A DNA stretch of 64,000 nucleotides from Streptomyces sp. DG1A-41 (GTDB lineage: Bacteria > Actinomycetota > Actinomycetes > Streptomycetales > Streptomycetaceae). A model generated the notes under the pieces. The model was not told where the DNA came from. It did no database searches and saw nothing but the letters and a program-made list of their open reading frames with translations. Positions within the stretch are counted from its first letter, which is position 1, and every line of letters begins with the position of its first letter. The stretch covers positions 7,773,001 through 7,837,000 of the forward strand of contig NZ_CP146350.1 of NCBI RefSeq assembly GCF_037055355.1, written 5' to 3'. Positions 1-64,000 of this stretch are shown piece by piece. The translations under genes and the position numbers were made by a program.

Positions 1-1
1 C

Positions 2-3000
2 GAGACCGCGGACGGCGCGGCCGAGCCATCGGACGCCCCCTTGTTCGACGCCGACGGCACCGTGCTGATCACCGGTGGCACCGGCGCGCTCGGCGCGCTC
101 CTCGCGCGGCACCTGGTCGAGCACCACGGAGTGCGCGGTCTGCTGCTGGCCGGCCGTCGCGGTCCCGAGGCCGAGGGCGCCCGCGAACTGGCCGAAGAGC
201 TCCGTGCCTGTGGCGCACAGGTCGATCTGATCGCCTGTGACGTCGCGGACCGCGCTGCCCTGGAACGTCTCCTGGACGCCGTTCCGGCCGGGCGGCCGCT
301 GACGGCTGTCGTCCACGCGGCGGGCGTCCTGGACGACAGCGTCTTCGACGCGCTCACCCCCGAACGCCTGGACCGGGTGATGCGGCCGAAGTCCGACGCG
401 GCATGGCATCTGCACGAGCTCACCGCACACCTCGACCTGTCCGCCTTCGTCCTGTTCTCCTCGGCGGCCGGACTCCTGGGCGCCCCCGGCCAGGCCAACT
501 ACGCCGCGGCGAACGGATTCCTGGACGCCCTGGCCGCACACCGCCGCCACCGGGGACTGCCCGCCCACTCACTGGCCTGGGGCCTGTGGGAAGGCACGTC
601 GGGCATGACCGCAGGAGTCGACGAACCCGCCCTGCGCCGACTGGCCGCCCTCGGCATGCGGCCGATCCCGGCCGGCGAGGGGCTCGCCCTCTTCGACGCC
701 GCGATCGCCCGGACCGAGCCCTTGACGGCGCCCCTCCACCTCGACCCGCGCCGGCTCCACGGCGAGACCGCACCGGCCCTGCTGCGCGGTCTCGTACCGC
801 CCGCACGGCGGCGACGCCGCGCCGAGTCCCGTACGGCGACGGGCCCGCTCACCCCGGCCCAGAGGATGGCCGCGCTGCCGGAGGCCGAACAGCTGCGGGA
901 ACTGACGACGCTGGTACGGGAGGAGGCCGCCGCGATCCTGGGGCACAGCGACGCCCGGGACGTCCCCCACGACCACTCCTTCTCCCAGCTCGGCTTCGAC
1001 TCGCTCGCGGCGATCGAACTGCGCAACCGCCTGGGAGCCGCCGTCGACCTGCGGTTGCCGACGACCCTGGTGTTCGACCATCCGACGCCGGCCGATCTCG
1101 CCGGGCGGCTGCGGGGCCTGCTCATCGACACCGCCGTCCCGGCGCACCCGCCCGCACGGGACGCCGGCCCCGCCGACGAACCCCTCGCCGTCGTCGCCAT
1201 GGCCTGCCGCTATCCCGGCGGCGTCACCTCGCCCGAGGACCTGTGGGAGCTGGTCCGTACGGGCCGCGACGCCATCACCGAGATGCCTCGTGACCGGGGC
1301 TGGGACATCGACGCCCTGTACGACCCCGAGGGCGCCGGGCGCGGCACGTTCTACACGAGACACGGCGGATTCCTCGACGACGCGGCAGGCTTCGACCCCG
1401 GCTTCTTCGGGATCAGCCCCCGCGAGGCCCTGGCGATGGACCCGCAGCAGCGGCTGCTCCTCGAAGTGTCCTGGGAGGCGTTCGAACGGGCCGGGATCGA
1501 TCCGGTGTCGATGCGCGGCAGCGACACCGGCGTGTTCACCGGCGTGATGTACCACGACTACGGCTCGTGGGCGAAGGACGCCTCCGAGGACGTCGAGGGC
1601 TATCTCGGCGCGGGCACGGCCGGCAGTGTCGCCTCCGGCCGTGTGGCGTACGCCCTCGGTCTCGAAGGCCCCGCGGTGACGGTCGACACCGCCTGCTCGT
1701 CGTCCCTGGTGGCGCTGCACCTCGCCGCCCAGGCCCTGCGCTCGGGCGAGTGCTCGCTGGCCTTGGCCGGCGGGGTGACCGTGATGTCCACCCCTGGGCC
1801 GTTCGTCGAGTTCAGCCGGCAACGCGGGCTCTCTCCTGACGGGCGGTGCAAGTCGTTCGCGGCCGGCGCCGACGGCACGGGCTGGGGGGAGGGCGTGGGC
1901 GTGCTCCTGGTCGAGCGGCTGTCGGACGCCCGCCGCAACGGCCATCCGGTCCTGGCCTTGATCCGGGGCAGCGCGATCAACCAGGACGGGGCCAGCAACG
2001 GGCTGACCGCCCCCAGTGGTCCAGCGCAGCAGCGCGTGATCCGCCAGGCGCTCGACGGAGCCCGGCTGACGGCCGCCCAGATCGACGCCGTCGAGGCGCA
2101 CGGCACCGGCACCACGCTCGGCGACCCGATCGAGGCACAGGCCCTGCTGGCCACCTACGGTCAGGGGCGCGCGGAGGACCGCCCGCTGTGGCTCGGCTCG
2201 CTCAAGTCGAACATCGGGCACGCCCAGGCGGCGGCAGGGGTCGGCGGCGTCATCAAGATGGCGCAGGCCATGCGGCACGGAGTCCTGCCCCGCACCCTCC
2301 ACGTGGACAGCCCCTCACCGCACGTCGACTGGACGGCCGGCGCTGTACGGCTGCTGACCGAGACCGTCCCGTGGCCGGTCACCGGCGAACCACGGCGTGC
2401 CGGGGTGTCCTCGTTCGGCATCAGCGGCACCAACGCGCACGTCATCGTCGAGCAGGCACCGGACCGGCCCGCCCCGTCGGCGAACGCCGCCCTCGCGCCC
2501 GCCGCTGCCCAGGACACCGCCGAGCCGCCCACCGCCGCGTCGGCCGAGTCCGGTGGTCTGCCCACGGCGTGGCTGCTGTCCGCCAAGACCCCCGAAGCGC
2601 TGCGGGCCCAGGCCCGCCGCCTCCTCGACCAGGTACGCGAACGACCGGACACCGCGGCCGAGGACATCGCTTGGAGCCTGGCGACCACTCGCTCCTCCTT
2701 CCCCCACCGCGCGGCCCTCGTCGCCTGCGACCGCGAAGGACTCGTGGGCCGCCTGGCCCGCCTCGCGCAGAGCACCCCCGAGGCCCCCTTCGACGGCCCG
2801 ACCGGGCGCGCCACCACGGGCAAGGTCGCCTTCCTGCTCAGTGGACAGGGCAGCCAGCGAGCCGGCATGGGCCGCGAACTGGCCGCCGCGGACGCCGCGT
2901 TCGCGCAGGCGCTGGCCGAGTCCTGCGCCCCCTTCGACCCGCTGCTCGACCGGCCGCTGCGTGAGGTGCTCTTCGCCGAGCCAGGCACCGCCGACGCGGC

Positions 3001-4295
3001 ACTCCTCGACCGCACCGCGTACACCCAACCCGCGCTGTTCGCCCTCCAGGTGGCGCTGCTGAACAGGCTGGGGGAGTGGGGCGTGCGCCCCGACGTCCTG
3101 GCCGGCCACTCCGTCGGGGAGCTCGCGGCGGCCCACGCCGCGGGCGTACTCGACCTGGCCGACGCGGCCGCGCTTGTGGCGGCCCGCGGCCGTCTGATGC
3201 AGGAACTGCCCCCGGGTGGGGCGATGGCCGCCGTACAGGCACCGCAGGAGGAGGTCCTGCCGCGGCTCACGGATGGAGTCGTCCTCGCGGCCGTGAACGG
3301 GCCGGCGTCGGTCGTCGTCTCCGGCGACGAGGACGCCGTCGACGCCCTGATCGCGCGTCTCACGGCGGACGGCCACCGAACCCGGCGGCTGAGGGTCGGC
3401 CACGCCTTCCACTCGCCGCACATGGATGCCGTGCTCGGCGCGTTCCGGCGGGTCGCCGAAGGACTCACCTTCCACGAGCCGCGGATTCCTGTCGTCTCCA
3501 CGCTCACGGGCGGGGCGGCGGAGCCCGGTGAGCTCTGCTCGCCGGAGTACTGGACCCGCCAGCTCCGCCACGCCGTGCGGTTCCAGGACGCCGTCGCCCG
3601 GCTGGAGAGCGACGGGGTGACCACCTTCGTCGAAATCGGCCCGGACGCCACCCTCACTGCGCTCACCCGGGACTGCCTCGCGGACCGCGACCGCGCCGTC
3701 GTCCCCCTGCTGCGGCCCGGCAGGCCCGAGCCGGAGGCGTACGTCTCCGGTCTCGCGGAACTCCACGTCCGCGGCGCCGCGGTGGACTGGGCGGCAGGGC
3801 TCGGGGGCGCATCGACCCGCCCGGTGGAGCTGCCGACCTACGCCTTCCAGCGCCGCCGCTACTGGCTCGACGCCGCAGCGCCGACGCCGCGGGGCGAGCG
3901 CGAGCACCCGCTGCTCGACCCCGCGGTCTCCGCGCCGGACATGGAAGGCGCGGTGTTCACCGGCGAGTTGGACACGCGCGCGCTTCCGTGGCTCACGGAG
4001 CACCGGGTCGGCGGCGCCGCGATCCTGCCGGGTTCCGTGTTCGTGGAGCTGGCCCTGAGCGCGGGCGCGGAACTGGGGCTCCCGGTCGTGGCCGACCTCG
4101 TCCTGGAGTCGCCGCTCCTCGTGCCGGACCGGGGCCGGGTCCTCCTCAGGCTCTCCGTGCGGGAACAGGACACGGCCGGACAGCGGACGTTCAGCGTGTT
4201 CGCCCGGCCCTCGGAGATTCCGTCCGGGCAGGAGTGGACACGGCACGCCACCGGCACGCTCGCCCCGGACGGCCCGGCGAAGGACGCCGGCCAGA
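2..4295 (+). CDS. Modular type I polyketide synthase, 5' piece (KR-ACP / KS-AT-DH start), cut by window edge
   Basis: The reading frame is already open at the window edge, so this is the continuation of a larger gene. Domains in order: ketoreductase (about nt 41-700; TGGTGALG cofactor loop, LDD motif of B-type KRs, catalytic Tyr in QANYAAAN), ACP (about 880-1130; [10 protein letters not shown] with the phosphopantetheine serine), ketosynthase (1178-2450; active Cys in DTACSSSL), acyltransferase (2820-3700; GHSVGE and HAFH, the malonyl-CoA signature), then the start of a dehydratase ([11 protein letters not shown], matching HxxxGxxxxP). Homology leaves this frame near nt 4290-4300 and resumes one base later in the next frame; the old frame runs on as non-homologous sequence to 5035. 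Either the synthase is broken in its last module or the sequence has one base too many here. Confidence 0.93.
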
Positions 4296-7200
4296 GACAC
4301 CGCCTGGGCCACCGCCTGGCCACCGGCCGCGGCGCTGCCGGTGGACCTCGCGGACGGCTACGAGCAACTGGCGGAGGCCGGACTCGCCTACGGGCCGGCG
4401 TTCCGGGGGCTGCGTGCGCTCTGGCGCCGGGACGGGGATGTCTTCGCCGAGGTGGCGCTGCCCGAGCCGAAGGCCGCAGAGCACCCCTACCGCCTCCACC
4501 CGGCCCTGCTCGACGCGGCCCTGCACGCCCTCGCGCTCGGCCGGCCGCAACAGCTCGGCCGCCCGGAACTTCCCTTCTCCTGGAGCAACGTCAGGCTTCA
4601 CGGTGCAGGTGCGCGGAGCCTGCGCGTACGGATACGCCCCCTCGCCGGCGGCGCGGTCACTCTGGACCTGGCCGATGCCGACGGAGCTCCCGTGGCCTCC
4701 GCCGCGTCCCTGTCTCTGCGGCCCCTGCCGGCCGCCCGAGACCGCTCCCTGCTGTGCGTCGACTGGCAGCCGCGGCACGCCACTGCAGAACGCCCCGCGT
4801 CGGCGCCGGGCGCCGCATGGACCGTACTCGGCCCCACGGACTCGCCCCTGGCCGAAGCCCTGCGTGCGCAAGGCCAACGAGTCGAGCCCCTCTCCGATTT
4901 TCCCTGTCGAGAGGGCGAGTTCCTCTCACAGCAGGTGCTCGTGCCCTTCCTCGGGGAAAGCACGGACGACGTGCCCGAAACCGCCGCCCGTGCCACCCGC
5001 GAGGCCCTCGCCCTGGTGCGCTCGTGGATCGGTGATCCGCGGTACGGCACATCGCGGCTGATCGTCGTGACACACGGCGCGGTGGCCGCTTCCCCTGGCG
5101 AGGACGTGCCGGATCCGGCACGGGCGCCGTTGTGGGGCCTGCTGAGGTCGGCGATCTCCGAGCACCCCGGCCGGTTCGCCCTGGTGGACGTGGACGGCGA
5201 GGACGCCTCCTGGCGGTCGCTGCCGGAGGCGATCGCCTCCGGCGAGGAGCAGACGGCCGTCAGAAAGGGCGAGGTACTGGTGCCCCGACTGACCCCGGCC
5301 GGGCGGTCCGCCGCCATCGGCGTCCCCGGTCCGGGCCCGGCGTTCCGCCCCGAGGGGACCGTGCTGATCACCGGCGCGGCAGGTGTACTCGGCACCTTGA
5401 CCGCCCGGCATCTGGTTGCCGAGCACGGCGTCCGGCGCGTACTGCTCGTCGGCCGCACCGCCGACGACCCGCGGCTGACGGACCTGGTCACCGGGATCGA
5501 GCGGCTGGGGGGCACGGCGACGATCGCCGCGTGCGATGTCGGCGACCGTGCCGCACTGGCCGCCGTGATCGCCGCTGTCCCCGACACCCACCCGCTCACC
5601 GCAGTCGTGCACTGCGCCGGTGTGCTGGACGACGCGGTGGTGACCTCCCTGACCCCCGAGCGGCTCGCCCGCGTCCTGCGCCCCAAGGCCGACGCGGCAT
5701 GGCACCTGCACGAGCTCACCGCGCACCTCGATCTGTCGGCCTTCGTGCTCTTCTCCTCCGCCGCGGGCGTTCTGGGCGCGCCCGGCCAGGCCAACTACGC
5801 AGCCGCCAACGCGTTCCTCGACGGGCTGGCCCGGCACCGCAGGACCCGGGGGCTCGCCGGCCTGGCGCTGGCCTGGGGCCCCTGGGCGCTGCCGGACGGG
5901 TCCGGAGCCGGGATGGCCGGAGCCGCTCGACTGCACCGTATGACGGACGGGGGTGTCGTGGCGCTCACGACGGAGCGGGGTCTTGAACTCTTCGACGCGG
6001 CGGTGACCCGTTCCGCGGCCGCGCCGGGGGAGGCCGAGACCCTTCTCGTACCGTTGCCGACGGATCCCGCCCGGCTGCGCGCGGCTTCCGAGGCCCCGTC
6101 CCTGCCCCGCCTGCTGCGAAGTCTGGCGCCGGGCACGGCCGCCCCCACCACCCGTCACACCGAAACGGCCGGCGGGCTCCCCGGGAGCGACGCGCAGTCC
6201 GACCTGAATTCGCTCGTCCGTGCCGCCGTCGCCGGAGTGCTCGGCTTCGCCCCCTCCGACGCGGTCGACGACGATGCCTCCTTCCCCGAACTGGGCATCG
6301 ACTCGCTCACCGCCGTGGAGTTGCGCAACCGGCTGGAGGCGATCACCGGTCTGCGGCTGTCGGCCACCGTCGTCTTCGACCATCCGACTTTCGACACCCT
6401 ACTGGGGCACCTGCGGACCGAACTCGATGCCGCGGGCCCCGTCGGCGTGACGGAGCCCGCGGCCCGGGAAACGGCCGCGGACGGAATCGGCGCGTTGTTC
6501 CGGCGTGCGCGATCGGCGGGTCGGACGACGGAGGGGATCGAACTGCTGCGGATGGCCTCCCGGTTCCTGCCGTCGTTCGCCAAGGCCGACGAACTGGGGG
6601 AGGAGCGCCCGCGGCCGGTGCGGCTGGCCGGCGGCCCGGCACGGCCGGCACTGATCTGTTTCCCCGCCGTGGTCGCGCTCTCCGGGCCGCACCAGTACGC
6701 CCGGTTCGCCACGGCCCTGCGCGGGCGGCGCGACGTGCTGGCGCTGCCCCAGCCCGGCTTCCTGCCCGGTGAACGGCTGCCCGCCGACCTCGACGCCGTC
6801 GTCGCGGCACAGACCGAGGCGGTGCGACGGTACGCCGACGGCGCGCCGATCGCCCTCGTCGGCTACTCGTCCGGAGGCTGGATCGCCCATGCGGTCGCGG
6901 CCGGGCTGGAACGCGCGGGCGAGGCGCCCCAGGCCGTGGTGTTGCTCGACACCTACCTCCAGGACGAAACGAACGACCGCATGGCCACCGCGCTCACCGA
7001 GGGGCTGTTCGCCCGGCGCGGCGAGGTGTCGGCCGCAGACGCCCACTCCCTGACCGCGATGGGCGCCTACCTGCGGGTGTTCGAGGGGTGGCGGCCGGAC
7101 GGCCTCGCCACGCCCACCCTCTTCCTGCGCGCCGTGGAACCCCTGCAGGGCGCCACCGCGGAGCCGCGCGCCGCAGTGACGGCAGGCACCGTCCGGGAAA

Positions 7201-7313
7201 CCCCCGGCGACCACTTCTCGATGCTCGAGGAGCACGCCGGTTCCACCGCACACGCCGTCCATGACTGGCTCGATGGCCGGACGGCTTCCCACGAAAAGGA
7301 GCGAACGAAATGA
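4293..7313 (+). CDS. Modular type I polyketide synthase, 3' piece (DH end-KR-ACP-TE), frameshifted from the preceding piece
   Basis: This frame continues the same module. It carries the rest of the dehydratase ([18 protein letters not shown] with the catalytic Asp), a structural plus catalytic ketoreductase (GAAGVLGT near nt 5370, LDD motif, QANYAAAN), an ACP ([10 protein letters not shown], nt about 6200-6420) and a C-terminal thioesterase (nt about 6600-7280; GYSSGG nucleophile motif), so this is the chain-releasing end of the assembly line. The terminal module therefore adds a malonyl unit and would leave a double bond. Upstream the frame reads back to about nt 4293 as [10 protein letters not shown], which looks like genuine DH linker, so an internal GTG at 4341 is unlikely to be a true start. 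The stop overlaps the next gene by four bases (ATGA), implying translational coupling. Confidence 0.93.
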
Positions 7314-7765
7314 CAGCGATCACGCCTGAGTTGGTCGAGAAGGCATATGTGGCCCTGGTCTCCCTCGACCGGGAGGAGGCGGCCAAATACTGGTCCGAGG
7401 ACGTCAGGTTCAGCGTTCCCGGACACCACACCCAAGCCGGCTGGCACGTCGGCCTCGACGAACTCCTGGCGTTCCGGCGTGCGTTGGTGGACGCGGCAGG
7501 CGGAAAGTTCGAGGTCGAACTGGTCACCTCGATGATCGAAGGAAACGCGTCCATGGACGTGGTCAAGGTCCACGCGGTCCGGCCGGACGCCCCGGAGGGG
7601 AGCACCTCACCCTTCGACGTGCTCGACGCCCTGGGCGTCCAGGTCTTCCGCTGGGAGGACGGCCTCATCGTCGAGGGACGCGCGGGCTTCTTCGGCGACG
7701 GGGCGGCCAACTACGACCAGTGGTGGTCGCCCCTGGCGGCCGACGGAACACGCAGGGACCGCTGA
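7310..7765 (+). CDS. NTF2/SnoaL-like polyketide tailoring protein
   Basis: A 151-residue protein whose ATG overlaps the PKS stop codon (ATGA), so it is translated with the synthase. Length, the N-terminal helix followed by YWSEDVRFSVPG, and the closing FFGDGAANYDQWW segment fit the alpha+beta cone fold of the NTF2-like/SnoaL superfamily. Members encoded in polyketide clusters act as cyclases, isomerases or hydroxylation partners on the released chain. The specific reaction cannot be read from the sequence; association with a monooxygenase two genes downstream suggests a shared oxidative cyclisation. A perfect 13-bp hairpin follows the gene. Confidence 0.8.
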   Translation: MTAITPELVEKAYVALVSLDREEAAKYWSEDVRFSVPGHHTQAGWHVGLDELLAFRRALVDAAGGKFEVELVTSMIEGNASMDVVKVHAVRPDAPEGSTSPFDVLDALGVQVFRWEDGLIVEGRAGFFGDGAANYDQWWSPLAADGTRRDR

Positions 7766-7770
7766 GGAAC

Positions 7771-7805
7771 CCGGCGTCCGGGCGTTCGCAGAGCCCGGAC
7801 GCCGG
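7771..7805 (+). terminator. Perfect 13-bp hairpin inside the PKS operon
   Basis: CCGGCGTCCGGGC (7771-7783) pairs exactly with GCCCGGACGCCGG (7793-7805) around a nine-base loop. It lies between the NTF2-like gene and the type II thioesterase gene. No U-tract follows, so it may be a factor-independent terminator of the GC-rich actinomycete type, an attenuator, or an mRNA-stabilising stem separating the PKS message from the tailoring genes. Confidence 0.6.
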
Positions 7806-7845
7806 ACGCGGGCCCGCTATGGGCCACGGAGAAAGGTGAAGGACC

Positions 7846-8652
7846 ATGACAGAAACGCGCCGGGACACCGGGGCGTGGATCCGCAGGTTCCACCCGTCGG
7901 ACGCCCCCCTCCGCCTGGTGTGCTTCCCCCATGCGGGAGGCGCGGCGAGCTACTACCACCGCATGTCGAGGACGCTGTCCGCCGAGACGGACGTGCTCGC
8001 CGTCCAGTACCCCGGACGGCAGGACCGCCGGGGCGAGCCCTGCGTAGGCGACCTGGCCAAGCTCGCCGACCTGGTCCTTGAGGAGATACACCCCTGGGCC
8101 GACCGCCCGCTGGCGTTCTTCGGCCACAGCATGGGAGCCCTTCTCAGCTTCGAGGTGGCGCGCCGACTGGAACACGAAGGGGTCACCCTGTCCACGCTCT
8201 TCGTCTCCGGGCGCCGCGCCCCCCACCTCACACGCCATGGAGACATCCACCTGCGCTCCGACGACGAACTGGTCGCCGCGGTCAGGAAGCTGAACAACGG
8301 CGACCTCCGGCTCCTTGACGATCCCGAGGCACGCGACCTCCTGCTCCCCCCGCTGCGCAGCGACTACCGGGCCGTTGAGACCTACCGGTATGCGCCGGGA
8401 ACGGCCCTCGGCTGCCCCGTCGTGGTACTCACCGGTGACCAGGACCCGCAGGTTGCGTGTGACGAGGCACGGGCCTGGCGTGAGCACACCACCGGTGCGT
8501 TCGAGCTGCGGAAGTTCCCCGGCGGGCACTTCTATCTCGACACGCACGCCACGGCCGTGACCGAGGTCGTCGCCACCCACTTGAGGAATCTCCGCATTCC
8601 CCGGAACGGGACCGGTCGGGACCCGGGAGACCACCGCAAAAGCCCTCGATGA
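7846..8652 (+). CDS. Type II thioesterase of the PKS cluster
   Basis: A 268-residue alpha/beta hydrolase of the stand-alone (TEII, GrsT/RifR-like) family. Seen: the family-typical CFPHAGGAASYYHRM near residues 26-40, the nucleophile elbow GHSMG at about 95, a late Asp (TGDQDP, about 206) and the catalytic His in GGHFYLD near residue 228. TEIIs clear aberrant or stalled acyl groups from carrier proteins. The start at 7846 is preceded by GAAAGG. The stop overlaps an ATG at 8649 (ATGA), although the better start of the next gene is 8676. Sits directly downstream of the PKS end, consistent with an editing role for it. Confidence 0.92.
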   Translation: MTETRRDTGAWIRRFHPSDAPLRLVCFPHAGGAASYYHRMSRTLSAETDVLAVQYPGRQDRRGEPCVGDLAKLADLVLEEIHPWADRPLAFFGHSMGALLSFEVARRLEHEGVTLSTLFVSGRRAPHLTRHGDIHLRSDDELVAAVRKLNNGDLRLLDDPEARDLLLPPLRSDYRAVETYRYAPGTALGCPVVVLTGDQDPQVACDEARAWREHTTGAFELRKFPGGHFYLDTHATAVTEVVATHLRNLRIPRNGTGRDPGDHRKSPR

Positions 8653-8675
8653 CCCCACGCCGAAAGGAACGATCC

Positions 8676-10604
8676 ATGGCGACGCCTGAAGGCGAACCCC
8701 GCGAGGAGTTGCTCGAGGCGAGCGACGAAACCATAGAGGACGCTGTCCGGTACGCCGACCCGATGGTGCTGCGGGGTCTGCTGTACCAGTTGACCGGCGA
8801 CGAAGAGGTCGCGGCCACGAAGGTGAAGACCGTGTCGGCAGGCGCCCTCGACACCCAGGTCCTGTCCTGTGCTGAGGACATCGCGTTGCTGCAGCGCAAG
8901 GCAGCGCGATTCCTGAGAACCTACCGCGCCGAGGGAGCCGGTGACATCGAGCCCGGTCCGGCCGAGCGTCTGCCGGTCAGCCTGATGCTGGCGGCGGGCG
9001 AGGCGATTCCCGAAGAGGACATGGGGCTGTGGCTGGAGGACCTCGCCCTGGACCCGTGGGCACGCGCTCTGCAGTGGCAGGCCCCGCCGCCGCGCAAGCG
9101 GCTGGAGAACTTCCACGTCACGGTCATCGGCGCCGGCATGGGAGGCCTCAACGCCGCCGTCCAGCTGAAGCGGGCGGGTATCGCGTACACGGTCTTCGAG
9201 AAGAACGCCGGCGTCGGTGGCACATGGTGGGAGAACCGCTACCCGGGCTGCCGCGTCGACTCCCCGAGCCGCGCGTACACGCACCTGTACGGCGTCGACT
9301 TCGACTATCCGTACCCCTTCTCTCCGGCGGAGAAGAACGCGGAGTACTTCGACTGGGTCGCCGACGAGTTCGCTGTCCGCTCCGGCATCGTGTTCAACAC
9401 AGAGGTGCGTGCGATGGAGTGGGACGAGGACTGCGGGACGTGGGCGATCCACGTCGCAGGTCCACAGGGGGAGCGCATGGTCCGCTCCAACGCGGTCATC
9501 TCCGCCGTCGGCTTCCTGAACCGGCCGAACGTTCCGCAGATCGAGGGAGCCGAGGAGTTCGACGGCCCGTCCTGGCACACCGCCCGGTGGCCCGGCGAGG
9601 CCGACCTGGCCCGCAAGCGCGTGGCGGTCATCGGAACGGGCTGCACGGGCTACCAGCTCGTCCCGGAGCTGGCCCTGGACGCCGGGCACGTCACCGTCTT
9701 CCAGCGCACGCCGCAATGGCTGTTCGAAGTGCCCGGCTACCGCTCGCCCTTCCCCGAGCAGGTCACCTGGCTCGACCGGAACATGCCATACCACACCAAC
9801 TTCATGCGGTTCCGATCGGTGTACGCGACCAACTCGCTGGCGAGGACCACCGAGATCGACCCCCACTTCGACGATCTGCATGCCCTGAGCGCTGCGAACA
9901 AGGCGGCCCGCGACAACGCCATAGCGTTCCTCGAACGCAAACTCGGCAACCCCGAACTCGTGAAGAAGATGACACCTCCGCATCCCGTGCTCGCCGCGCG
10001 ACCGGTCCTGGTCGATTCCCAGTACAGCGTCCTCGACGCCATCCAGCGGGATAACGTCACGCTGGTCACGGACGGCATCCGCCGGATCAACCGAACGGGG
10101 ATCGAGACGAGCGACGGCACTCAGCACGACCTGGACGCGATCGTCTACGCGACCGGCTTTCGAGCGAGGGACTACCTGTTCCCGATGAAGATCACCGGTC
10201 GTGGCGGGCTCACGCTGGACGAGTTGTGGAGCGAGGGCGGAGCGCGGGCCTACAAAGGCTGCATGATGCCGGGCTTCCCGAACCTGTGGACCATTTACGG
10301 CCCGAACACCAGCGGCATGCTCAACATCCCTACGTACCACGAGCTCATCACCGTCCATGCCCTCGAATGCATCGAGCGGCTGATCATCGACGGCAAGAAG
10401 GCGATCACTGTGAAGGAAGAGCCGTACCGGCGGTTCAACGAAGAGGTCGACCGGCGCAACCTCAGCAAGACCTGGAGCGATCCCCGGGCGCGCAACTACT
10501 ACTGGACGGAAGGGGGCCGCACGGCGACCCAGTGCCCCTTCTCGGGTGCTGAGGTGTGGCGCTTCCTGCGCCATCCGGACTTCGCGGACCTCGAACTCCG
10601 CTGA
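8676..10604 (+). CDS. Flavin-dependent Baeyer-Villiger-type monooxygenase
   Basis: A 642-residue class B flavoprotein. An approximately 145-residue N-terminal extension precedes the FAD Rossmann motif (GAGMGG, about residue 150); the type I BVMO fingerprint FxGxxxHxxxWP is fully present as FDGPSWHTARWP (about 295-306), followed by the NADPH Rossmann motif GTGCTG (about 318). Such long BVMOs insert oxygen next to a ketone using NADPH and O2. ATG 8676 is preferred over 8649 because AAAGGA lies seven bases upstream. As the last gene of the run, it probably modifies the released polyketide, for example converting a ketone to an ester or triggering ring formation; the substrate is unknown. A related fold used for simple N- or S-oxidation cannot be excluded. 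Confidence 0.9.
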   Translation: MATPEGEPREELLEASDETIEDAVRYADPMVLRGLLYQLTGDEEVAATKVKTVSAGALDTQVLSCAEDIALLQRKAARFLRTYRAEGAGDIEPGPAERLPVSLMLAAGEAIPEEDMGLWLEDLALDPWARALQWQAPPPRKRLENFHVTVIGAGMGGLNAAVQLKRAGIAYTVFEKNAGVGGTWWENRYPGCRVDSPSRAYTHLYGVDFDYPYPFSPAEKNAEYFDWVADEFAVRSGIVFNTEVRAMEWDEDCGTWAIHVAGPQGERMVRSNAVISAVGFLNRPNVPQIEGAEEFDGPSWHTARWPGEADLARKRVAVIGTGCTGYQLVPELALDAGHVTVFQRTPQWLFEVPGYRSPFPEQVTWLDRNMPYHTNFMRFRSVYATNSLARTTEIDPHFDDLHALSAANKAARDNAIAFLERKLGNPELVKKMTPPHPVLAARPVLVDSQYSVLDAIQRDNVTLVTDGIRRINRTGIETSDGTQHDLDAIVYATGFRARDYLFPMKITGRGGLTLDELWSEGGARAYKGCMMPGFPNLWTIYGPNTSGMLNIPTYHELITVHALECIERLIIDGKKAITVKEEPYRRFNEEVDRRNLSKTWSDPRARNYYWTEGGRTATQCPFSGAEVWRFLRHPDFADLELR

Positions 10605-10757
10605 GTCCTGAGCCACCAGTGGCGGCCGCGGTGCGTACCGGCCCGGCCCTTCCCCCGTCGCGGGGACGTTGATGCCGACCTCGCCCCGCGGCCGATGGGT
10701 GCTCGTGCTTATCGCGCCGCTGCGGAGCCTGGGGCGGCCTGCGGTGAATCCGCTTCC

Positions 10758-11145
10758 TCAGCAGCTGTAATCGATCAGGTCGAACGACTCGTAGTGGTCG
10801 GCCGTGTAGTAGTCCTCCTGGTACTCCTCGCCGGTGACGATGCGGCGAGCTCCGCGCGTGGAGGAGCCAGGAGTGATGACGGTGTACTCGTGATAGTAGC
10901 CAGACGCCTGGCTGGGCAGGATGCCTTCCCGGTTCTGGAAGACGGTGCCGTCCTGGTCGTATGGGAAGGGACCGCCCTGCTCGATCAGTTCGAGCGTGTC
11001 GTACGCCTGCGAGGGCAGGCTGCTGTAGCAGATGCTGCCGACCGCGGCGGCCGCCGGGGTGGCGGTGACGGTGCCGCCGACGAGGAGAAGCGGACAGGAC
11101 GGCGGCTGCGGCGCCGATGCGGGTGATTCGTGGGGGGAATCTCAT
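10758..11145 (-). pseudogene. Guanyl-specific ribonuclease (RNase Sa family), frameshifted in the signal peptide
   Basis: The reverse strand encodes an almost complete RNase Sa homologue: FPYDQDGTVFQNREG, then YYHEYTVITPG (catalytic Glu), TRGARRIVTG (catalytic Arg), ADHYESFDLID (catalytic His) and a last residue Cys that would pair with the Cys of SICYSS. The secretory start MRFPPRITRIGAAAAVLSA is in another frame; the two join by one surplus base near 11089 (GCTTCTCC). The mature frame has a TGA just upstream and no ATG/GTG/TTG between that stop and the frameshift, so no alternative start rescues it. Too short and overlapped to be obvious by ORF size. Either a recent pseudogene or a single-base sequence error. 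Confidence 0.85.
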
Positions 11146-11188
11146 GGCCTCATGATGACGCGCGTAGATGGTGGCATGTCAATGTCAA

Positions 11189-11229
11189 CTCCGGAGAATT
11201 TCCCGTCAAGTCCGATGAGTTTTCCGGAG
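11189..11229. repeat. Imperfect inverted repeat upstream of the ribonuclease gene
   Basis: CTCCGGAGAA (11189-11198) and TTTTCCGGAG (11220-11229) are complementary at 9 of 10 positions across a 21-base AT-richer spacer. It sits 44 bases upstream of the ribonuclease start, in a stretch (11146-11394) with no gene I can support. It could be a regulator-binding site for the ribonuclease promoter; nothing else identifies the regulator. Confidence 0.35.
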
Positions 11230-11394
11230 GTTAACCTCGATCTTTCGTGACGGTCCGTCGGTTTTCCTGGCGGGCCGTTCCGGCTCTTCGGACTGACCGT
11301 GGGCAGGGCTGTGCCCCGGCTGTCGCGCCGGGTGGGCGCCGGGTTCCACGGCTCCGGTGGGGTGGTGCGGGTCGCAGGGGCGGGAAAGTACTGG

Positions 11395-12790
11395 TCAGCC
11401 AGGGTTCGGGAGAGCGTGGAGCCGGTCGAGGGCGTCTGTGATCACATCGGTCCAGGGCCAGTGCGCCGCGAGGCGGAGGATGCGGCGGCGTCCGGTGGTG
11501 ACGAGTTGGCCGGCGGTGGAGAACAGGCGAAGCCGCAGGCGGCGAGGTTCCCAGCGGCGGGCTTTGCCGGTCAGCGCGAGCAGGGGCATCCACGCGAGCA
11601 GGTCGAGCGCGATCTGGACGATCTCCAGCCAGATCTGGTTCTGTGCGGCGTCCTGAAGGGGCAGGTTGCGCAGGCCGGTGGCGCGGGCGGCGCGGATGCG
11701 GTCCTCGGCTCGTGCCCGCTGGCGGTGGCGCAGCTCCAGCCCTGCGATCGGCGCGTGGGCGGTGTTGGTGGCAAAGCACGTCAGGCGCATCCCGTCGGCG
11801 TCGGTGAAGCGCAACTGGGCGCCAAGGTGCGGACGTTCCTTCCTCACGATCAGCCGCATCCCCTTCGGCCAGCCATCCAGCAGGTTCCCGTCGAGTTCGG
11901 CCACCCAGGCGCCGTCCCGGATCTCACCACCAGGCTCGACGGCTGCCGTCCACGCGCTCGCGGGGATCTTCAGCACCGCGTGATGTATGGCGTCGGTGAT
12001 GGTCATGCCGACCGAGTACGACAGCCAGCGTCCGCGCTGGGCGAGCCAGGCGACGAACTCGTGGGTGCCACCGCCGGAATCGCACCGGATCAGGGTCTGC
12101 CGTCCGCGTCGGTAGGGCTTGGGCAACTGGGCCAGGACCAGTTGGGCTGCGGTGATGTGGTCGCTCGCGGTGTTCGAGCCCGCGTTGCCTGGCCGCAGCA
12201 GGCCCACGACCGGTTCACCGGACCCGCCCTGGCCATGGTCGACGAAGCCCATCAGCGGGTGGTGTCCGAAGGTTTTCTTCCAGGTCGCGGTGGCGTCCTG
12301 CTTCTCGGAGTGCGCCAGGACGAGGACGCCGTCGATATCCACGATCACCTGCCCGCCGGCGTCCGGCGCTGCTTCACCGGCCAACCGCCATACTCGTTCG
12401 CGCACTTCGGCGCGGGCGGTGCGGAGCGCGGTCAGGGCGCGTTTCCCGCCCGCGGCGAGCGTGTCGATGAGCCGGGAGACTGTTGGGTCGGAGGCCACCG
12501 GCCCGAACACGGCCGGCTCGGCCCGCAGCATGCCGACATCGGCCAGACAGTCGCCACCGAGTGACCGCAAGTGCTACATCCAGCAGGATCTTGCCGGGAT
12601 CGTGCACCGCCCGAGCCTTGTGCCAGGGCGCCAATGCCGTTGATATCGCCGCATCCAGACCGGTCTTGTTGACCGTCTTGACCAGCAGCACGGCCCCGGC
12701 CTGGGAGACCACCGACCGGCCGCCGCCCTCAACGCGGACATGCGGGTACGACCCGATACGCTTCTTCACCTGAGAAGTGCTTCTTTCCAC
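11395..12790 (-). mobile_element. IS1380-family transposase gene, frameshifted
   Basis: Reverse-strand DDE transposase of the IS1380 group. The N-terminal piece (GTG start at 12790, VKKRIGSYPHVRVEGGG ... HDPGKILLDVALAV) and the larger C-terminal piece (LGGDCLADVGMLRAEPAVF ... DALDRLHALPNPG) are in different frames and join near 12560, consistent with two missing bases (or one extra) at ACTCGGTGG. Catalytic acidic positions are visible in VIVDIDGVL and in IRCDSGGGTHEF. Together they give a protein of about 465 residues, the usual size. I could not define the terminal inverted repeats or target duplication, so the span is the gene, not the whole element. Probably inactive as it stands. Confidence 0.85.
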
Positions 12791-12841
12791 GGAACGATCT
12801 GGACCCTCGACAAGTCCTATCGTTGCAGGTCAGGAGCACTT
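12772..12841. repeat. Inverted repeat around the transposase start
   Basis: GAGAAGTGCT (12772-12781) and AGCACTTCTC (12832-12841) are perfect inverted copies about 50 bases apart, the transposase GTG start lying just inside the left arm. It may include an end of the insertion sequence or an operator for its promoter. No matching sequence was found at the other side of the transposase gene, so I do not call it a terminal repeat. Confidence 0.4.
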
Positions 12842-13290
12842 CTCGCGTTTCTGATCAAGCCTTGGACAGCCCACCTCGTGAAAGCGCGAGGCCCGACTCC
12901 TTGGGCCAAGAACACCGCCGCGAAGTGCTCAGCGCGATCACCAAAGTCGCCACCGCCCACGGCGTCACCGTCCTGGGCACGTGCCACACACTGGTGCGAG
13001 ATGTAGCCCCGTGCGCGGGCAGATCCTCTACTTCCACCCGTCAAAGTCCGAGTACCTCAAGCGACCCACACGCATGTTCGGGTGCGGCCCCCCGAGCGTG
13101 GGTAGAGCCGCCAAATACTGCCGGTGGTCAGTTTCGGGTCGGTCATATCCCGCGATGGCGATCACTGCTGACAGGCGGGGAGTGAGATCACCGCACCTTT
13201 TCGCATGAACAGTTCAGTGCGCTACTGAACTACCCACTGAACTGTTTCGTGCGCAACTGAACTACTCACTGCGGTTCAACACCGCGACCG
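12842..13290. other. Gene-poor stretch beside the IS with a coding scrap and TGAAC repeats
   Basis: About 450 bases without a supportable gene. On the plus strand nt 12903-12995 reads as a plausible coding fragment (EHRREVLSAITKVATAHG, then VTVLGTCHTLVRD) with high GC at third positions but no start and no recognisable family, probably the leftover of a gene destroyed when the IS or a larger element arrived. From 13209 to 13276 the DNA becomes AT-richer and is built from ACTGAAC/GTTCAGT units (next entry). Confidence 0.5.
13209..13276. repeat. Nested direct and inverted TGAAC repeats
   Basis: Two near-identical direct copies of GTGCGC(T/A)ACTGAACTAC start near 13218 and 13250; in addition GAACAGTTCAGT and the following ACTGAACTGTTT form an inverted pair, and GGTTCAA closes the array. 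The array ends 15 bases downstream of the stop of the leftward ThDP-enzyme gene. It could be an IS end, a recombination site or a protein-binding array. Confidence 0.5.
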
Positions 13291-15084
13291 CTACTTCTTC
13301 TCGCGCCCCGGCAGGAACTCCTGCATCTTCGCCTTGAAGCCCTGCTTGACCACCGATCCCCGGTCCGAGTCGCCCTTCAGGATCGACGCGGCGGTCGCCT
13401 CCATCTGCTCCCAGGTGGCGTGCGGCGGGATCGGTGGGACGGCCGGATCGGTCAGGAACTCGATTACCGCGGGACCGTCCGCCTCCAGCGCGGCACGCCA
13501 GCCCGCCTCGACGTCCTCCGGCTTCTCCACCCGGATGCCGGTCAGCCCCAGGGAACGCGCGAACGCGGCGTACTGCACGTCCGGAATCGCTTGCGACGGC
13601 AGGAACTGCGGCGCGCCCTCCATGGCCCGCATCTCCCACGTGACCTGATTCAGATCCTGGTTGTTCCACACGGCGACCACCAGCCGCGGGTCCTCCCACT
13701 GGTGGCGGTACTTCGCCGCCGTGATCAGCTCCGCCATCCCGTTCATCTGCATCGCCCCGTCGCCCACCAGCGCGATCGCGGGCCGGTCCGGGTGCGCGAA
13801 CTTCGCGCCGATCACGTACGGCACCCCGCAGCCCATCGTCGCCAGCGTGCCGGAGAGCGAGCCCCGCATGCCCGGCCGCATGGTCAGGTGCCGCGCGTAC
13901 CAGTTGGCCGTCGAACCCGAGTCGGAGGCGACGATCGCGTTGTCCGGCAGCAGCGGGTCCAGGGCGCGGGCCACGTACTCCGGATTGATCGGGTCGGCGT
14001 CGAGTCCCGCCCGGCGCTCCATGACGTCGCGCCAGCGCGTCACGTTCGCGCACACCGTGTCGTACCACTCGCGCCCGCGCCCCTCCTCGATCAGCGGGAT
14101 CAGCCGCTCCAGCGTGGCCTTCGCGTCGCCGACCAGGTTCACCTCGTACGGGTAGCGCATCCCGACCATGTGCGGATCGATGTCGATCTGCACGCCCCGC
14201 GCCTTGCCGAACTCCGGCAGGAACTGGGTGTACGGGAACGACGACCCGATGGTCAGCAGCGTGTCGCAGTCCCGCATCAGCTCGTACGACGGACGCGTGC
14301 CCAGCAGGCCGATCGAGCCGGTGACGTACGGCAGTTCGTCGCTGAGGACGTCCTTGCCGAGCAGCGCCTTGGCGACACCGGCGCCGAGCAGCTCGGCGAT
14401 CCGCTCCACCTCGGCCCGCGCGCCCGCCGCGCCCTGGCCGACCAGGATCGCCACCTTGTCACCGGAGTTCAGGATCTCCGCGGCCCGGCGCACCGAGTCG
14501 TCGGACGGAACCGCCGTCCACGAACTGCGGTCCAGGCTGGAGGGCACCATCTTGAACTCGTGCGTCGGCGGCGAGTAGTCGAGTTCCTGAACATCACCGG
14601 GGATGATGATCGCGGTGGGGCAGCGGCGCGCGTACGCGGTGCGGATCGCCCGGTCCAGCACGTTCGGCAGCTGCTCCGGAACGGTCACCGTCTCCACGAA
14701 CTCGGAGGCGACGTCCTTGTACAGCGTGTGCAGATCGACTTCCTGCTGATACGAGCCGCCCATCGCGGTGCGGTGCGTCTGGCCGACGATCGCCAGCACC
14801 GGGACATGGTCCAGCTTGGCGTCGTACAGGCCGTTCAGCAGATGGATCGCGCCCGGCCCTGACGTCGCCGTGCACACCCCGAGACGGCCGCTGAACTTGG
14901 CGTAACCGACCGCCTGGAACGCGGACATCTCCTCGTGCCGTGACTGCACGAAACGGGGCTGGTTCTCGGCCCGGCCCCACGCGGCGAGCAGGCCGTTGAT
15001 GCCGTCGCCCGGATAGCCGAAGACCTGCTCGACCCCCCACTCGCGCAACCGCTCAAGGATGTGGTCGGAGACCTTGGTGCTCAT
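13291..15084 (-). CDS. Thiamine pyrophosphate-dependent enzyme (pyruvate oxidase/acetolactate synthase-like)
   Basis: 597 residues with the three-domain ThDP architecture: N-terminal pyrimidine-binding domain (residues about 3-170, with RHEEMSAFQAVGYAKFSG supplying the ThDP-activating Glu), central domain (about 190-325) and C-terminal pyrophosphate domain (about 385-540) with VGDGAMQMNGMAEL ... WNN, the GDG-x(25-30)-N Mg-ThDP motif near residue 440. Overall closest in style to the PoxB/acetolactate synthase group that decarboxylates pyruvate-like 2-oxoacids; the exact substrate is not evident. ATG 15084 is chosen because GGGAGG precedes it by about eight bases; an upstream extension would cross the intergenic region. 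Divergent from the sigma factor gene, sharing a 242-base control region. Confidence 0.88.
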   Translation of the reverse strand: MSTKVSDHILERLREWGVEQVFGYPGDGINGLLAAWGRAENQPRFVQSRHEEMSAFQAVGYAKFSGRLGVCTATSGPGAIHLLNGLYDAKLDHVPVLAIVGQTHRTAMGGSYQQEVDLHTLYKDVASEFVETVTVPEQLPNVLDRAIRTAYARRCPTAIIIPGDVQELDYSPPTHEFKMVPSSLDRSSWTAVPSDDSVRRAAEILNSGDKVAILVGQGAAGARAEVERIAELLGAGVAKALLGKDVLSDELPYVTGSIGLLGTRPSYELMRDCDTLLTIGSSFPYTQFLPEFGKARGVQIDIDPHMVGMRYPYEVNLVGDAKATLERLIPLIEEGRGREWYDTVCANVTRWRDVMERRAGLDADPINPEYVARALDPLLPDNAIVASDSGSTANWYARHLTMRPGMRGSLSGTLATMGCGVPYVIGAKFAHPDRPAIALVGDGAMQMNGMAELITAAKYRHQWEDPRLVVAVWNNQDLNQVTWEMRAMEGAPQFLPSQAIPDVQYAAFARSLGLTGIRVEKPEDVEAGWRAALEADGPAVIEFLTDPAVPPIPPHATWEQMEATAASILKGDSDRGSVVKQGFKAKMQEFLPGREKK

Positions 15085-15216
15085 GTACGACCTCCCGGAC
15101 GCATGGGGACAGAGCCAGCAGTACGAGTCACCCTGCGCGACGGCGGAAAACCTGTCCGGGTTTGCGGGCGGGGGCCGGGGGCAGGCGCACCTCAGTGCTT
15201 CGGACAGGAGGCACGT

Positions 15217-15282
15217 CCGTGGGAGCGGCGCATCGCGCCGCCACCGGCGCTCCTGGTCCGTACAGGTGATGCGCTCCCACGG
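15217..15282. repeat. Long-range inverted repeat between ThDP enzyme and sigma factor genes
   Basis: CCGTGGGAGCG (15217-15227) and CGCTCCCACGG (15272-15282) are perfect 11-base inverted copies with a 44-base GC-rich spacer; the pairing continues imperfectly inside (GCATC/GATGC). The stem would sit in the 5' leader of the sigma factor transcript. The arms contain TGGGAGCG and CGCTCCCA, the two halves of the CebR box used in the cellulase island, but separated, so CebR binding is not implied. Confidence 0.5.
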
Positions 15283-15326
15283 TGACCGTCCAACCCAGAG
15301 CACCTTCAAGGGAATTGCGACGCATC

Positions 15327-16120
15327 ATGCCGATCCACACCAGCGCGAAGCAGCACCCCCACGACGACGCCCCCGACACCGCCGACGCCTTCCGCAGGCT
15401 CGCCACACTCCCCGCCGGCCCGAGCGCGACGCGCTCCGCGACGAGATCGTCGAGGCCTGGCTGCCCATGGCCGACCGCCTCGCCGGACGCTTCCGCAGCC
15501 GCGGCGAGAGCTTCGAGGACCTGCGCCAGGTCGCGGCCCTCGGCCTGGTCAAGGCCGTCGACCGGTACGACCCCGAGCTCGGCAACGCCTTCGAGAGCTA
15601 CGCCGTGCCCACCATCACCGGCGAGATCAAGCGGCACTTCCGCGACCACATGTGGACCCTGCACGTACCTCGCCGCGTCCAGGACCTGCGCAACCGCGTC
15701 CGGTTCGCCTCGCAGGACCTGTCCCAGACCATCTCCGGCCGCCGGCCCACGGTGGCGGAGATCGCCGAGCACGCGAAGATGAGCGAGGAGGACGTCAAGA
15801 CCGGCCTGGAGGCCCTGGAGAGCTTCACCGCCCTGTCCCTGGACGCGGAACTGCCCGGCAGCGAGGACGGATACTCCCTGAGCGACGCGCTCGGGTCGCC
15901 GGATCCGGCGCTGGACACGGTGGTCGATCGCGAGGCGGTGAAGTCGCGGCTGGCGGCGCTGCCGGAGCGGGAGCGGGCGATCCTGTACATGCGGTTCTTC
16001 GGGGACATGACGCAGAGCCGGATCGCCGAGGAGCTGGGGATCTCGCAGATGCACGTGTCCCGGCTGATCAGTCGGTGCTGTGGGCGGGTTCGGGAGCAGG
16101 TCATGCGGGATGTTGCGTAG
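15327..16120 (+). CDS. RNA polymerase sigma factor, SigB/SigF subfamily, with a one-base frameshift near the N-terminus
   Basis: Regions 2, 3 and 4 of a group 3 sigma factor are clear: DLRQVAALGLVKAVDRYDP (region 2), HVPRRVQDLRNRVRF and RPTVAEIAEHAKMSEED (region 3), LPERERAILYMRFFGDMTQ with IAEELGISQMHVSRLIS (region 4 helix-turn-helix). No anti-sigma antagonist gene is adjacent. The natural start MPIHTSAKQHPHDD at 15327 is in one frame and everything from ERDALRDEIVEAW in another; restoring one C in the run at about 15419-15422 (GGCCCGAG) gives a normal 264-residue protein. Because the lesion is a homopolymer C deletion and the rest is perfect, a sequence error or very recent mutation is more likely than long-term loss. 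Confidence 0.85.
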
Positions 16121-16156
16121 CGCCTGGGGGTGTTCGCGGGTTGCGTGTGCGGGCCG

Positions 16157-16215
16157 GTCGTGGCTGGTCGCGCCCACGCGGCGGAGCCGCATGTCGGTAC
16201 AGCCCCGCGCCCCTG
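16157..16215. repeat. Streptomyces intergenic repeat, copy A (reverse orientation)
   Basis: The reverse complement reads CAGGGGCGCGGGGCTGTACC, then GACATGCGGCTCCGCCGCG and TGGGCGCGACCAGCCACG, nearly the same as 19524-19580 read forward. It contains the small palindrome GCGGCGGAGCCGC-type stem. It follows the sigma factor gene and may act as a transcription end or be a dispersed REP-like element. The rest of 16121-16344 shows no gene. Confidence 0.75.
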
Positions 16216-16344
16216 AAGGACGTCCGATTTCACCCGGTTGAGTGACACTGTCCCGCCATTGGGGCCTCGCCGCGCGCGGCGTAGTAGGGGGCTAGCTGTG
16301 ATGGCAGAAGGGCTTTCCTGCCGTCGCCCGAAGGAGTCCCCTCC

Positions 16345-17046
16345 ATGCGCACCCGCCACGCACTCTCCGTCGCCGTCCTGGCCGGCTCCGCCCTGGTGGG
16401 CGTCGCGCCGGTCGTGTCCGCCGAACCCGCCGCCGAGGTCAGTCCGGCCACCGTGGAGCCCGGAGGGACGCTCACCATCTCGGTCAGCTGTGATCCGACC
16501 GGGGGGCCGCCGCCCGACAGCATCGACGCCACCTCGCAGGCCTTCGACGAGGGCACGGTCCCGCTGCGCAAGGTGACCGGCAACGACGACAAGGTGTCCG
16601 GCCCGGCCTACCGGGGGACGGCCCGCATCGCACCCGCCGAGAACTTCGAGGGCGATCCCGACGCCCTCGGCGAGGACTCGGCGTGGTCCGTCGACGGCAC
16701 CTGCCCGGCCGCTCCCGGCGGGGAGGGCAAGCAATGGAGCGCGACGTTCACGGTGGCCCACGGCGGGGGCCACCACGAGCCGTCCCACGAGCCGTCCCAC
16801 GAGCCGACGCACAAGCCCTCTCACCGGCCCACCCACAAGCCCTGCCCCGACGAACCGCGCGACGAGCCGCGGCACCACCACTCGGAGTGCGCGGAAGCGG
16901 TCGTCCAGCGCGGGGTACGCGCCGGAGACGGCGGTGCCTTCACCGACTCCGTGCCCGTCCTGGTCGCGGGCGGGGTGCTGATCGCGGGCGCGTTCGGTGC
17001 CGCCGTGCACCGGCTGTGCAACCGGGAGAGCGACCCGTACCGCTGA
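16345..17046 (+). CDS. Secreted, membrane-anchored hypothetical protein with His/Pro repeats
   Basis: 233 residues. A signal peptide (RTRHALSVAVLAGSALVG ... VSAEP, cleavage near residue 27) precedes an Ig-like module starting VSPATVEPGGTLTISVSCDP (about 30-140). Then a repetitive low-complexity segment of four-residue units (SHEP, SHEP, THKP, SHRP, THKP; about 147-175) and a single hydrophobic helix near the C-terminus (VPVLVAGGVLIAGAFGAAVH) followed by a short charged tail, the pattern of a surface protein tethered to the membrane. No enzyme motif is present and I do not recognise a function. ATG 16345 follows GAAGGAG with good spacing. Confidence 0.78.
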   Translation: MRTRHALSVAVLAGSALVGVAPVVSAEPAAEVSPATVEPGGTLTISVSCDPTGGPPPDSIDATSQAFDEGTVPLRKVTGNDDKVSGPAYRGTARIAPAENFEGDPDALGEDSAWSVDGTCPAAPGGEGKQWSATFTVAHGGGHHEPSHEPSHEPTHKPSHRPTHKPCPDEPRDEPRHHHSECAEAVVQRGVRAGDGGAFTDSVPVLVAGGVLIAGAFGAAVHRLCNRESDPYR

Positions 17047-17220
17047 CGCCCGGCGCGCACCACCGGCCCGCAAGCCCCCCGCTTCCCCGGCCCGGCCCGC
17101 TCATGCTGTGACCGTCACGACCCCGCCGGGCGCCCATGGCGCGGCGGTCCCGTGGGTACTCAGAGGCCGAGGGTACGGGCGAGGGCGACAGGACACGGCC
17201 CAGGCACTGCGGAGGTACGG

Positions 17221-18468
17221 ATGCGGCGGACGGACCCGGAAGGCCACGGCCCCGTCCGATTCGGGCCGCCGCTCCCCGAGGACGGACTGCCCGTGCTGTC
17301 GGAGCTGTCCGCCGTGCTCGCCGCCGCGGCGTCCCGGGGCGGCCAAGAGCCGGTCGGCGGGGGGTCGGCCCTGCGGGAGTCCGCCTGCGGCTACTGGGAC
17401 CGGCGCGGACTGCACTGCGACCCCGGCCGCGCGGCCGCCGCACCCGGCGCGCCCGCGCTGCTGCTCGCCCTGACCGCCGCCCTCGGCGGTGACGTCCTCG
17501 TGCCGAGACCCTGCGCCGCCTGGTGGGCGCCGTACGCCCGCCTGCTGGGACGCCCCGCCTTCCGTGTGCCGACCCCGCCGGAGAGCGGCGGGGTGCCCGA
17601 CCCCTACGCCTTGCTGGAGACGGTGCGCCGGGTGCGTGCCGAGGGCGGTGATCCGCGCCTGCTCGTGCTGTCCGTCGCCGACGACCCCACGGCCACCGTC
17701 GCCCCTCCCGAGCTGCTGCACGAGACCGTCGAGGCCGCCCAAGGGGAGGGCCTGCACCTGGTCAGCGACGAGACCTGGCGCGACACCCTGCACGATCCGC
17801 ACGACACCGTGCTGCTCAGCCCCGCCGAGATGCTGCCCGACCGGGTCACCGTCGTCACCGACCTGGCCGGTGCCCTCCTCCCGCCCGGCTGGCCGGCCGC
17901 CGTGGCCCGCTTCCCGGCCGGCGAGGACGCCGAGGACCTCCACGCCCGCGTGCTAGACGTCCTCACCGCGCTCGACGCCCGGGTCGCCGCTCCCGTCGCC
18001 TCGGCGGCCGTCTACGCCCTGCGGGAACCGGAAGCGGTCACCGCGCGCGTCGCCACCGCCGTGCGCCTGCACGCGCGCCTGGCCGCCGAGGCGCACGCCG
18101 CCGTCGTCGCCGCCGGAGCCCTCTCCCGGCCCCCGCAGGCCGGCCGCCATCTCTACGTCGACCTCACTCCGCTGCGCCCCGCGCTGAGTGCGCACGATGT
18201 CGGCGACGCACAGGAACTGGAGGACTTCCTCACCGCCCGTCTGGGCATGCCCGCGCCGGGCGGCCACCGCTTCGGTGACGAGCTCGAAGCCCCGCGCGTG
18301 AGGCTCTCGACCGGCGCACTGGTGGCCGGCTCCGACGCGGAACGCGCGGAATGCCTCACCTCATCCACGCCGTTGGAACTGCCGCACGTGCAACGCTCGT
18401 TGATCCAACTGAAGTCGGCCTTCGACGACCTCCGCGACGACGCTCAGCGATGGGAGCCTCCTCGATGA
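17221..18468 (+). CDS. Aminotransferase-fold protein lacking the PLP lysine
   Basis: 415 residues resembling class I/II PLP aminotransferases: substrate-domain layout, LLVLSVADDPTATVAPPE (the position of the NPxNPTG motif), and HLVSDETWRD, the usual DE-x-Y cofactor pair region. The block that should read S-x-S-K is TDLAGALLPPGWPAAVARF, with no lysine. The whole protein has just one Lys, close to the C-terminal end (LIQLKSAF), so no residue can form the Schiff base in the normal place. It is therefore probably a non-catalytic or ligand-binding relative. ATG 17221 has GGAGG five bases upstream. The stop overlaps the next start (ATGA), so it is co-translated with the metallo-beta-lactamase. Confidence 0.8.
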   Translation: MRRTDPEGHGPVRFGPPLPEDGLPVLSELSAVLAAAASRGGQEPVGGGSALRESACGYWDRRGLHCDPGRAAAAPGAPALLLALTAALGGDVLVPRPCAAWWAPYARLLGRPAFRVPTPPESGGVPDPYALLETVRRVRAEGGDPRLLVLSVADDPTATVAPPELLHETVEAAQGEGLHLVSDETWRDTLHDPHDTVLLSPAEMLPDRVTVVTDLAGALLPPGWPAAVARFPAGEDAEDLHARVLDVLTALDARVAAPVASAAVYALREPEAVTARVATAVRLHARLAAEAHAAVVAAGALSRPPQAGRHLYVDLTPLRPALSAHDVGDAQELEDFLTARLGMPAPGGHRFGDELEAPRVRLSTGALVAGSDAERAECLTSSTPLELPHVQRSLIQLKSAFDDLRDDAQRWEPPR

Positions 18469-19517
18469 CGCAGCAGTCCGAGTCGACCGCGAGCACGACC
18501 ACTCGGGAAGCCGAGGACGCAGCCCTCCCGTCCCCCCTCGCGCCTCCGTACCCGCCGCTGGCCGAGCCGAGACCGCTGGCCGAGCGCCGGGTGTGGCCGC
18601 GCACCTTCCACGACCGGCTGACCGCCCCGCTCCCCGGCTTGCGGGCCATGGCCCGCTTCGCCCGCGAGGGCGCCGTGAGACCGGGCCCGGAAGGCCTCGC
18701 CGACATCCCCCGGCTCCCTTACGCACCCGGCCCGCTGCCCCGCGTCGACGCCCGCACGGTCGCCGTCACCTGGGCCGGACACGCCAGTTGGGTCCTTCAG
18801 ATCGGCGGGCTGACCGTCCTCACCGACCCGGTCTGGTCCCGACGGATCCTCGGCACCCCGGCGCGCATCACCCCCGTGGGCGTCCCCTGGGAGGCGCTGC
18901 CGCGCGTCGACGCCGTCGTCATCAGCCACAACCACTACGACCACCTGGACGCCCCCACCCTGCGCAGGCTCCCGCGCGACACCCCCGTGTTCGTCCCGGC
19001 CGGCCTCGCCCGCTGGTTCCACCGCCGCCAGTTCACCCGTGTCACGGAGCTCGACTGGTGGGAGGCGGCCGAACTCGACGGTGTCCGCTTCGACTTCGTC
19101 CCGTCCCACCACTGGTCCAAGCGCACCCTCACCGACACCTGCCGCAGCCTGTGGGGCGGCTGGGTCCTGACCGACCGGGACGGGCAGCGCCTCTACTTCG
19201 CGGGCGACACGGGCTACGGCCACTGGTTCTCCCGCATCGGCCGCCGCTACCCCGGCATCGATCTCGCCCTCCTGCCCATCGGCGCCTACGACCCCCGCTG
19301 GTGGCTCAGGGACGTCCACTGCGACCCGGAGGAGGCGGTCCGCGCGGCCCGGGACCTGGGAGCGGCCAGGATGGCCCCCATGCACTGGGCCACCTTCGTC
19401 CTGTCGGCTGAACCGGTCCTGGAGCCCCTCACGCGGGTACGGGCGGCCTGGGAAAAGACGGGTCTGCCCCGAGAGAACCTCTGGGACATGCCGGTGGGCG
19501 CTTCGAGGGTGCTTTAG
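18465..19517 (+). CDS. MBL-fold metallo-hydrolase (NAPE-PLD/UlaG-like)
   Basis: 350 residues. After a 95-residue N-terminal region the metallo-beta-lactamase fold begins at WAGHASWVLQIGGLTVLTDP; the zinc motif HNHYDHLD (HxHxDH) is near residue 153, with SHHWSKRTLTDT, FAGDTGYG (metal-bridging Asp) and MHWATF (late His) in the order seen in NAPE-PLD/RomA-type lipid hydrolases. Such enzymes hydrolyse phosphodiester-containing lipids or similar. No signal peptide. Translationally coupled to the lysine-less PLP-fold protein upstream, which suggests a shared pathway. A dispersed repeat follows immediately. Confidence 0.88.
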   Translation: MTQQSESTASTTTREAEDAALPSPLAPPYPPLAEPRPLAERRVWPRTFHDRLTAPLPGLRAMARFAREGAVRPGPEGLADIPRLPYAPGPLPRVDARTVAVTWAGHASWVLQIGGLTVLTDPVWSRRILGTPARITPVGVPWEALPRVDAVVISHNHYDHLDAPTLRRLPRDTPVFVPAGLARWFHRRQFTRVTELDWWEAAELDGVRFDFVPSHHWSKRTLTDTCRSLWGGWVLTDRDGQRLYFAGDTGYGHWFSRIGRRYPGIDLALLPIGAYDPRWWLRDVHCDPEEAVRAARDLGAARMAPMHWATFVLSAEPVLEPLTRVRAAWEKTGLPRENLWDMPVGASRVL

Positions 19518-19523
19518 GTATGT

Positions 19524-19580
19524 CAGGGGCGCGGGCTGTGCCGATATGCGGCTCCGCCGCGTGGGCGCGGCCAGCCACAC
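19524..19580. repeat. Streptomyces intergenic repeat, copy B
   Basis: CAGGGGCGCGGGCTGTGCCG, then ATATGCGGCTCCGCCGCGTG and GGCGCGGCCAGCCAC. It matches copy A (16157-16215) over its length in the opposite orientation, so the two bracket the block 16216-19523 as a 3.4-kb inverted pair. It lies between the convergent MBL and DedA genes and contains GCGGC-TCC-GCCGC, a short stem that could stop transcription from either side. Confidence 0.75.
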
Positions 19581-19619
19581 ACAGCCCGCGCTCCGACGAC
19601 GGCCACTGCCCCTACGGCG

Positions 19620-20273
19620 CTACCGAATCCGCCGCACCACAGTCGGCACCACGCTGATCAGCAGGGTCAGCGCGATCGCCGCGACCACACCCTTCCACGG
19701 CTCATCGAACAACGACCCCCCGAGGATCCCGATCAACTGATATGTCACCGCCCAGGCCAGACAGGCCGGCAGGTTCCCGCGGGAAAACCTCCGCATCGGC
19801 CACTTCGCCATCAGGCAGGCCAGCATCACCGGGATACGGCCCGCCGGCACCAGCCGGGACAGCACCAGCACCGCCACGCCGTGCTCGGCGAGTTTCGTCT
19901 GCGCCTGCTCCAGCCGGTCCTCGGGGGCCCGCGCCCGGATCGCCTCCAGCCAGCGCGAGCCGTTCTTCGACTTCATCCCGCGCCGCCCCAGCCAGTACAG
20001 CGCCGCGTCCCCGAGGAACGCCGCCAGCGACGCCGTCACGAACACCATCGCCAGCGAGAACGGCGCCGTCTGGTGGAAGGCGACCACGGCCGCCGAACTC
20101 ACCAGCGCGCCCGTCGGGATCACCGGCACCAGCGCCCCGACCAGCACCAGTACGAAGAGCGTCGGATACCCGATCGCCTGCTGCGTGGACTCCGGCACCA
20201 CGGCCGCCGGGGTGACGGCCGACGCCGCGAGCAGGGGCAGGCCGGCCTGCGCTATGGGCGCGCTCCAGATCAC
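19620..20273 (-). CDS. DedA-family integral membrane protein
   Basis: 217 residues with several membrane helices and the DedA/SNARE-associated signature: the glycine/proline-rich entry LVLVGALVPVIPTGALVSSA, the conserved acidic FLGDAALYWLGRRG, and the RLVPAGRIPVMLACLMAKW segment that carries the essential Arg/Gly positions. DedA proteins flip or transport phospholipids or undecaprenyl phosphate and affect envelope homeostasis. The ATG overlaps the stop of the upstream MBL gene by four bases, so the pair is one transcript; a membrane or lipid role for both is plausible. Confidence 0.85.
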   Translation of the reverse strand: MIWSAPIAQAGLPLLAASAVTPAAVVPESTQQAIGYPTLFVLVLVGALVPVIPTGALVSSAAVVAFHQTAPFSLAMVFVTASLAAFLGDAALYWLGRRGMKSKNGSRWLEAIRARAPEDRLEQAQTKLAEHGVAVLVLSRLVPAGRIPVMLACLMAKWPMRRFSRGNLPACLAWAVTYQLIGILGGSLFDEPWKGVVAAIALTLLISVVPTVVRRIR

Positions 20274-21043
20274 CGCGCGACCTCCAGGCGCACGCTCTCC
20301 CCGTGCCCGAGCCGGTGCACCGTCACGCCGGGCGCGTGCTTCGCCGCGAGCCGCACGAACTCGTCACCCGGCGCATGGAACTCGTGGGGGCGCACGGCGT
20401 CCATCCCGATCGGCCAGTACGTGCCGTAGTGCACCGGCACCGCACTGCGCGGCGCCAGCCGCGCCAGCGCCTGCGCCGCCCGGCCCGCGTCCAGATGCCC
20501 CTCGCCCAGGTACGGCCCCCAGCCGCCCACCGGCAGCAGCGCCACCTCGACCGGCCCGACCTCCTCGGCCATGTCGTCGAACAGCCCGGTGTCCCCGGCG
20601 AAGTACGTCCGGGCCTCGCCGGCCATGACGTAGCCGAGCGCGGGGGAGCGGTGCGGTCCCAGCGGCAGCCGGCGTCCGTCGTGCCGCGCGGGCACGGCCC
20701 GTACGACGATGTCGCCGACCGGGATCTCGTCCCCGGGCGCCACCTCGCTGACCCGCAGGTGCGCGAGCCGGCGCAGCCCCGGCACCGCCCGGCGCGCGCC
20801 CCGGGGCACGAGCAGGCGCGTGCCCGGAGCGAGCCGCATCAGCGACGGCACATGCAGGTGGTCGGCGTGCAGATGCGAGACCAGCGCGACATCCGCCTGG
20901 TGGGCCTCGGGAGGCGGCAGGTCCCCGCGTCGGCGGCGCAGGTGCGCGAGCCGGCGCGCGAACAGCGGATCGGTGAGCACGCGTACGTTCGAGTCCTTGA
21001 CCGCGCAAGTGGCGTGACCCCACCAGGTGACCTCCACCGGCAC
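20270..21043 (-). CDS. MBL-fold metallo-hydrolase
   Basis: 257 residues of UlaG-like metallo-beta-lactamase fold: VEVTWWGHATCAVKD at the N-terminus, VLTDPLF, the zinc motif SHLHADHLHVPS (HxHxDH), TYFAGDTGLFDD and a late PVHYGTYWP His. The substrate is unknown. The start is set at GTG 21043 because GGAGG stands seven bases upstream and the fold begins there; longer frames reach into the divergent gene's leader. It is the first gene of a two-gene operon with DedA (ATGA overlap). Confidence 0.85.
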   Translation of the reverse strand: MPVEVTWWGHATCAVKDSNVRVLTDPLFARRLAHLRRRRGDLPPPEAHQADVALVSHLHADHLHVPSLMRLAPGTRLLVPRGARRAVPGLRRLAHLRVSEVAPGDEIPVGDIVVRAVPARHDGRRLPLGPHRSPALGYVMAGEARTYFAGDTGLFDDMAEEVGPVEVALLPVGGWGPYLGEGHLDAGRAAQALARLAPRSAVPVHYGTYWPIGMDAVRPHEFHAPGDEFVRLAAKHAPGVTVHRLGHGESVRLEVAR

Positions 21044-21125
21044 TTCTTTGCCTCCTTCGCGCGACTCCCCGAAGCCTACGTGCAGGAGTAGGGTCGGCGA
21101 CGAAACCAGAGGTGAGGGGGACGCC

Positions 21126-21515
21126 ATGGTGCCGGTCCGGGTCACGGCGATCGCGAGCCTGACGCCGCTGGAGGAACTCGACGACGATCCGTTCCTGGTC
21201 GACTCCCGCAGCCAGCACGCGATGTGCGCCCGCTGGGCCGCCGAGCGGGGCTATGTGATCAGCCGGGAGTTACTGGTCCGGGGGCTGCGTCCCGACCACG
21301 GCGCGCTGTGGGACGGCGTCCGGCCCGGCCTCGACCTGTTCGTGGCGCCCAGCCGGAGAGTGCTGGAGAGCGCGCTCGCCTCCGTCGAGGAGTTCACCGC
21401 GGAGTGTGTGCGGCGCGGGGTGCGGGTCGAGACGGTGGGGCACGCGGAGCCGGCGTACGACGCGGCGATGAAGGCGTGCGTGCACCGCAGGCTGTCGATG
21501 CCGACCGCCGGCTGA
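21126..21515 (+). CDS. Small hypothetical protein, resolvase-N-like
   Basis: 129 residues, ATG 21126 preceded by GAGGGGG. The beginning (VRVTAIASLTPLEELDDDPF, LVDSRSQHAMCARWAAERGY, VISRELLVRG) follows the order of the serine-recombinase N-terminal fold, where an N-terminal strand is followed by a helix around S..Q...C..WAAERGY. The usual catalytic Ser-Arg arrangement (YxRxSxxxQ) is not obvious and there is no DNA-binding tail, so recombinase activity is unlikely. Function unknown. Divergent from the MBL/DedA operon. Confidence 0.65.
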   Translation: MVPVRVTAIASLTPLEELDDDPFLVDSRSQHAMCARWAAERGYVISRELLVRGLRPDHGALWDGVRPGLDLFVAPSRRVLESALASVEEFTAECVRRGVRVETVGHAEPAYDAAMKACVHRRLSMPTAG

Positions 21516-21540
21516 CGACGGGCGCTGACGCGACGGTCCG

Positions 21541-21559
21541 GGGGACGCCAGGCGTCCCC
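21541..21559 (+). terminator. Short strong hairpin after the small hypothetical gene
   Basis: GGGGACGCC and GGCGTCCCC are complementary with a single central base, giving at least an eight-pair stem with a tight loop, 26 bases after the stop of the preceding gene and 17 bases before the next likely start. Confidence 0.5.
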
Positions 21560-21575
21560 GGGGCGTTGTGGCACT

Positions 21576-23699
21576 GTGGGTGGGGGTCCGTGGTCGGCGG
21601 CGGGCCGGGACGTGAGGTGGCGGGGCGTGCGGGGCGTGCGGTGGCGACGGGTCGCCAGTCAGGTGGGGCGGAGCGTCGCCGTGTGGGCGGTCTCCACCCT
21701 CACCATGCTCGTGCTCGCCGGGATCCTGCCGGACTTCCGGCTCCGCTCGGCCGACGGTGACAGCGCGACCGACATCGCCGTCACGGCGGCCTTCGGCGCC
21801 GGCGCCTTCGGTGTGCTGTCGGCCGTGGTCTGGCCGTTGCTCGTCCGGCTCCTGCTCCTCGTACCGGCGCTCGTCCTCGGGCTGCTGGTGTTCTTCCTCA
21901 ACGGCGCGCTGCTGCTGCTCGCCCTGCGCCTCGACCCCGGGGAGCGCGGCACCGCCGCCCCGGAGACCGCCGTCGTGGTCGCCGCCGTGATGTCCGCCGT
22001 GGCGTCCGCCACCGGCGCCGCCCTGGCCGTGCGGGACGACGACGCCTACCGCCGCCGGCTGTACCGCCTCTCGGACCGCCGCCGCCGAAGGTCCGGACCG
22101 CCCTGCCCGGCCAGCCCCGGCACGGTCTTCATGCAGCTCGACGGCGTCGGCCACGACGTCCTGCTGGACGCGGTCGGCCAGGGCCTGATGCCCACCGTCG
22201 CCCGCTGGCTCGGCAGCGGCGACGGCGGCCGCCCCACCCACCGGCTCACCTCCTGGCGCACCGACTGGTCCAGCCAGACCGGCGCCAGCCAGCTCGGCAT
22301 CCTGCACGGCAGCAACCACGACGTCCCCGCGTTCCGCTGGTACGAGAAGGACACCCGCGAGGTGGTGGTCTGCAACCGCCCGACCAGCGCCGCCGAACTC
22401 CAGCGCCGCGCCATCGGATACGCGGGGCACGGCGGCCTGCTCGCCGTCGACGGCGCCAGCCGCGGCAACCTGTTCAGCGGCGGCGCCGGACAACAGGCCC
22501 TCGTGCTGTCCATCGCCGCCCGCCGCAGCCGGGAGAACCGTTCCCGCGCGGGCTACTTCGCCTACTTCTCCGACCCGGCCAACGCCGTGCGCACGGCCCT
22601 GTCCTTCGTCACCGAGGTGGGCCGGGAGATCGTCCAGTCCACCCGGGCCCGCCTCGCCAAGCAGCGCCCGCGCGTCTCCCGCGGCGGCCTCTACCCGCTC
22701 GTGAGGGCCTTCGCGACCGTCGTCGAGCGGGACGTCGTCGTGGCCGCCGTGACGGGCGACATGCTCGCCGGCCGCACCGCCGTCTACGCCGATCTCGTGG
22801 CCTACGACGAGGTCGCCCACCACTCCGGCCCGGCGAGCCGCGACGCGCAGAAGGTTCTCGAACCCCTCGACCGCTCCCTCGCGCTGATCGAGAAGGTCGC
22901 CGAGCACGCCCCGCGCCCGTACCGGATCGTCGTGCTGTCCGACCACGGCCAGAGCCCCGGCGAGACCTTCCGCTCCCGTTACGGCCTCACCCTCGGCGAC
23001 CTGGTGCGGGCCGGCTGCGGACTGCCCGTGCCGCGCCGGGCGGAGCACACCCGCAGCGGGGCGGAGGCCCGCGCCGCCGTGCGCGCCGCCCTGCGCATCC
23101 CCGTCGAGGAGCACGGCGAGCAGCACCGCCCCACGCGCCGCTCGGAGCCGATCGTGCTGGCCTCCGGCAACCTCGGCCTGGTCTCCTTCCCGGACGTCAC
23201 GCACCGCATGAGCAAGGAGGAGATCGACGCCCGCCACCCCGCGCTGCTGCCGACCCTCGCCAACCACCCCGGCATCGGCTTCCTGCTGGTGCGCAGCGAG
23301 GAGCACGGCGGGGTCGTCCTAGGCGCGTACGGCGCCCAGATACCGCTGGCCGACCTCGACGACAACCCGGGCCCGCTCGCCGCGTTCGGGCCGGGCGCGG
23401 CCGACGCGGTACGCCGTACACACTCCTTCCCGCACGCCGCCGACATCATGGTCAACTCCTTCCACGACCCGGCCGACGGCGAAGTCCTCGCCTTCGAGGA
23501 ACAGATCGGCTCCCACGGCGGACTCGGCGGTGAACAGGGCAAACCCTTCCTGCTGTCGCCGCTCGGCTTCTCGCCGCCGGTCGACGAGGGGGAGGAACTC
23601 GTCGGCGCCGAACACGTCCACCGCGTACTGCGCCGCTGGATGGGCGAGTCGGACGGCCCCCAGGTGCCGCTGGAGAGCAGCGAGGAGCGCGCCGCCTGA
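21576..23699 (+). CDS. Membrane-anchored alkaline phosphatase-superfamily protein with holin-like N-terminus
   Basis: 707 residues in two parts. Residues about 30-150 form four hydrophobic helices (VGRSVAVWAVSTLTMLVLAG; LSAVVWPLLVRLLLLVPAL; LVFFLNGALLLLALRL; VVVAAVMSAVASATGAAL), the pattern of phage holin family 4/YvlD proteins. The rest is an alkaline phosphatase/nucleotide pyrophosphatase-type domain beginning TVFMQLDGVGHDVL (first metal Asp), with YADLVAYDEVAHHSGP and IVVLSDHGQSPGE (DHG metal motif) and HSFPHAADIMVNSFHD. It probably hydrolyses a phosphodiester or pyrophosphate at the membrane surface. The GTG start is uncertain because no clear ribosome site is seen. Confidence 0.82.
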   Translation: MGGGPWSAAGRDVRWRGVRGVRWRRVASQVGRSVAVWAVSTLTMLVLAGILPDFRLRSADGDSATDIAVTAAFGAGAFGVLSAVVWPLLVRLLLLVPALVLGLLVFFLNGALLLLALRLDPGERGTAAPETAVVVAAVMSAVASATGAALAVRDDDAYRRRLYRLSDRRRRRSGPPCPASPGTVFMQLDGVGHDVLLDAVGQGLMPTVARWLGSGDGGRPTHRLTSWRTDWSSQTGASQLGILHGSNHDVPAFRWYEKDTREVVVCNRPTSAAELQRRAIGYAGHGGLLAVDGASRGNLFSGGAGQQALVLSIAARRSRENRSRAGYFAYFSDPANAVRTALSFVTEVGREIVQSTRARLAKQRPRVSRGGLYPLVRAFATVVERDVVVAAVTGDMLAGRTAVYADLVAYDEVAHHSGPASRDAQKVLEPLDRSLALIEKVAEHAPRPYRIVVLSDHGQSPGETFRSRYGLTLGDLVRAGCGLPVPRRAEHTRSGAEARAAVRAALRIPVEEHGEQHRPTRRSEPIVLASGNLGLVSFPDVTHRMSKEEIDARHPALLPTLANHPGIGFLLVRSEEHGGVVLGAYGAQIPLADLDDNPGPLAAFGPGAADAVRRTHSFPHAADIMVNSFHDPADGEVLAFEEQIGSHGGLGGEQGKPFLLSPLGFSPPVDEGEELVGAEHVHRVLRRWMGESDGPQVPLESSEERAA

Positions 23700-23778
23700 C
23701 ATCGGGCTGCGTCCGGGGCGCCGTACGCACACACTGGTGCGGTTCGTCTTCCCCCACCCCTTTCGAGGAGAACCTGCG

Positions 23779-25071
23779 TTGCAGGCCGCCGTCATCGGAG
23801 GCAGCGCCGGAAACCGCGCCACCGACAACCCGCTCGTCCGGCCCATCGCCTCCGCGCTCGTCAACCGCCTCACCCACGTACACCTGGAGGCGTCCGCGAC
23901 GGACTGGCTCGTCTGGGCCGCGAACAACGGCATCCACTTGGATCGTGGACCACCTCACCGACCGGCCCGGCCACCTGTGGTCCAAGCCGCCGAAGACGGT
24001 AGGGCGAGCCCTTCTCCACAGCGCGCACGGCATCACCAGCGCCGCAGTCAACGCCGATGCCGGCGAGAGCTACGTCAACCCGCTGCGCCGGTTCGAGGAC
24101 GCGGAGCGGCGGTTCATCCTGGCCCACGAGATGCTGCACGCCGCCCTGCGCCACGGCGACTGCTGCGGCACCCGCTATTCCTACCTGTTCAACGTCGCCT
24201 GCGACTAACGTGATCAACGGCTGGCTGACCGAGATGCAGGTCGGCACCATGCCCGAAGGGCTGCTGCACGACCCGGAGCTCGCGGGCCCGTCCGCGGAGG
24301 AGGTCTACGACCGCAGCGCCGGCGACCTGCGCCGCAAACGCCGCCCGGCCACCCTGCGTGGCAAGGGCGTCGGCGACGTCCTAGGCGGCCCGCTCGGCTC
24401 GCCCCGCGACTACGTCGACCTCGACGAGTCCTACCGCCGCGGCCTCGCCCAGAACCTCGACCTGCACCAGCGGCAGGAGCGCGGCTTCCTGCCCGGCGGC
24501 CTGGTCGAGGAGATCCACGCGCTCAGCCGTCCGCCGCTGCCGTGGGACGCGCGGCTCGCCCGCTGGTTCGACGAGTTCGTGCCCCGCCCGAGCCCGTGCG
24601 GTCCTTCGCCCGCCCCTCGCGGCGCCAGGCGGCCACGCCCGACATCCCGCGCGCCGGGCGGTACTTCCCGCCCGAGGAGACGCTGCAGCTTCGGCGTGGT
24701 CCTGGACGCCTCCGGCTCCATGGACCGCGTCCTGCTCGGCAAGGCACTGGGCGCCATCGCCTCCTGCGCCCAGGCCAGGGACGTACGGCCGCCCGGGTCG
24801 TGTTCTGCGACGCGGCCCGCACGACGCCGGCTGTCTGCCGGTCACCGAGATCGCCGGCCGGGTGCGCGGGCACGGCCGGGGCGGCACCGTCCAGCAACCC
24901 GGCATCGACCTGCTGCACCGCGCGGACGACGTCCCGCCCGGCGCGCCCGTCCCGATCACCACCGACGGCTGGTGCGACGTCCCGCGCGTGCGGCGCGAGC
25001 ACGCGTACCCGACCCCACAGGGAGCGCGGCTGCCGTTCAGCGTCAGAGGGCCGGTCTTGCGCGTGAGTTGA
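23779..25071 (+). pseudogene. Decayed VWA-like/HExxH metallopeptidase-like gene (DUF2201 type)
   Basis: Fragments of one protein follow each other in order but in changing frames: DNPLVRPIASALVNRLTH (start region, TTG after GAGGAG), then FILAHEMLHAALRH (HExxH zinc motif), a TAA in the middle, VINGWLTEMQVGTMPEGLL, GGLVEEIHALSRPPLPWD, RYFPPEETLQL, FGVVLDASGSMDRVLLGKAL (DxSxS MIDAS motif of a VWA domain), GGTVQQPGIDLL and the tail ITTDGWCD. At least five frame changes (near 23940, 24206, 24590, 24690, 24790 and 24860) plus an internal stop mean this cannot be one sequencing slip. The parent family pairs a predicted metallopeptidase with a VWA domain, often beside a MoxR ATPase, which is not present here. 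Confidence 0.85.
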
Positions 25072-25140
25072 ACCGGAGTGTGATCGGATAGTGGCCAGGA
25101 ACCCGGTCACGGTTCCGGATACTCATCGAAAGGATGCGAC

Positions 25141-25569
25141 ATGGCAGCCACACGCTCCGCACACACCGTTTGGGAAGGCAACCTCTTCAAGGGCAACGGT
25201 GTCGTCACCTTCGACTCCTCCGGCATCCTCGCCGAGCAGCCGGTCACCTGGGCGGCCCGCACCGAGGAGCCGGGCGGGAAGACCAGCCCGGAGGAGCTGA
25301 TCGCCGCCGCCCACTCGAGCTGCTTCTCGATGGCCTTCTCCAACATCCTCGACAAGGCCGGCACCCCGCCGACCAAGCTGGTGACCTCCGCCGACGTCTC
25401 CTTCCAGCCCGGCGAGGGCATCACCGGCATCCACATCACCGTCGAGGGCACCGTCCCCGGCATGGACGAGGAGGCCTTCCTCGCCGCCGCCGAGGAGGCC
25501 AAGGTCGGCTGCCCGGTCAGCCAGGCCCTCAAGGCCACGCCCATCACCCTGACCGCCAAGCTTGCCTGA
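25141..25569 (+). CDS. OsmC/Ohr-family peroxiredoxin
   Basis: 142 residues matching OsmC proteins in full length. The two reactive cysteines are present in AAHSSCFSMAFSN (about residue 60) and AKVGCPVSQAL (about 124), with the conserved SPEELIAAAHSSC lead-in. These thiol peroxidases reduce organic hydroperoxides in the cytoplasm. GAAAGGA lies eight bases before the ATG. A strong hairpin follows the stop, so the gene appears monocistronic. Confidence 0.93.
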   Translation: MAATRSAHTVWEGNLFKGNGVVTFDSSGILAEQPVTWAARTEEPGGKTSPEELIAAAHSSCFSMAFSNILDKAGTPPTKLVTSADVSFQPGEGITGIHITVEGTVPGMDEEAFLAAAEEAKVGCPVSQALKATPITLTAKLA

Positions 25570-25583
25570 CCGGCCCCACCCAC

Positions 25584-25621
25584 GTCGCGCGGGCCCGCCC
25601 ACCAGGCGCGGCCCGCGCGAC
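25584..25621 (+). terminator. Terminator-like hairpin after osmC-type gene
   Basis: GTCGCGCGGGCC (25584-25595) pairs perfectly over 12 bases with GGCCCGCGCGAC (25610-25621) around a 14-base loop, starting 15 bases after the stop codon. Confidence 0.6.
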
Positions 25622-26041
25622 GCGTCGGTTCGCCATCCGCGCCCGGGTATGAACCAGACGCCCTGACGCCGACGGTCCGGAAGGAACGCGATGCTGCCGG
25701 GAACGTCCACCAGCGCGACGGCGCTCGACTCCGCCACCCGCGACCGGACCCGCGTCCTGCTGCTGTTCAGCCTCTCCGGCCGGCTCCGCCCCCGGGACAC
25801 CGCCCGAGGGGGTGTCCGCACAGTCCCGCCTGCCCGGCGACGCCCGGCACGCTCCCCCAAGCTCTTCGAGCAGGGGGACCCCCACTCGCCGCACCGGTCG
25901 AACACCCGCGTACAACCAGTACGCGTGCGTCCGCCCGGCCCTGCTCAGGCGGATCAGCACCCGCTCCGGCTCGCTGCTGCCGGCGTCCGACGACGCCGTG
26001 CCCGGCCCGCCGCCGCGCTCGCCCTCCGGGAGCCGACGACC
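25622..26041. other. Gene-free stretch containing a dispersed palindromic repeat
   Basis: About 420 bases between the OsmC terminator and the GDPD gene. It contains CCCCCAAGCTCTTCGAGCAG followed by GGGGACCCCC (about 25855-25887), a hairpin-forming repeat common between Streptomyces genes. An open frame upstream of GDPD runs through it but has shadow-like composition and no domain, so I read it as non-coding. The start MLPGTSTSATALD at 25691 is preceded by GGAAGG and could be the head of a degraded protein, without enough to name it. Confidence 0.55.
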
Positions 26042-26782
26042 ATGACGCCACGCCCCGCCGTCTCCGCCCACCGGGGCGGCTCCGAGCGCGCCGGGCCCGC
26101 CACCTGGGAGGCGTACGAGGACGCGCTGGAGTCCGGCGCGGAGTACGCCGAGTTCGACATCCGCCGCACGAAGGACGGCGTCCTCGTCGTCTACCACGAC
26201 CCCCGGGCCGGGCACACCGGGCCGCCGCTGGCCACGCTCACGCACGCCGAGCTGAGCGAGCGGGCCGGATACGACGTGCCGGTGGTGGACGAGGTCATGG
26301 CGCTGATCGCCGGGAAGCTCGTGGCGCACCTGGACCTGAAGGAGGTGGGCTACGAGCGGGAGGTGATCGACCGCGCTGTGGCCCTGCTCGGCGTGGACGG
26401 GCTCGTCGTGACGACGCTGGAGGACTGTTCCGTGGCCGCCGTCACCGAGGCCTTCCCCGGGGTGCGTACCGCGCTGTCCCTGGGGCGCGACCGCAGGGAG
26501 CTGGCCCTGGCCCGGCTGCCCGGGACCCGGCTGAGCGAGCTGTTCCCGGCCCGCCGCATCCGGGCCTGCGGCGCCCACGGCGTCGCCGTGCACCAGCGGC
26601 TGGCCAGGACCACCGTGCTGCGCGAGGCGACCCGGCACGGCCTGTTCACCATGGTGTGGACAGTCAACGACGACACCCTGATGCGGGCCTTCCTCGTCCA
26701 CCCGCGCGTGGACGTGCTCGTCACCGACCGGCCCCGGCGGGCCGTGGCGCTCCGCGGGCCTATCACCCCTTTGCGGCATTGA
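26042..26782 (+). CDS. Glycerophosphodiester phosphodiesterase family protein
   Basis: 246 residues of the GDPD TIM-barrel family: the opening VSAHRGGSERAGPATWEAYEDAL supplies the HRG motif, YAEFDIRRTKDGVLVVYHD carries the metal-binding E-x-D and the catalytic H-D pair, LVAHLDLKE is the third acidic strand, and the end reads FTMVWTVNDDTLMRAF and VDVLVTDRP, as in the family. Such enzymes cleave glycerophosphodiesters to an alcohol and glycerol-3-phosphate. ATG 26042 is chosen since the family fold starts here and the upstream frame holds a dispersed repeat. There is no signal peptide, so action is cytoplasmic. Confidence 0.88.
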   Translation: MTPRPAVSAHRGGSERAGPATWEAYEDALESGAEYAEFDIRRTKDGVLVVYHDPRAGHTGPPLATLTHAELSERAGYDVPVVDEVMALIAGKLVAHLDLKEVGYEREVIDRAVALLGVDGLVVTTLEDCSVAAVTEAFPGVRTALSLGRDRRELALARLPGTRLSELFPARRIRACGAHGVAVHQRLARTTVLREATRHGLFTMVWTVNDDTLMRAFLVHPRVDVLVTDRPRRAVALRGPITPLRH

Positions 26783-26798
26783 CAACAGCGCACTCAAG
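26778..26798 (+). promoter_or_regulatory. HAIR-like HspR operator overlapping a -35 box, before dnaK
   Basis: ATTGACA-acagcgc-ACTCAAG: the right arm is identical to the HspR-associated inverted repeat (CTTGAGT-N7-ACTCAAG), the spacing is exactly seven, and the left arm keeps TTGA. The left arm also contains TTGACA, the vegetative -35 consensus. It lies 45 bases before the DnaK start, so repression by HspR and release on heat shock is the simplest reading. Confidence 0.6.
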
Positions 26799-26842
26799 AT
26801 TTGTGCTGGAAAGTGAGAGCGCCCTGGCGGAAGGGGACAGCG

Positions 26843-28704
<1,862 letters not shown>

Positions 28705-28708
<4 letters not shown>

Positions 28709-29187
28709 ACTTCCCCATGAGCGGCCTGGCTCTCCGCGGGCGGCAGAGTCGCGTACACGGCGTCGACGACGGACGCGTACGGAGTGCCGGAGTCGGCCAG
28801 CCCGGAGCGCAGTCGCTCCAGTCCGGCGCGGTGCTCCGTCAGCAGGACGGTGTTGCCGGTGCGGGCGGTGAACTCCAGTACCGCGGGCAGGAAGTCGGGC
28901 AGCTCCTCGCCGGTGAGCTCCAGGCCGTGGGAGCTGTAGAGCTCCTGGAAGCGGGTCGGCGAGAACCCGCGCCAGCGGCTCAGGTACAGGCTGTGGCCGT
29001 CCGCGCTCTCGAAGACCTGGAGGTAGTGGGCGGCCAGCTCCCGCGGCTCGGTGACGGCCGCGTGGTCGGCGAACTCCCTGAGCTGCGGGGCGGCTTCGCG
29101 CAGCAGCGGCAGCCGGGCGTGGAAGTCGTCGCCGGGATACGTGAGGCACAGCGCGGCCGCCTGGTACAGCAGCTCGAAGCCGGGCAT
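28705..29187 (-). CDS. narJ: Nitrate reductase chaperone NarJ-like protein, orphan
   Basis: 160 residues with the NarJ/TorD-type all-helical chaperone pattern: [60 protein letters not shown] and SPYA-like [16 protein letters not shown]. NarJ inserts the molybdenum cofactor into NarG. The segment after SLYLSRW lacks the YTDGDTRxRG stretch that is normally highly conserved in NarJ, an in-frame loss of roughly ten residues. No narG, narH or narI lies in the window. ATG 29187 follows GGAGG. Could be a relic or a chaperone serving another molybdoenzyme. Confidence 0.8.
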
Positions 29188-29239
29188 CTGACCTCCTTGG
29201 CGTGCGCTGGTGCCGCGCTCCGTGCTGACGACGCTAGGG

Positions 29240-29259
29240 GGGTGCGGGGGAGCGCACCC
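29240..29259 (-). terminator. Hairpin downstream of the XRE-DUF5753 gene
   Basis: GGGTGCG (29240-29246) and CGCACCC (29253-29259) form a seven-pair stem with a six-base loop between the stop of the regulator gene and the NarJ-like start. Confidence 0.4.
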
Positions 29260-29305
29260 GTCGGCGACGCCCGTACGGGTCACGGCCTGGCGCGAGGGGC
29301 CTCGC

Positions 29306-30169
29306 TCAGTAGGTCGCGCGGTACTCCCGCAGGAGCTTTTCCGTGCGCTGCGTGGAGGCGGCGCCCGCCGTCATGTGGTCGAGGACCTCCAGGTGCGCGG
29401 AGACCTCCTTGCGGGAGTCGAGGTAGAGCGCGCCGGTCAGGTACTCGGTGAAGACCATGTCGGGCAGTTCTGGCTCGGCGAAGCGGAACAGGGAGAACGG
29501 CGCGTACGTCCCTGGATGCGGACCGTCCTTGAACTCGGCGATCTGGAGCGTGACACGGTCCCGCCCGGAGTACTCCAGCAGCTTGTCCAGCTGGTCCTGC
29601 ATCACCTGGCCGTCGACGCTCACCGGCCGCCGCAGCACCGTCTCGTCCATGATCACCCACAGGTGCGGCGGGTTCGCCCCCTCCAGCAGCCGCTGCCGCT
29701 CCATGCGCAGCGACACATGCCGCTCCACGGCCTCCGGCCCAAAGTTCCCGATGGTGCCGGCCTCCAGGACGGCACGCGCGTACCCCTCGGTCTGCAACAG
29801 CCCCGGCACGAAGTGCGGCTCGTAGGACCGGATGATCCGGGCGGCGCCCTCCAGGCTCACGTACAGGCTGAACCACTCCGGCAGCACGTCGTGGAACCGC
29901 TGCCACCAGCCCGGCCGGTTCGCCTCCTCGGCGAGCTCGACGAACGAGGTCACCTCGTCGTCCGGCACGCCGTACGCCGTCAGCAGGATCTGCACGTACG
30001 GGATCTTCAGCGCGACGTCGGCGGTCTCCATGCGCCGGACCGTCGCGGGGGCGACGCGCAGCACCCGGGCGGCCTCGTCACGACTGAGGCCCGCCGCCTC
30101 GCGCAGCTCCTGAAGCCGCTTGCCCAGCACCACCTGACCCACGGTGGGTGCGGCCCGCCGTTCACTCAC
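29306..30169 (-). CDS. XRE-family regulator with DUF5753 domain
   Basis: 287 residues. The helix-turn-helix is at residues about 14-70 (LGKRLQELREAAGLSRDEAA, RVLRVAPATVRRMETAD) and the DUF5753 domain follows (PHFVPGLLQTEGYARAVLEA, then LWVIMDETVLRRPV, LQIAEFKDGPHPGTYAPFSL, YLDSRKEVSAHLEVLDHM). In Streptomyces such proteins are usually paired with a small DUF397 protein; no such partner follows here. ATG candidates lie far upstream; GTG 30169 is chosen for its GGGGAGG site and because the HTH starts 13 residues later. Confidence 0.88.
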   Translation of the reverse strand: MSERRAAPTVGQVVLGKRLQELREAAGLSRDEAARVLRVAPATVRRMETADVALKIPYVQILLTAYGVPDDEVTSFVELAEEANRPGWWQRFHDVLPEWFSLYVSLEGAARIIRSYEPHFVPGLLQTEGYARAVLEAGTIGNFGPEAVERHVSLRMERQRLLEGANPPHLWVIMDETVLRRPVSVDGQVMQDQLDKLLEYSGRDRVTLQIAEFKDGPHPGTYAPFSLFRFAEPELPDMVFTEYLTGALYLDSRKEVSAHLEVLDHMTAGAASTQRTEKLLREYRATY

Positions 30170-30410
30170 GCCACGCCTCCCCAACGTGCCCAAGCCTGCG
30201 ATCAGTCTGTCACGTTCCGCCGACAGTCTCACAGGGCCGCGGGCGAGGAGATCGCGAGAACGGACGAGTCGCCGGGGCATTACCCCGCGGGTAATCGACC
30301 GGGCGCGCACGGGACGGGATCGTGAACGCACCGGATCCCGGGCCGGCGCACTCCGGCCCGGGACCCGGTACCCCGCCGCCGCACCACGACCCGATGGAGA
30401 GTGACGCACC

Positions 30411-30836
30411 ATGTCCGCGACCCCGCTCGCCACGCTCGCCCGTACCCCTGCGCCGCAGTCGATGCTGCGCCGCTTCCTCGCCCTGGACGCGGCGGTGACC
30501 GGCGCCAACGCGTTCGCCTACCTAGCGTTCTCCGGCCCGCTCGGCCGGTTCCTGGGCGTGGACTCCACGCTGCTGCTCGCACTGGGCGCGTTCCTCACCG
30601 CCTACGCGGCGGGCGTGGGCCTGCTGGCCGCCCGACGGCAGCCGCCGGCCCTCGGCGTGCGGGCGGTCGTCGAGGCCAACCTCGCCTGGGCGGCGGTGAG
30701 CCTCACGGCCCTGGCGCTGTGGCTGACGCCGAGCACGGCGGGCGCCGTGTGGACGGTGCTCCAGGCCCTGACCGTGGCCGGGTTCGCCGCCCTCCAGTAC
30801 ATGGCGTTGCGGGCCCGTCAGGGCAGCAGCGACTGA
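30411..30836 (+). CDS. Small integral membrane protein, four helices
   Basis: 141 residues with four predicted hydrophobic segments: FLALDAAVTGANAFAYLAF, LLLALGAFLTAYAAGVGLLA, VVEANLAWAAVSLTALALWL and AVWTVLQALTVAGFAALQYM. No enzymatic motif; the pattern resembles the many small SPW/DoxX-like actinobacterial membrane proteins of unknown role. The start is ATG 30411 after GGAGAG. Its 3' end overlaps the convergent XRE/MmyB-type regulator gene by 19 bases. Confidence 0.8.
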   Translation: MSATPLATLARTPAPQSMLRRFLALDAAVTGANAFAYLAFSGPLGRFLGVDSTLLLALGAFLTAYAAGVGLLAARRQPPALGVRAVVEANLAWAAVSLTALALWLTPSTAGAVWTVLQALTVAGFAALQYMALRARQGSSD

Positions 30837-31624
30837 AGGTACTTGACCGTCGCCGGGTCGGCCGGGAGGAGCGTCTCGATGGCCAGCTCGGCGACGGTCA
30901 CGTCCATCGGTGTGTTGAACGTGGAGATCGAGGAGACGAACGACAGCGTCCGCCCCTCGTGCTCGATCCGCAGCGGCAGCGCGAAGTACGGCACCGGCTC
31001 CGCGGGTTCGTCCGCCGGATCCGCCTCGGGCACCGGATACGCCGCCACCTCCTCGTACAGCGCCCGCAGCGGCTCGGAGCGGTGCAGCGCGATCTGCCGC
31101 TCCATCTGCTCCAGCAGGTGATCGCGCCAGGCGCGCAGATTGCGGATGCGCGGCGCCAGCCCCTGTGGGTGCAGGGCGAGCCGCATCGCGTTCAGTGGCG
31201 GTTCGAGCAGGGACGCGCAGACGCCGTCGACCAGCGTCGTGATCCCCCGGTTGGCCGCCACGACGTTGTACACCGCGTCCACCACCAGCGCCGGATACGG
31301 CTCGTAGCCGCTGATCAGCCGCTCGATGCCCTCGCGCAGCGCGCCCAGCGCCGGATCGTCCAGCGGCGTCTCCGGGAAGCGCGGGGCGTAACCGGCCGCC
31401 AGCAGCAGCGCGTTGCGCTCCCGCACGGGGACGTCCAGGTGCTCGGCGAGCCGCAGCACCATCTCCTCGCTGGGCCGGGAGCGGCCCGTCTCGACGAAGC
31501 TGATGTGCCGGGCCGAGGAGTCCGCGCGCAGGGCCAGCTCCAGCTGGCTGACCCGGCGCCGCTCCCGCCAGGCCCGCAGCAGCGGCCCCGCGCCCTGGCC
31601 GGTGGTGGACGGATGAGTGGTCAT
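30818..31624 (-). CDS. XRE-family regulator with MmyB-like ligand-binding domain
   Basis: 268 residues. N-terminal HTH (LLRAWRERRRVSQLELALRA, SSARHISFVETGRSRPS) then a PAS-like MmyB domain: LISGYEPYPALVVDAVYNVV, AANRGITTLVDG, LLEPPLNAMRLALHPQGLAP, FNTPMDVTVAELAIETLLPAD, the standard end of this family. MmyB-type regulators often sense fatty-acyl ligands and control neighbouring metabolic genes. The convergent small membrane protein is its nearest partner. Confidence 0.9.
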   Translation of the reverse strand: MTTHPSTTGQGAGPLLRAWRERRRVSQLELALRADSSARHISFVETGRSRPSEEMVLRLAEHLDVPVRERNALLLAAGYAPRFPETPLDDPALGALREGIERLISGYEPYPALVVDAVYNVVAANRGITTLVDGVCASLLEPPLNAMRLALHPQGLAPRIRNLRAWRDHLLEQMERQIALHRSEPLRALYEEVAAYPVPEADPADEPAEPVPYFALPLRIEHEGRTLSFVSSISTFNTPMDVTVAELAIETLLPADPATVKYLQSLLP

Positions 31625-31752
31625 GCCGGGACCGTAGTCGAGAACCGGTCGCGCCGGACAGGCACACCGCTGCGACCAGGGCCTCGGGCGCCCCGCTGTG
31701 GCAGGCTGAGAAGGAAGAAGAGGACACCGGCGTCAGGGAAGGAGCGCAGCCC

Positions 31753-32058
31753 ATGCCCGTCGAACCGCTGTCGCTGAAGGAGATCGAGGACCGGCTGGCC
31801 GAGCTGCCGGGCTGGTCGCTCGACGGGGACCGCCTCACCCGCTCCTACCGGCTCGGCTCGCACTTCGCGGCGACGGCGATGGTCGTGCACATCGCCCAGG
31901 TCCAGGAGGAGCTCGACCACCACTCCGACCTCACGCTCGGCTACCACTCGGTGTCCCTGTCCGTGCACACGCACAGCGCGGGCGGCGCCGTCACCGAGAA
32001 GGACTTCGAGCTCGCCCGCAAGGTGGAGGACCTGGCCCCCGGGCACGGGGCACACTGA
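31753..32058 (+). CDS. Pterin-4a-carbinolamine dehydratase
   Basis: 101 residues, the normal length. The active-site motif is intact: AMVVHIAQVQEELDHHSDLT with the paired His, then GYHSVSLSVHTHSAGG and the closing VTEKDFELARKVEDL. These enzymes dehydrate 4a-hydroxytetrahydrobiopterin and can act as accessory factors in folate or phenylalanine hydroxylation. ATG 31753 has GGAAGGAG upstream. The frameshifted methyltransferase gene begins four bases after its stop, so the two form an operon. Confidence 0.93.
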   Translation: MPVEPLSLKEIEDRLAELPGWSLDGDRLTRSYRLGSHFAATAMVVHIAQVQEELDHHSDLTLGYHSVSLSVHTHSAGGAVTEKDFELARKVEDLAPGHGAH

Positions 32059-32062
32059 CCGC

Positions 32063-32801
32063 GTGCTCGACTACGACAAGGAAGCGGAGCGGTACGACGC
32101 CTCGCGCGGCGGCGAGCCCAGGGCGGCCGCCGCCGCGGCAGCGGTGCTGAGCCTCGTGCCGCCTCACGCGCGCAGCCTGCTCGACGTCGCCTGCGGCACC
32201 GGCATCGTGACCCGCCGACTCGCGGCCACGCGCGACGGCATGCGGGTGACCGGCGTGGACCTCGCCCCGGCGATGGCCCGGCAGGCCGCCTGGCCTGCCC
32301 GGTGCCGTGGTGCTCGCCGACAGCCGTCGGCTGCCCTTCCGGGACGCCGAGTTCGACGCCGTGTGCAGCGTGTGGCTGCTGCACCTGGCCGCCGGGCCCG
32401 CCGACGTCCGGACCATCATCGGAGAGTGCGCCCGGGTGCTGCGGCCCGGCGGCGTCTACGTCACCACGGTCGACAAGGCCGCCTCCCACAACGTGGGCAG
32501 TGACATCGATGTCGTCCTGTCCTCCCGCCCGCCCAGCCAGGTCCGGGACGCCGCGGCGGACGTCGAGTCCTGCGCCGCCGACCAGGGCCTGGTCACGGCC
32601 GGGCAGGCCCGCTTCCGCGGCCACGGTCAGGGCCGCAGCCCGCGCCGTACGGTCGCCGACCTGCGCCGCGGCTGGTTCGTCACCCTGCCGCCCGGCGACC
32701 CGCTCGCCGACGGCTTCGCCACCCGGCTGGCGGAACTCCCCGACCAGGACAGACCCCGCCCCGACCCCTTCTTCACGCTCCGCGCGTTCCGGAAGCCGTG
32801 A
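32063..32801 (+). CDS. Class I SAM-dependent methyltransferase, frameshifted
   Basis: The N-terminal part (GTG start; LDYDKEAERYDASRGGEPRA, LLDVACGTGIVTRRLA motif I, VTGVDLAPAMARQAA motif II) and the rest (VVLADSRRLPFRDAEFDAV motif III/post-I region, LHLAAGPADV, CARVLRPGGVYVTTVD) are in different frames that meet near 32290-32300 (CTGGCCTGCCCGG). The span is one base longer than a multiple of three, so one surplus base is the simplest lesion. Restored, it would be about 245 residues, a ubiquinone/menaquinone-type or small-molecule methyltransferase without an assignable substrate. Sequence error versus recent pseudogene cannot be decided here. Confidence 0.8.
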
Positions 32802-32946
32802 GGGGCCTCAAGCCCGTGTGAGCTCGTGATCCAGCACTCGCTCCGGCCGGGGAACTGCTCGAACTGGCGGAGCGGTACGGCAACTCCCGCGTTCGCGGCG
32901 GCGACTGAGAGGCGGAACCCGCCCGTCCTTACAGGAGGTCCGTCAC

Positions 32947-34821
32947 GTGAAGCACCCGCACAGGCACCGCAGACGCCGCCTGCTCCTCCCCGTCGCCGCC
33001 GTCACGGCGGCACTCGTCGGCGCCGGCCTCACCACGTTCGCCACCGACGACGCCGCCGAGGCCGCCACCGCCCGGCAGGTCGAGAAGCTGGACCGGGGTG
33101 TGGTCAGCGTCCACACCGGCAGCGGCAACCTGGTCAGCTGGCGCTGGCTGGGAACCGACCCGAACGACGTGTCGTTCAACGTGTACCGGGCAGGTACGAA
33201 GGTCAACCCGACCCCGATCACCGGCTCGACGAACTACTTCCACTCCGGCGCCCCCTCGCACGCCGACTACACCGTCCGCGCGATCGTGAACGGCGTGGAG
33301 CAGGGCGACTCGGTGCACGCGATCCAGTTCCGCACCGGCTACAAGGACGTCCCCATCTCCCCGCCCGCGGGCGGCACCGCCCCCGGCAACTCGGCATACA
33401 CCTACGAGGCCAACGACGCCTCCCTCGGCGATCTCGACGGCGACGGCGCCCTGGACATCGTCCTGAAGTGGCAGCCGACCAACGCCAAGGACAACTCCCA
33501 GTCCGGCTACACCGGCAACACCATCGTCGACGGCATCAAGCTCGACGGCACCCGGCTGTGGCGCATCGACCTGGGCCGCAACATCCGCTCCGGCGCGCAC
33601 TACACCCAGTTCCAGGTGTACGACTACGACGGCGACGGCAAGGCCGAGGTCGCAATGAAGACCGCCGACGGCACCCGGGACGGCACCGGCGCGGTCATCG
33701 GCAGTTCCTCGGCCGACCACCGCAACTCCAGCGGCTACGTCCTGTCCGGCCCCGAGTACCTGACCATGTTCAACGGCCAGACCGGCAAGGCGATGGGGAC
33801 CGTCGACTACGTCCCGGGCCGGGGCAACGTCTCCTCCTGGGGCGACAACTACGGCAACCGTGTCGACCGCTTCCTGGCCGGCACGGCCTACCTGGACGGC
33901 GCCCGCCCGTCGCTGATCATGGCGCGCGGCTACTACACCCGTACGGTGATCGCGGCCTGGGACTGGCGAAACGGTGCCTTCACCCGCCGCTGGACCTTCG
34001 ACACCAGCTCCTCCACCAACAGCGGCAAGGGCTACGACGGCCAGGGCAACCACAGCCTGTCCGTCGCGGACGTCGACGCGGACGGCAAGGACGAGATCGT
34101 CTACGGCGCGATGACCGTGGACGACAACGGCAACGGACTGTGGACCACCAAACTCGGCCACGGCGACGCCGGTCATGTCGGGGACCTGAACCCCTCCCGA
34201 GCGGGCCTGGAGTACTTCAAGGTCTCCGAGGACTCCAGCAAGCCCGGCTCCTGGATGGCCGACGCGCGCACCGGCCAGATCCTGTGGCAGACGGCGTCCG
34301 GCTCCGACAACGGCCGCGGGGTCGCCGCCGACGTCCATGCCGGAAGCCCGGGTGCCGAGGCATGGTCCGCCGCCGACACGACCCTGCGCTCGGTGACCGG
34401 CGCGTCCCTGGGCCGGGAGCCGTCCAGCGTCAACTTCCTGTCCTGGTGGGACGGCGACCCCGTGCGCGAACTCCTCGACGGCACCCGCATCGACAAGTAC
34501 GGCACCTCCGGCGACACCCGCCTGCTGACCGGATCCGGGGTCTCCTCCAACAACGGCACGAAGTCCACGCCCGTCCTGTCCGGCGACATCTTCGGCGACT
34601 GGCGCGAGGAGGTCGTCTGGCGCACCAGCGACAACACGGCGCTGCGCATCTACTCGACCCCGCACGAGACCAGCACGAAGATCACGACCCTGCTCCACGA
34701 CACCCAGTACCGCACGGCCCTGGCCTGGCAGAACACGGCCTACAACCAGCCCCCGCACCCGAGCTTCTTCATCGGCAACGCCATGCCGACGGCTCCACGG
34801 CCGACGGTCTACACCCCCTGA
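32947..34821 (+). CDS. Rhamnogalacturonan lyase, polysaccharide lyase family 11, secreted
   Basis: 624 residues starting at GTG 32947 behind a perfect AGGAGG. A signal peptide with a basic head (KHPHRHRRRRLLLPVAAVTA, cleavage near residue 40) precedes the PL11 domain: VEKLDRGVVSVHTGSGNLVSWRW at its start, repeated calcium-binding DxDGDG loops (GDLDGDGALDIV, YDYDGDGKAEVAMKTADGT, DVDADGKDEIVYGAM), AGHVGDLNPSRAGLE, SVNFLSWWDGDPVRELLDG, SGDIFGDWREEVVWRT and the tail HDTQYRTALAWQNTAYNQPP. The enzyme cleaves the rhamnose-galacturonic acid backbone of pectin outside the cell. There is no carbohydrate-binding module, unlike its neighbours, and no CebR box. It shares a bidirectional terminator with the GH74 gene. 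Confidence 0.95.
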   Translation: MKHPHRHRRRRLLLPVAAVTAALVGAGLTTFATDDAAEAATARQVEKLDRGVVSVHTGSGNLVSWRWLGTDPNDVSFNVYRAGTKVNPTPITGSTNYFHSGAPSHADYTVRAIVNGVEQGDSVHAIQFRTGYKDVPISPPAGGTAPGNSAYTYEANDASLGDLDGDGALDIVLKWQPTNAKDNSQSGYTGNTIVDGIKLDGTRLWRIDLGRNIRSGAHYTQFQVYDYDGDGKAEVAMKTADGTRDGTGAVIGSSSADHRNSSGYVLSGPEYLTMFNGQTGKAMGTVDYVPGRGNVSSWGDNYGNRVDRFLAGTAYLDGARPSLIMARGYYTRTVIAAWDWRNGAFTRRWTFDTSSSTNSGKGYDGQGNHSLSVADVDADGKDEIVYGAMTVDDNGNGLWTTKLGHGDAGHVGDLNPSRAGLEYFKVSEDSSKPGSWMADARTGQILWQTASGSDNGRGVAADVHAGSPGAEAWSAADTTLRSVTGASLGREPSSVNFLSWWDGDPVRELLDGTRIDKYGTSGDTRLLTGSGVSSNNGTKSTPVLSGDIFGDWREEVVWRTSDNTALRIYSTPHETSTKITTLLHDTQYRTALAWQNTAYNQPPHPSFFIGNAMPTAPRPTVYTP

Positions 34822-34828
34822 GAAAGCC

Positions 34829-34860
34829 GAGGGCGTATGCCGTCTGAGGCATACGCCCTC
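34829..34860. terminator. Bidirectional terminator between PL11 and GH74 genes
   Basis: GAGGGCGTATGCC (34829-34841) pairs perfectly with GGCATACGCCCTC (34848-34860) around six bases; AAAA/TTTC-like runs flank it on both sides, so it can serve both convergent genes. Confidence 0.85.
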
Positions 34861-34870
34861 AAAAGCACGG

Positions 34871-37519
34871 TCAGGCCACCGTGCAGCTCTGGTCACCCAG
34901 CTTGAACGCCGTCGGTTTCGTGTTCGTTTCCGAGGCGTTCGCCGTGAAGCCGAAGCTCACGGACGAGCCCGCCGCCACGCTGCCGTTCCAGCCGACGTTC
35001 TTCGCCGTCACCGTCGAACCCGACTGCGCGGCCTCGGCGTTCCATGCCTGGGTCAGCTTCTGACCGTCGGTGAAGGACCAGGCGAGGGACCAGCCGTTCC
35101 ACGGGGTGCTGCCGGTGTTGGTGAGCTGGACGTCCGCCTGGAAGCCGCCCGACCACTGGCTGGTGACCTTGTACGTCACCTTGCAGGTGCCGGCCGGGTC
35201 GGGCCCGGGCCCGGGACCCGTGGTGCCGCCGTCGGAGCTGTCGCCGTAGATGACGCCACGGCCGTTGGTCGCCACGTACACCCGGCCGTACACCCTCGGG
35301 TCACCGGTGATGGCCGCGCCCGTCCAGCCCCACTGGTGGGCGTCGTCGTTGATGCGCGTCCAGCTCGCGCCCTTGTCCGTGGAGCGGAAAATGCCGCGTA
35401 CGCCGCCGATCTTCGCGCTGGTGTACAGCGTCTGGTAGGAGGCGCCGGGTGCCGCCTTGCCGAAGCCGATGGTGTCGGCCTGTTCGACGTTCGACAGCTT
35501 CGTGAAGCTCGTGCCGCCGTCCGTCGAGTGCCACAGGCCGTACGCCCCGTCGCTCGCGCCGCCCGCCAGCCAGACGTCGCCCTTACCGCCCGGCAGCGCC
35601 TTGAAGCGGACACTGTCACCGCCGGGCAGCCCCGTCGCCGGTGACTCCTTGAATGTCGCGCCCCCGTCCGTACTGACGTAGAACTTCCCGGACTTGAAGC
35701 CGTAGAAAGTCTTCGGGTCGACCCGGTCGGACTCGACGATCGCCCCGGAGGGGATCCCGCCGGACGCCTGCCACGACGTGCCGAAGCCTGTCGCGTGGTG
35801 CACGCCGGCGCCCTGCGGGCTCCACACGAACCGGCTGCCGTCGGCCGCCGCCGCGACCGTGCCGCCGCCGCTCACGCCCGATGGGTCGGTCCCCGCGAAC
35901 CAGTTGGCGCCGTTGTCCGTCGAGAACGAGATGTGCGGACCCGAGTCGAGGTTGCCGACCCGGACGACCGTGTTCGGGTTCGACTCGGCGAAGTCCAGAC
36001 TCGTCGTCGTCGTGAAGTTCGGCTGCGTGAACATCATCGACGGGACCTTCGTCAGGTCCGTGTGGCGGAAGCCGCCGATGTCACCCAACGCGCTCAGCAG
36101 CGGGGCGCCCGACGGCGGTGACGCGAGGTCGTTGACCGCCGTCTCCTCCAGCCCCTGCACCATCGGCTTGATGGCGAACTTCCCGCCGCTGTCCCAGTTC
36201 GTGAGGTTCTCGGTGCCGTAGATCGTCGCACCCGTCCCGTACATCATGCGGTTGGAGTTGAACGGGTCGATCTCCAGGGCTTCCGTCATCCACCCGAGCT
36301 TCGGGGTCTGCTCGGGCGGCTGCGGGTTCGCGCCCCAGGTCAGCCACGGCGAGGACGAGACGTCCATCGTGTAGCGGTTCTCGCGGTTGGGGTACGACGT
36401 GTAGTCCCACGCCTTGGTCCAGGTCGCGCCGCTGTCCGTGGAGCGGAAGATCTGCGTGTCCGGCCACCAGGCGCTGTACGCGGTCGCCATCACCGTGCCC
36501 GGCTTCTGCCGGTCCACCGTCAGCCCGCTGAAGCCGTAGAACGTGTCGGCCTCCGCCACCGGGCTGATGTTCGTCCAGGCGCCGGTCCCGGTCGCGTACC
36601 GCCACAGCTGACCCTTGCCGCCGTCGTACGGGCCGCCCTTGTCGCTGTAGGCGAGGTACAGATGGCCGTTCTTGGCGTCCAGGACGCCCTTGTGGGCGAG
36701 ATGGCCGGTGGGCTGCCCGGCCAGCCGCTGCCAGGTCGCGCCCGCGTCCGTCGAGCGGTACACCGCGTTGTCCTTGTCGGCGACCCCCACGTAGATCGTC
36801 TTCGTGGCGTTGCCGGAGGTGCCCGTGGACTCGTCGAAGGTGACCCAGACGATGCCCTGGTTGTCGCTGGAGTAGCCGGACGTGTCGCTCGGGTCCGCCA
36901 CGTAGTTGCCGACGTTGGGGAAGTTCGTCACCTGCGACCAGGTCACGCCCGAGTCCGTCGACCGCCACAGCCCCTTGCCGCTGGGCGCGCCCAGATACAG
37001 CACGCTGTTCCGGTTCGGGTCGACGGCCAGCCGCTCGCCCATGCCCCGCCCCGGCATGTTGCCGCCCAGCTTGAACGGCAGACTCGCCTTCTGCCAGCTC
37101 GCCCCCCGGTTGGAGGAGCGCATGACGGCGCCGTTCTTCGGATCCCAGCTGTTGGTGTACGTACCGACCGCCGCGTACACCTTGTCCGGATCGACGGAGT
37201 CGGACGCGAGGCTGACGACCCCCGTGTGCCCCCAGTCGTCCCAGCCGACGGAGTCCAGCAGCGGCGTCCAGGTCTTCGTAGATTCCTGCCAGCGGTAGGC
37301 ACCGCCGATGTCGGTCCGGGCGTAGGCGAGGTTCTTCTCACTGCGATTGAAGACGATGCCGGGGACAAATCCGCCGCCGTCGATCCGGGCGTTCTTCCAG
37401 GTGTAGGTATCGGCGGCGATCTTCGTCGACGGCGGGTCGGCGGCCAGGGCGGCGGGAGCGCCCGACAACAACCCGGCCGCCAGCGCGAGCACGACCGTGA
37501 GAATACGGGTTCTTCGCAC
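34871..37519 (-). CDS. Xyloglucanase GH74 with C-terminal CBM2, secreted
   Basis: 882 residues. Signal peptide (RRTRILTVVLALAAGLLSGA ... ALAAD, cleavage near 27), GH74 twin seven-bladed propellers (about 30-755) and a C-terminal cellulose-binding CBM2 (about 775-882, CKVTYKVTSQWSGGFQADV ... CTVA) after a GPGPGPDP linker. The two catalytic aspartates of the family are in place: ARTDIGGAYRW near residue 70 and ALGDIGGFRHTD near 479. Many ST(D)xGxTW Asp-box-like repeats mark the blades. It cuts xyloglucan in plant cell walls. ATG 37519 follows AAGGA. No CebR box is visible upstream; a hairpin terminator of the GH48 gene lies 37 bases before its start. Confidence 0.95.
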   Translation of the reverse strand: MRRTRILTVVLALAAGLLSGAPAALAADPPSTKIAADTYTWKNARIDGGGFVPGIVFNRSEKNLAYARTDIGGAYRWQESTKTWTPLLDSVGWDDWGHTGVVSLASDSVDPDKVYAAVGTYTNSWDPKNGAVMRSSNRGASWQKASLPFKLGGNMPGRGMGERLAVDPNRNSVLYLGAPSGKGLWRSTDSGVTWSQVTNFPNVGNYVADPSDTSGYSSDNQGIVWVTFDESTGTSGNATKTIYVGVADKDNAVYRSTDAGATWQRLAGQPTGHLAHKGVLDAKNGHLYLAYSDKGGPYDGGKGQLWRYATGTGAWTNISPVAEADTFYGFSGLTVDRQKPGTVMATAYSAWWPDTQIFRSTDSGATWTKAWDYTSYPNRENRYTMDVSSSPWLTWGANPQPPEQTPKLGWMTEALEIDPFNSNRMMYGTGATIYGTENLTNWDSGGKFAIKPMVQGLEETAVNDLASPPSGAPLLSALGDIGGFRHTDLTKVPSMMFTQPNFTTTTSLDFAESNPNTVVRVGNLDSGPHISFSTDNGANWFAGTDPSGVSGGGTVAAAADGSRFVWSPQGAGVHHATGFGTSWQASGGIPSGAIVESDRVDPKTFYGFKSGKFYVSTDGGATFKESPATGLPGGDSVRFKALPGGKGDVWLAGGASDGAYGLWHSTDGGTSFTKLSNVEQADTIGFGKAAPGASYQTLYTSAKIGGVRGIFRSTDKGASWTRINDDAHQWGWTGAAITGDPRVYGRVYVATNGRGVIYGDSSDGGTTGPGPGPDPAGTCKVTYKVTSQWSGGFQADVQLTNTGSTPWNGWSLAWSFTDGQKLTQAWNAEAAQSGSTVTAKNVGWNGSVAAGSSVSFGFTANASETNTKPTAFKLGDQSCTVA

Positions 37520-37555
37520 GGTGGGGGTCCTTCCGTGAGGGGGAACGTGCGAGAG

Positions 37556-37590
37556 CCGGGCGGCCCCCAGTGCGGGTGGGGACCGCCCGG
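37556..37590 (-). terminator. Strong hairpin between GH48 and GH74 genes
   Basis: CCGGGCGGCCCCCA (37556-37569) and TGGGGACCGCCCGG (37577-37590) match at 13 of 14 positions with a seven-base loop. It stands between the end of the GH48 gene and the start of the GH74 gene on the same strand, so it likely ends the GH48 transcript and keeps the two genes separate. Confidence 0.65.
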
Positions 37591-37654
37591 CCGGTCGGTC
37601 CCGTCGTCAGGTGACGAAACCACGAACGCAGAGCTTCGGACGCACCTTTCTCGG

Positions 37655-37697
37655 GAGCGCGGGGAACTGCGCGACCAGCCACACACCGGCCCGCAGA
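37655..37697. repeat. Streptomyces intergenic repeat, copy C
   Basis: AGCGCGGGGAACTGCGCGAC, then CAGCCACACACCGGCCCGCAG. It belongs to the same dispersed family as the copy that interrupts the MFS gene at 61195-61232 (GCGCGGGGAAC-GCGCG ... CACCGGCCCGCAG shared). Lies just downstream of the GH48 stop. Confidence 0.7.
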
Positions 37698-37733
37698 TTG
37701 CAACCGCCGAACCCGCGGAGCGCCCGGCGGGGA

Positions 37734-40652
37734 CTATTCGAGAAGCTCCGCGTACGAGCCCATGGCCAACGCGATATCCGCCTGAGCCCAGAACCGGTGA
37801 TACGTGAACGACGGCACCGCACCGCCCGCGAGATAACTCTCGATCTTCGACCAGGCGGGATCGTCCTTGTAGAAGGACCGGATCGAGTCGAACGTCGACG
37901 ACGAGTTGATCGCGTCACCGTTCGGCATCGTCCCCGTCCAGCCGCTCGGGATGTACACCGGGTCGTCGAACCGGTTGTAGTCCGCGCGGGTCTCCGGGAC
38001 GGCGATCCCGAGATCGTCCTGGTGGTTCGCCCACATACCGTCCAGCAGCTTCTTCGCCGCCGCCGCGGCCTCCGTGTCACCGGAGCGGTCGGCGTAGTAC
38101 GTCAGGGTCTTGGCATACGCGGCCGCCACCCCGACGTCGTTCGTGTAGTCCACCACGCTGACGTGCAGCCCGCTGTTGGAGCCGGGGCTCGAGGCGTTCC
38201 AGGTGTCGGGCTGGCCCGACCACTGGAGCGTCGACGGGATGCGGAACGTGCCGTCCGGGTTGAACGTGGTCTTGGACAGCGCCCAGTCGACCCACTTGTC
38301 GAGGACCGTCTTGGCCTGCGCGTTCCCCGTCTGCTGGTACAGCTCGGCGACCCGCTCCATGGACCACGCCTGGAAGCCGAACCACTGGTTGGACGGCGGG
38401 TCGTGGTACACGGGCTTCTCGTCGTAGTACATGCCGTAGAACGTCGACTTCCCGGCGGGCGGGGTCGCGTACCGGCCCGCCCAGCTGTTGGTCGCGCCGC
38501 CGGCGATGGCGCCCTCGTCCGACTGGAGCCAGCGGTAGAACTCCAGCTGTCGGTCCATGGACTTGGCCCAGTCGGCCGCGCCCGTCGCCGACTTGGGCTT
38601 CAGCGGGGCGTAGTTGCTCAGCGCGTAGGCGGCCAGCGGGTTCTGGTAGCCGCCGTGGGCGTGGCTGGAGCCGATGCGCCAGGCCCAGCCGGCGCTGGTG
38701 TCGGTGGCGCCGCCCCAGGCGTAGTACCAGGACATCAGGTACATCGAGGCGTCCTTGCCGGTGCCCGCCGGGCAGGTCGAGGGTCCGACGCAGTTGCCGA
38801 TCTTCTTGAAGTACTTGTCGAACATGGAGTAGCGCAGGTAGTCGCCCATCTTGGCCGCCTTGGCGACCGTCGCGGAGACCTGCCCGCCCTTGCCCTGGTC
38901 CTTCGCCCACAGGTCCGCCCAGTAGGCGGCCTGCACGGCCCGCGCGTCGGCGTCCGGCGCGTTGGTGAACTTCCACTGCTTGGCGTAGGAGGCGTCACCG
39001 GTGAACAGGTCCAGATAGCCGTTCTTGCCGCCGTACTTGAAGGCGTCGCAGGTCGGCTGCGGCACCGTCTCCCACACCGACTCCTGCGAGCCGCGCTGGA
39101 AGGTGTTGATGTACGACGGGCCGGTGTCCGAGGGGCCCGCCTCGCACTTGCCGGGCGAATTGCCGTAGCCGTACACGTTGTCGACGTCCTGGAGCCAGTG
39201 CATGCCGTAGACGTCGTCCGTGCCGTACGCGCTCTTCAGCTCGGCCGCGATCGGGTCCGGGCCCACCGAGACACCGGTGTCGAGCTTGGCCGGGTACTCG
39301 TTCGGCGTGTCCAGCTCGGGCGCGTAGGTCGCCGGCTTGGAGGGGTTGTAGAAGGAATTGGTCGGCTGGTCGGCGCGGGTGGGGATCATGTACTTCTCCA
39401 TGAGGTCCCACGCCCCGTTGAACTTGGACCAGTCACCGGTCACCTTGCCGTACATGGCCTGGAGCCACAGGAGGTAGCTGTACGCCTCCGAGGTGGTCTC
39501 GTGACCGTGGTCCGGCGCCTCGACGATCAGCGTCTCGACCGAGTGGTAGGGAATGCCCTCGGGGGAGAAGTAGCCGTTCGCCGGGTTGGTGATCTTCCCG
39601 TAGAGCTCCAGGAAGCGGGCGTCGTACGCCTTGGTCGCCGCCAGCTGGGTGACGGTGACCGAGGCCTTGGCGTGACCCGCGGCCGTCGACTCGAACACGG
39701 CGGAGCCGGTACCGGAGTTCGCGGCCGTGACGGTCACCTTCTGCGCGGTGTTCCAGTTCTGCGGGGTGAAGGTGAGCGAGGCGCCGCCGGTGACCGACAG
39801 GCCCGAGTTGCCGCTCGCCCGGGCCGACGTCACCGTGACGTTCGAGGCCGGCTGCTTGGACAGCTTCACCTCGTACGTGCCCGACTTGCCGGACTGCACG
39901 CCGAGTTGGAGCGGCGAGGCGACGACGGTGGGGCCGGAGGCGACGGTGATGCCGACCGGGGTGGAGTCGGCGGAGGCGCCCGTGCTGTCGTACGCCTTCG
40001 CCACCAGGGAATGGCTGCCCACGGCCAAGTCCGAGACGGACAGCGCGTAGGGTGCGCTCGTGTCCGTGCCCAGCAGCTTGGTGTCGTCGTAGAACTCCAC
40101 CTTGCTGATCGTGGCGTTGTCCGCGGCGGCCGCGGTGGCCGCCAGCGGGACCGCCTCACCCTGGGTGTAGACGGCGCCGGCGGCCGGGCTGGTCAGCACG
40201 GCGATCGGCGGCTGGTGCGCGCCGGTGCAGGAGGTGCCGTTGACCGTGAAGGACGTGGGCGCGGCGTTGCTGCCGCTGTAGCTGAACTGGGCGCCGGTGG
40301 ACACGGCGGCGCCCGCGGCGACGCGCCCGTTGTGGGAGGCGTTCTTGACGGTGATGGTCTGACCGGACTGCGACCACGTGCCGTTCCAGCCGTTCCCCAG
40401 CTTCTGGTTGCCGGAGTAGGCGTACGTCAGCGTCCAGCCGTCGATGGGGTCCGTGCCGCGGTTGGTGAGGGTCAGGTCCGCGGTGAAGCCGGAGCCCCAG
40501 TCGTTGGTCTTGTAATCGACACTGCACTGAAGTGCGGCCGCCTGCGCGGAAGTCGACCCTGAGGAGAGCATCGTCAACGGAAGCGCGAGAGCTGCGAGCG
40601 CGGCGGTCCACAGACGCCGCACGGCTCTCCGTCTCCGGGGTGGGGGATGCAT
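37734..40652 (-). CDS. Exo-acting cellulase GH48 with N-terminal CBM2, secreted
   Basis: 972 residues. Domains: signal peptide (1-38, [20 protein letters not shown]), CBM2 (about 40-145; [20 protein letters not shown] ... CTG), an Ig-like module (about 150-240; [20 protein letters not shown] ... VGITV), a beta-sandwich linker module (about 243-335), then GH48 (about 340-972). The family's general acid Glu is in [19 protein letters not shown] near residue 382, and the GH48 hallmarks [21 protein letters not shown]-like [16 protein letters not shown] and [20 protein letters not shown] are present. GH48 attacks cellulose from the reducing end and works with GH6 enzymes, one of which is divergent next door. 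ATG 40652 follows AGGAGG. Controlled by a CebR box. Confidence 0.96.
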
Positions 40653-40699
40653 GGTGCTGGTTCCTCCTTGCGGCTCGGAGAAGTCAAGGCTTGAACCAG

Positions 40700-40713
40700 T
40701 GGGAGCGCTCCCA
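40700..40713. promoter_or_regulatory. CebR operator of the GH48 gene
   Basis: TGGGAGCGCTCCCA is the exact palindrome bound by the cellobiose-responsive repressor CebR. It is 48 bases upstream of the GH48 start and abuts the -10 box of the promoter at 40713-40741, so bound CebR would block the start site. Confidence 0.9.
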
Positions 40714-40741
40714 TAGTGAGGACGGGTGTGGTATCGGTCAA
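40713..40741 (-). promoter_or_regulatory. Vegetative-type promoter of the GH48 gene
   Basis: On the reverse strand TTGACC (40741-40736) and CACTAT (40718-40713) are separated by exactly 17 bases, giving a good -35/-10 pair directly upstream of the CebR palindrome. Confidence 0.65.
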
Positions 40742-40832
40742 GGTCCTTGAAGAGTCGAAAAGATTCGACACCGAGAGTTGAGCGAAAGTCAGCGACTCCC
40801 CTGTTCTTTACCGACACTTGGCGCTACCTTCC

Positions 40833-40856
40833 TTGACACCAGTGGGAGCGATTCCA
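40833..40856 (+). promoter_or_regulatory. CebR operator with -35 box, upstream of the GH6 gene
   Basis: TGGGAGCGATTCCA (40843-40856) matches the CebR palindrome at 13 of 14 positions and begins four bases after a perfect TTGACA (40833-40838). The -10 is not clear. Placement between -35 and the start site fits repression. Together with 40700-40713 it forms a divergent control region 130 bases wide. Confidence 0.8.
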
Positions 40857-40904
40857 TCAGTCGACGCGTCCGCCACGACGGGCCCGACCTGCAAGGAGTC
40901 GCTC

Positions 40905-41021
40905 ATGCGACACCCCTCGCGTTCAGTACTTTTAGCCGCCGCCTTCGCGGTCGTCCCCGGCTGCGCGAGTGCCGGTGCCGGGTCCTTCATGTCCTTGTCG
41001 GAGCGCACCCTGAACGGCTGA
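40905..41021 (+). CDS. Small leader ORF with export-signal-like sequence before GH6
   Basis: ATG 40905 has AAGGAG seven bases upstream and opens a 38-codon frame: a basic start (RHPSRS), a hydrophobic stretch VLLAAAFAVVPGCASAGAG, then SFMSLSERTLNG. VVPGC resembles a loose lipobox. It ends 32 bases before the GH6 start and lies downstream of the CebR box, hence on the same message. It could be a tiny lipoprotein, a leader peptide that tunes GH6 translation, or chance. No homologue family is known to me. Confidence 0.5.
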   Translation: MRHPSRSVLLAAAFAVVPGCASAGAGSFMSLSERTLNG

Positions 41022-41053
41022 CACCCCCACCACCGAAAGGGAAGTCCGCACTC

Positions 41054-42775
41054 ATGAGCCGTACAAGAACAGCGTTACTGGCCGCCATGGCCCTGGTCGC
41101 CGGCGCCACGGGCACGGCGTTCGCCGTCGACCCGGGCGGCGCCGGCGCCGCCGCCGTCCCCTGCACCGTCGACTACAAGGTGCAGAACCAGTGGAGCACC
41201 GGCTTCACCGCCGCCGTGACCATCACCAACAACAGCGCCGCGAAGTCGTCGTGGTCGCTGAAGTGGTCGTACGCCGGCAACCAGAAGGTCACCAGCGGCT
41301 GGAACGCCAAGATCAGCCAGAGCGGTGCCGACGTCACCGCGGCCAACGAGAGCTACAACGCCCAGCTCGCGACGGGCGGTTCGGTCAGCTTCGGCTTCCA
41401 GGGCAGCTACAGCGGAAGCAACGCGATCCCGGCCACCTTCACCCTCGACGGCGTGACCTGCAACGTCGACGACGGCGGCAACCCGGGACCGACCGACCCG
41501 CCGGGCCCGGGCGGTCCCGCCAACCGGGTGAACAACCCCTACGACGGCGCCAAGGTGTACGTGAACCCGGAGTGGCGCGAGAAGGCCAACGCCGAGCCGG
41601 GCGGCAGCCGGATCTCCAACCAGCCCACCGGTGTCTGGCTGGACCGGACCGCGGCGATCAACGGCGTCAACGGCGGTATGGGCCTGCGCGACCACCTCGA
41701 CGAGGCGCTGCGCCAGAAGGGCTCCGGCGAGCTCGTCATCCAGCTGGTCATCTACAACCTGCCCGGCCGTGACTGCGCCGCCCTCGCCTCCAACGGTGAG
41801 CTGAAGGCCGACGAGATCGGCCGGTACAAGACGGAGTACATCGACCCGATCAAGGCGATCCTCGCCGACTCGAAGTACTCCTCGCTGCGGATCGTCACCA
41901 CCGTCGAGATCGACTCGCTGCCGAACCTCGTCACCAACACCGGCAGCCGCCCGACGGCCACCCCGCAGTGCGATGTGATGAAGGCCAACGGCAACTACGT
42001 CAAGGGTGTCGGCTACGCGCTGAACAAGCTCGGCGACGTGCCCAACGTCTACAACTACGTCGACGCCGGCCACCACGGCTGGATCGGCTGGGACGACAAC
42101 TTCGGTCCCTCCGCGACCCTGTTCAAGGAGGCGGCGTCCGCCGAGGGCGCGACCGTCAACGACGTCCACGGCTTCATCACCAACACGGCGAACTACAGCG
42201 CCCTGAAGGAGAACAACTTCTCCGTCAACGACAACGTGGCCGGCAAGTCCGTCCGCGAGTCGAAGTGGGTCGACTGGAACCGCTACGCCGACGAGCTGTC
42301 CTTCGCCCAGGCGTTCCGCAACCAGCTGGTCTCGGTCGGCTTCCCGTCCGGCATCGGCATGCTGATCGACACCTCCCGCAACGGCTGGGGCGGCACGGCA
42401 CGGCCCACCGGCCCCGGCGCCCAGACCTCCGTCGACGCCTACGTCGACGGCGGCCGCTACGACCGCCGCATCCACATCGGCAACTGGTGCAACCAGTCCG
42501 GAGCCGGCCTCGGCGAGCGCCCGCAGGCCAGCCCGGCTGCCGGGATCGACGCGTACGTGTGGATGAAGCCGCCGGGCGAGTCCGACGGGGCGAGCAAGGA
42601 GATCCCGAACAACGAGGGCAAGGGCTTCGACCGGATGTGCGACCCGACGTACGAGGGCAACGCCCGCAACGGCTACAACATGTCGGGTGCCCTGCCGGAC
42701 GCGCCGCTGTCCGGGCACTGGTTCTCCGCCCAGTTCCAGCAGCTGATGCGGAACGCGTACCCGCCTCTGTCCTGA
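41054..42775 (+). CDS. Cellulase GH6 (cellobiohydrolase type) with N-terminal CBM2, secreted
   Basis: 573 residues: signal peptide (1-24, RTRTALLAAMALVAGATG), CBM2 (about 36-138; CTVDYKVQNQWSTGFTAAV ... TCNV), a Pro/Gly linker (GNPGPTDPPGPGGP), and GH6 (about 160-573). Catalytic acid Asp is in VIYNLPGRDCAALAS near residue 238, with the second conserved stretch YVDAGHHGWIGWDDN near 334 and the end-loop region FDRMCDPTYEGNARNGYN typical of exocellulases. It releases cellobiose from the non-reducing end. ATG 41054 follows AAAGGGAAG. An excellent intrinsic terminator follows. Divergent from GH48 under CebR control. Confidence 0.96.
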   Translation: MSRTRTALLAAMALVAGATGTAFAVDPGGAGAAAVPCTVDYKVQNQWSTGFTAAVTITNNSAAKSSWSLKWSYAGNQKVTSGWNAKISQSGADVTAANESYNAQLATGGSVSFGFQGSYSGSNAIPATFTLDGVTCNVDDGGNPGPTDPPGPGGPANRVNNPYDGAKVYVNPEWREKANAEPGGSRISNQPTGVWLDRTAAINGVNGGMGLRDHLDEALRQKGSGELVIQLVIYNLPGRDCAALASNGELKADEIGRYKTEYIDPIKAILADSKYSSLRIVTTVEIDSLPNLVTNTGSRPTATPQCDVMKANGNYVKGVGYALNKLGDVPNVYNYVDAGHHGWIGWDDNFGPSATLFKEAASAEGATVNDVHGFITNTANYSALKENNFSVNDNVAGKSVRESKWVDWNRYADELSFAQAFRNQLVSVGFPSGIGMLIDTSRNGWGGTARPTGPGAQTSVDAYVDGGRYDRRIHIGNWCNQSGAGLGERPQASPAAGIDAYVWMKPPGESDGASKEIPNNEGKGFDRMCDPTYEGNARNGYNMSGALPDAPLSGHWFSAQFQQLMRNAYPPLS

Positions 42776-42797
42776 CCGGCTGACACACCGTCCCCAC

Positions 42798-42834
42798 GGA
42801 TCCGCCGGGGCTCCGGCCCCGGCGGATCCTTTTT
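42798..42834 (+). terminator. Intrinsic terminator of the GH6 gene
   Basis: GGATCCGCCGGGG (42798-42810) pairs perfectly with CCCCGGCGGATCC (42817-42829) around a six-base loop and is followed by TTTTT. Confidence 0.95.
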
Positions 42835-42912
42835 GCGGGAGCGGCAAGAGCGGTGGCCTTCTCCCGGTGCGTCGGCGCAGGCTGGCGGCATCCGAGGGAG
42901 AGGCTGACCACC

Positions 42913-43878
42913 ATGGCGCACGACCACGACCACGACCACGATCACGACCACGACCACCAGCACCCGCATCAGCACGGGCACGGGCACGGGCACGGGCACA
43001 CGGACATCGACTGGGCCGAGATGGGCCCGAGACTGGAGTCCCAGGCGGAGCTGTTCTCGTCCCTGTACGAGCGGGCCATGGCCTGGCTGGCGCAGGAGGT
43101 GACCGAGCCGGGCCTGATCGTCGACGCGGGCAGCGGGCCGGGCGTCGTGTCATGTCTGTTCGCCGAGACGTTCCCGGGTGCGCGGATCGTCGCGGTGGAC
43201 GGCTCGGAGCCGCTGCTGGAGCGGGCGCGGGGACGGGCCGAGCGGCTGGGGGTCGCCGACCGCTTCGGCACGATCGCCGGTGAACTCCCGGACGTGCTCG
43301 ACGAACTGGACTACCCCGCCGACCTGCTCTGGGCGAGCCGCAGCCTGCACCATCTCGGCGACCAGCGGGCCGCGCTCGCCGCCTTCGCGGCACGGCTGGC
43401 GCCCGGCGGCACTCTCGCCCTCATGGAGGGCGGTCTGCCCCCGCGGTACCTGCCGCGCGACATCGGCATCGGCCGACCCGGACTCCAGGCGCGGATCGAC
43501 GCGGTGGAGGCGGAGTGGTTCACGCGGATGCGTGCGGAGCTGCCGGGCCATGTCGCGGAGGCGGAGGACTGGCCGGCCCTGCTGGGCGCGGCGGGCCTGA
43601 AGCACACCCGGACGCACACGTTCCTGCTCGACCTGCCCGCGCCCGCCTCGGACCGGGCCCGTGCCTATGTCGTGGCGTCTCTGTCACACATGCGCGAGAG
43701 GCTCACGGACGGGCTCGACGCGGAAGACCTCGCGACGCTCGACCGGCTCCTCGACCCCGACGACGAGGCGAGTCTGCACCGTCGGCCGGACGTGTTCGTG
43801 CTGGAGGCGCACACAGTGCACACGGCGGTCCGGGCGGGCCGGGACCTGTCTGACACGGGTGCTGGGCGTTGGTGCTGA
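42913..43878 (+). CDS. Class I methyltransferase with a His/Asp-rich N-terminal tail
   Basis: 321 residues. The first 30 are almost only His alternating with Asp, Gln or Gly (AHDHDHDHDHDHDHQH then HGHGHGHGH), a likely Zn/Ni/Cu-binding tail. From residue about 33 comes an ordinary SAM methyltransferase: ERAMAWLAQEV, LIVDAGSGPGVVSCLFAE (motif I), ARIVAVDGSEPLLERARGR (motif II), GELPDVLDELDYPADLLWAS, RLAPGGTLALMEGG. The acceptor is not evident. ATG 42913 follows GAGGGAGAGG. A metal-responsive methyltransferase or a metal-storage tail grafted on an unrelated enzyme are both possible. Confidence 0.85.
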   Translation: MAHDHDHDHDHDHDHQHPHQHGHGHGHGHTDIDWAEMGPRLESQAELFSSLYERAMAWLAQEVTEPGLIVDAGSGPGVVSCLFAETFPGARIVAVDGSEPLLERARGRAERLGVADRFGTIAGELPDVLDELDYPADLLWASRSLHHLGDQRAALAAFAARLAPGGTLALMEGGLPPRYLPRDIGIGRPGLQARIDAVEAEWFTRMRAELPGHVAEAEDWPALLGAAGLKHTRTHTFLLDLPAPASDRARAYVVASLSHMRERLTDGLDAEDLATLDRLLDPDDEASLHRRPDVFVLEAHTVHTAVRAGRDLSDTGAGRWC

Positions 43879-43948
43879 GGGCGGGTGGGTGGGCAGCCCG
43901 GCGGAGCGGGGTGCCGCTTCGGTGGGACGGGCGCCGCCCCCAGCGGCA

Positions 43949-43983
43949 CGACTGCCCGCAGCTGAGTGAGCTGCGGGCAGTCG
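43949..43983. terminator. Bidirectional terminator between methyltransferase and aldo/keto reductase genes
   Basis: CGACTGCCCGCAGCT (43949-43963) pairs perfectly over 15 bases with AGCTGCGGGCAGTCG (43969-43983) with a five-base loop, between two convergent genes. Confidence 0.85.
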
Positions 43984-44004
43984 TGGGGGTGAGGGGGATA
44001 CTTA

Positions 44005-44838
44005 TCAGACGCCGTCGAACGTCGCCGGGTCCGGGCCCAAACGGCGGTCCTCGTTCAGGGCGCTGATGGCCGCCAGGTCCTCCGTGTCCAGGGCGAAGTC
44101 GAAGACCTCGATGTTCTCCTTGATCCGTGCCGGCGTCACGGACTTCGGGATGACCACGTTGCCCAGCTGGATGTGCCAGCGCAGGACGACCTGGGCCGGC
44201 GTGCGGTTGTGCTTCTGGGCGATGGCCACGATCGCCGGGACCTCCAGCAGGCCCTTGCCCTGGCCGAGCGGCGACCAGGCCTCCGTGGCGATGCCCTGCT
44301 CCGCGTGGTACTCACGGGCGGCGCTCTGCTGGAGGTGCGGGTGCAGCTCGATCTGGTTCACGGCCGGGATGACCGACGTCTCGGCGATCAGCCGATCCAG
44401 GTGCTCGGGAAGGAAGTTGGAGACACCGATGGCCCGGATCCGGCCGTCGGCGTGCAGCTTCTCGAACGCCTTGTACGTGTCCACGTAGGTGTCCCGGGCC
44501 GGCAGCGGCCAGTGGATCAGGTACAGGTCGACGAAGTCCAGTCCGAGCTTGTCCAGCGACGTGTCGAAGGCGCGCAGCGTGGAGTCGTACCCCTGGTCGG
44601 CGTTCCACAGCTTCGTGGTGACGAAAAGCTCCTCGCGGGGGAGACCGGACGAGGCGATGGCCTTGCCGGTGCCCTCCTCGTTGCCGTAAATGGCCGCGGT
44701 GTCGATGCTGCGGTACCCGGCCTCCAGCGCCGTCGCGACGGCGGACTCGGCCTCGTCGTCCGGCACCTGCCAGACGCCGAAGCCCAGCTGGGGCATCTCG
44801 ACGCCGTTGTTCAGGATGATCGGGGGGACCTTGCTCAC
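44005..44838 (-). CDS. Aldo/keto reductase
   Basis: 277 residues, AKR superfamily with the catalytic tetrad in order: Asp and Tyr in YRSIDTAAIYGNEEGTG, Lys in FVTTKLWNADQGYD and His in YLIHWPLPARDTY. NADPH-binding IPKSVTPARIKENIEVFDF is near the C-terminus. It reduces aldehydes/ketones of the 2,5-diketo-gluconate reductase type (AKR5C-like). The start is GTG 44838 (VSKVPPIILNNGVEMPQLG), matching family length; an upstream ATG at 44886 adds a non-conserved tail. Confidence 0.92.
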   Translation of the reverse strand: MSKVPPIILNNGVEMPQLGFGVWQVPDDEAESAVATALEAGYRSIDTAAIYGNEEGTGKAIASSGLPREELFVTTKLWNADQGYDSTLRAFDTSLDKLGLDFVDLYLIHWPLPARDTYVDTYKAFEKLHADGRIRAIGVSNFLPEHLDRLIAETSVIPAVNQIELHPHLQQSAAREYHAEQGIATEAWSPLGQGKGLLEVPAIVAIAQKHNRTPAQVVLRWHIQLGNVVIPKSVTPARIKENIEVFDFALDTEDLAAISALNEDRRLGPDPATFDGV

Positions 44839-44954
44839 GAGCTCTCGATCCTTCGGTTTGCGGTCAGATATACCTCCCATCGTCAACGATCACGAGCCGT
44901 GATGCATTCCTGACGGGAGAATTCAGGCGTGAGATTCATCCGTTGCCCGGCACT

Positions 44955-46781
44955 TCACGCCCGGTACAGCGCCTCGACCTCTTTCTCGTACGCCTTCTCG
45001 ATCGCTTTGCGCTTCAGCTTCAGGGACGGGGTCAGCAACCCGTGCTCCTCGGTGAACGGCTGGGCCAGGATGCGGAAGGTGCGAATCGACTCGGCCTGCG
45101 AGACAAGGGTGTTGGCCGCGACCACCGCGCGCCGCACCTCCGTCTCCAGGTCCGCGTCGCGCACCAGCTCCACCGCGGACATCCGCGGCTTGCCCCGCAT
45201 CGCCAGCCAGTGCTCCACGGCTTCCTGGTCGAGGGTCACCAGGGCGGCGATGTACGGGCGGTCGTTGCCGACGACGATGCACTGGTTGACCAGTGGATGG
45301 TCACGGACGCGTTCCTCCAGCACGCCGGGCGAAACACTCTTCCCGCCCGAGGTGACCAGGATCTCCTTCTTGCGGCCGGTGATGGTGAGGTAGCCGTCCT
45401 CGTCGAGCGCGCCGAGGTCGCCGGTGGCCAGCCAGCCGTCGTGCAGGGTCTCGTCGGTCGCCTTGGGGTTGTTGAGGTACCCCTGGAAGACGTTCTGGCC
45501 GTGCAGCCAGATCTCGCCGTCGTCCGCGATGTGCACGGTCATGCCCGGGATGGGCTGCCCGACCGTGCCGAACCGGGTGCGTCCGGGCGGGTTGGCGGTC
45601 GCGGCGGCCGTGCACTCGGTCAGGCCGTAGCCCTCGTAGATGTGCACGCCCGCCCCTGCGAAGAACAGGCCGAGCCGCCGGTCCATCGCAGAGCCGCCCG
45701 ACATGGCGTGCTTGATACGGCCGCCCATCGCTGCGCGGATCTTGGAGTAGACGAGCTTGTCGAACAGCTGGTGCTGCATGCGCAGCCCCGCCGAGGGGCC
45801 GGGGCCGATGCCCCAGGCCTTGGCCTCGATGGCGTCCGCGTACCTGATGGCGACGTCGACGGCCTTTTCGAACGGGCCGGAGCGCCCCTCCTTCTCGGCC
45901 TTGCGGCGGGCCGCGTTGAACACCTTCTCGAAGATGTACGGCACGGCCAGGAAGAACGTCGGCCTGAACGCGGCCAGGTCGGGCAGCAGGGCCGCCGCGT
46001 TCAGCTGCGGCTGATGGCCGAACTTCACCTTGCCGCGGATCCCGGCGACCTGGACCATCCGCCCGAAGACGTGGGCGAGCGGCAGGAACAGCAGGGTGGC
46101 GGCCTCGTCGCCCCGCTTGGAGTGGAACACCGGCTCCCAGCGCTCGATGACGGTGTCCGCCTCGTACATGAAGTTGCCGTGCGTGATGACGCAGCCCTTG
46201 GGGCGGCCGGTGGTCCCCGAGGTGTAGATGATCGTGGCGACCGAGTCCGGGGTGACGGCCTGCCGGTGGCGGTGCACCACCTCGTCGTCGAGGCTCGCGC
46301 CGGCGTCGTACAGCTCCTGCACGGCGCCGGAGTCGAGCTGCCACAGTCGGCGCAGCTGAGGCAGCCGGTCGATGACGGTGGCGATCGTCATCGCGTGGTC
46401 CTCGTGCTCCACGACCGCGGCCGTCACCTCGGCGTCGTACAGCATCCAGAAGCACTGCTCGGCCGAGGAGGTCGGGTAGACCGGCACGACCTGGGCGCCG
46501 ATGGTCCACAGCGCGTAGTCGAACAGCGTCCACTCGTAGCGCGTACGGGACACGATCGCGACCCGGTCGCCGAACCGGATGCCGCTCGCCAGCAGGCCCT
46601 TGGCCAGGGCGAGGACCTCGTCGCGGAACTCGGCGCTGGTGACGTCCCGCCACTGCCCGGACTCGTCCTTTCGGCCCAGCGCGATGTGCAGCGGGTCGTC
46701 CTGGGCATGCTCGAAGACCACGTCGGCCAGACCGCCCACCGGAGGTGCCAACGCCAACGGAGGGTTGGTGAACTCGCGCAA
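44955..46781 (-). CDS. Long-chain acyl-CoA synthetase (AMP-binding)
   Basis: 608 residues of the FadD15-like AMP-dependent synthetase group. Seen: TIIYTSGTTGRPKGCVITH (phosphate-binding A3, about residue 193), LPLAHVFGRMVQV, HAMSGGSAMDRRL, YEGYGLTECTAA (A5), WLATGDLGALDEDGYLTITGRKK (A7/A8) and LTPSLKLKRKAIEKAY with the A10 lysine. It activates fatty acids to acyl-CoA via acyl-AMP. The TTG start at 46781 follows GGGGAG. It stands alone, convergent to none; 46782-47006 contains no gene. Confidence 0.93.
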   Translation of the reverse strand: MREFTNPPLALAPPVGGLADVVFEHAQDDPLHIALGRKDESGQWRDVTSAEFRDEVLALAKGLLASGIRFGDRVAIVSRTRYEWTLFDYALWTIGAQVVPVYPTSSAEQCFWMLYDAEVTAAVVEHEDHAMTIATVIDRLPQLRRLWQLDSGAVQELYDAGASLDDEVVHRHRQAVTPDSVATIIYTSGTTGRPKGCVITHGNFMYEADTVIERWEPVFHSKRGDEAATLLFLPLAHVFGRMVQVAGIRGKVKFGHQPQLNAAALLPDLAAFRPTFFLAVPYIFEKVFNAARRKAEKEGRSGPFEKAVDVAIRYADAIEAKAWGIGPGPSAGLRMQHQLFDKLVYSKIRAAMGGRIKHAMSGGSAMDRRLGLFFAGAGVHIYEGYGLTECTAAATANPPGRTRFGTVGQPIPGMTVHIADDGEIWLHGQNVFQGYLNNPKATDETLHDGWLATGDLGALDEDGYLTITGRKKEILVTSGGKSVSPGVLEERVRDHPLVNQCIVVGNDRPYIAALVTLDQEAVEHWLAMRGKPRMSAVELVRDADLETEVRRAVVAANTLVSQAESIRTFRILAQPFTEEHGLLTPSLKLKRKAIEKAYEKEVEALYRA

Positions 46782-47006
46782 ACCCCGCTCCCCGCTCCTC
46801 AGCGCTCTTGTCGAGTGACGCTCCGCACAGCGCCGTGAAAGCTACCCCAACCGGGCACAGGGCGGGAGGGGTGGCGAAGGCGAGGAGGGCTTCTGTCCGC
46901 GCTGGTCAGGGAGGGGAAATGCGCTCACATGGGGAAGGGTCGGACAGAATCCTGACGGTTGAGTAAGTTTCGGGGCCGTAATCTCCACCGAATCTGTACG
47001 ACCCGC

Positions 47007-47939
47007 TCATGGCCCGAGGCTCCTCGTGCGCGGTGCCCGGCCGTCTCTTCTGTCAGCGCCCCGGAGGCGCATTTCGTCACTCCGGTTCAGCCGGTCCCCG
47101 CCCGACAGGATCGCCGCCGCCAGGGCGTCCGCGGCGCCCTGGGCGGAGGGGCGGCGCCGGCCGTGCACCACGACGAAATCGACCTGCCCCAGTTCCGGCA
47201 GCCCCGCCCGGTCCGGGATTCGGACCAGGCCCGGCGGGATGAGGCCGCGGGAGTGGGCCATCACGCCGAGCCCCGCCCGGGCCGCCGCGACGAGGCCGTT
47301 GAGGCTGCCGCTCGTGCACACCACGCGCCACTCGCGGCCCTGCCGCTCCAGCGCCTCCAGCGCTAGCGCGCGGGTGATGCCCGGCGGCGGGTAGACGATG
47401 AGCGGCACGGGACGGTCCGGGCCGAGCCGGAGGCGCTCCGCGCCGATCCACACCAGCCTGTCGTGCCGGACCAGCTCGCCGCGCGGGTCCTCGGGCCGCC
47501 GCTTGGCCAGGACGAGGTCCAGCTTCCCGGCGGTGAGCTGCTCGTGCAGCGTGCCCGACAACTCGACCGTCAGCTCCAGATCGACCTCCGGGTGGTCGTG
47601 CCGGAAGCCCTCGAGGATCTCCGGCAGCCGGGTCAGCACGAAGTCCTCCGACGCACCGAAGCGCAGCCGGCCGCGCAGCCGGGTGCCCGTGAAGAACGCC
47701 GTCGCCTGCTCGTGCACCTCCAGGATCCGGCGCGCGAACCCGAGCATGGCCTCGCCGTCCTCCGTGAGCTCCACCGAGTGCGTGTCCCGGGTGAACAGCG
47801 TCCGCCCGGTGGCGTCCTCCAGCCGCCGCACGTGCTGGCTGACGGTGGACTGCCGCAGCCCGAGCCGGCGGGCCGCCTGCGTGAAGCTCAGCGTGTGCGC
47901 CACCGACAGGAAGGTGCGCAGATGGGACGGGTCGTACAT
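47007..47939 (-). CDS. LysR-family transcriptional regulator
   Basis: 310 residues. N-terminal winged HTH (DPSHLRTFLSVAHTLSFTQA, ARRLGLRQSTVSQHVRRLED) and a substrate-binding domain from LRGRLRFGASEDFVLTRLPE onward, a little extended at the C-terminus (RGADRRDGRAPRTRSLGP is Arg-rich). Divergent from the bile-acid symporter-family gene 134 bases away, the usual arrangement of a LysR regulator and its target. ATCGCGGAACGTGAT in the gap (47952-47966) fits a T-N11-A LysR box. The co-inducer is probably the transporter's substrate. Confidence 0.92.
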   Translation of the reverse strand: MYDPSHLRTFLSVAHTLSFTQAARRLGLRQSTVSQHVRRLEDATGRTLFTRDTHSVELTEDGEAMLGFARRILEVHEQATAFFTGTRLRGRLRFGASEDFVLTRLPEILEGFRHDHPEVDLELTVELSGTLHEQLTAGKLDLVLAKRRPEDPRGELVRHDRLVWIGAERLRLGPDRPVPLIVYPPPGITRALALEALERQGREWRVVCTSGSLNGLVAAARAGLGVMAHSRGLIPPGLVRIPDRAGLPELGQVDFVVVHGRRRPSAQGAADALAAAILSGGDRLNRSDEMRLRGADRRDGRAPRTRSLGP

Positions 47940-48072
47940 GGCACCAGGCTATCGCGGAACGTGATGACAGTCAGAGCGGTATGCGGGCTTCCCGATCGCC
48001 GTGCCGGGGAGCACGATGGAAGGGGCCGTACCGGCCCCGTACCGCCCGTAAGTACCGAGCAAGTGGAGCACC

Positions 48073-49113
48073 GTGAAACGCCTGCGTCGACCGCGTCGGA
48101 TGCCGATCGACCCGTTCATCCTTCTCCTCCTCGCGACCGTGGGTGTCGCCGCCCTGTTCCCGGCTCGCGGGACGGTCGCCGATGTCGCGTCCGGTGCCTC
48201 CACGGCGGCGATCGCCCTGCTGTTCTTCCTCTACGGCGCCCGGCTGTCCACCCGTGAGGCACTGGACGGCCTGCGCCACTGGCGGCTCCACGTCACCGTC
48301 CTGGCCTGCACCTTCGCCGTCTTCCCGCTGCTCGGCCTGGCGGCCCGCGGGCTGGTGCCGGTGATCCTGGCGGACCCGCTCTACCAGGGCCTGCTCTTCC
48401 TCACGCTCGTCCCGTCGACCGTGCAGTCCTCGATCGCCTTCACCTCGATGGCCCGCGGCAACGTGCCCGCCGCGATCTGCGCGGGCTCCTTCTCCTCCCT
48501 CATCGGCATCATCGCCACCCCGCTGCTCGCGGCCTCGCTGCTCGGAGGCAGCGGTGGCGGGTTCTCCGGCGACTCGCTGCTGAAGATCGTGCTGCAACTG
48601 CTCGTGCCGTTCCTCGCCGGACAGCTGCTGCGCCGCTGGATCGGCGGCTTCGTCACCCGGCACAAGAAGGTCCTCGCCCTGGTGGACCGCGGCTCGATCC
48701 TGCTCGTCGTCTACGCCGCGTTCAGCCAGGGCATGGTCCAGGGCATCTGGCACCGGGTCAGCCCCCTCCGGCTGGGCGGGCTGCTCGTCGTCGAGGCCGT
48801 GATCCTCGGCGTGATGCTGCTGCTGACCTGGTACGGCGGCAAGGCGCTGGGCTTCGGCCGAGAGGACCGGATCACCCTCCAGTTCGCCGGCTCGAAGAAG
48901 TCCCTGGCCGCCGGACTGCCCATGGCGAGCGTCCTGTTCGGCCCGCAGGCCTCGCTGGCCGTGCTGCCGCTGATGCTCTTCCACCAGATGCAGCTGATGG
49001 TCTGCGCGGTGATCGCCAAGCGCCGTTCGCGCGACCCCCGCCCGGAGGTCACCGCGCCGGAGCCAGCCGCAGGGTCACGAACCGTGGTCGGTACAGGGAC
49101 ACGTTCCGGCTGA
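48073..49113 (+). CDS. Bile acid:sodium symporter-family transporter (SBF-like)
   Basis: 346 residues with about ten hydrophobic helices. The SBF-like (PF13593-type, YfeH) motifs are visible: IALLFFLYGARLSTREAL, LVPSTVQSSIAFTSMARGNV, AAICAGSFSSLIGIIATPLL, DRITLQFAGSKKSLAAGLPM. These carriers move organic anions with Na+; substrate unknown. GTG 48073 follows GTGGAG. The C-terminal 65 bases overlap the convergent gene at 49049, and the last residues are hydrophilic and variable, so the exact end matters little. Confidence 0.9.
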   Translation: MKRLRRPRRMPIDPFILLLLATVGVAALFPARGTVADVASGASTAAIALLFFLYGARLSTREALDGLRHWRLHVTVLACTFAVFPLLGLAARGLVPVILADPLYQGLLFLTLVPSTVQSSIAFTSMARGNVPAAICAGSFSSLIGIIATPLLAASLLGGSGGGFSGDSLLKIVLQLLVPFLAGQLLRRWIGGFVTRHKKVLALVDRGSILLVVYAAFSQGMVQGIWHRVSPLRLGGLLVVEAVILGVMLLLTWYGGKALGFGREDRITLQFAGSKKSLAAGLPMASVLFGPQASLAVLPLMLFHQMQLMVCAVIAKRRSRDPRPEVTAPEPAAGSRTVVGTGTRSG

Positions 49114-50287
49114 GCTGGGCGGCGGCGCCCGTCGTCTCCAGCCAGTTGACGTCGTAGCTCAGCACGAGACGCCCGTCGCCGCTCAGCACCGGGTGCGCCT
49201 GCGGGTTGTAGGCGGCCACCTGGCCCTGCGGCAGCGACGGGCTGAACTCCTTCGCGGGTCCGTGCCACGGCCCGGCCGGGGAGCACGCCCAGTACGAGGC
49301 CACGGTGGTCAGGCCCTTGGTGCCCGTGGCCATCGTGAACAGCACGTACGTCCCGCCGTCCCGGACGACCGAGAACGCGCTGCCCACCCCCTTGCGCTGC
49401 CCGTCCCCGAGCACCGGCCGGGGGCGGGCGCCGGCCGCCCACGCCGAGCCGGTCCAGTACCGCCAGGCCGCCGGATCCCCGAGCCTGCCCTCCGGCACCC
49501 GCGCCAGGTACGCGTGCGAGGCCGGGCGGGAGGCGGCCTGGCCGTCGTCGCCGCCGAAGACGTACGTCCAGCCGTCCTCCTCGACCAGCGTCGTGCCGAA
49601 CAGCACCCGCCGGGACGGGTCGGGCACCAGTTGCTGGTCGAGCACCTTGACGACCGACTCCAGCCGCAGATCGGGCAGCGACAGCGTGGCCACCTCGGTC
49701 GCGGTGGGCACGCCGTAGATCCACGGGGCCTGGCCGGCCGTGCGCACCCACAGCAGCACCCGGACGACCTGCTCCGATGAGCCGGGGGAGCGGGCTTCGA
49801 CGCGGGCGGCGACCGGCCAGCGCCACTGGCCCGGCGCCGGGTCGGCGAAGAGCGGGGCGGGGAGGGTGCTCTCCAGCCGGCCGTCGCGCATCAGCACGGC
49901 CGAGTTGCGCACCAGCGGCGCGGTGGTGTCCCGCCAGGCGTGGGACTCGCCGGCCGGGTTGGGCGGGCCGTACACCCGGCCCAGGTAGGTGTCCGAGAAC
50001 AGCCACAGCACCCGGCCGTCCGGCAGCCGCACCGAGTGGGTGCCGTCGCCGCCGGTCCAGTCGTCGGTGCGGGTGGCGTCGTCGCCGTAGCGGGCGAACT
50101 CGGCGGTGAGGCCGTCGTTCGCCTGCCAGGAGCGGACCGTGCGCGCCCGGCAGGCGGCGTCGTCGTCCGGACTCTCGTCCTCCGGGAGGGCGATGAGCAG
50201 CGCGGCCCCGAGAACCAGGACCAGCAGCAGGCCGATCCCGGTTCCCGTGCGCTGTCGTGCTCGTGCTGTCTCTGCGTCGTCGGGCAC
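49049..50287 (-). CDS. Membrane-anchored beta-propeller protein (DUF4185/DUF5005-like)
   Basis: 412 residues with one N-terminal helix (RTGTGIGLLLVLVLGAALLI) that anchors or exports the protein, followed by a repeated beta-propeller pattern: DGTHSVRLPDGRVLWLFSDT, RNSAVLMRDGRLE, WIYGVPTATEVATLSLPDL, DGWTYVFGGDDGQ, FSVVRDGGTYVLFTMATG, NPQAHPVLSGDGRLVLSYDV. This is the glycosidase-like five-bladed propeller fold of DUF4185/DUF5005. The GTG start is 11 bases after the sialidase stop, so the two are one operon; a joint role in releasing or processing sialic-acid-type glycans is plausible. No catalytic assignment is possible. Confidence 0.75.
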   Translation of the reverse strand: MPDDAETARARQRTGTGIGLLLVLVLGAALLIALPEDESPDDDAACRARTVRSWQANDGLTAEFARYGDDATRTDDWTGGDGTHSVRLPDGRVLWLFSDTYLGRVYGPPNPAGESHAWRDTTAPLVRNSAVLMRDGRLESTLPAPLFADPAPGQWRWPVAARVEARSPGSSEQVVRVLLWVRTAGQAPWIYGVPTATEVATLSLPDLRLESVVKVLDQQLVPDPSRRVLFGTTLVEEDGWTYVFGGDDGQAASRPASHAYLARVPEGRLGDPAAWRYWTGSAWAAGARPRPVLGDGQRKGVGSAFSVVRDGGTYVLFTMATGTKGLTTVASYWACSPAGPWHGPAKEFSPSLPQGQVAAYNPQAHPVLSGDGRLVLSYDVNWLETTGAAAQLSRNVSLYRPRFVTLRLAPAR

Positions 50288-50298
50288 GTGCCGTGACG

Positions 50299-52170
50299 TT
50301 AGTTGCTGCCGCTCACCTGGTCCATGGGGAGCCACAGCACCGTGCCCCTGGCCGCCGCGCCCCTGGCGCCGGCGGCCACCTCCTGGTCGGTGAGGGCCCG
50401 GTTCCAGACGCGGACGTCGTCGATCGCCCCCGTCAGGAACGCCCGGCTGTCCATGCGCTGGCCGATGTGCACGCCGAACGGGGAGTTACGGCTGACCGAG
50501 CCCGGCACGTCCGTGGTGCTCAGCGGCGTGCCGTCGAGGAAGAGGGTCAGTTGCCCGCCGCCCCGGCGCAGGACCAGGTGGTGCCAGCGGCCGTCGTTGT
50601 GGGCGCCGGCGGTCCACACCGAGGCCGTCCTGACGGTCGTCGCGCCCGACCGGGTGGTGATGAGCGCCCGGACCCGGTCGCTCGCCGGCTCCCCGCGCAA
50701 CCAGACCTGCGGCTGGGTGCTGCCGATGCCGCCCATCCACAGGAAGGGCTGTTCGCCGGCCGTGGCCGTGTAGCGGAAGAACAGCGAGGCCGTGAAGTCC
50801 CTCTCGCCGAGCGGCAGTCGGGACCGGTACGGCAGACGTACGGCGTCGTCCGTGCCGTCGAAGGACAGCGCACCGCCGCGCGCACCGGCCGTCCGCCCGG
50901 CACCGCCGAGCACGGCCGCGGGCCTCGCGCCCGACGCGGCGTCACGGGTGGTCGGATCGGTGCCGCGGCGCGGTTTCAGCCAGTCCTCGGTGAAGCGGGC
51001 GAAGCGGATCTCGTCGCGGGCGTCGACCGCGCCGCCCTCGTAGAGCAGGCCCGCCGTCGAGGCGTCGACCGCCGCCATGTCGGAGTAGCCGGACCAGTCC
51101 GTGGTGACGACCGTGCCCCGGTCCACGCTGTCCCAGGTGCGCCCGCCGTCGTAGGAGGAGCGGACCATCATCGTCCGGCGGCGGTCGGGGTCGGCCGGGG
51201 CAGACAGCAGGAGCCGGTCGCCGAGGCGCAGGGTCGCGCCCTGGACCTGCGGGGTGTAGAGGTCCGGAAGGCCGCGGAAGGGCGTGGCGAAGCTGTCGCC
51301 GCCGTCCAGGCTGAGGGTCTGGGAGCGGTGGCCCAGGTCGGTGCCGTCCTGTTCCCGGCCGCTGACGAGGACGGCCCCGTCGGCCCGTTCGGTGAGCGTC
51401 ACCTCCGACGGCTTCTGCCGGAACGTGCCGTCCTGCGCTATCGGCCAGGAGTCCGTGGCGCCGATCCGCCAGTGGTCGCCGCCGTCGTCGCTGACGATGA
51501 GCGCGGCGTGGTTGGCGGTGACCCGGCTGCCGTCCCACGTCTCGGTGTTGACGCCGAACACCAGCCGCCCGGCGTGCTTCCCCCGGGTGAGCTGGATGCC
51601 GTGCACGGGCCCGGTGGCGTACCAGGAGTTCCAGTGTTCGGGCAGGATCTCGTCGCTCAGGTCGCGCGGCTCGGACCAGGTCCGGCCGTCGTCGTCGCTG
51701 TACTGGAGATGCGGGGTGCGGTCGCAGGGGACGGTGCAGTTGCCGGCGTCCGTACGGCCCGTGTTGTACGTCTCGGCCAGCAGGATCCGGCCTGTCCTGC
51801 GGTCCACGAGGGGCGCCGGGTTGCCGTGCGTGTCGCCCGCGCCCTCGTTGACGACCTGGAGCGGTCCCCAGGTGCGGCCGCCGTCGGTGGAGCGTTTGAG
51901 GACGATGTCGATGTCGGCCGCGTCACCGCAGTTGAGGACGCGGCCCTCGGCGAAGGCGAGCAGCGTGCCGGCCGTGGTCCGCACGATCGCGGGGATCCGG
52001 AAGCACGCGTAACCGGGGTCCTGGGAGGCCTTGAAGAGGACCTGTTGCTCGAACTCCGGTAAGCCGGTGGTGGGTTGGGGATGGGCCGGACCGGTGGGCG
52101 CGAGCAGTGCGGCGGCGGTGAGAACGGCTGTCAGGGTGGATCTCAGACGTGCGCGAAGACTTGACGGCAT
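50299..52170 (-). CDS. Secreted sialidase (GH33) with C-terminal LamG-type module
   Basis: 623 residues. Signal peptide (LRSTLTAVLTAAALLAPTG), then the six-bladed sialidase propeller: ACFRIPAIVRTTAGTLLAF (FRIP motif with arginine-triad Arg), at least four Asp boxes (STDGGRTWG, SDDDGRTWS, SDDGGDHWR, SYDGGRTWD), EVTLTERADGAVLVSGREQ and DDRSGYSDM-like WSGYSDMAAVD. From about residue 440 a concanavalin-like LamG module follows (ALSFDGTDDAVRLPYRSRL ... IDDVRVWNRALTDQEV), probably glycan-binding. It releases terminal sialic acids outside the cell. ATG 52170 is the only start giving the signal peptide. First gene of a two-gene operon. Confidence 0.94.
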   Translation of the reverse strand: MPSSLRARLRSTLTAVLTAAALLAPTGPAHPQPTTGLPEFEQQVLFKASQDPGYACFRIPAIVRTTAGTLLAFAEGRVLNCGDAADIDIVLKRSTDGGRTWGPLQVVNEGAGDTHGNPAPLVDRRTGRILLAETYNTGRTDAGNCTVPCDRTPHLQYSDDDGRTWSEPRDLSDEILPEHWNSWYATGPVHGIQLTRGKHAGRLVFGVNTETWDGSRVTANHAALIVSDDGGDHWRIGATDSWPIAQDGTFRQKPSEVTLTERADGAVLVSGREQDGTDLGHRSQTLSLDGGDSFATPFRGLPDLYTPQVQGATLRLGDRLLLSAPADPDRRRTMMVRSSYDGGRTWDSVDRGTVVTTDWSGYSDMAAVDASTAGLLYEGGAVDARDEIRFARFTEDWLKPRRGTDPTTRDAASGARPAAVLGGAGRTAGARGGALSFDGTDDAVRLPYRSRLPLGERDFTASLFFRYTATAGEQPFLWMGGIGSTQPQVWLRGEPASDRVRALITTRSGATTVRTASVWTAGAHNDGRWHHLVLRRGGGQLTLFLDGTPLSTTDVPGSVSRNSPFGVHIGQRMDSRAFLTGAIDDVRVWNRALTDQEVAAGARGAAARGTVLWLPMDQVSGSN

Positions 52171-52325
52171 GGTGCGACCTGCCCTTCATGCGTCTGTCGG
52201 CTGGACCGCCGAGGCATGGGAACGGATGACCGAGGAGCGGACATGCGAACAATCGGACATCCCACGTCCCATGTGCGGGCCACAGACGGTACTTGGCTTC
52301 ACAGACCCCCCACAAGAAGCGCGCC

Positions 52326-53243
52326 TCAGGGGATCAGGACGACCTTGCCGAGGTTGGCCCTCGCATCGATCTCCCCGTGCGCCTTCGCCGCGTCCTGAAG
52401 GGCGAACTCCCCGTGGACGACGGGCTCGACCTCCCCGGCCGCGAACAGCCGCCACAGTTCCTCACGCCACTGCTCGTACAACTCCGGCTTCCCGCGGGCG
52501 ATGCGGGCCACCTGGAACCCGATCACCGACTTGGCGCCCACGAGCAGGTCGTACGCCTGGATCGTGCCGCCGCCCGAGCTGTACGCCACCAGCCGTCCCT
52601 CCGGGGCGAGCGCGGCGAGGGCCGGGGTGAGCAGCTGGCCGCCGACCGCGTCCAGGGCGTAGTCGACCGGTGCGCCCCAGCTGTCGTCACCATAGGTGAC
52701 GACGTGGTCGGCGCCGAGGCCGCGGACGAAGCCGGCCTTGGCCGGGTCGGAGACGGCCCCCACGACCCGTCCGGCCTCCCGCGTCCTGGCCAGTTGCACG
52801 GCCAGGTGGCCGACACCGCTCGCCGCGGCCGTGACCAGGGCCGCCTCGCCCGGCTCGGGCCGTGCGGCCTCCAGGGCGCCGAGGGCGACCAGGCCGCTGC
52901 GGACCAGGGCGACCGCCGTGACGGCGTCGGCGTCCGCCGGGACCGGGGAGGTCATGGCCTCGTGCAGGATCGCGAAGTCGGCGTAGCCGTGGCCGAAGCA
53001 GAGCCCCGTCACGCGGTCGCCGGTGCCGAAGCGGGTGACGCCCTCGCCGACGGCGGTGATCTCCCCGGCGATCTCGCCGCCGAGCGGGACCGGCTCCGCC
53101 GCCTCGCCGACCTTGCGTACGACCGGGAGCGTGACGCCGATCGCCTCCGCGCGCACGAGCAGTTCTCCGGGGCCGGGCTCAGGGGCCGGTGCCTCCTCCA
53201 TGAACAGGGGGCCGCCTCGGGATTTGTAGCGGACGCGGCGCAT
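52326..53243 (-). CDS. Quinone oxidoreductase/MDR-superfamily NADPH reductase
   Basis: 305 residues of the medium-chain dehydrogenase/reductase family without structural zinc cysteines: GELLVRAEAIGVTLPVVRKV, LGGEIAGEITAVGEGVTRFG, GDRVTGLCFGHGYADFA, the NADPH site LVTAAASGVGHLAVQLA and the end HGEFALQDAAKAHGEIDARA. This is the QorA/zeta-crystallin group that reduces quinones or enones. ATG 53243 follows GGAGGT. Divergent from the MarR regulator that probably represses it. Confidence 0.92.
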   Translation of the reverse strand: MRRVRYKSRGGPLFMEEAPAPEPGPGELLVRAEAIGVTLPVVRKVGEAAEPVPLGGEIAGEITAVGEGVTRFGTGDRVTGLCFGHGYADFAILHEAMTSPVPADADAVTAVALVRSGLVALGALEAARPEPGEAALVTAAASGVGHLAVQLARTREAGRVVGAVSDPAKAGFVRGLGADHVVTYGDDSWGAPVDYALDAVGGQLLTPALAALAPEGRLVAYSSGGGTIQAYDLLVGAKSVIGFQVARIARGKPELYEQWREELWRLFAAGEVEPVVHGEFALQDAAKAHGEIDARANLGKVVLIP

Positions 53244-53279
53244 CGCACCTCCGGGTTCGTCGGTGGTCCCCGCGGATTC

Positions 53280-53334
53280 GTTGGGGTGCCCAACGGTATA
53301 GGGCGATCATAGGGATGACCAACGATTTTTTGGT
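53280..53334. promoter_or_regulatory. Probable MarR operators in the qor/marR gap
   Basis: ACCAACGATTTTTTGGT (53318-53334) is an inverted repeat with five-base arms, TAACCAAAAAATCGTTGGTC on the other strand, and GTTGGGGTGCCCAAC (53280-53294) is a second with six-base arms. Both lie in the 103-base divergent region between the oxidoreductase and the MarR gene, fitting autorepression and shared control. Confidence 0.6.
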
Positions 53335-53346
53335 TAGGCTGCGGCC

Positions 53347-53784
53347 ATGTCGGAAGCCCCCCTCCCCGCGATCCGCTCCCTGCCCAGCTGGCTGCTCGGC
53401 CGTGCCGCCGCCCGCGGCCGGGCCCTGGTGGCCGCGGCCCTGGCCGAGCAGGACATGCGGATGTGGCACCACGTCGTGCTGTCCGCCGTCCGGGACCTCG
53501 GCCCCGTCGCCCAGGCCGACCTCGGCCGCGCGGTCCGGCTGGACCCCAAGGACCTGGTCGGCATCCTGAACGACCTCCAGGCGGCGGGCCTGGTGGTACG
53601 CGAGCCGGACCCGAAGGACCGGCGGAAGAACGCGGTGTCCCTCACCGCCCGGGGAGCCCGGCTGCTGACGCGCTGCGAGAAGGCGGCCCGCGCGGCCAAC
53701 GACGAGCTGCTCGCCCCCCTGTCGGAGGCCGAACGCGAGCAGTTCACGGGCATGCTGCTCCGGATATCCGGTACGACGGACTGA
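53347..53784 (+). CDS. MarR-family transcriptional regulator
   Basis: 145 residues, winged HTH: WHHVVLSAVRDLGPVAQADL, GRAVRLDPKDLVGILNDLQA (recognition helix), GLVVREPDPKDRRKNAVSLT (wing with DPxDRR) and a C-terminal dimerisation helix. Likely senses a phenolic, quinone or similar ligand and controls the divergent quinone oxidoreductase. ATG 53347 begins within 15 bases of the probable operator, typical for autoregulated MarR genes. Confidence 0.93.
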   Translation: MSEAPLPAIRSLPSWLLGRAAARGRALVAAALAEQDMRMWHHVVLSAVRDLGPVAQADLGRAVRLDPKDLVGILNDLQAAGLVVREPDPKDRRKNAVSLTARGARLLTRCEKAARAANDELLAPLSEAEREQFTGMLLRISGTTD

Positions 53785-53836
53785 CGGCTCCCAGGGGTAT
53801 TGATCACGAGCCTGGCCCGGTCAGGCCGAGACGGGG

Positions 53837-53853
53837 CCCCTGCGGCGCAGGGG
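53837..53853. terminator. Small hairpin between marR and fdhD
   Basis: CCCCTGC-GGC-GCAGGGG forms a seven-pair stem with a three-base loop between two convergent genes. Confidence 0.4.
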
Positions 53854-53902
53854 GCGCTCCCCGCCGGTCGGGGCCCCGCCGCCGTGTCGCGGGGGAACCT
53901 GC

Positions 53903-54751
53903 TCAGCCCTGGGCGGCCGCTGCCCGCAGGGCGATCCGGTCCTCACCCGCGTACACGTTCATGGAGCTGCCCCGCAGGAAGCCCACCAGCGTCAGGCCCG
54001 TCTCGGCGGCCAGGTCCACCGCCAGCGAGGACGGCGCCGACACCGCCGCCAGGACCGGGATGCCGGCCATCACGGCCTTCTGTGCCAGCTCGAAGGAGGC
54101 CCGGCCCGAGACGAGCAGGATCGTCCGCGACAACGGAAGATCTCCGTTCTGGAGGGCGCGGCCGACCAGCTTGTCGACCGCGTTGTGCCGGCCCACGTCC
54201 TCGCGGACGTCCAGCAGCTCGCCGTCCTCCGAGAAGAGGGCCGCCGCGTGCAGGCCGCCGGTCCGGTCGAAGACCCGCTGGGCCGCGCGCAGCCGGTCGG
54301 GCAGGTCCGCGAGCAGCTCGGGAGTGACCCGGACCGGGGGAGTGTCGGCGATGGGCCAGCGGGCCGTCGTGCGCACGGCGTCCAGCGACGCCTTGCCGCA
54401 CAGCCCGCAGGAGGAGGTCGTGTAGACGTTCCGCTCCAGCGTGATCTCGGGGATCACCACGCCCGGGGCCGTCTGCACGTCGACCACGTTGTAGGTGTTC
54501 GACCCGTCGGCGGTCGCCCCGGCGCAGTAGACGATGTTCCTCAGGTCCCGCTGCCCGCCCAGCACCCCCTCGCTCACCAGGAAGCCCGCCGCCAGTGCGA
54601 AGTCGTCGCCCGGCGTGCGCATGGTGATCGCCAGGGGCTTGCCGTTCAGGCGGATCTCCAGGGGTTCCTCGGCGACGAGCGTGTCCGGACGGCTGGAGAC
54701 CGCCCCGTCCCGGATGCGGAGCACCTTGCGTCGTTCCGTGACTCGTCCCAT
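53903..54751 (-). CDS. fdhD: Formate dehydrogenase sulfurtransferase FdhD
   Basis: 282 residues, full FdhD: EEPLEIRLNGKPLAITMRTP, DDFALAAGFLVSEGVL, the sulfur-relay TTSSCGLCGKASLDAV (CxxC loop), FDRTGGLHAAALFSEDGELL, VREDVGRHNAVDKLVGRAL and VSGRASFELAQKAVMAGIPV. FdhD passes sulfur to the molybdenum bis-MGD cofactor so that FDH can fold active. It is the last gene of the formate dehydrogenase operon, six bases after the Fe-S subunit gene. Its presence is strong support for a real, cofactor-dependent FDH here. Confidence 0.95.
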   Translation of the reverse strand: MGRVTERRKVLRIRDGAVSSRPDTLVAEEPLEIRLNGKPLAITMRTPGDDFALAAGFLVSEGVLGGQRDLRNIVYCAGATADGSNTYNVVDVQTAPGVVIPEITLERNVYTTSSCGLCGKASLDAVRTTARWPIADTPPVRVTPELLADLPDRLRAAQRVFDRTGGLHAAALFSEDGELLDVREDVGRHNAVDKLVGRALQNGDLPLSRTILLVSGRASFELAQKAVMAGIPVLAAVSAPSSLAVDLAAETGLTLVGFLRGSSMNVYAGEDRIALRAAAAQG

Positions 54752-54757
54752 GTCTGA

Positions 54758-55618
54758 TCAGCCCCGGTTCTGTACGTGCTGGTAGCCGAAGCGGCCCTTG
54801 ATGCAGAGGTTGCCGTGGGTCACCGGGTTGTCGTGCGGCGAGGTGACCTTCACGATCTCATTGTCCTGCACGTGCAGCGTCAGGTTGCAGCCCACTCCGC
54901 AGTACGCGCACACCGTGGTCGTCTCCGTCTGCCGCGACTCGTCCCACGTACCCGCCGCGCGCATGTCGAACTCGGACTTGAACGACAGCGCGCCCGTCGG
55001 GCACACCTCGATGCAGTTCCCGCAGTACACGCACGCCGAGTCCGTCAGCGGCGCGTCGTGCTCCACGGCGATCCGGGCGTCGAAACCGCGCCCGGCGACC
55101 GAGATCGCGAAGGTGTTCTGCCACTGGTCGCCGCAGGCGTCCACACACTTGTAACAGAGGATGCACTTGTCGTAATCGCGCACGTACAGGTCGTTGTCGA
55201 CCTTCGGCTCCTCGTTGAGCCGGGCCGCGTCCGGGCCGAAGCGGTCCGGCTTCGCCTCGTACTCCTTGAGCCACTCGGCGACCCGCGGTGTCGTCGACAG
55301 GTCGACCGAGGACGCCAGCAGTTCGAGGACGATCTTCCGGCTGTGCCGGGCCCGCTCGGTGTCGGTGCGCACCTCCATGCCCGGCTCGGCCTTGCGGGAG
55401 CAGGCCGGGACCAGCGTGCGGGCGCCCTCGACCTCGACGACGCAGACGCGGCAGGCATTCTTCGGCCGCAGGGTGTCGCCCTCGCACAGGGTCGGGATGT
55501 CCTTCCCGGCCGCCCGGCAGGCGTCCAGAATGGTCGAGCCCTCGGGGACCCGGGCCTCCTCGCCGTCGACCGTGAACTCCAGCATGCGGCGCGGGATCCC
55601 CAGTGGTGTGACGGTCAT
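54758..55618 (-). CDS. Formate dehydrogenase iron-sulfur subunit: N-terminal half of a split FdsA-type alpha chain
   Basis: 286 residues carrying four cofactor modules: a [2Fe-2S] domain (about 15-90; DIPTLCEGDTLRPKNACRVC), two [4Fe-4S] ferredoxin motifs (CILCYKCVDACGDQW and CVYCGNCIEVCPTGAL, about 145-205), and at the end (about 233-286) CAYCGVGCNLTLHV ... LCIKGRFGYQHV, which is the Fe4S4 domain that normally opens the catalytic chain of molybdopterin oxidoreductases. In FdsA-like FDHs all this is continuous with the Mo domain; here the chain stops. The missing rest is encoded two genes upstream at 57453-59378. The stop of the NuoEF gene overlaps its start (ATGA). Confidence 0.9.
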   Translation of the reverse strand: MTVTPLGIPRRMLEFTVDGEEARVPEGSTILDACRAAGKDIPTLCEGDTLRPKNACRVCVVEVEGARTLVPACSRKAEPGMEVRTDTERARHSRKIVLELLASSVDLSTTPRVAEWLKEYEAKPDRFGPDAARLNEEPKVDNDLYVRDYDKCILCYKCVDACGDQWQNTFAISVAGRGFDARIAVEHDAPLTDSACVYCGNCIEVCPTGALSFKSEFDMRAAGTWDESRQTETTTVCAYCGVGCNLTLHVQDNEIVKVTSPHDNPVTHGNLCIKGRFGYQHVQNRG

Positions 55619-57447
55619 TCGTACGCCCCCAGACGGTCGATGGCGGATTCCACGGCATTCCACGCGGTCTGCCCCAGACCGCAGATCGAGGCGTCCCGCA
55701 TCGCGCGGCCGACCTCCCTCAGCAGGGCGATGTCCCCGGCGGCGTCGGCGCCGGTGCGCTCCACGATCCGGTGCAGCGCCTCCTCCTGCCGCACGGTCCC
55801 GACCCGGCACGGCACGCACTGCCCGCACGACTCGTCGCGGAAGAACTCCGCGATGCGCAGCAGGAGCCGAGGGAGGGGCACGCTGTCGTCGAAGGCCATG
55901 ACGACCCCCGAGCCGAGCGTCGTGCCCGCCTCCCGCGTCCCTTCGAAGGTGAGCGGGATGTCGAGCTCGTCGGCCCGTACGAAACCGCCCGCCGCCCCGC
56001 CGAGCAGCACCGCCCGCAGCCCCTCGCGGACTCCGGCGAGCCCGAGCAGCTCCCCGAGCCTCGCGCCGAACGGCAGCTCGTAGACGCCGGGCCGCTCCAC
56101 CTTGCCCGACACACAGAACAGCTTCGGCCCGGTGGACCTGCCCGTGCCGATCGCCGCGTACGCCGGGGCGCCCATGGTGAGGATCGGCAGGACGTTGACG
56201 AGTGTCTCGACGTTGTTCTCGACCGTCGGCTTGCCGAACAGGCCCTTCTCCACGGGGAACGGGGGCTTCGAGCGGGGCTCGCCCCGATAGCCCTCGATGG
56301 AGTTGAACAGGGCCGTCTCCTCACCGCAGATGTAGGCCCCCGCGCCACGCCGGATCTCGATGTCGAAGGCGTAGCCCTGGCCGAGGACGTCGTCGCCGAG
56401 CAGACCACGCGCGCGTGCCTGCGCGATCGCGTGCTCCAGGAGGTGCAGCGCGCGAGGGTACTCGCCGCGCAGGTAGAGGAAGCCCTTGCGGGCGCCGGTC
56501 GCGTACCCGGCGATCGTCATCGCCTCGACCAGCGCGTACGGGTCGCCCTCCATGAGCACCCGGTCCTTGAAGGTTCCCGGCTCGGACTCGTCGGCGTTGC
56601 AGACGAGGTAGTGCGGATGGTCCGGCTGGGACGCCGTGGCCTGCCACTTGCGGCCGGTCGGGAAGGCGGCGCCGCCGCGCCCGACCAGGCCCGAGTCGGT
56701 GACCTCGCGGATGACCCCGGCGGGGCCCAGCTCGAAGGCCCGGCGCAGGGCCGTGTAGCCGCCGTGGGCGCGGTAGTCGTCGAGGGACGCCGGGTCGACC
56801 ACCCCGACGCGGTGCAGCAGCATCAGGCCGTCCTGCCCGGCCTGGGGCACCGCCAGCGCGGCCGGGGGCTCTTCCGGCGCCGAGTCGGGCGCGCTCGCGG
56901 CGAGGACGGCGTCGTGGACGGTCGTCGGTGCCGAGACCGCCGTACGGACCGGGTCCCCGGCCCTGATCGCCAGGGCGGCCGGGGCCCGTTCGCACAGACC
57001 GAGGCAGGGGCTGCGCTCGACCGCGACACCGCTGCCGAGGCCCAGCCGCTCCTCGATCCCCGCGCACAGCTCCGGCGCCCCGGCCGCCGCGCACGCCAAA
57101 TCCGTGCACACGTGGAGCACGGTCGCCGGACGCGGTTTGACCGAGAACATGGCGTAGAAGGTGGCGACCCCGTAGGCCTCCGCCGGCGGCACCGTCAGCC
57201 GCAGGCACAGGTAGTCGAGGGCGCCCTCGCTGATCCAGCCGACCCGGTCGTTGATCGCGTGCAGCCCCGGCAACAGCAGGTCGCGGCGGTCCCGGGCCTC
57301 GCGTCCGCCACGGGCCCACCGGAGATCGGCGGCCCTCATCTCATCGCGGGTGGCGCCCTCCCAGGAGGACTCCGGGGGCCCGAGCAGGGCGTCGACGGCG
57401 GCCCGTTCGTCGTCCGTCGGTTTGCTGTCGCCGAAGTGCAGGTCCAC
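55615..57447 (-). CDS. NuoE-NuoF fusion: NAD-reducing diaphorase subunit of formate dehydrogenase
   Basis: 610 residues. Residues about 1-165 are a NuoE/HoxE-like thioredoxin-fold [2Fe-2S] protein (LCLRLTVPPAEAYGVATFYAMF, CTDLACAAAG, RSPCLGLCERAP); the rest (about 200-610) is NuoF/HoxF: GLVGRGGAAFPTGRKW (NAD/FMN), CNADESEPGTFKDR, GAGAYICGEETALFNSIEG, and the C-terminal [4Fe-4S] ligands SCGQCVPCRVG plus SICGLGQTAW. It takes electrons from the Fe-S/Mo subunits and reduces NAD+. The fusion of E and F is known in other NAD-dependent FDH and hydrogenase systems. Five bases separate it from the FDH catalytic gene. Confidence 0.94.
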   Translation of the reverse strand: MDLHFGDSKPTDDERAAVDALLGPPESSWEGATRDEMRAADLRWARGGREARDRRDLLLPGLHAINDRVGWISEGALDYLCLRLTVPPAEAYGVATFYAMFSVKPRPATVLHVCTDLACAAAGAPELCAGIEERLGLGSGVAVERSPCLGLCERAPAALAIRAGDPVRTAVSAPTTVHDAVLAASAPDSAPEEPPAALAVPQAGQDGLMLLHRVGVVDPASLDDYRAHGGYTALRRAFELGPAGVIREVTDSGLVGRGGAAFPTGRKWQATASQPDHPHYLVCNADESEPGTFKDRVLMEGDPYALVEAMTIAGYATGARKGFLYLRGEYPRALHLLEHAIAQARARGLLGDDVLGQGYAFDIEIRRGAGAYICGEETALFNSIEGYRGEPRSKPPFPVEKGLFGKPTVENNVETLVNVLPILTMGAPAYAAIGTGRSTGPKLFCVSGKVERPGVYELPFGARLGELLGLAGVREGLRAVLLGGAAGGFVRADELDIPLTFEGTREAGTTLGSGVVMAFDDSVPLPRLLLRIAEFFRDESCGQCVPCRVGTVRQEEALHRIVERTGADAAGDIALLREVGRAMRDASICGLGQTAWNAVESAIDRLGAYE

Positions 57448-57452
57448 TTACG

Positions 57453-59378
57453 TCACCCCACGATGGTCGCGACGGGCAGCTTCTCGATCCGGATCGCCGC
57501 CGCCTTGAACTCCGCCGTCCCCGCGATCGGGCAGTTCGCCTCGATCGTCAGCGCGTTGGTGTCCACCTCGTCGGGGAAGTGCATGGTCATGAAGGCGAGC
57601 CCGGGCCGCAGCGCGGTGTCCACCCACACGGGCGCGGTCACCGACCCGCGCCGCGACGTGACCTGGACCTGCTCGCCGACCACCACCCCGTAGCGCTCGG
57701 CGTCCTCAGGGCTCAGCTCGATGTACTCGCCGCGCCGCAGAGGCGAGGCGTAACTGCCACTCTGCACCCCGGTGTTGTACGAGTCGAGCCGTCGCCCGGT
57801 GGTGAGCCGGATCGGGTACTCCTCGTCGGTGAGGTCCACGGGCGGGTCGTGCTGCACGATCCCGAAGGGCGCGAGCGGACCGCGTTGCGCGGGGTCGGGC
57901 TCCCACAACCGGCCGTGCAGATAGGTCGGTTCGAGCCCCTCGGTACTGGGGCACGGCCACTGGATGCCCTGGTGCTCCTCCAGACGCTCGTACGTCATGC
58001 CGTAGTGGTCGGGCGAGACCGACCGGAGCTCGCTCCACACGGTCTCGGCGTCGGCGTACTTCCAGTCGTGGCCGAGGCGGGCCGCGAGGTCGCAGATGAT
58101 GTCGATGTCCTCGCGGGCCTCGCCGGGCGGGGTGACGGCCTTGCGGACGCGCTGCACGCGCCGTTCGCTGTTGGTGGTCGTGCCGTCGGTCTCCGCCCAG
58201 CCGGCGGTGGCCGGCAGGACGACGTCCGCGAGCTCGGCCGTCTTCGTGAGGAAGATGTCCTGGACGACGAGGAAGTCGAGGGCTTTCAGCCGCCGCACGG
58301 CCTGCTCGCTGTCCGCCTCCGACTGGGCCGGGTTCTCGCCGACGCAGTAGACGGCCTTGAGCGTGCCGTCCTCCATCGCCTCGAACATCTCCGTGAGGTT
58401 CAGGCCGTAGTGCGGCTGGATGACGGTCTCCCAGGCCGACTCGAATTTCACCCGGACGTCCGGGTCGAGGATGTCCTGGAAGCCGGGCAGGCGGTTGGGG
58501 ATCGCGCCCATGTCGCCGCCGCCCTGGACGTTGTTCTGCCCGCGCAGGGGTTGCAGGCCGGCGCCGTAGCGGCCGACATGCCCGGTGAGCAGGGACAGGT
58601 TGATCAGGGCACGGACGTTGTCGGTGCCGTTGTGGTGCTCGGTGATGCCGAGGGTCCAGCACAGCTGGGCGCGCTCGGCACGGGCGTAGGCGTGTGCCAA
58701 CTCGCGGACGGCGGCGGCCGGTACGCCCGTCACCTTCTCGGCCAGCGACAGCGTCCACGGCTCGACGAGGGCCTTGTACCCCTCGAAGCCGGTGGTCGCC
58801 CGCTCGACGAACGCCTCGTTCGCGAGGCCCGCGTCGATGATCTCGCGGCCGATCGCGTGCGCCATCGGGATGTCGGTGCCGACGTTGAGGCCCAGCCAGC
58901 TCTCGGCCCACTCGGCGGTCGACGTCCTGCGCGGATCGACCGCGTACATCCGGGCGCCGTTCCTGATCCCCTTCAGTACGTGCTGGAAGAAGATCGGGTG
59001 CGCGAAACGGGCGTTGGAGCCCCACATCACGATGACGTCGGTGTGCTCGATCTCCTCGTACGACGACGTCCCGCCGCCCGAGCCGAACGCCGCCGACAGG
59101 CCCGCCACGCTCGGGGCGTGACAGGTGCGGTTGCAGGAGTCGACGTTGTTGGTGCCCATGACGACCCGGGCGAACTTCTGGGCGACGTAGTTCATCTCGT
59201 TCGTCGCCCGGGCGCAGGAGAACATGCCGAACGCGCCGCGGTTGCGGACCAGTCCGCGGGCCGCCCGGTCCAGGGCCTCCTCCCAGGTGGCCCGGCGGAA
59301 CGGCTCGTCGCGCGAGTCCCTGACCAGGGGGTGGGTGAGCCGGGTGTAGGTCTTCGGGCTTCGGTCGCGTTTGCTCAT
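57453..59378 (-). CDS. Formate dehydrogenase catalytic subunit (molybdopterin bis-MGD), lacking its own Fe4S4 domain
   Basis: 641 residues. It starts directly in the Mo-binding region: SCARATNEMNYVAQKFAR, VDSCNRTCHAPSVAGL near residue 84 (the Cys before HAPSV replaces the selenocysteine of E. coli FdhF), VIVMWGSNARFAHPIFFQH, AVDPRRTSTAEWAESWLGL, RGQNNVQGGGDMGAIPNRLPG, and the C-terminal MGD domain (RLTTGRRLDSYNTGVQSGSY ... EANCPIAGTAEFKAAAIRIE). The N-terminal Fe4S4 domain (CxYCxVGC ... LCxKGRFG) is missing here but present at the end of the protein at 54758-55618. It oxidises formate to CO2. ATG 59378 overlaps the PanE-like stop. Confidence 0.93.
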   Translation of the reverse strand: MSKRDRSPKTYTRLTHPLVRDSRDEPFRRATWEEALDRAARGLVRNRGAFGMFSCARATNEMNYVAQKFARVVMGTNNVDSCNRTCHAPSVAGLSAAFGSGGGTSSYEEIEHTDVIVMWGSNARFAHPIFFQHVLKGIRNGARMYAVDPRRTSTAEWAESWLGLNVGTDIPMAHAIGREIIDAGLANEAFVERATTGFEGYKALVEPWTLSLAEKVTGVPAAAVRELAHAYARAERAQLCWTLGITEHHNGTDNVRALINLSLLTGHVGRYGAGLQPLRGQNNVQGGGDMGAIPNRLPGFQDILDPDVRVKFESAWETVIQPHYGLNLTEMFEAMEDGTLKAVYCVGENPAQSEADSEQAVRRLKALDFLVVQDIFLTKTAELADVVLPATAGWAETDGTTTNSERRVQRVRKAVTPPGEAREDIDIICDLAARLGHDWKYADAETVWSELRSVSPDHYGMTYERLEEHQGIQWPCPSTEGLEPTYLHGRLWEPDPAQRGPLAPFGIVQHDPPVDLTDEEYPIRLTTGRRLDSYNTGVQSGSYASPLRRGEYIELSPEDAERYGVVVGEQVQVTSRRGSVTAPVWVDTALRPGLAFMTMHFPDEVDTNALTIEANCPIAGTAEFKAAAIRIEKLPVATIVG

Positions 59379-60346
59379 GCGGCGCTCCTCAGCGCGAGCA
59401 GGTCCGAGATGGCGTGCACGGTGCGCAGGGTGGGCACCTCCACGCCGGTGACGTCCGCCAACTCGACGACCGCCGCGAGGAGTACGTCGAGTTCGAGCGG
59501 TTTGCCGCGCTCCAGGTCCTGGAGCGTGGAGGTCCGGTGGTCGCCGACCCGCTCGGCGCCCGCGAGCCGGCGCTCGACGGAGACACCGACCTCGCAGCCG
59601 AGGGCCTTCGCGACCGCGAGCGTCTCGGTCATCATGATCTCGATGACCCTGCGGGTGCCGCCGTGCAGGCACATCTGCCGCATGGTCGCGCGGGCCAGCG
59701 CGCTGATCGGGTTGAAGGAGATGTTGCCGAGCAGCTTGAGCCAGATGTCGTTGCGGAGGTCCGGTTCGACCGGGCACTTCAGTCCACCCGCCTGCATGGC
59801 CTCGCTGAACGCCACGCACCGTGTGGACACGCTGCGGTCGGGCTCGCCGACGGAGAACCGCGTGCCTTCCAAGTGCTTGACGAGGCCCGGCCCTTCGAGC
59901 TCGGTCGCCGCGTAGACGACACAGCCGACGGCCCGTTCGGGCGCGAGCACCGCACTGACCGCGCCGTCCGGGTCCACGCTCTCGATCCGGTGGCCGTCGT
60001 ACGGGCCGCCGTGCCGGTGGAAGTACCACCAGGGGATGCCGTTCTGGGCGGCCACGACCGCTGTCGAGTCGCCCAGCAACGGCGCGATCAGCGGCCCGCA
60101 CGCCGCGTACGCGTTGGCCTTCAGGCCGAGGAAGACGTAGTCGACCGCGCCGACCTCGGCCGGGTCGTCGGTCGCGTGGGGGTGCGCGGTGAAGTCGCCG
60201 CGCGGGCTGCGCACCCGGACTCCGTGCTGCCTCATGGCCGCCAGATGCGGTCCACGGGCGATGAGATGCACATCGGCGCCCGCGCGGTGGAGCGCGGCGC
60301 CGACGTAGGCGCCGATGGCACCGGCGCCGAGAACTGCGACTTTCAC
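59375..60346 (-). CDS. 2-Dehydropantoate 2-reductase family (PanE/ApbA-like) protein
   Basis: 323 residues: GAGAIGAYVGAALHRAGADV NADPH loop at the N-terminus, VDYVFLGLKANAYAAC, VVAAQNGIPWWYFHRHGG, and the C-terminal helical domain (WLKLLGNISFNPISALARAT with the catalytic Lys, LEVDVLLAAVVELADVTGVE). Such reductases make pantoate or other 2-hydroxy acids. It is the promoter-proximal gene of the FDH operon and overlaps FDH alpha by four bases, so its real substrate could be a 2-oxo acid linked to formate/oxalate metabolism rather than ketopantoate. ATG 60346. Confidence 0.85.
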   Translation of the reverse strand: MKVAVLGAGAIGAYVGAALHRAGADVHLIARGPHLAAMRQHGVRVRSPRGDFTAHPHATDDPAEVGAVDYVFLGLKANAYAACGPLIAPLLGDSTAVVAAQNGIPWWYFHRHGGPYDGHRIESVDPDGAVSAVLAPERAVGCVVYAATELEGPGLVKHLEGTRFSVGEPDRSVSTRCVAFSEAMQAGGLKCPVEPDLRNDIWLKLLGNISFNPISALARATMRQMCLHGGTRRVIEIMMTETLAVAKALGCEVGVSVERRLAGAERVGDHRTSTLQDLERGKPLELDVLLAAVVELADVTGVEVPTLRTVHAISDLLALRSAA

Positions 60347-60450
60347 GGAAACACTCCGTTCGGTTTGAGGGATACCGCGGAGGTGACTGCCGTCGGGTGA
60401 GTGAGTGCCGTCAGGCGGGTGAGGGCTGTCCGACGCGTGTCGACGAAATG

Positions 60451-60468
60451 TTGTCTACAGTATGGACG
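60451..60468. promoter_or_regulatory. Candidate GntR/FadR operator in the FDH operon/MFS gap
   Basis: TTGTCTACAGTATGGACG is an imperfect palindrome (GTC ... GAC, 10 of 15). The core GTCTACAGT is also found, as its complement ACTGTAGAC, upstream of the FadR-type regulator gene at 63171-63185. It lies in the intergenic region 60347-60583 between the divergent PanE-like/FDH operon and the MFS gene. Confidence 0.55.
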
Positions 60469-60583
60469 TTGAGCCAGCAAGGGTCCGCGCGATGACCGTT
60501 CGGCGCAAGGTGGATACCGCTCACCGCATACGGTCGACGCGCCGCTTTCTCAACTCCGTGTGATTGCCTACCGTTCCGGGTTC

Positions 60584-61916
60584 ATGAGTCCCCCAGTCGC
60601 GCCCCCGGGCTGGAGCCGCTGGCTCGTCCCGCCCGCCGCTCTCTCCGTCCATCTCTCCATCGGCCAGGCCTACGCCTGGAGCGTGTTCAAGCCGCCCCTG
60701 GAGTCCGCGCTCGGCCTCAGCGGCACCCAGAGCGCGCTGCCCTTCCAGCTGGGCATCGTCATGCTGGGCCTGTCCGCCGCGTTCGGCGGCACGCTCGTGG
60801 AGCGCAACGGCCCGCGCTGGGCGATGACCGTCGCCCTGGTCTGCTTCTCGTCCGGCTTCCTGCTCTCCGCGCTGGGCGCGGCCGTGGAGCAGTACTGGCT
60901 GATCGTCCTCGGCTACGGCTTCGTCGGCGGCATCGGCCTCGGCATCGGCTACATCTCACCCGTCTCCACCCTGATCAAGTGGTTCCCGGACCGGCCCGGC
61001 ATGGCCACCGGCATCGCCATCATGGGCTTCGGCGGCGGCGCGCTCATCGCCTCGCCGTGGTCCGCGCAGATGCTGGAGTCGTTCGGCGGCGACAGCTCCG
61101 GCATCGCGCTGGCCTTCCTCGTGCACGGCCTGTCGTACGCCGTCTTCATGCTGCTGGGTGTGCTCCTGGTCCGGGTTCCGCGCAGTGCGCCAGGGGCGCG
61201 GGGAACCGCGCGGCCGGCCCACCGGCCCGCAGGTCTCCGCGAACCAGGCCATCCGCACCCCGCAGTTCTGGTGCCTGTGGACCGTGCTCTGCATGAACGT
61301 CACCGCCGGCATCGGCATCCTGGAGAAGGCCGCCCCGATGATCACGGACTTCTTCGCGGACTCCGCCACGCCCGTGTCGGTGACGGCCGCCGCCGGCTTC
61401 GTCGCGCTGTTGTCGGCGGCGAACATGGCGGGCCGCATCGGCTGGTCGTCGACGTCCGACCTGATCGGCCGCAAGAACATCTACCGCGTCTATCTGGGCG
61501 TCGGCGCGCTGATGTACGCGCTCATCGCCCTGTTCGGCGACTCCTCCAAGCCGCTGTTCGTCCTGTGCGCGCTGGTGATCCTTTCCTTCTACGGCGGCGG
61601 CTTCGCGACCATCCCGGCGTATCTGAAGGACCTGTTCGGCACGTACCAGGTGGGCGCCGTCCACGGGCGGCTGCTCACCGCCTGGTCGCTGGCCGGCGTG
61701 CTCGGGCCGCTCATCGTGAACTGGATCGCCGACCGGCAGGAGGAGGCGGGCCGGCACGGCGCGTCCCTGTACGGTCTGTCGTTCGTCATCATGATCGGGC
61801 TGCTCGTCGTCGGCTTCGTCGCCAACGAACTCGTCCGGCCCGTCCACCCGCGTCATCACATCCCGGCACCGAGGGAGGCCGCCGATGTCCAGCGACAGCA
61901 GTCAGAGTCCGCCTAG
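60584..61916 (+). pseudogene. MFS transporter (oxalate/formate antiporter type), interrupted by a dispersed repeat
   Basis: Two in-order pieces of one 12-helix carrier. Frame 2 gives SIGQAYAWSVFKPPLESALG, GFGGGALIASPWSAQMLES and FMLLGVLLVRVPR; frame 0 gives VSANQAIRTPQFWCLWTVLC, MNVTAGIGILEKAAPMITDF, GRIGWSSTSDLIGRKNIYRV, GGGFATIPAYLKDLFGTYQV and the end MIGLLVVGFVANELVRP. The join (61188-61232) is not coding but a copy of the Streptomyces CAGGGGCGCGGGGAAC... repeat in the central cytoplasmic loop, changing the frame. The start is placed at ATG 60584 from homology. The frame-2 translation would run on to 61936 as nonsense, so carriage of formate/oxalate is likely lost unless the repeat is a mis-assembly. 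Confidence 0.82.
61188..61232. repeat. Streptomyces intergenic repeat, copy D, inside the MFS gene
   Basis: TGCGCCAGGGGCGCGGGGAA followed by CCGCGCGGCCGGCCCACCGG and CCCGCAG. It shares GCGCGGGGAAC, GCGCG, CACCGGCCCGCAG with copy C at 37655-37697. It sits exactly where coding homology of the transporter is lost. Confidence 0.75.
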
Positions 61917-62025
61917 CCCGGACCGGCGGTGGCTGATCGCCTTCGCCTGGGTGTGGGTGGGCGTACCGCTCGCCTACGGGCTGTACGAGCTGGTCCGCAA
62001 GGCGACGCAGCTGTTCACCGGGTAG
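61885..62025 (+). CDS. MFS transporter small subunit (one-helix protein)
   Basis: 46 residues: a Ser/Pro-rich head (SSDSSQSPPSPDRR) and one membrane helix (WLIAFAWVWVGVPLAYGLYE) with a short basic end (LVRKATQLFTG). ATG 61885 follows GAGGGAGG, and the gene overlaps the MFS end by 32 bases, so it is translated with it. Oxalate/formate-type MFS carriers commonly have such a one-helix partner encoded directly downstream. It is intact although its partner carries the repeat. Confidence 0.78.
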   Translation: MSSDSSQSPPSPDRRWLIAFAWVWVGVPLAYGLYELVRKATQLFTG

Positions 62026-62177
62026 GTGTCCGACGGGTGTCCGGTCGGCAAGGGGCCTGACCGAAGCTGACAACGCGGGCACCTGTTTCCTGTCGCCTTG
62101 CCTGCCGCCGTACCCGCGAGTCACTGATCAGACTGGTGGATCCCGTTACCCAAGTTCCAACGAGGGGGACCGCCCAC

Positions 62178-63116
62178 ATGAACGGCTCGCGCATCGCCGC
62201 CGTCGGCCACTACCAGCCCGCCAAGGTGCTCACCAACGAGGACCTGGCGGGCATAGTGGACACCAGTGACGAGTGGATCAGGAGCCGGGTGGGCATCCGC
62301 ACCCGCCACATCGCCGGCCCCGACGAACCGGTCGACGAGCTGGCCGCCCACGCCGCCGCCAAGGCCCTCGCGGCGGCCGGGCTGACCCCCGCCGACATCG
62401 ACCTGGTGCTGGTCGCCACCTCCACCGCCGTCGACCGCTCGCCCAACACGGCCGCCCGGGTCGCGTCCCGCCTCGTCATTCCGCAGGCCGCCACGATGGA
62501 CCTCAACGTGGTGTGCGCCGGCTTCACCCACGCCCTGGCCACCGCCGACCACGCCGTCCGCGCCGGCGGCGCATGCCGGGCCCTGGTCATCGGGGCCGAC
62601 AAGATGTCCGACGTGACCGACTGGAGCGACCGCACGACGTGCGTGCTCGTCGGCGACGGGGCCGGGGCCGCGGTCGTGGAGGCCGCCGACGAGCCCGGCA
62701 TCGGGCCGGTGCTGTGGGGTTCGGTGCCCGAGATGGGGAACGCTGTGCGGATCGAGGGCACGCCGCCGCGTTTCGCGCAGGAGGGGCAGAGCGTCTACCG
62801 CTGGGCGACGACCCAGCTCCCGCCCATCGCGCGGCGGGCGTGCGAGCGGGCCGGGCTGGAGCCGGCGGACCTCGCGGCGGTCGTACTGCATCAGGCCAAC
62901 CTGCGCATCATCGAACCCCTCGCGGAGAAGATCGGCGCCGTGAACGCGGTCGTCGCGCGCGACGTCACCGAGTCCGGAAACACGTCGGCCGCGAGCATCC
63001 CGCTCGCTCTGTCCAAGCTGGTCGAACAGGGTGCGGTCGCCACCGGCGACCCGGTCCTGCTGTTCGGCTTCGGCGGGAACCTGTCGTACGCGGGGCAGGT
63101 CGTCCGCTGCCCGTGA
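62178..63116 (+). CDS. 3-Oxoacyl-ACP synthase III-type enzyme (FabH-like), orphan
   Basis: 312 residues, KAS III fold with the complete catalytic triad: Cys in LNVVCAGFTHALATA (about 112), His in VVLHQANLRIIEPL (about 238), Asn in TESGNTSAASIPLAL (about 268). Also DEWIRSRVGIRTRHI at the start and the GFGGNLSYAGQV end. Canonical FabH condenses acetyl-CoA with malonyl-ACP. No acyl-carrier, fabD or fabF gene is near, so it may supply a special starter or act on CoA esters elsewhere. ATG 62178 follows GAGGGGG. Confidence 0.9.
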   Translation: MNGSRIAAVGHYQPAKVLTNEDLAGIVDTSDEWIRSRVGIRTRHIAGPDEPVDELAAHAAAKALAAAGLTPADIDLVLVATSTAVDRSPNTAARVASRLVIPQAATMDLNVVCAGFTHALATADHAVRAGGACRALVIGADKMSDVTDWSDRTTCVLVGDGAGAAVVEAADEPGIGPVLWGSVPEMGNAVRIEGTPPRFAQEGQSVYRWATTQLPPIARRACERAGLEPADLAAVVLHQANLRIIEPLAEKIGAVNAVVARDVTESGNTSAASIPLALSKLVEQGAVATGDPVLLFGFGGNLSYAGQVVRCP

Positions 63117-63169
63117 GGCCCGTCGTGGTGTGACGGGGCCAACTCCCCGAAGTGCTGGCTCTTGTGCGC

Positions 63170-63190
63170 CGTAGACTGTAGACGAAAGAC
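63170..63190. promoter_or_regulatory. Candidate GntR autoregulatory site
   Basis: CGTAGACTGTAGACGAAAGA (63170-63189) contains the direct repeat GTAGAC-T-GTAGAC and ACTGTAGAC, complement of the core in the FDH/MFS gap (60451-60468). It is about 75 bases before the FadR-type regulator start. Confidence 0.5.
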
Positions 63191-63262
63191 ATCGATACTG
63201 ACTCTGCGGCGACACCGGCATCCGCCGCGCCGTGCACGGCCCTGCCGAGGAGGGGGACCGCG

Positions 63263-63940
63263 ATGCTGTCGACAGGCCTGCCCCAGGGGGCGGTACCCAA
63301 GCTGGAACGCCCGGGTCCGCTGCGCGACCGCGTCTACGAGGCACTGCTCGAACTCATCACCACCCGTGCCCTCCAGCCCGGCCAGCACCTCGTGGAGAGC
63401 GAGCTCGCCGGGCATCTGGGAGTCTCCCGGCAGCCGGTGCGCGAGGCGTTGCAGCGGCTCAACACCGAGGGGTGGGTCGATCTGCGCCCCGCCCAGGGCG
63501 CGTTCGTGCACGAGCCGACGGAGGAGGAGGCCGACCAGCTCCTCACGGTCCGTACGCTCCTGGAGGCCGAGGCGGCCCGGCTCGCCGCGGCGGGCGCGGA
63601 CAGTGCCGGCATCGCCGCGCTGGAAGCGCTGTGCGCGGAGGGCGAGAAGGCCGTCGAGGCCGACGACGTGGACGGGGCCGTCGCCATGAACGCCCGCTTC
63701 CACGCGAAGATCATGGAGCTCGCCGGCAACGCCGTCCTGGCCGAACTGGCCGCCCAGGTCGACCGCCGCGTCCGCTGGTACTACACGCCGGTCGCCCGCC
63801 AGCGCGGCCACCAGTCCTGGATCGAACACCGCGCACTCATCGCGGCGATCACCGACCGCGACGAACAGCGGGCCACCCACCTGATGCGCGAACACACGGA
63901 GCACACGAGGCGCTCGTACCACGCGCGGGCGCGTTCGTAG
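63263..63940 (+). CDS. GntR-family regulator, FadR/FCD subfamily
   Basis: 225 residues: N-terminal winged HTH (LRDRVYEALLELITTRALQP, SELAGHLGVSRQPVREALQR, WVDLRPAQGAFVHEPTEEEA) and an all-helical FCD ligand domain (TVRTLLEAEAARLAAAGADS, MNARFHAKIMELAGN, IEHRALIAAITDRDE, HLMREHTEHTRRSYH), with the Asp/His metal-binding pattern of FCD domains. FadR-type regulators sense organic acids. Shared operator-like motifs suggest it controls itself and the formate/oxalate divergon. ATG 63263 follows GAGGAGGGGG. Confidence 0.92.
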   Translation: MLSTGLPQGAVPKLERPGPLRDRVYEALLELITTRALQPGQHLVESELAGHLGVSRQPVREALQRLNTEGWVDLRPAQGAFVHEPTEEEADQLLTVRTLLEAEAARLAAAGADSAGIAALEALCAEGEKAVEADDVDGAVAMNARFHAKIMELAGNAVLAELAAQVDRRVRWYYTPVARQRGHQSWIEHRALIAAITDRDEQRATHLMREHTEHTRRSYHARARS

Positions 63941-63943
63941 GCC

Positions 63944-64000
63944 TCAGCCGGCGGTCAGCACCGCCTGAGTCTGTGTGGTCTGGCCCACCAGGGTGCCGTC
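63944..64000 (-). CDS. C-terminal end of a gene entering from the right edge
   Basis: The reverse strand reads DGTLVGQTTQTQAVLTAG then TGA, 18 in-frame codons with coding-like third positions and Thr/Gln-rich ending. It is convergent with the GntR gene, four bases apart. Too little to name a family. Confidence 0.5.
   Translation of the reverse strand, partial: DGTLVGQTTQTQAVLTAG

Follow-up and report, generated by a model that had tools for sequence, protein, structure and literature searches.

The operon on the minus strand of this 64,000-nucleotide stretch (the window; positions 7,773,001-7,837,000 of a genome assembled as one 9.0 Mb contig) is predicted from its sequence to encode a cytoplasmic NAD+-linked formate dehydrogenase of three chains, in which the proximal [4Fe-4S] domain is carried by the Fe-S subunit and would dock in trans onto the molybdenum catalytic subunit (probability about 0.85). 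In this enzyme superfamily, the proximal cluster serves as the electron gateway, and the Mo chain usually carries it. An ancient natural split at this domain border would mean that the gateway could be swapped or removed with the active site left untouched, which bears on formate/CO2 catalysis, on the electron exchange of Mo enzymes with their partners, and on the shuffling of complex-I-like modules. The split may also explain why the Fe-S part is named "2Fe-2S iron-sulfur cluster-binding protein" in the public record, why the score of the Mo part lies under the cut-off of its family model, and why the selenocysteine form of the enzyme can appear as two gene pieces under standard reading.

The operon and its parts

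The operon reads, in order, panE-like gene, Mo catalytic subunit (MoCat; P0002), NuoE-NuoF fusion (NuoEF), Fe-S subunit (FeS or Fe-S chain; P0001), and fdhD (Table 1). At two junctions the genes overlap by ATGA: panE with MoCat, and NuoEF with FeS. The coordinates, frames, and lengths of 286 and 641 residues given in the original prediction are correct. The nearest relatives are found in Streptomyces, with MoCat 96% identical to that of S. afghaniensis. Elsewhere, the same genome contains a fused formate dehydrogenase (FDH) at 2,514,578 (L076), and at 5,456,147 it has a NuoG-like match.

Table 1. Genes and relocated domain of the split formate dehydrogenase operon, in window coordinates.
Feature	Position	Strand	Description
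panE-like gene, first in operon	59375..60346	-	2-dehydropantoate 2-reductase family (Pfam/NCBIfam)
MoCat, 641 aa	57453..59378	-	bis-MGD-binding molybdopterin oxidoreductase core without Fe4S4 domain; Cys86, His87, Arg279
NuoE-NuoF fusion, 610 aa, GTG start	55615..57447	-	thioredoxin-like [2Fe-2S], FMN/NAD(H), and [4Fe-4S] domains
Fe-S subunit, 286 aa	54758..55618	-	[2Fe-2S], two [4Fe-4S], Fe4S4 domain at residues 232-284; Lys274
Relocated Molybdop_Fe4S4 domain	54767..54925	-	Fe-S subunit residues 232-284; ligands by motif C237, C240, C244, C272
fdhD	53903..54751	-	accessory sulfurtransferase; NF001943 404 bits, cut-off 269

Division of the alpha chain at a domain border

Pfam assigns to the Fe-S subunit Fer2_4 at residues 11-87, Fer4 pairs, and Molybdop_Fe4S4 at 232-284, while MoCat matches Molybdopterin and Molydop_binding only. 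The Fdh-alpha model TIGR01591 is divided accordingly between the two proteins, with positions 1-50 matching the C-terminus of the Fe-S subunit (53 bits) and positions 52-672 matching MoCat (624 bits). These assignments bear out the earlier proposal that the Fe4S4 domain lies at the end of the Fe-S protein and that the catalytic protein starts just beyond it. MoCat alone falls below the whole-protein cut-off of this model (624 vs. 666.25 bits), as expected, since the first 50 model positions are absent from it. In alignments with the alpha subunit of Methylorubrum extorquens FDH1, the Fe-S subunit matches residues 69-340, and the MoCat model (pLDDT 79.5) matches from its residue 10-12 onward to residues from 341-343, which places the break at the domain border. 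The MoCat model likewise aligns from residue 7 with FdhF from residue 55. The AF2 model of the Fe-S chain, computed as a single chain, is poor (pLDDT 56).

The split also survives the search for a hidden Fe4S4 domain upstream of 59378. No second Fe4S4 domain is encoded in the six frames of the whole window, and the sole frame bearing one is that of the Fe-S subunit. Docking in trans, as put forward in the original prediction, would follow from this domain anatomy.

Distribution of the split arrangement

A total of 61 genomes were searched, 37 of them of the same genus, including the source genome. Of these 37, 16 hold a copy of at least 86% identity, and in two of the 16 (G022 and G030) the copy is partial. 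Among the matches listed from 296 Actinomycetota genomes, those of 34 genomes include an Fe-S match with a segment of at least 60% identity; all 235 plasmid records that match the Fe-S subunit do so at less than 60%. A scan of genome contigs recovered at least 80 loci, from a non-random sample in which the taxa are lower bounds. The set compared below consists of the 84 listed loci with an Fe-S score above 215, namely the window, 13 loci from other genomes, and 70 of the 80 listed from the scan (L079 and L157 denote a single place, counted twice).

The Fe4S4 domain resides on the Fe-S chain in all 84 listed loci. The order MoCat-NuoEF-FeS, on one strand and with NuoF in between, recurs in 69 of them, and in the 70 MoCat frames of those 69 loci, with TGA read through, an Fe4S4 domain in front of MoCat was found in none. 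The labels of the 69, as recorded, cover at least eight phyla (Actinomycetota, Chloroflexota, Bacillota, Acidobacteriota, Gemmatimonadota, Planctomycetota, Pseudomonadota, and Armatimonadota), with some loci unlabeled and the non-actinomycete records being mostly metagenome bins. A Myxococcota contig (L139) also carries the Fe-S gene and stops before MoCat. The recurrence of this order indicates a real subunit, as the original prediction had anticipated, and comparison of the sequences confirms an old, widespread, and conserved arrangement, not a one-off rearrangement.

The other 15 of the 84 loci have no MoCat in the piece examined. Nine of these end at a contig edge (L043, L100, L113, L122, L131, L139, L150, L155, and L156). 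In L088 and L146, MoCat lies elsewhere, either on another contig or, in Halopolyspora, approximately 12 kb from NuoEF on the opposite strand. A metagenome-assembled genome (L096) yielded no MoCat at E 1e-50, and L154 and L157/L079 are decayed loci. Among the remaining ten scanned loci, six are fused (L158, L159, L162, L163, L166, and L167), L164 has FeS apart from a joined Fe4S4-MoCat, L161 and L165 show a diaphorase module with no Mo gene in view, and L160 is a fragment.

Several apparent additions to these counts were set aside. Frames of about 350-390 aa at about 42% identity resembled further split Fe-S genes; those examined stop at an in-frame TGA and belong to fused selenoproteins. An Fe4S4 domain seemingly on the MoCat frame in 16 loci is an artefact of reading through TGA, the domain following MoCat in all 16 and preceding it in none. 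L080 looked split only because of a frame break and is not counted as such.

Origin of the split

The split arrangement arose once. After thinning, the split rows form a single-origin clade in the trees of MoCat (26 rows, 100/100), FeS (27 rows, 100/96), and NuoF (27 rows, 98/92). FeS and NuoF branch with the Chloroflexota diaphorase modules L161, L164, and L165 (100/99 and 100/96, respectively), and MoCat sits on a long stem next to haloarchaeal FdhF. In the approximately unbiased (AU) test, placement of MoCat as sister to the Chloroflexota enzymes has p values of 0.16-0.21, and placement with the wider FDH1 group has a p value of 0.31, neither placement being rejected. Rotating the order NuoEF-FeS-Fe4S4-MoCat gives exactly the order found here, MoCat-NuoEF-FeS-Fe4S4, which suggests that the split came about through tandem duplication of the operon followed by trimming, a circular permutation at the level of genes. 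A locus with tandem fused FDHs (L159) is a possible intermediate. At even odds, in our estimate, these genes represent a broad FDH family in which the relay subunit permanently owns the Fe4S4 domain and docks in trans, the Mo chain has become a detachable core, and the split arose by such duplication and trimming.

A different history, in which a Chloroflexota-like NuoEF-FeS diaphorase module was joined to the Mo chain of another lineage and no chain was ever divided, is a real possibility that falls short of an even chance; it is compatible with the best explanation of the enzyme. The affiliation of FeS and NuoF with the Chloroflexota modules and the long, separate stem of MoCat speak for such a joining. 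Against it, a position of MoCat beside those Chloroflexota enzymes is not rejected by the AU test, L158, which is a fused enzyme of Chloroflexota, falls with the sister group of FeS, and the gene order is an exact rotation.

Conserved residues and selection

The 16 ligand cysteines, assigned by motif, are kept in 81-84 of the 84 rows of the listed loci, the deficits being gaps, two Arg at C155, and one Arg at C244. The lysine of the LCxKG motif, Lys274, which we take to be the equivalent of the electron-transfer lysine of FdhF, is present in 84/84 rows. In MoCat, the active-site residues C/U86, H87, and R279 are found in all 65 rows of the listed loci, and the NRT preceding residue 86 marks the split clade (65/65), with Ala-Arg-Leu/Val in this place in most of the 47 other rows. 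The three subunits are under purifying selection (dN/dS 0.05-0.18 against nine near relatives). Together with the linkage to fdhD, the intact ligands had originally been read as signs of function, and their conservation and the selection results point the same way.

Since some Mo enzymes of the superfamily are known to lack an N-terminal cluster (PMC10100899), MoCat could conceivably work without a proximal cluster, the Fe4S4 domain on the Fe-S chain being a relic or serving another partner. Such an enzyme is highly unlikely here, given that the Fe4S4 cysteines and the lysine are conserved, that both genes are retained even in Halopolyspora despite their separation, and that an NAD-linked enzyme requires a relay from Mo. 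A molybdoenzyme acting on another substrate, nitrate-reductase-like or otherwise, has a very small probability, slightly smaller than that of the cluster-free enzyme: Fdh-alpha is the best family, the U/C-H...R triad is invariant in the 65 rows, fdhD lies within the operon, and the physiology described in part of the report on the actinomycete enzyme FDH3 also argues for formate (PMC7176365). The idea of a decaying pseudogene or a local rearrangement confined to this genome or genus, for which one could cite the fragments beside fdhD in G030 (L078), the truncated Fe-S gene of S. blattellae (L079/L157), and the loss of MoCat and most of NuoEF in S. minutiscleroticus (L154), is almost certainly wrong for the window, since the same order stands in the 69 loci of many phyla, and conservation of the ligands and the low dN/dS refute the pseudogene reading.

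Selenocysteine, cysteine, and the panE-like gene

In 11/11 of the split loci first inspected, codon 86 of MoCat is TGA in the context CNRT[TGA]HAPSVVGLA. Over the 69 listed loci, the catalytic residue is encoded by TGA (selenocysteine) in 45 and is Cys in 20, with four not read, one of which (L094) shows TGA on inspection. SelB (TIGR00475) scores over its cut-off in all 11 genomes whose MoCat shows TGA at codon 86, and also in G206, where MoCat is not in view. By the same cut-off, it is found in 0/9 genomes with Cys at this residue (the window and eight others), two of which (G020 and G033) have SelB-like matches just under it. A single change explains the Cys forms (66-row tree, 98/89). Selenocysteine was probably the ancestral residue, with a switch to cysteine in one clade of actinomycetes.

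The panE-like gene accompanies 20/20 Cys loci and 0/45 TGA loci, seven of the latter showing less than 1.3 kb upstream. This association represents one lineage, not independent cases. Halopolyspora, which branches beside the Cys clade, has both panE and TGA, and so panE may have come first.

Proposed electron path and source of formate

Judged by its sequence, MoCat holds all MGD-binding domains plus the catalytic Cys86-His87-Arg279, and NuoEF holds the FMN and NAD sites. In the proposed enzyme, formate would be oxidised at the Mo centre of MoCat, and electrons would pass to the Fe4S4 domain of the neighbouring Fe-S chain, docked at the position that it takes in cis in FdhF and FdsA. From there, they would travel through the two [4Fe-4S] clusters and the [2Fe-2S] cluster to the NuoF cluster, FMN, and finally NAD+.

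The cysteines of the His-Cys3 cluster are absent from the Fe-S subunit, a feature on which the original prediction was silent. The motif occurs in 0/84 split rows vs. 32/40 fused rows, and among the eight fused rows that lack it are NuoEF-fused enzymes of Methylobacterium (L172) and Azospirillum (L083). In Rhodobacter capsulatus, this cluster (A4; Cys121, Cys124, Cys130, and His117) is described as lying at the dimer interface, off the direct chain A1-A2-A3-A5-B6 (PMC7171172). M. extorquens FDH1 is described as keeping the relay without an equivalent of A4, in a paper that uses another numbering of the clusters (PMC10869683). It follows that the relay would be complete here despite the missing cluster.

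In Streptomyces, the likely source of formate would be formyl-CoA chemistry, by Frc and a 2-hydroxyacyl-CoA-lyase-like enzyme encoded near the operon. G000 has, at a distance of about 33-34 kb from the Fe-S gene, a block that encodes a formyl-CoA transferase (TIGR03253, 704.7 bits against a cut-off of 504.2) together with a TPP enzyme whose nearest PDB entry is 2-hydroxyacyl-CoA lyase and whose best NCBIfam score, below cut-off, is to an acetolactate synthase model. Frc scores over its cut-off in 15/15 carriers of the split operon vs. 4/22 other genomes (p 5e-7, uncorrected for kinship), where carriers include G022, with its truncated Fe-S gene, and G030, with a remnant, is counted as a non-carrier. 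Of the four Frc-positive non-carriers, two show a match resembling a fused FDH (G024 and G034). A lyase-like match (220-253 bits, counted manually) is present in 15/15 carriers and 3/22 others, on the contig of the Fe-S gene and about 15-38 kb away in 12 of the carriers and on other contigs in three. Both enzymes would yield formate or formyl-CoA. As the block is syntenic, this evidence is circumstantial, and the co-occurrence of Frc with the operon could be due simply to a genomic block that the carriers share.

Oxalate via a canonical oxalyl-CoA decarboxylase was considered and dropped as a source. TIGR03254 is over its cut-off in only 3/37 same-genus genomes (G000, G024, and G028), and the matches in G000 and G024 lie near the fused formate dehydrogenase.

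Comparison with known formate dehydrogenases

A three-subunit enzyme of matching sizes is already known, FDH3 of Actinomycetospora chiangmaiensis DSM 45062, whose FdhA3, FdhB3, and FdhC3 have 640, 614, and 316 aa (PMC7176365, Table 1). According to the part of that report available to us, FDH3 has three soluble subunits and is called cytoplasmic and NAD+-dependent; its lengths are the basis of the likeness to the 641, 610, and 286 aa found here. The three FDH systems of that organism all have selenocysteine alpha subunits, whereas MoCat of the window has Cys. Proteomics detected the FDH3 subunits at 0.012-0.022%, with a 2.2-3.1-fold increase on 2-hydroxyisobutyrate; formate builds up without selenite, and tungstate has no effect (PMC7176365). 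Because a membrane FDH1 was expressed in that strain as well, the effect of selenium cannot be ascribed to FDH3 in particular (PMC7176365). PF04879 is present on the Fe-S proteins of four other Actinomycetospora entries. The available text of PMC7176365 says nothing of an Fe4S4 domain being absent or displaced in FDH3, nor was a move of this domain to the Fe-S subunit mentioned in the portions of literature searched, including PMC8808070, PMC13397495, PMC13335904, and PMC7325909.

The original prediction equated the two joined halves with an FdsA-type alpha chain. Its split, functional-looking subunit stands; descent from an FdsA-type chain as such is not supported. FdsABGD of R. capsulatus (6tg9) has the same relay of bis-MGD, Fe4S4, two [4Fe-4S], [2Fe-2S], NuoF-like cluster, and FMN, but it has a single alpha chain, separate G and B subunits, and the His-Cys3 cluster A4 (PMC7171172). 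Here, the alpha chain is divided, the His-Cys3 cluster is missing, and the NuoE- and NuoF-like subunits are present but fused. Furthermore, MoCat scores higher with archaeal FdhA (7bkb, 499 bits) and E. coli FdhF (448 bits) than with FdsA (6tg9, 398 bits), and the Fe-S subunit and NuoF adjoin the Chloroflexota diaphorase modules.

Fused NuoEF and the absence of the His-Cys3 cluster are shared with M. extorquens FDH1 (MeFDH1; 7vw6, 8j83), as described in part of PMC10869683. The alpha subunit of MeFDH1, 35-36% identical and recorded as a tungsten enzyme, is one chain with Fe4S4 in cis, whereas it is split here. E. coli FdhF and the archaeal and HDCR FdhA share the catalytic core and the C/U-H-R residues and give MoCat its best sequence scores, but their Fe4S4 domain is in cis, as the N-terminal part of the Mo chain. 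Haloarchaeal and Anaerolineales FDHs (L084, L171, and L164) likewise have a separate Fe-S gene beside NuoF, but break one domain earlier, such that Fe4S4 stays on the Mo chain.

Neighboring Genes and a Second Formate System

The split formate dehydrogenase (FDH) operon lies beside a gene for an MFS transporter related to the lactate and oxalate/formate antiporter models, with scores below their cut-offs (see the table). Near 61171-61230 the reading frame of this gene shifts, breaking it into two halves that form a single unbroken frame in eight relatives (L121, L126, L127, L128, L134, L136 and L154, labelled Streptomyces, and L130, "Actinobacteria bacterium OV320"), as well as in the locus L137. 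A GntR protein resembling that of the window also occurs near the split operon in L129, L140, L141, L143, L146, and L151, from Pseudonocardiaceae and others, and is a candidate regulator of the operon.

The same genome carries a second FDH, of the fused type, with a canonical oxalyl-CoA decarboxylase and two formyl-CoA transferase matches at a distance of ~23 kb or less. The organism thus seems to possess two distinct sets for generating and oxidizing formate.

Features of the formate dehydrogenase neighborhoods
Feature	Location	Strand	Remark
MFS transporter gene	window 60560-61916	+	divergent from FDH operon
GntR regulator	window 63263-63940		
Second FDH, fused	G000:C1:2514578-2537851		L076 and beyond; outside window

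Variation Among Split and Fused Loci

Within Streptomyces, the split operon is decaying at L078 (genome G030), L079/L157 (one place in S. blattellae), and L154 (S. minutiscleroticus), and a full-length fdhD match persists beside each. The Fe-S chains of L048-L051, L111, and P0121 carry an insertion of 20-25 residues near residue 130, between the [2Fe-2S] and ferredoxin domains, whose GHHxxPDG-like motif may mark a metal or structural site.

Gene arrangement varies as well. In L112, an actinobacterial bin, the catalytic Mo chain and NuoEF genes lie ~2 kb apart, with a quinone-oxidoreductase-like frame on the opposite strand. A different break is found in L164 and two haloarchaeal plasmids (L084, L171), wherein the Fe-S chain is its own gene adjoining NuoF and the Mo chain retains the proximal Fe4S4 domain. 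Finally, L159 holds a tandem pair of fused FDH genes, the first being selenocysteine-type and cut off at the edge of the locus. If such a pair lost its outer parts, the rotated split order, MoCat-NuoEF-FeS-Fe4S4, would result.
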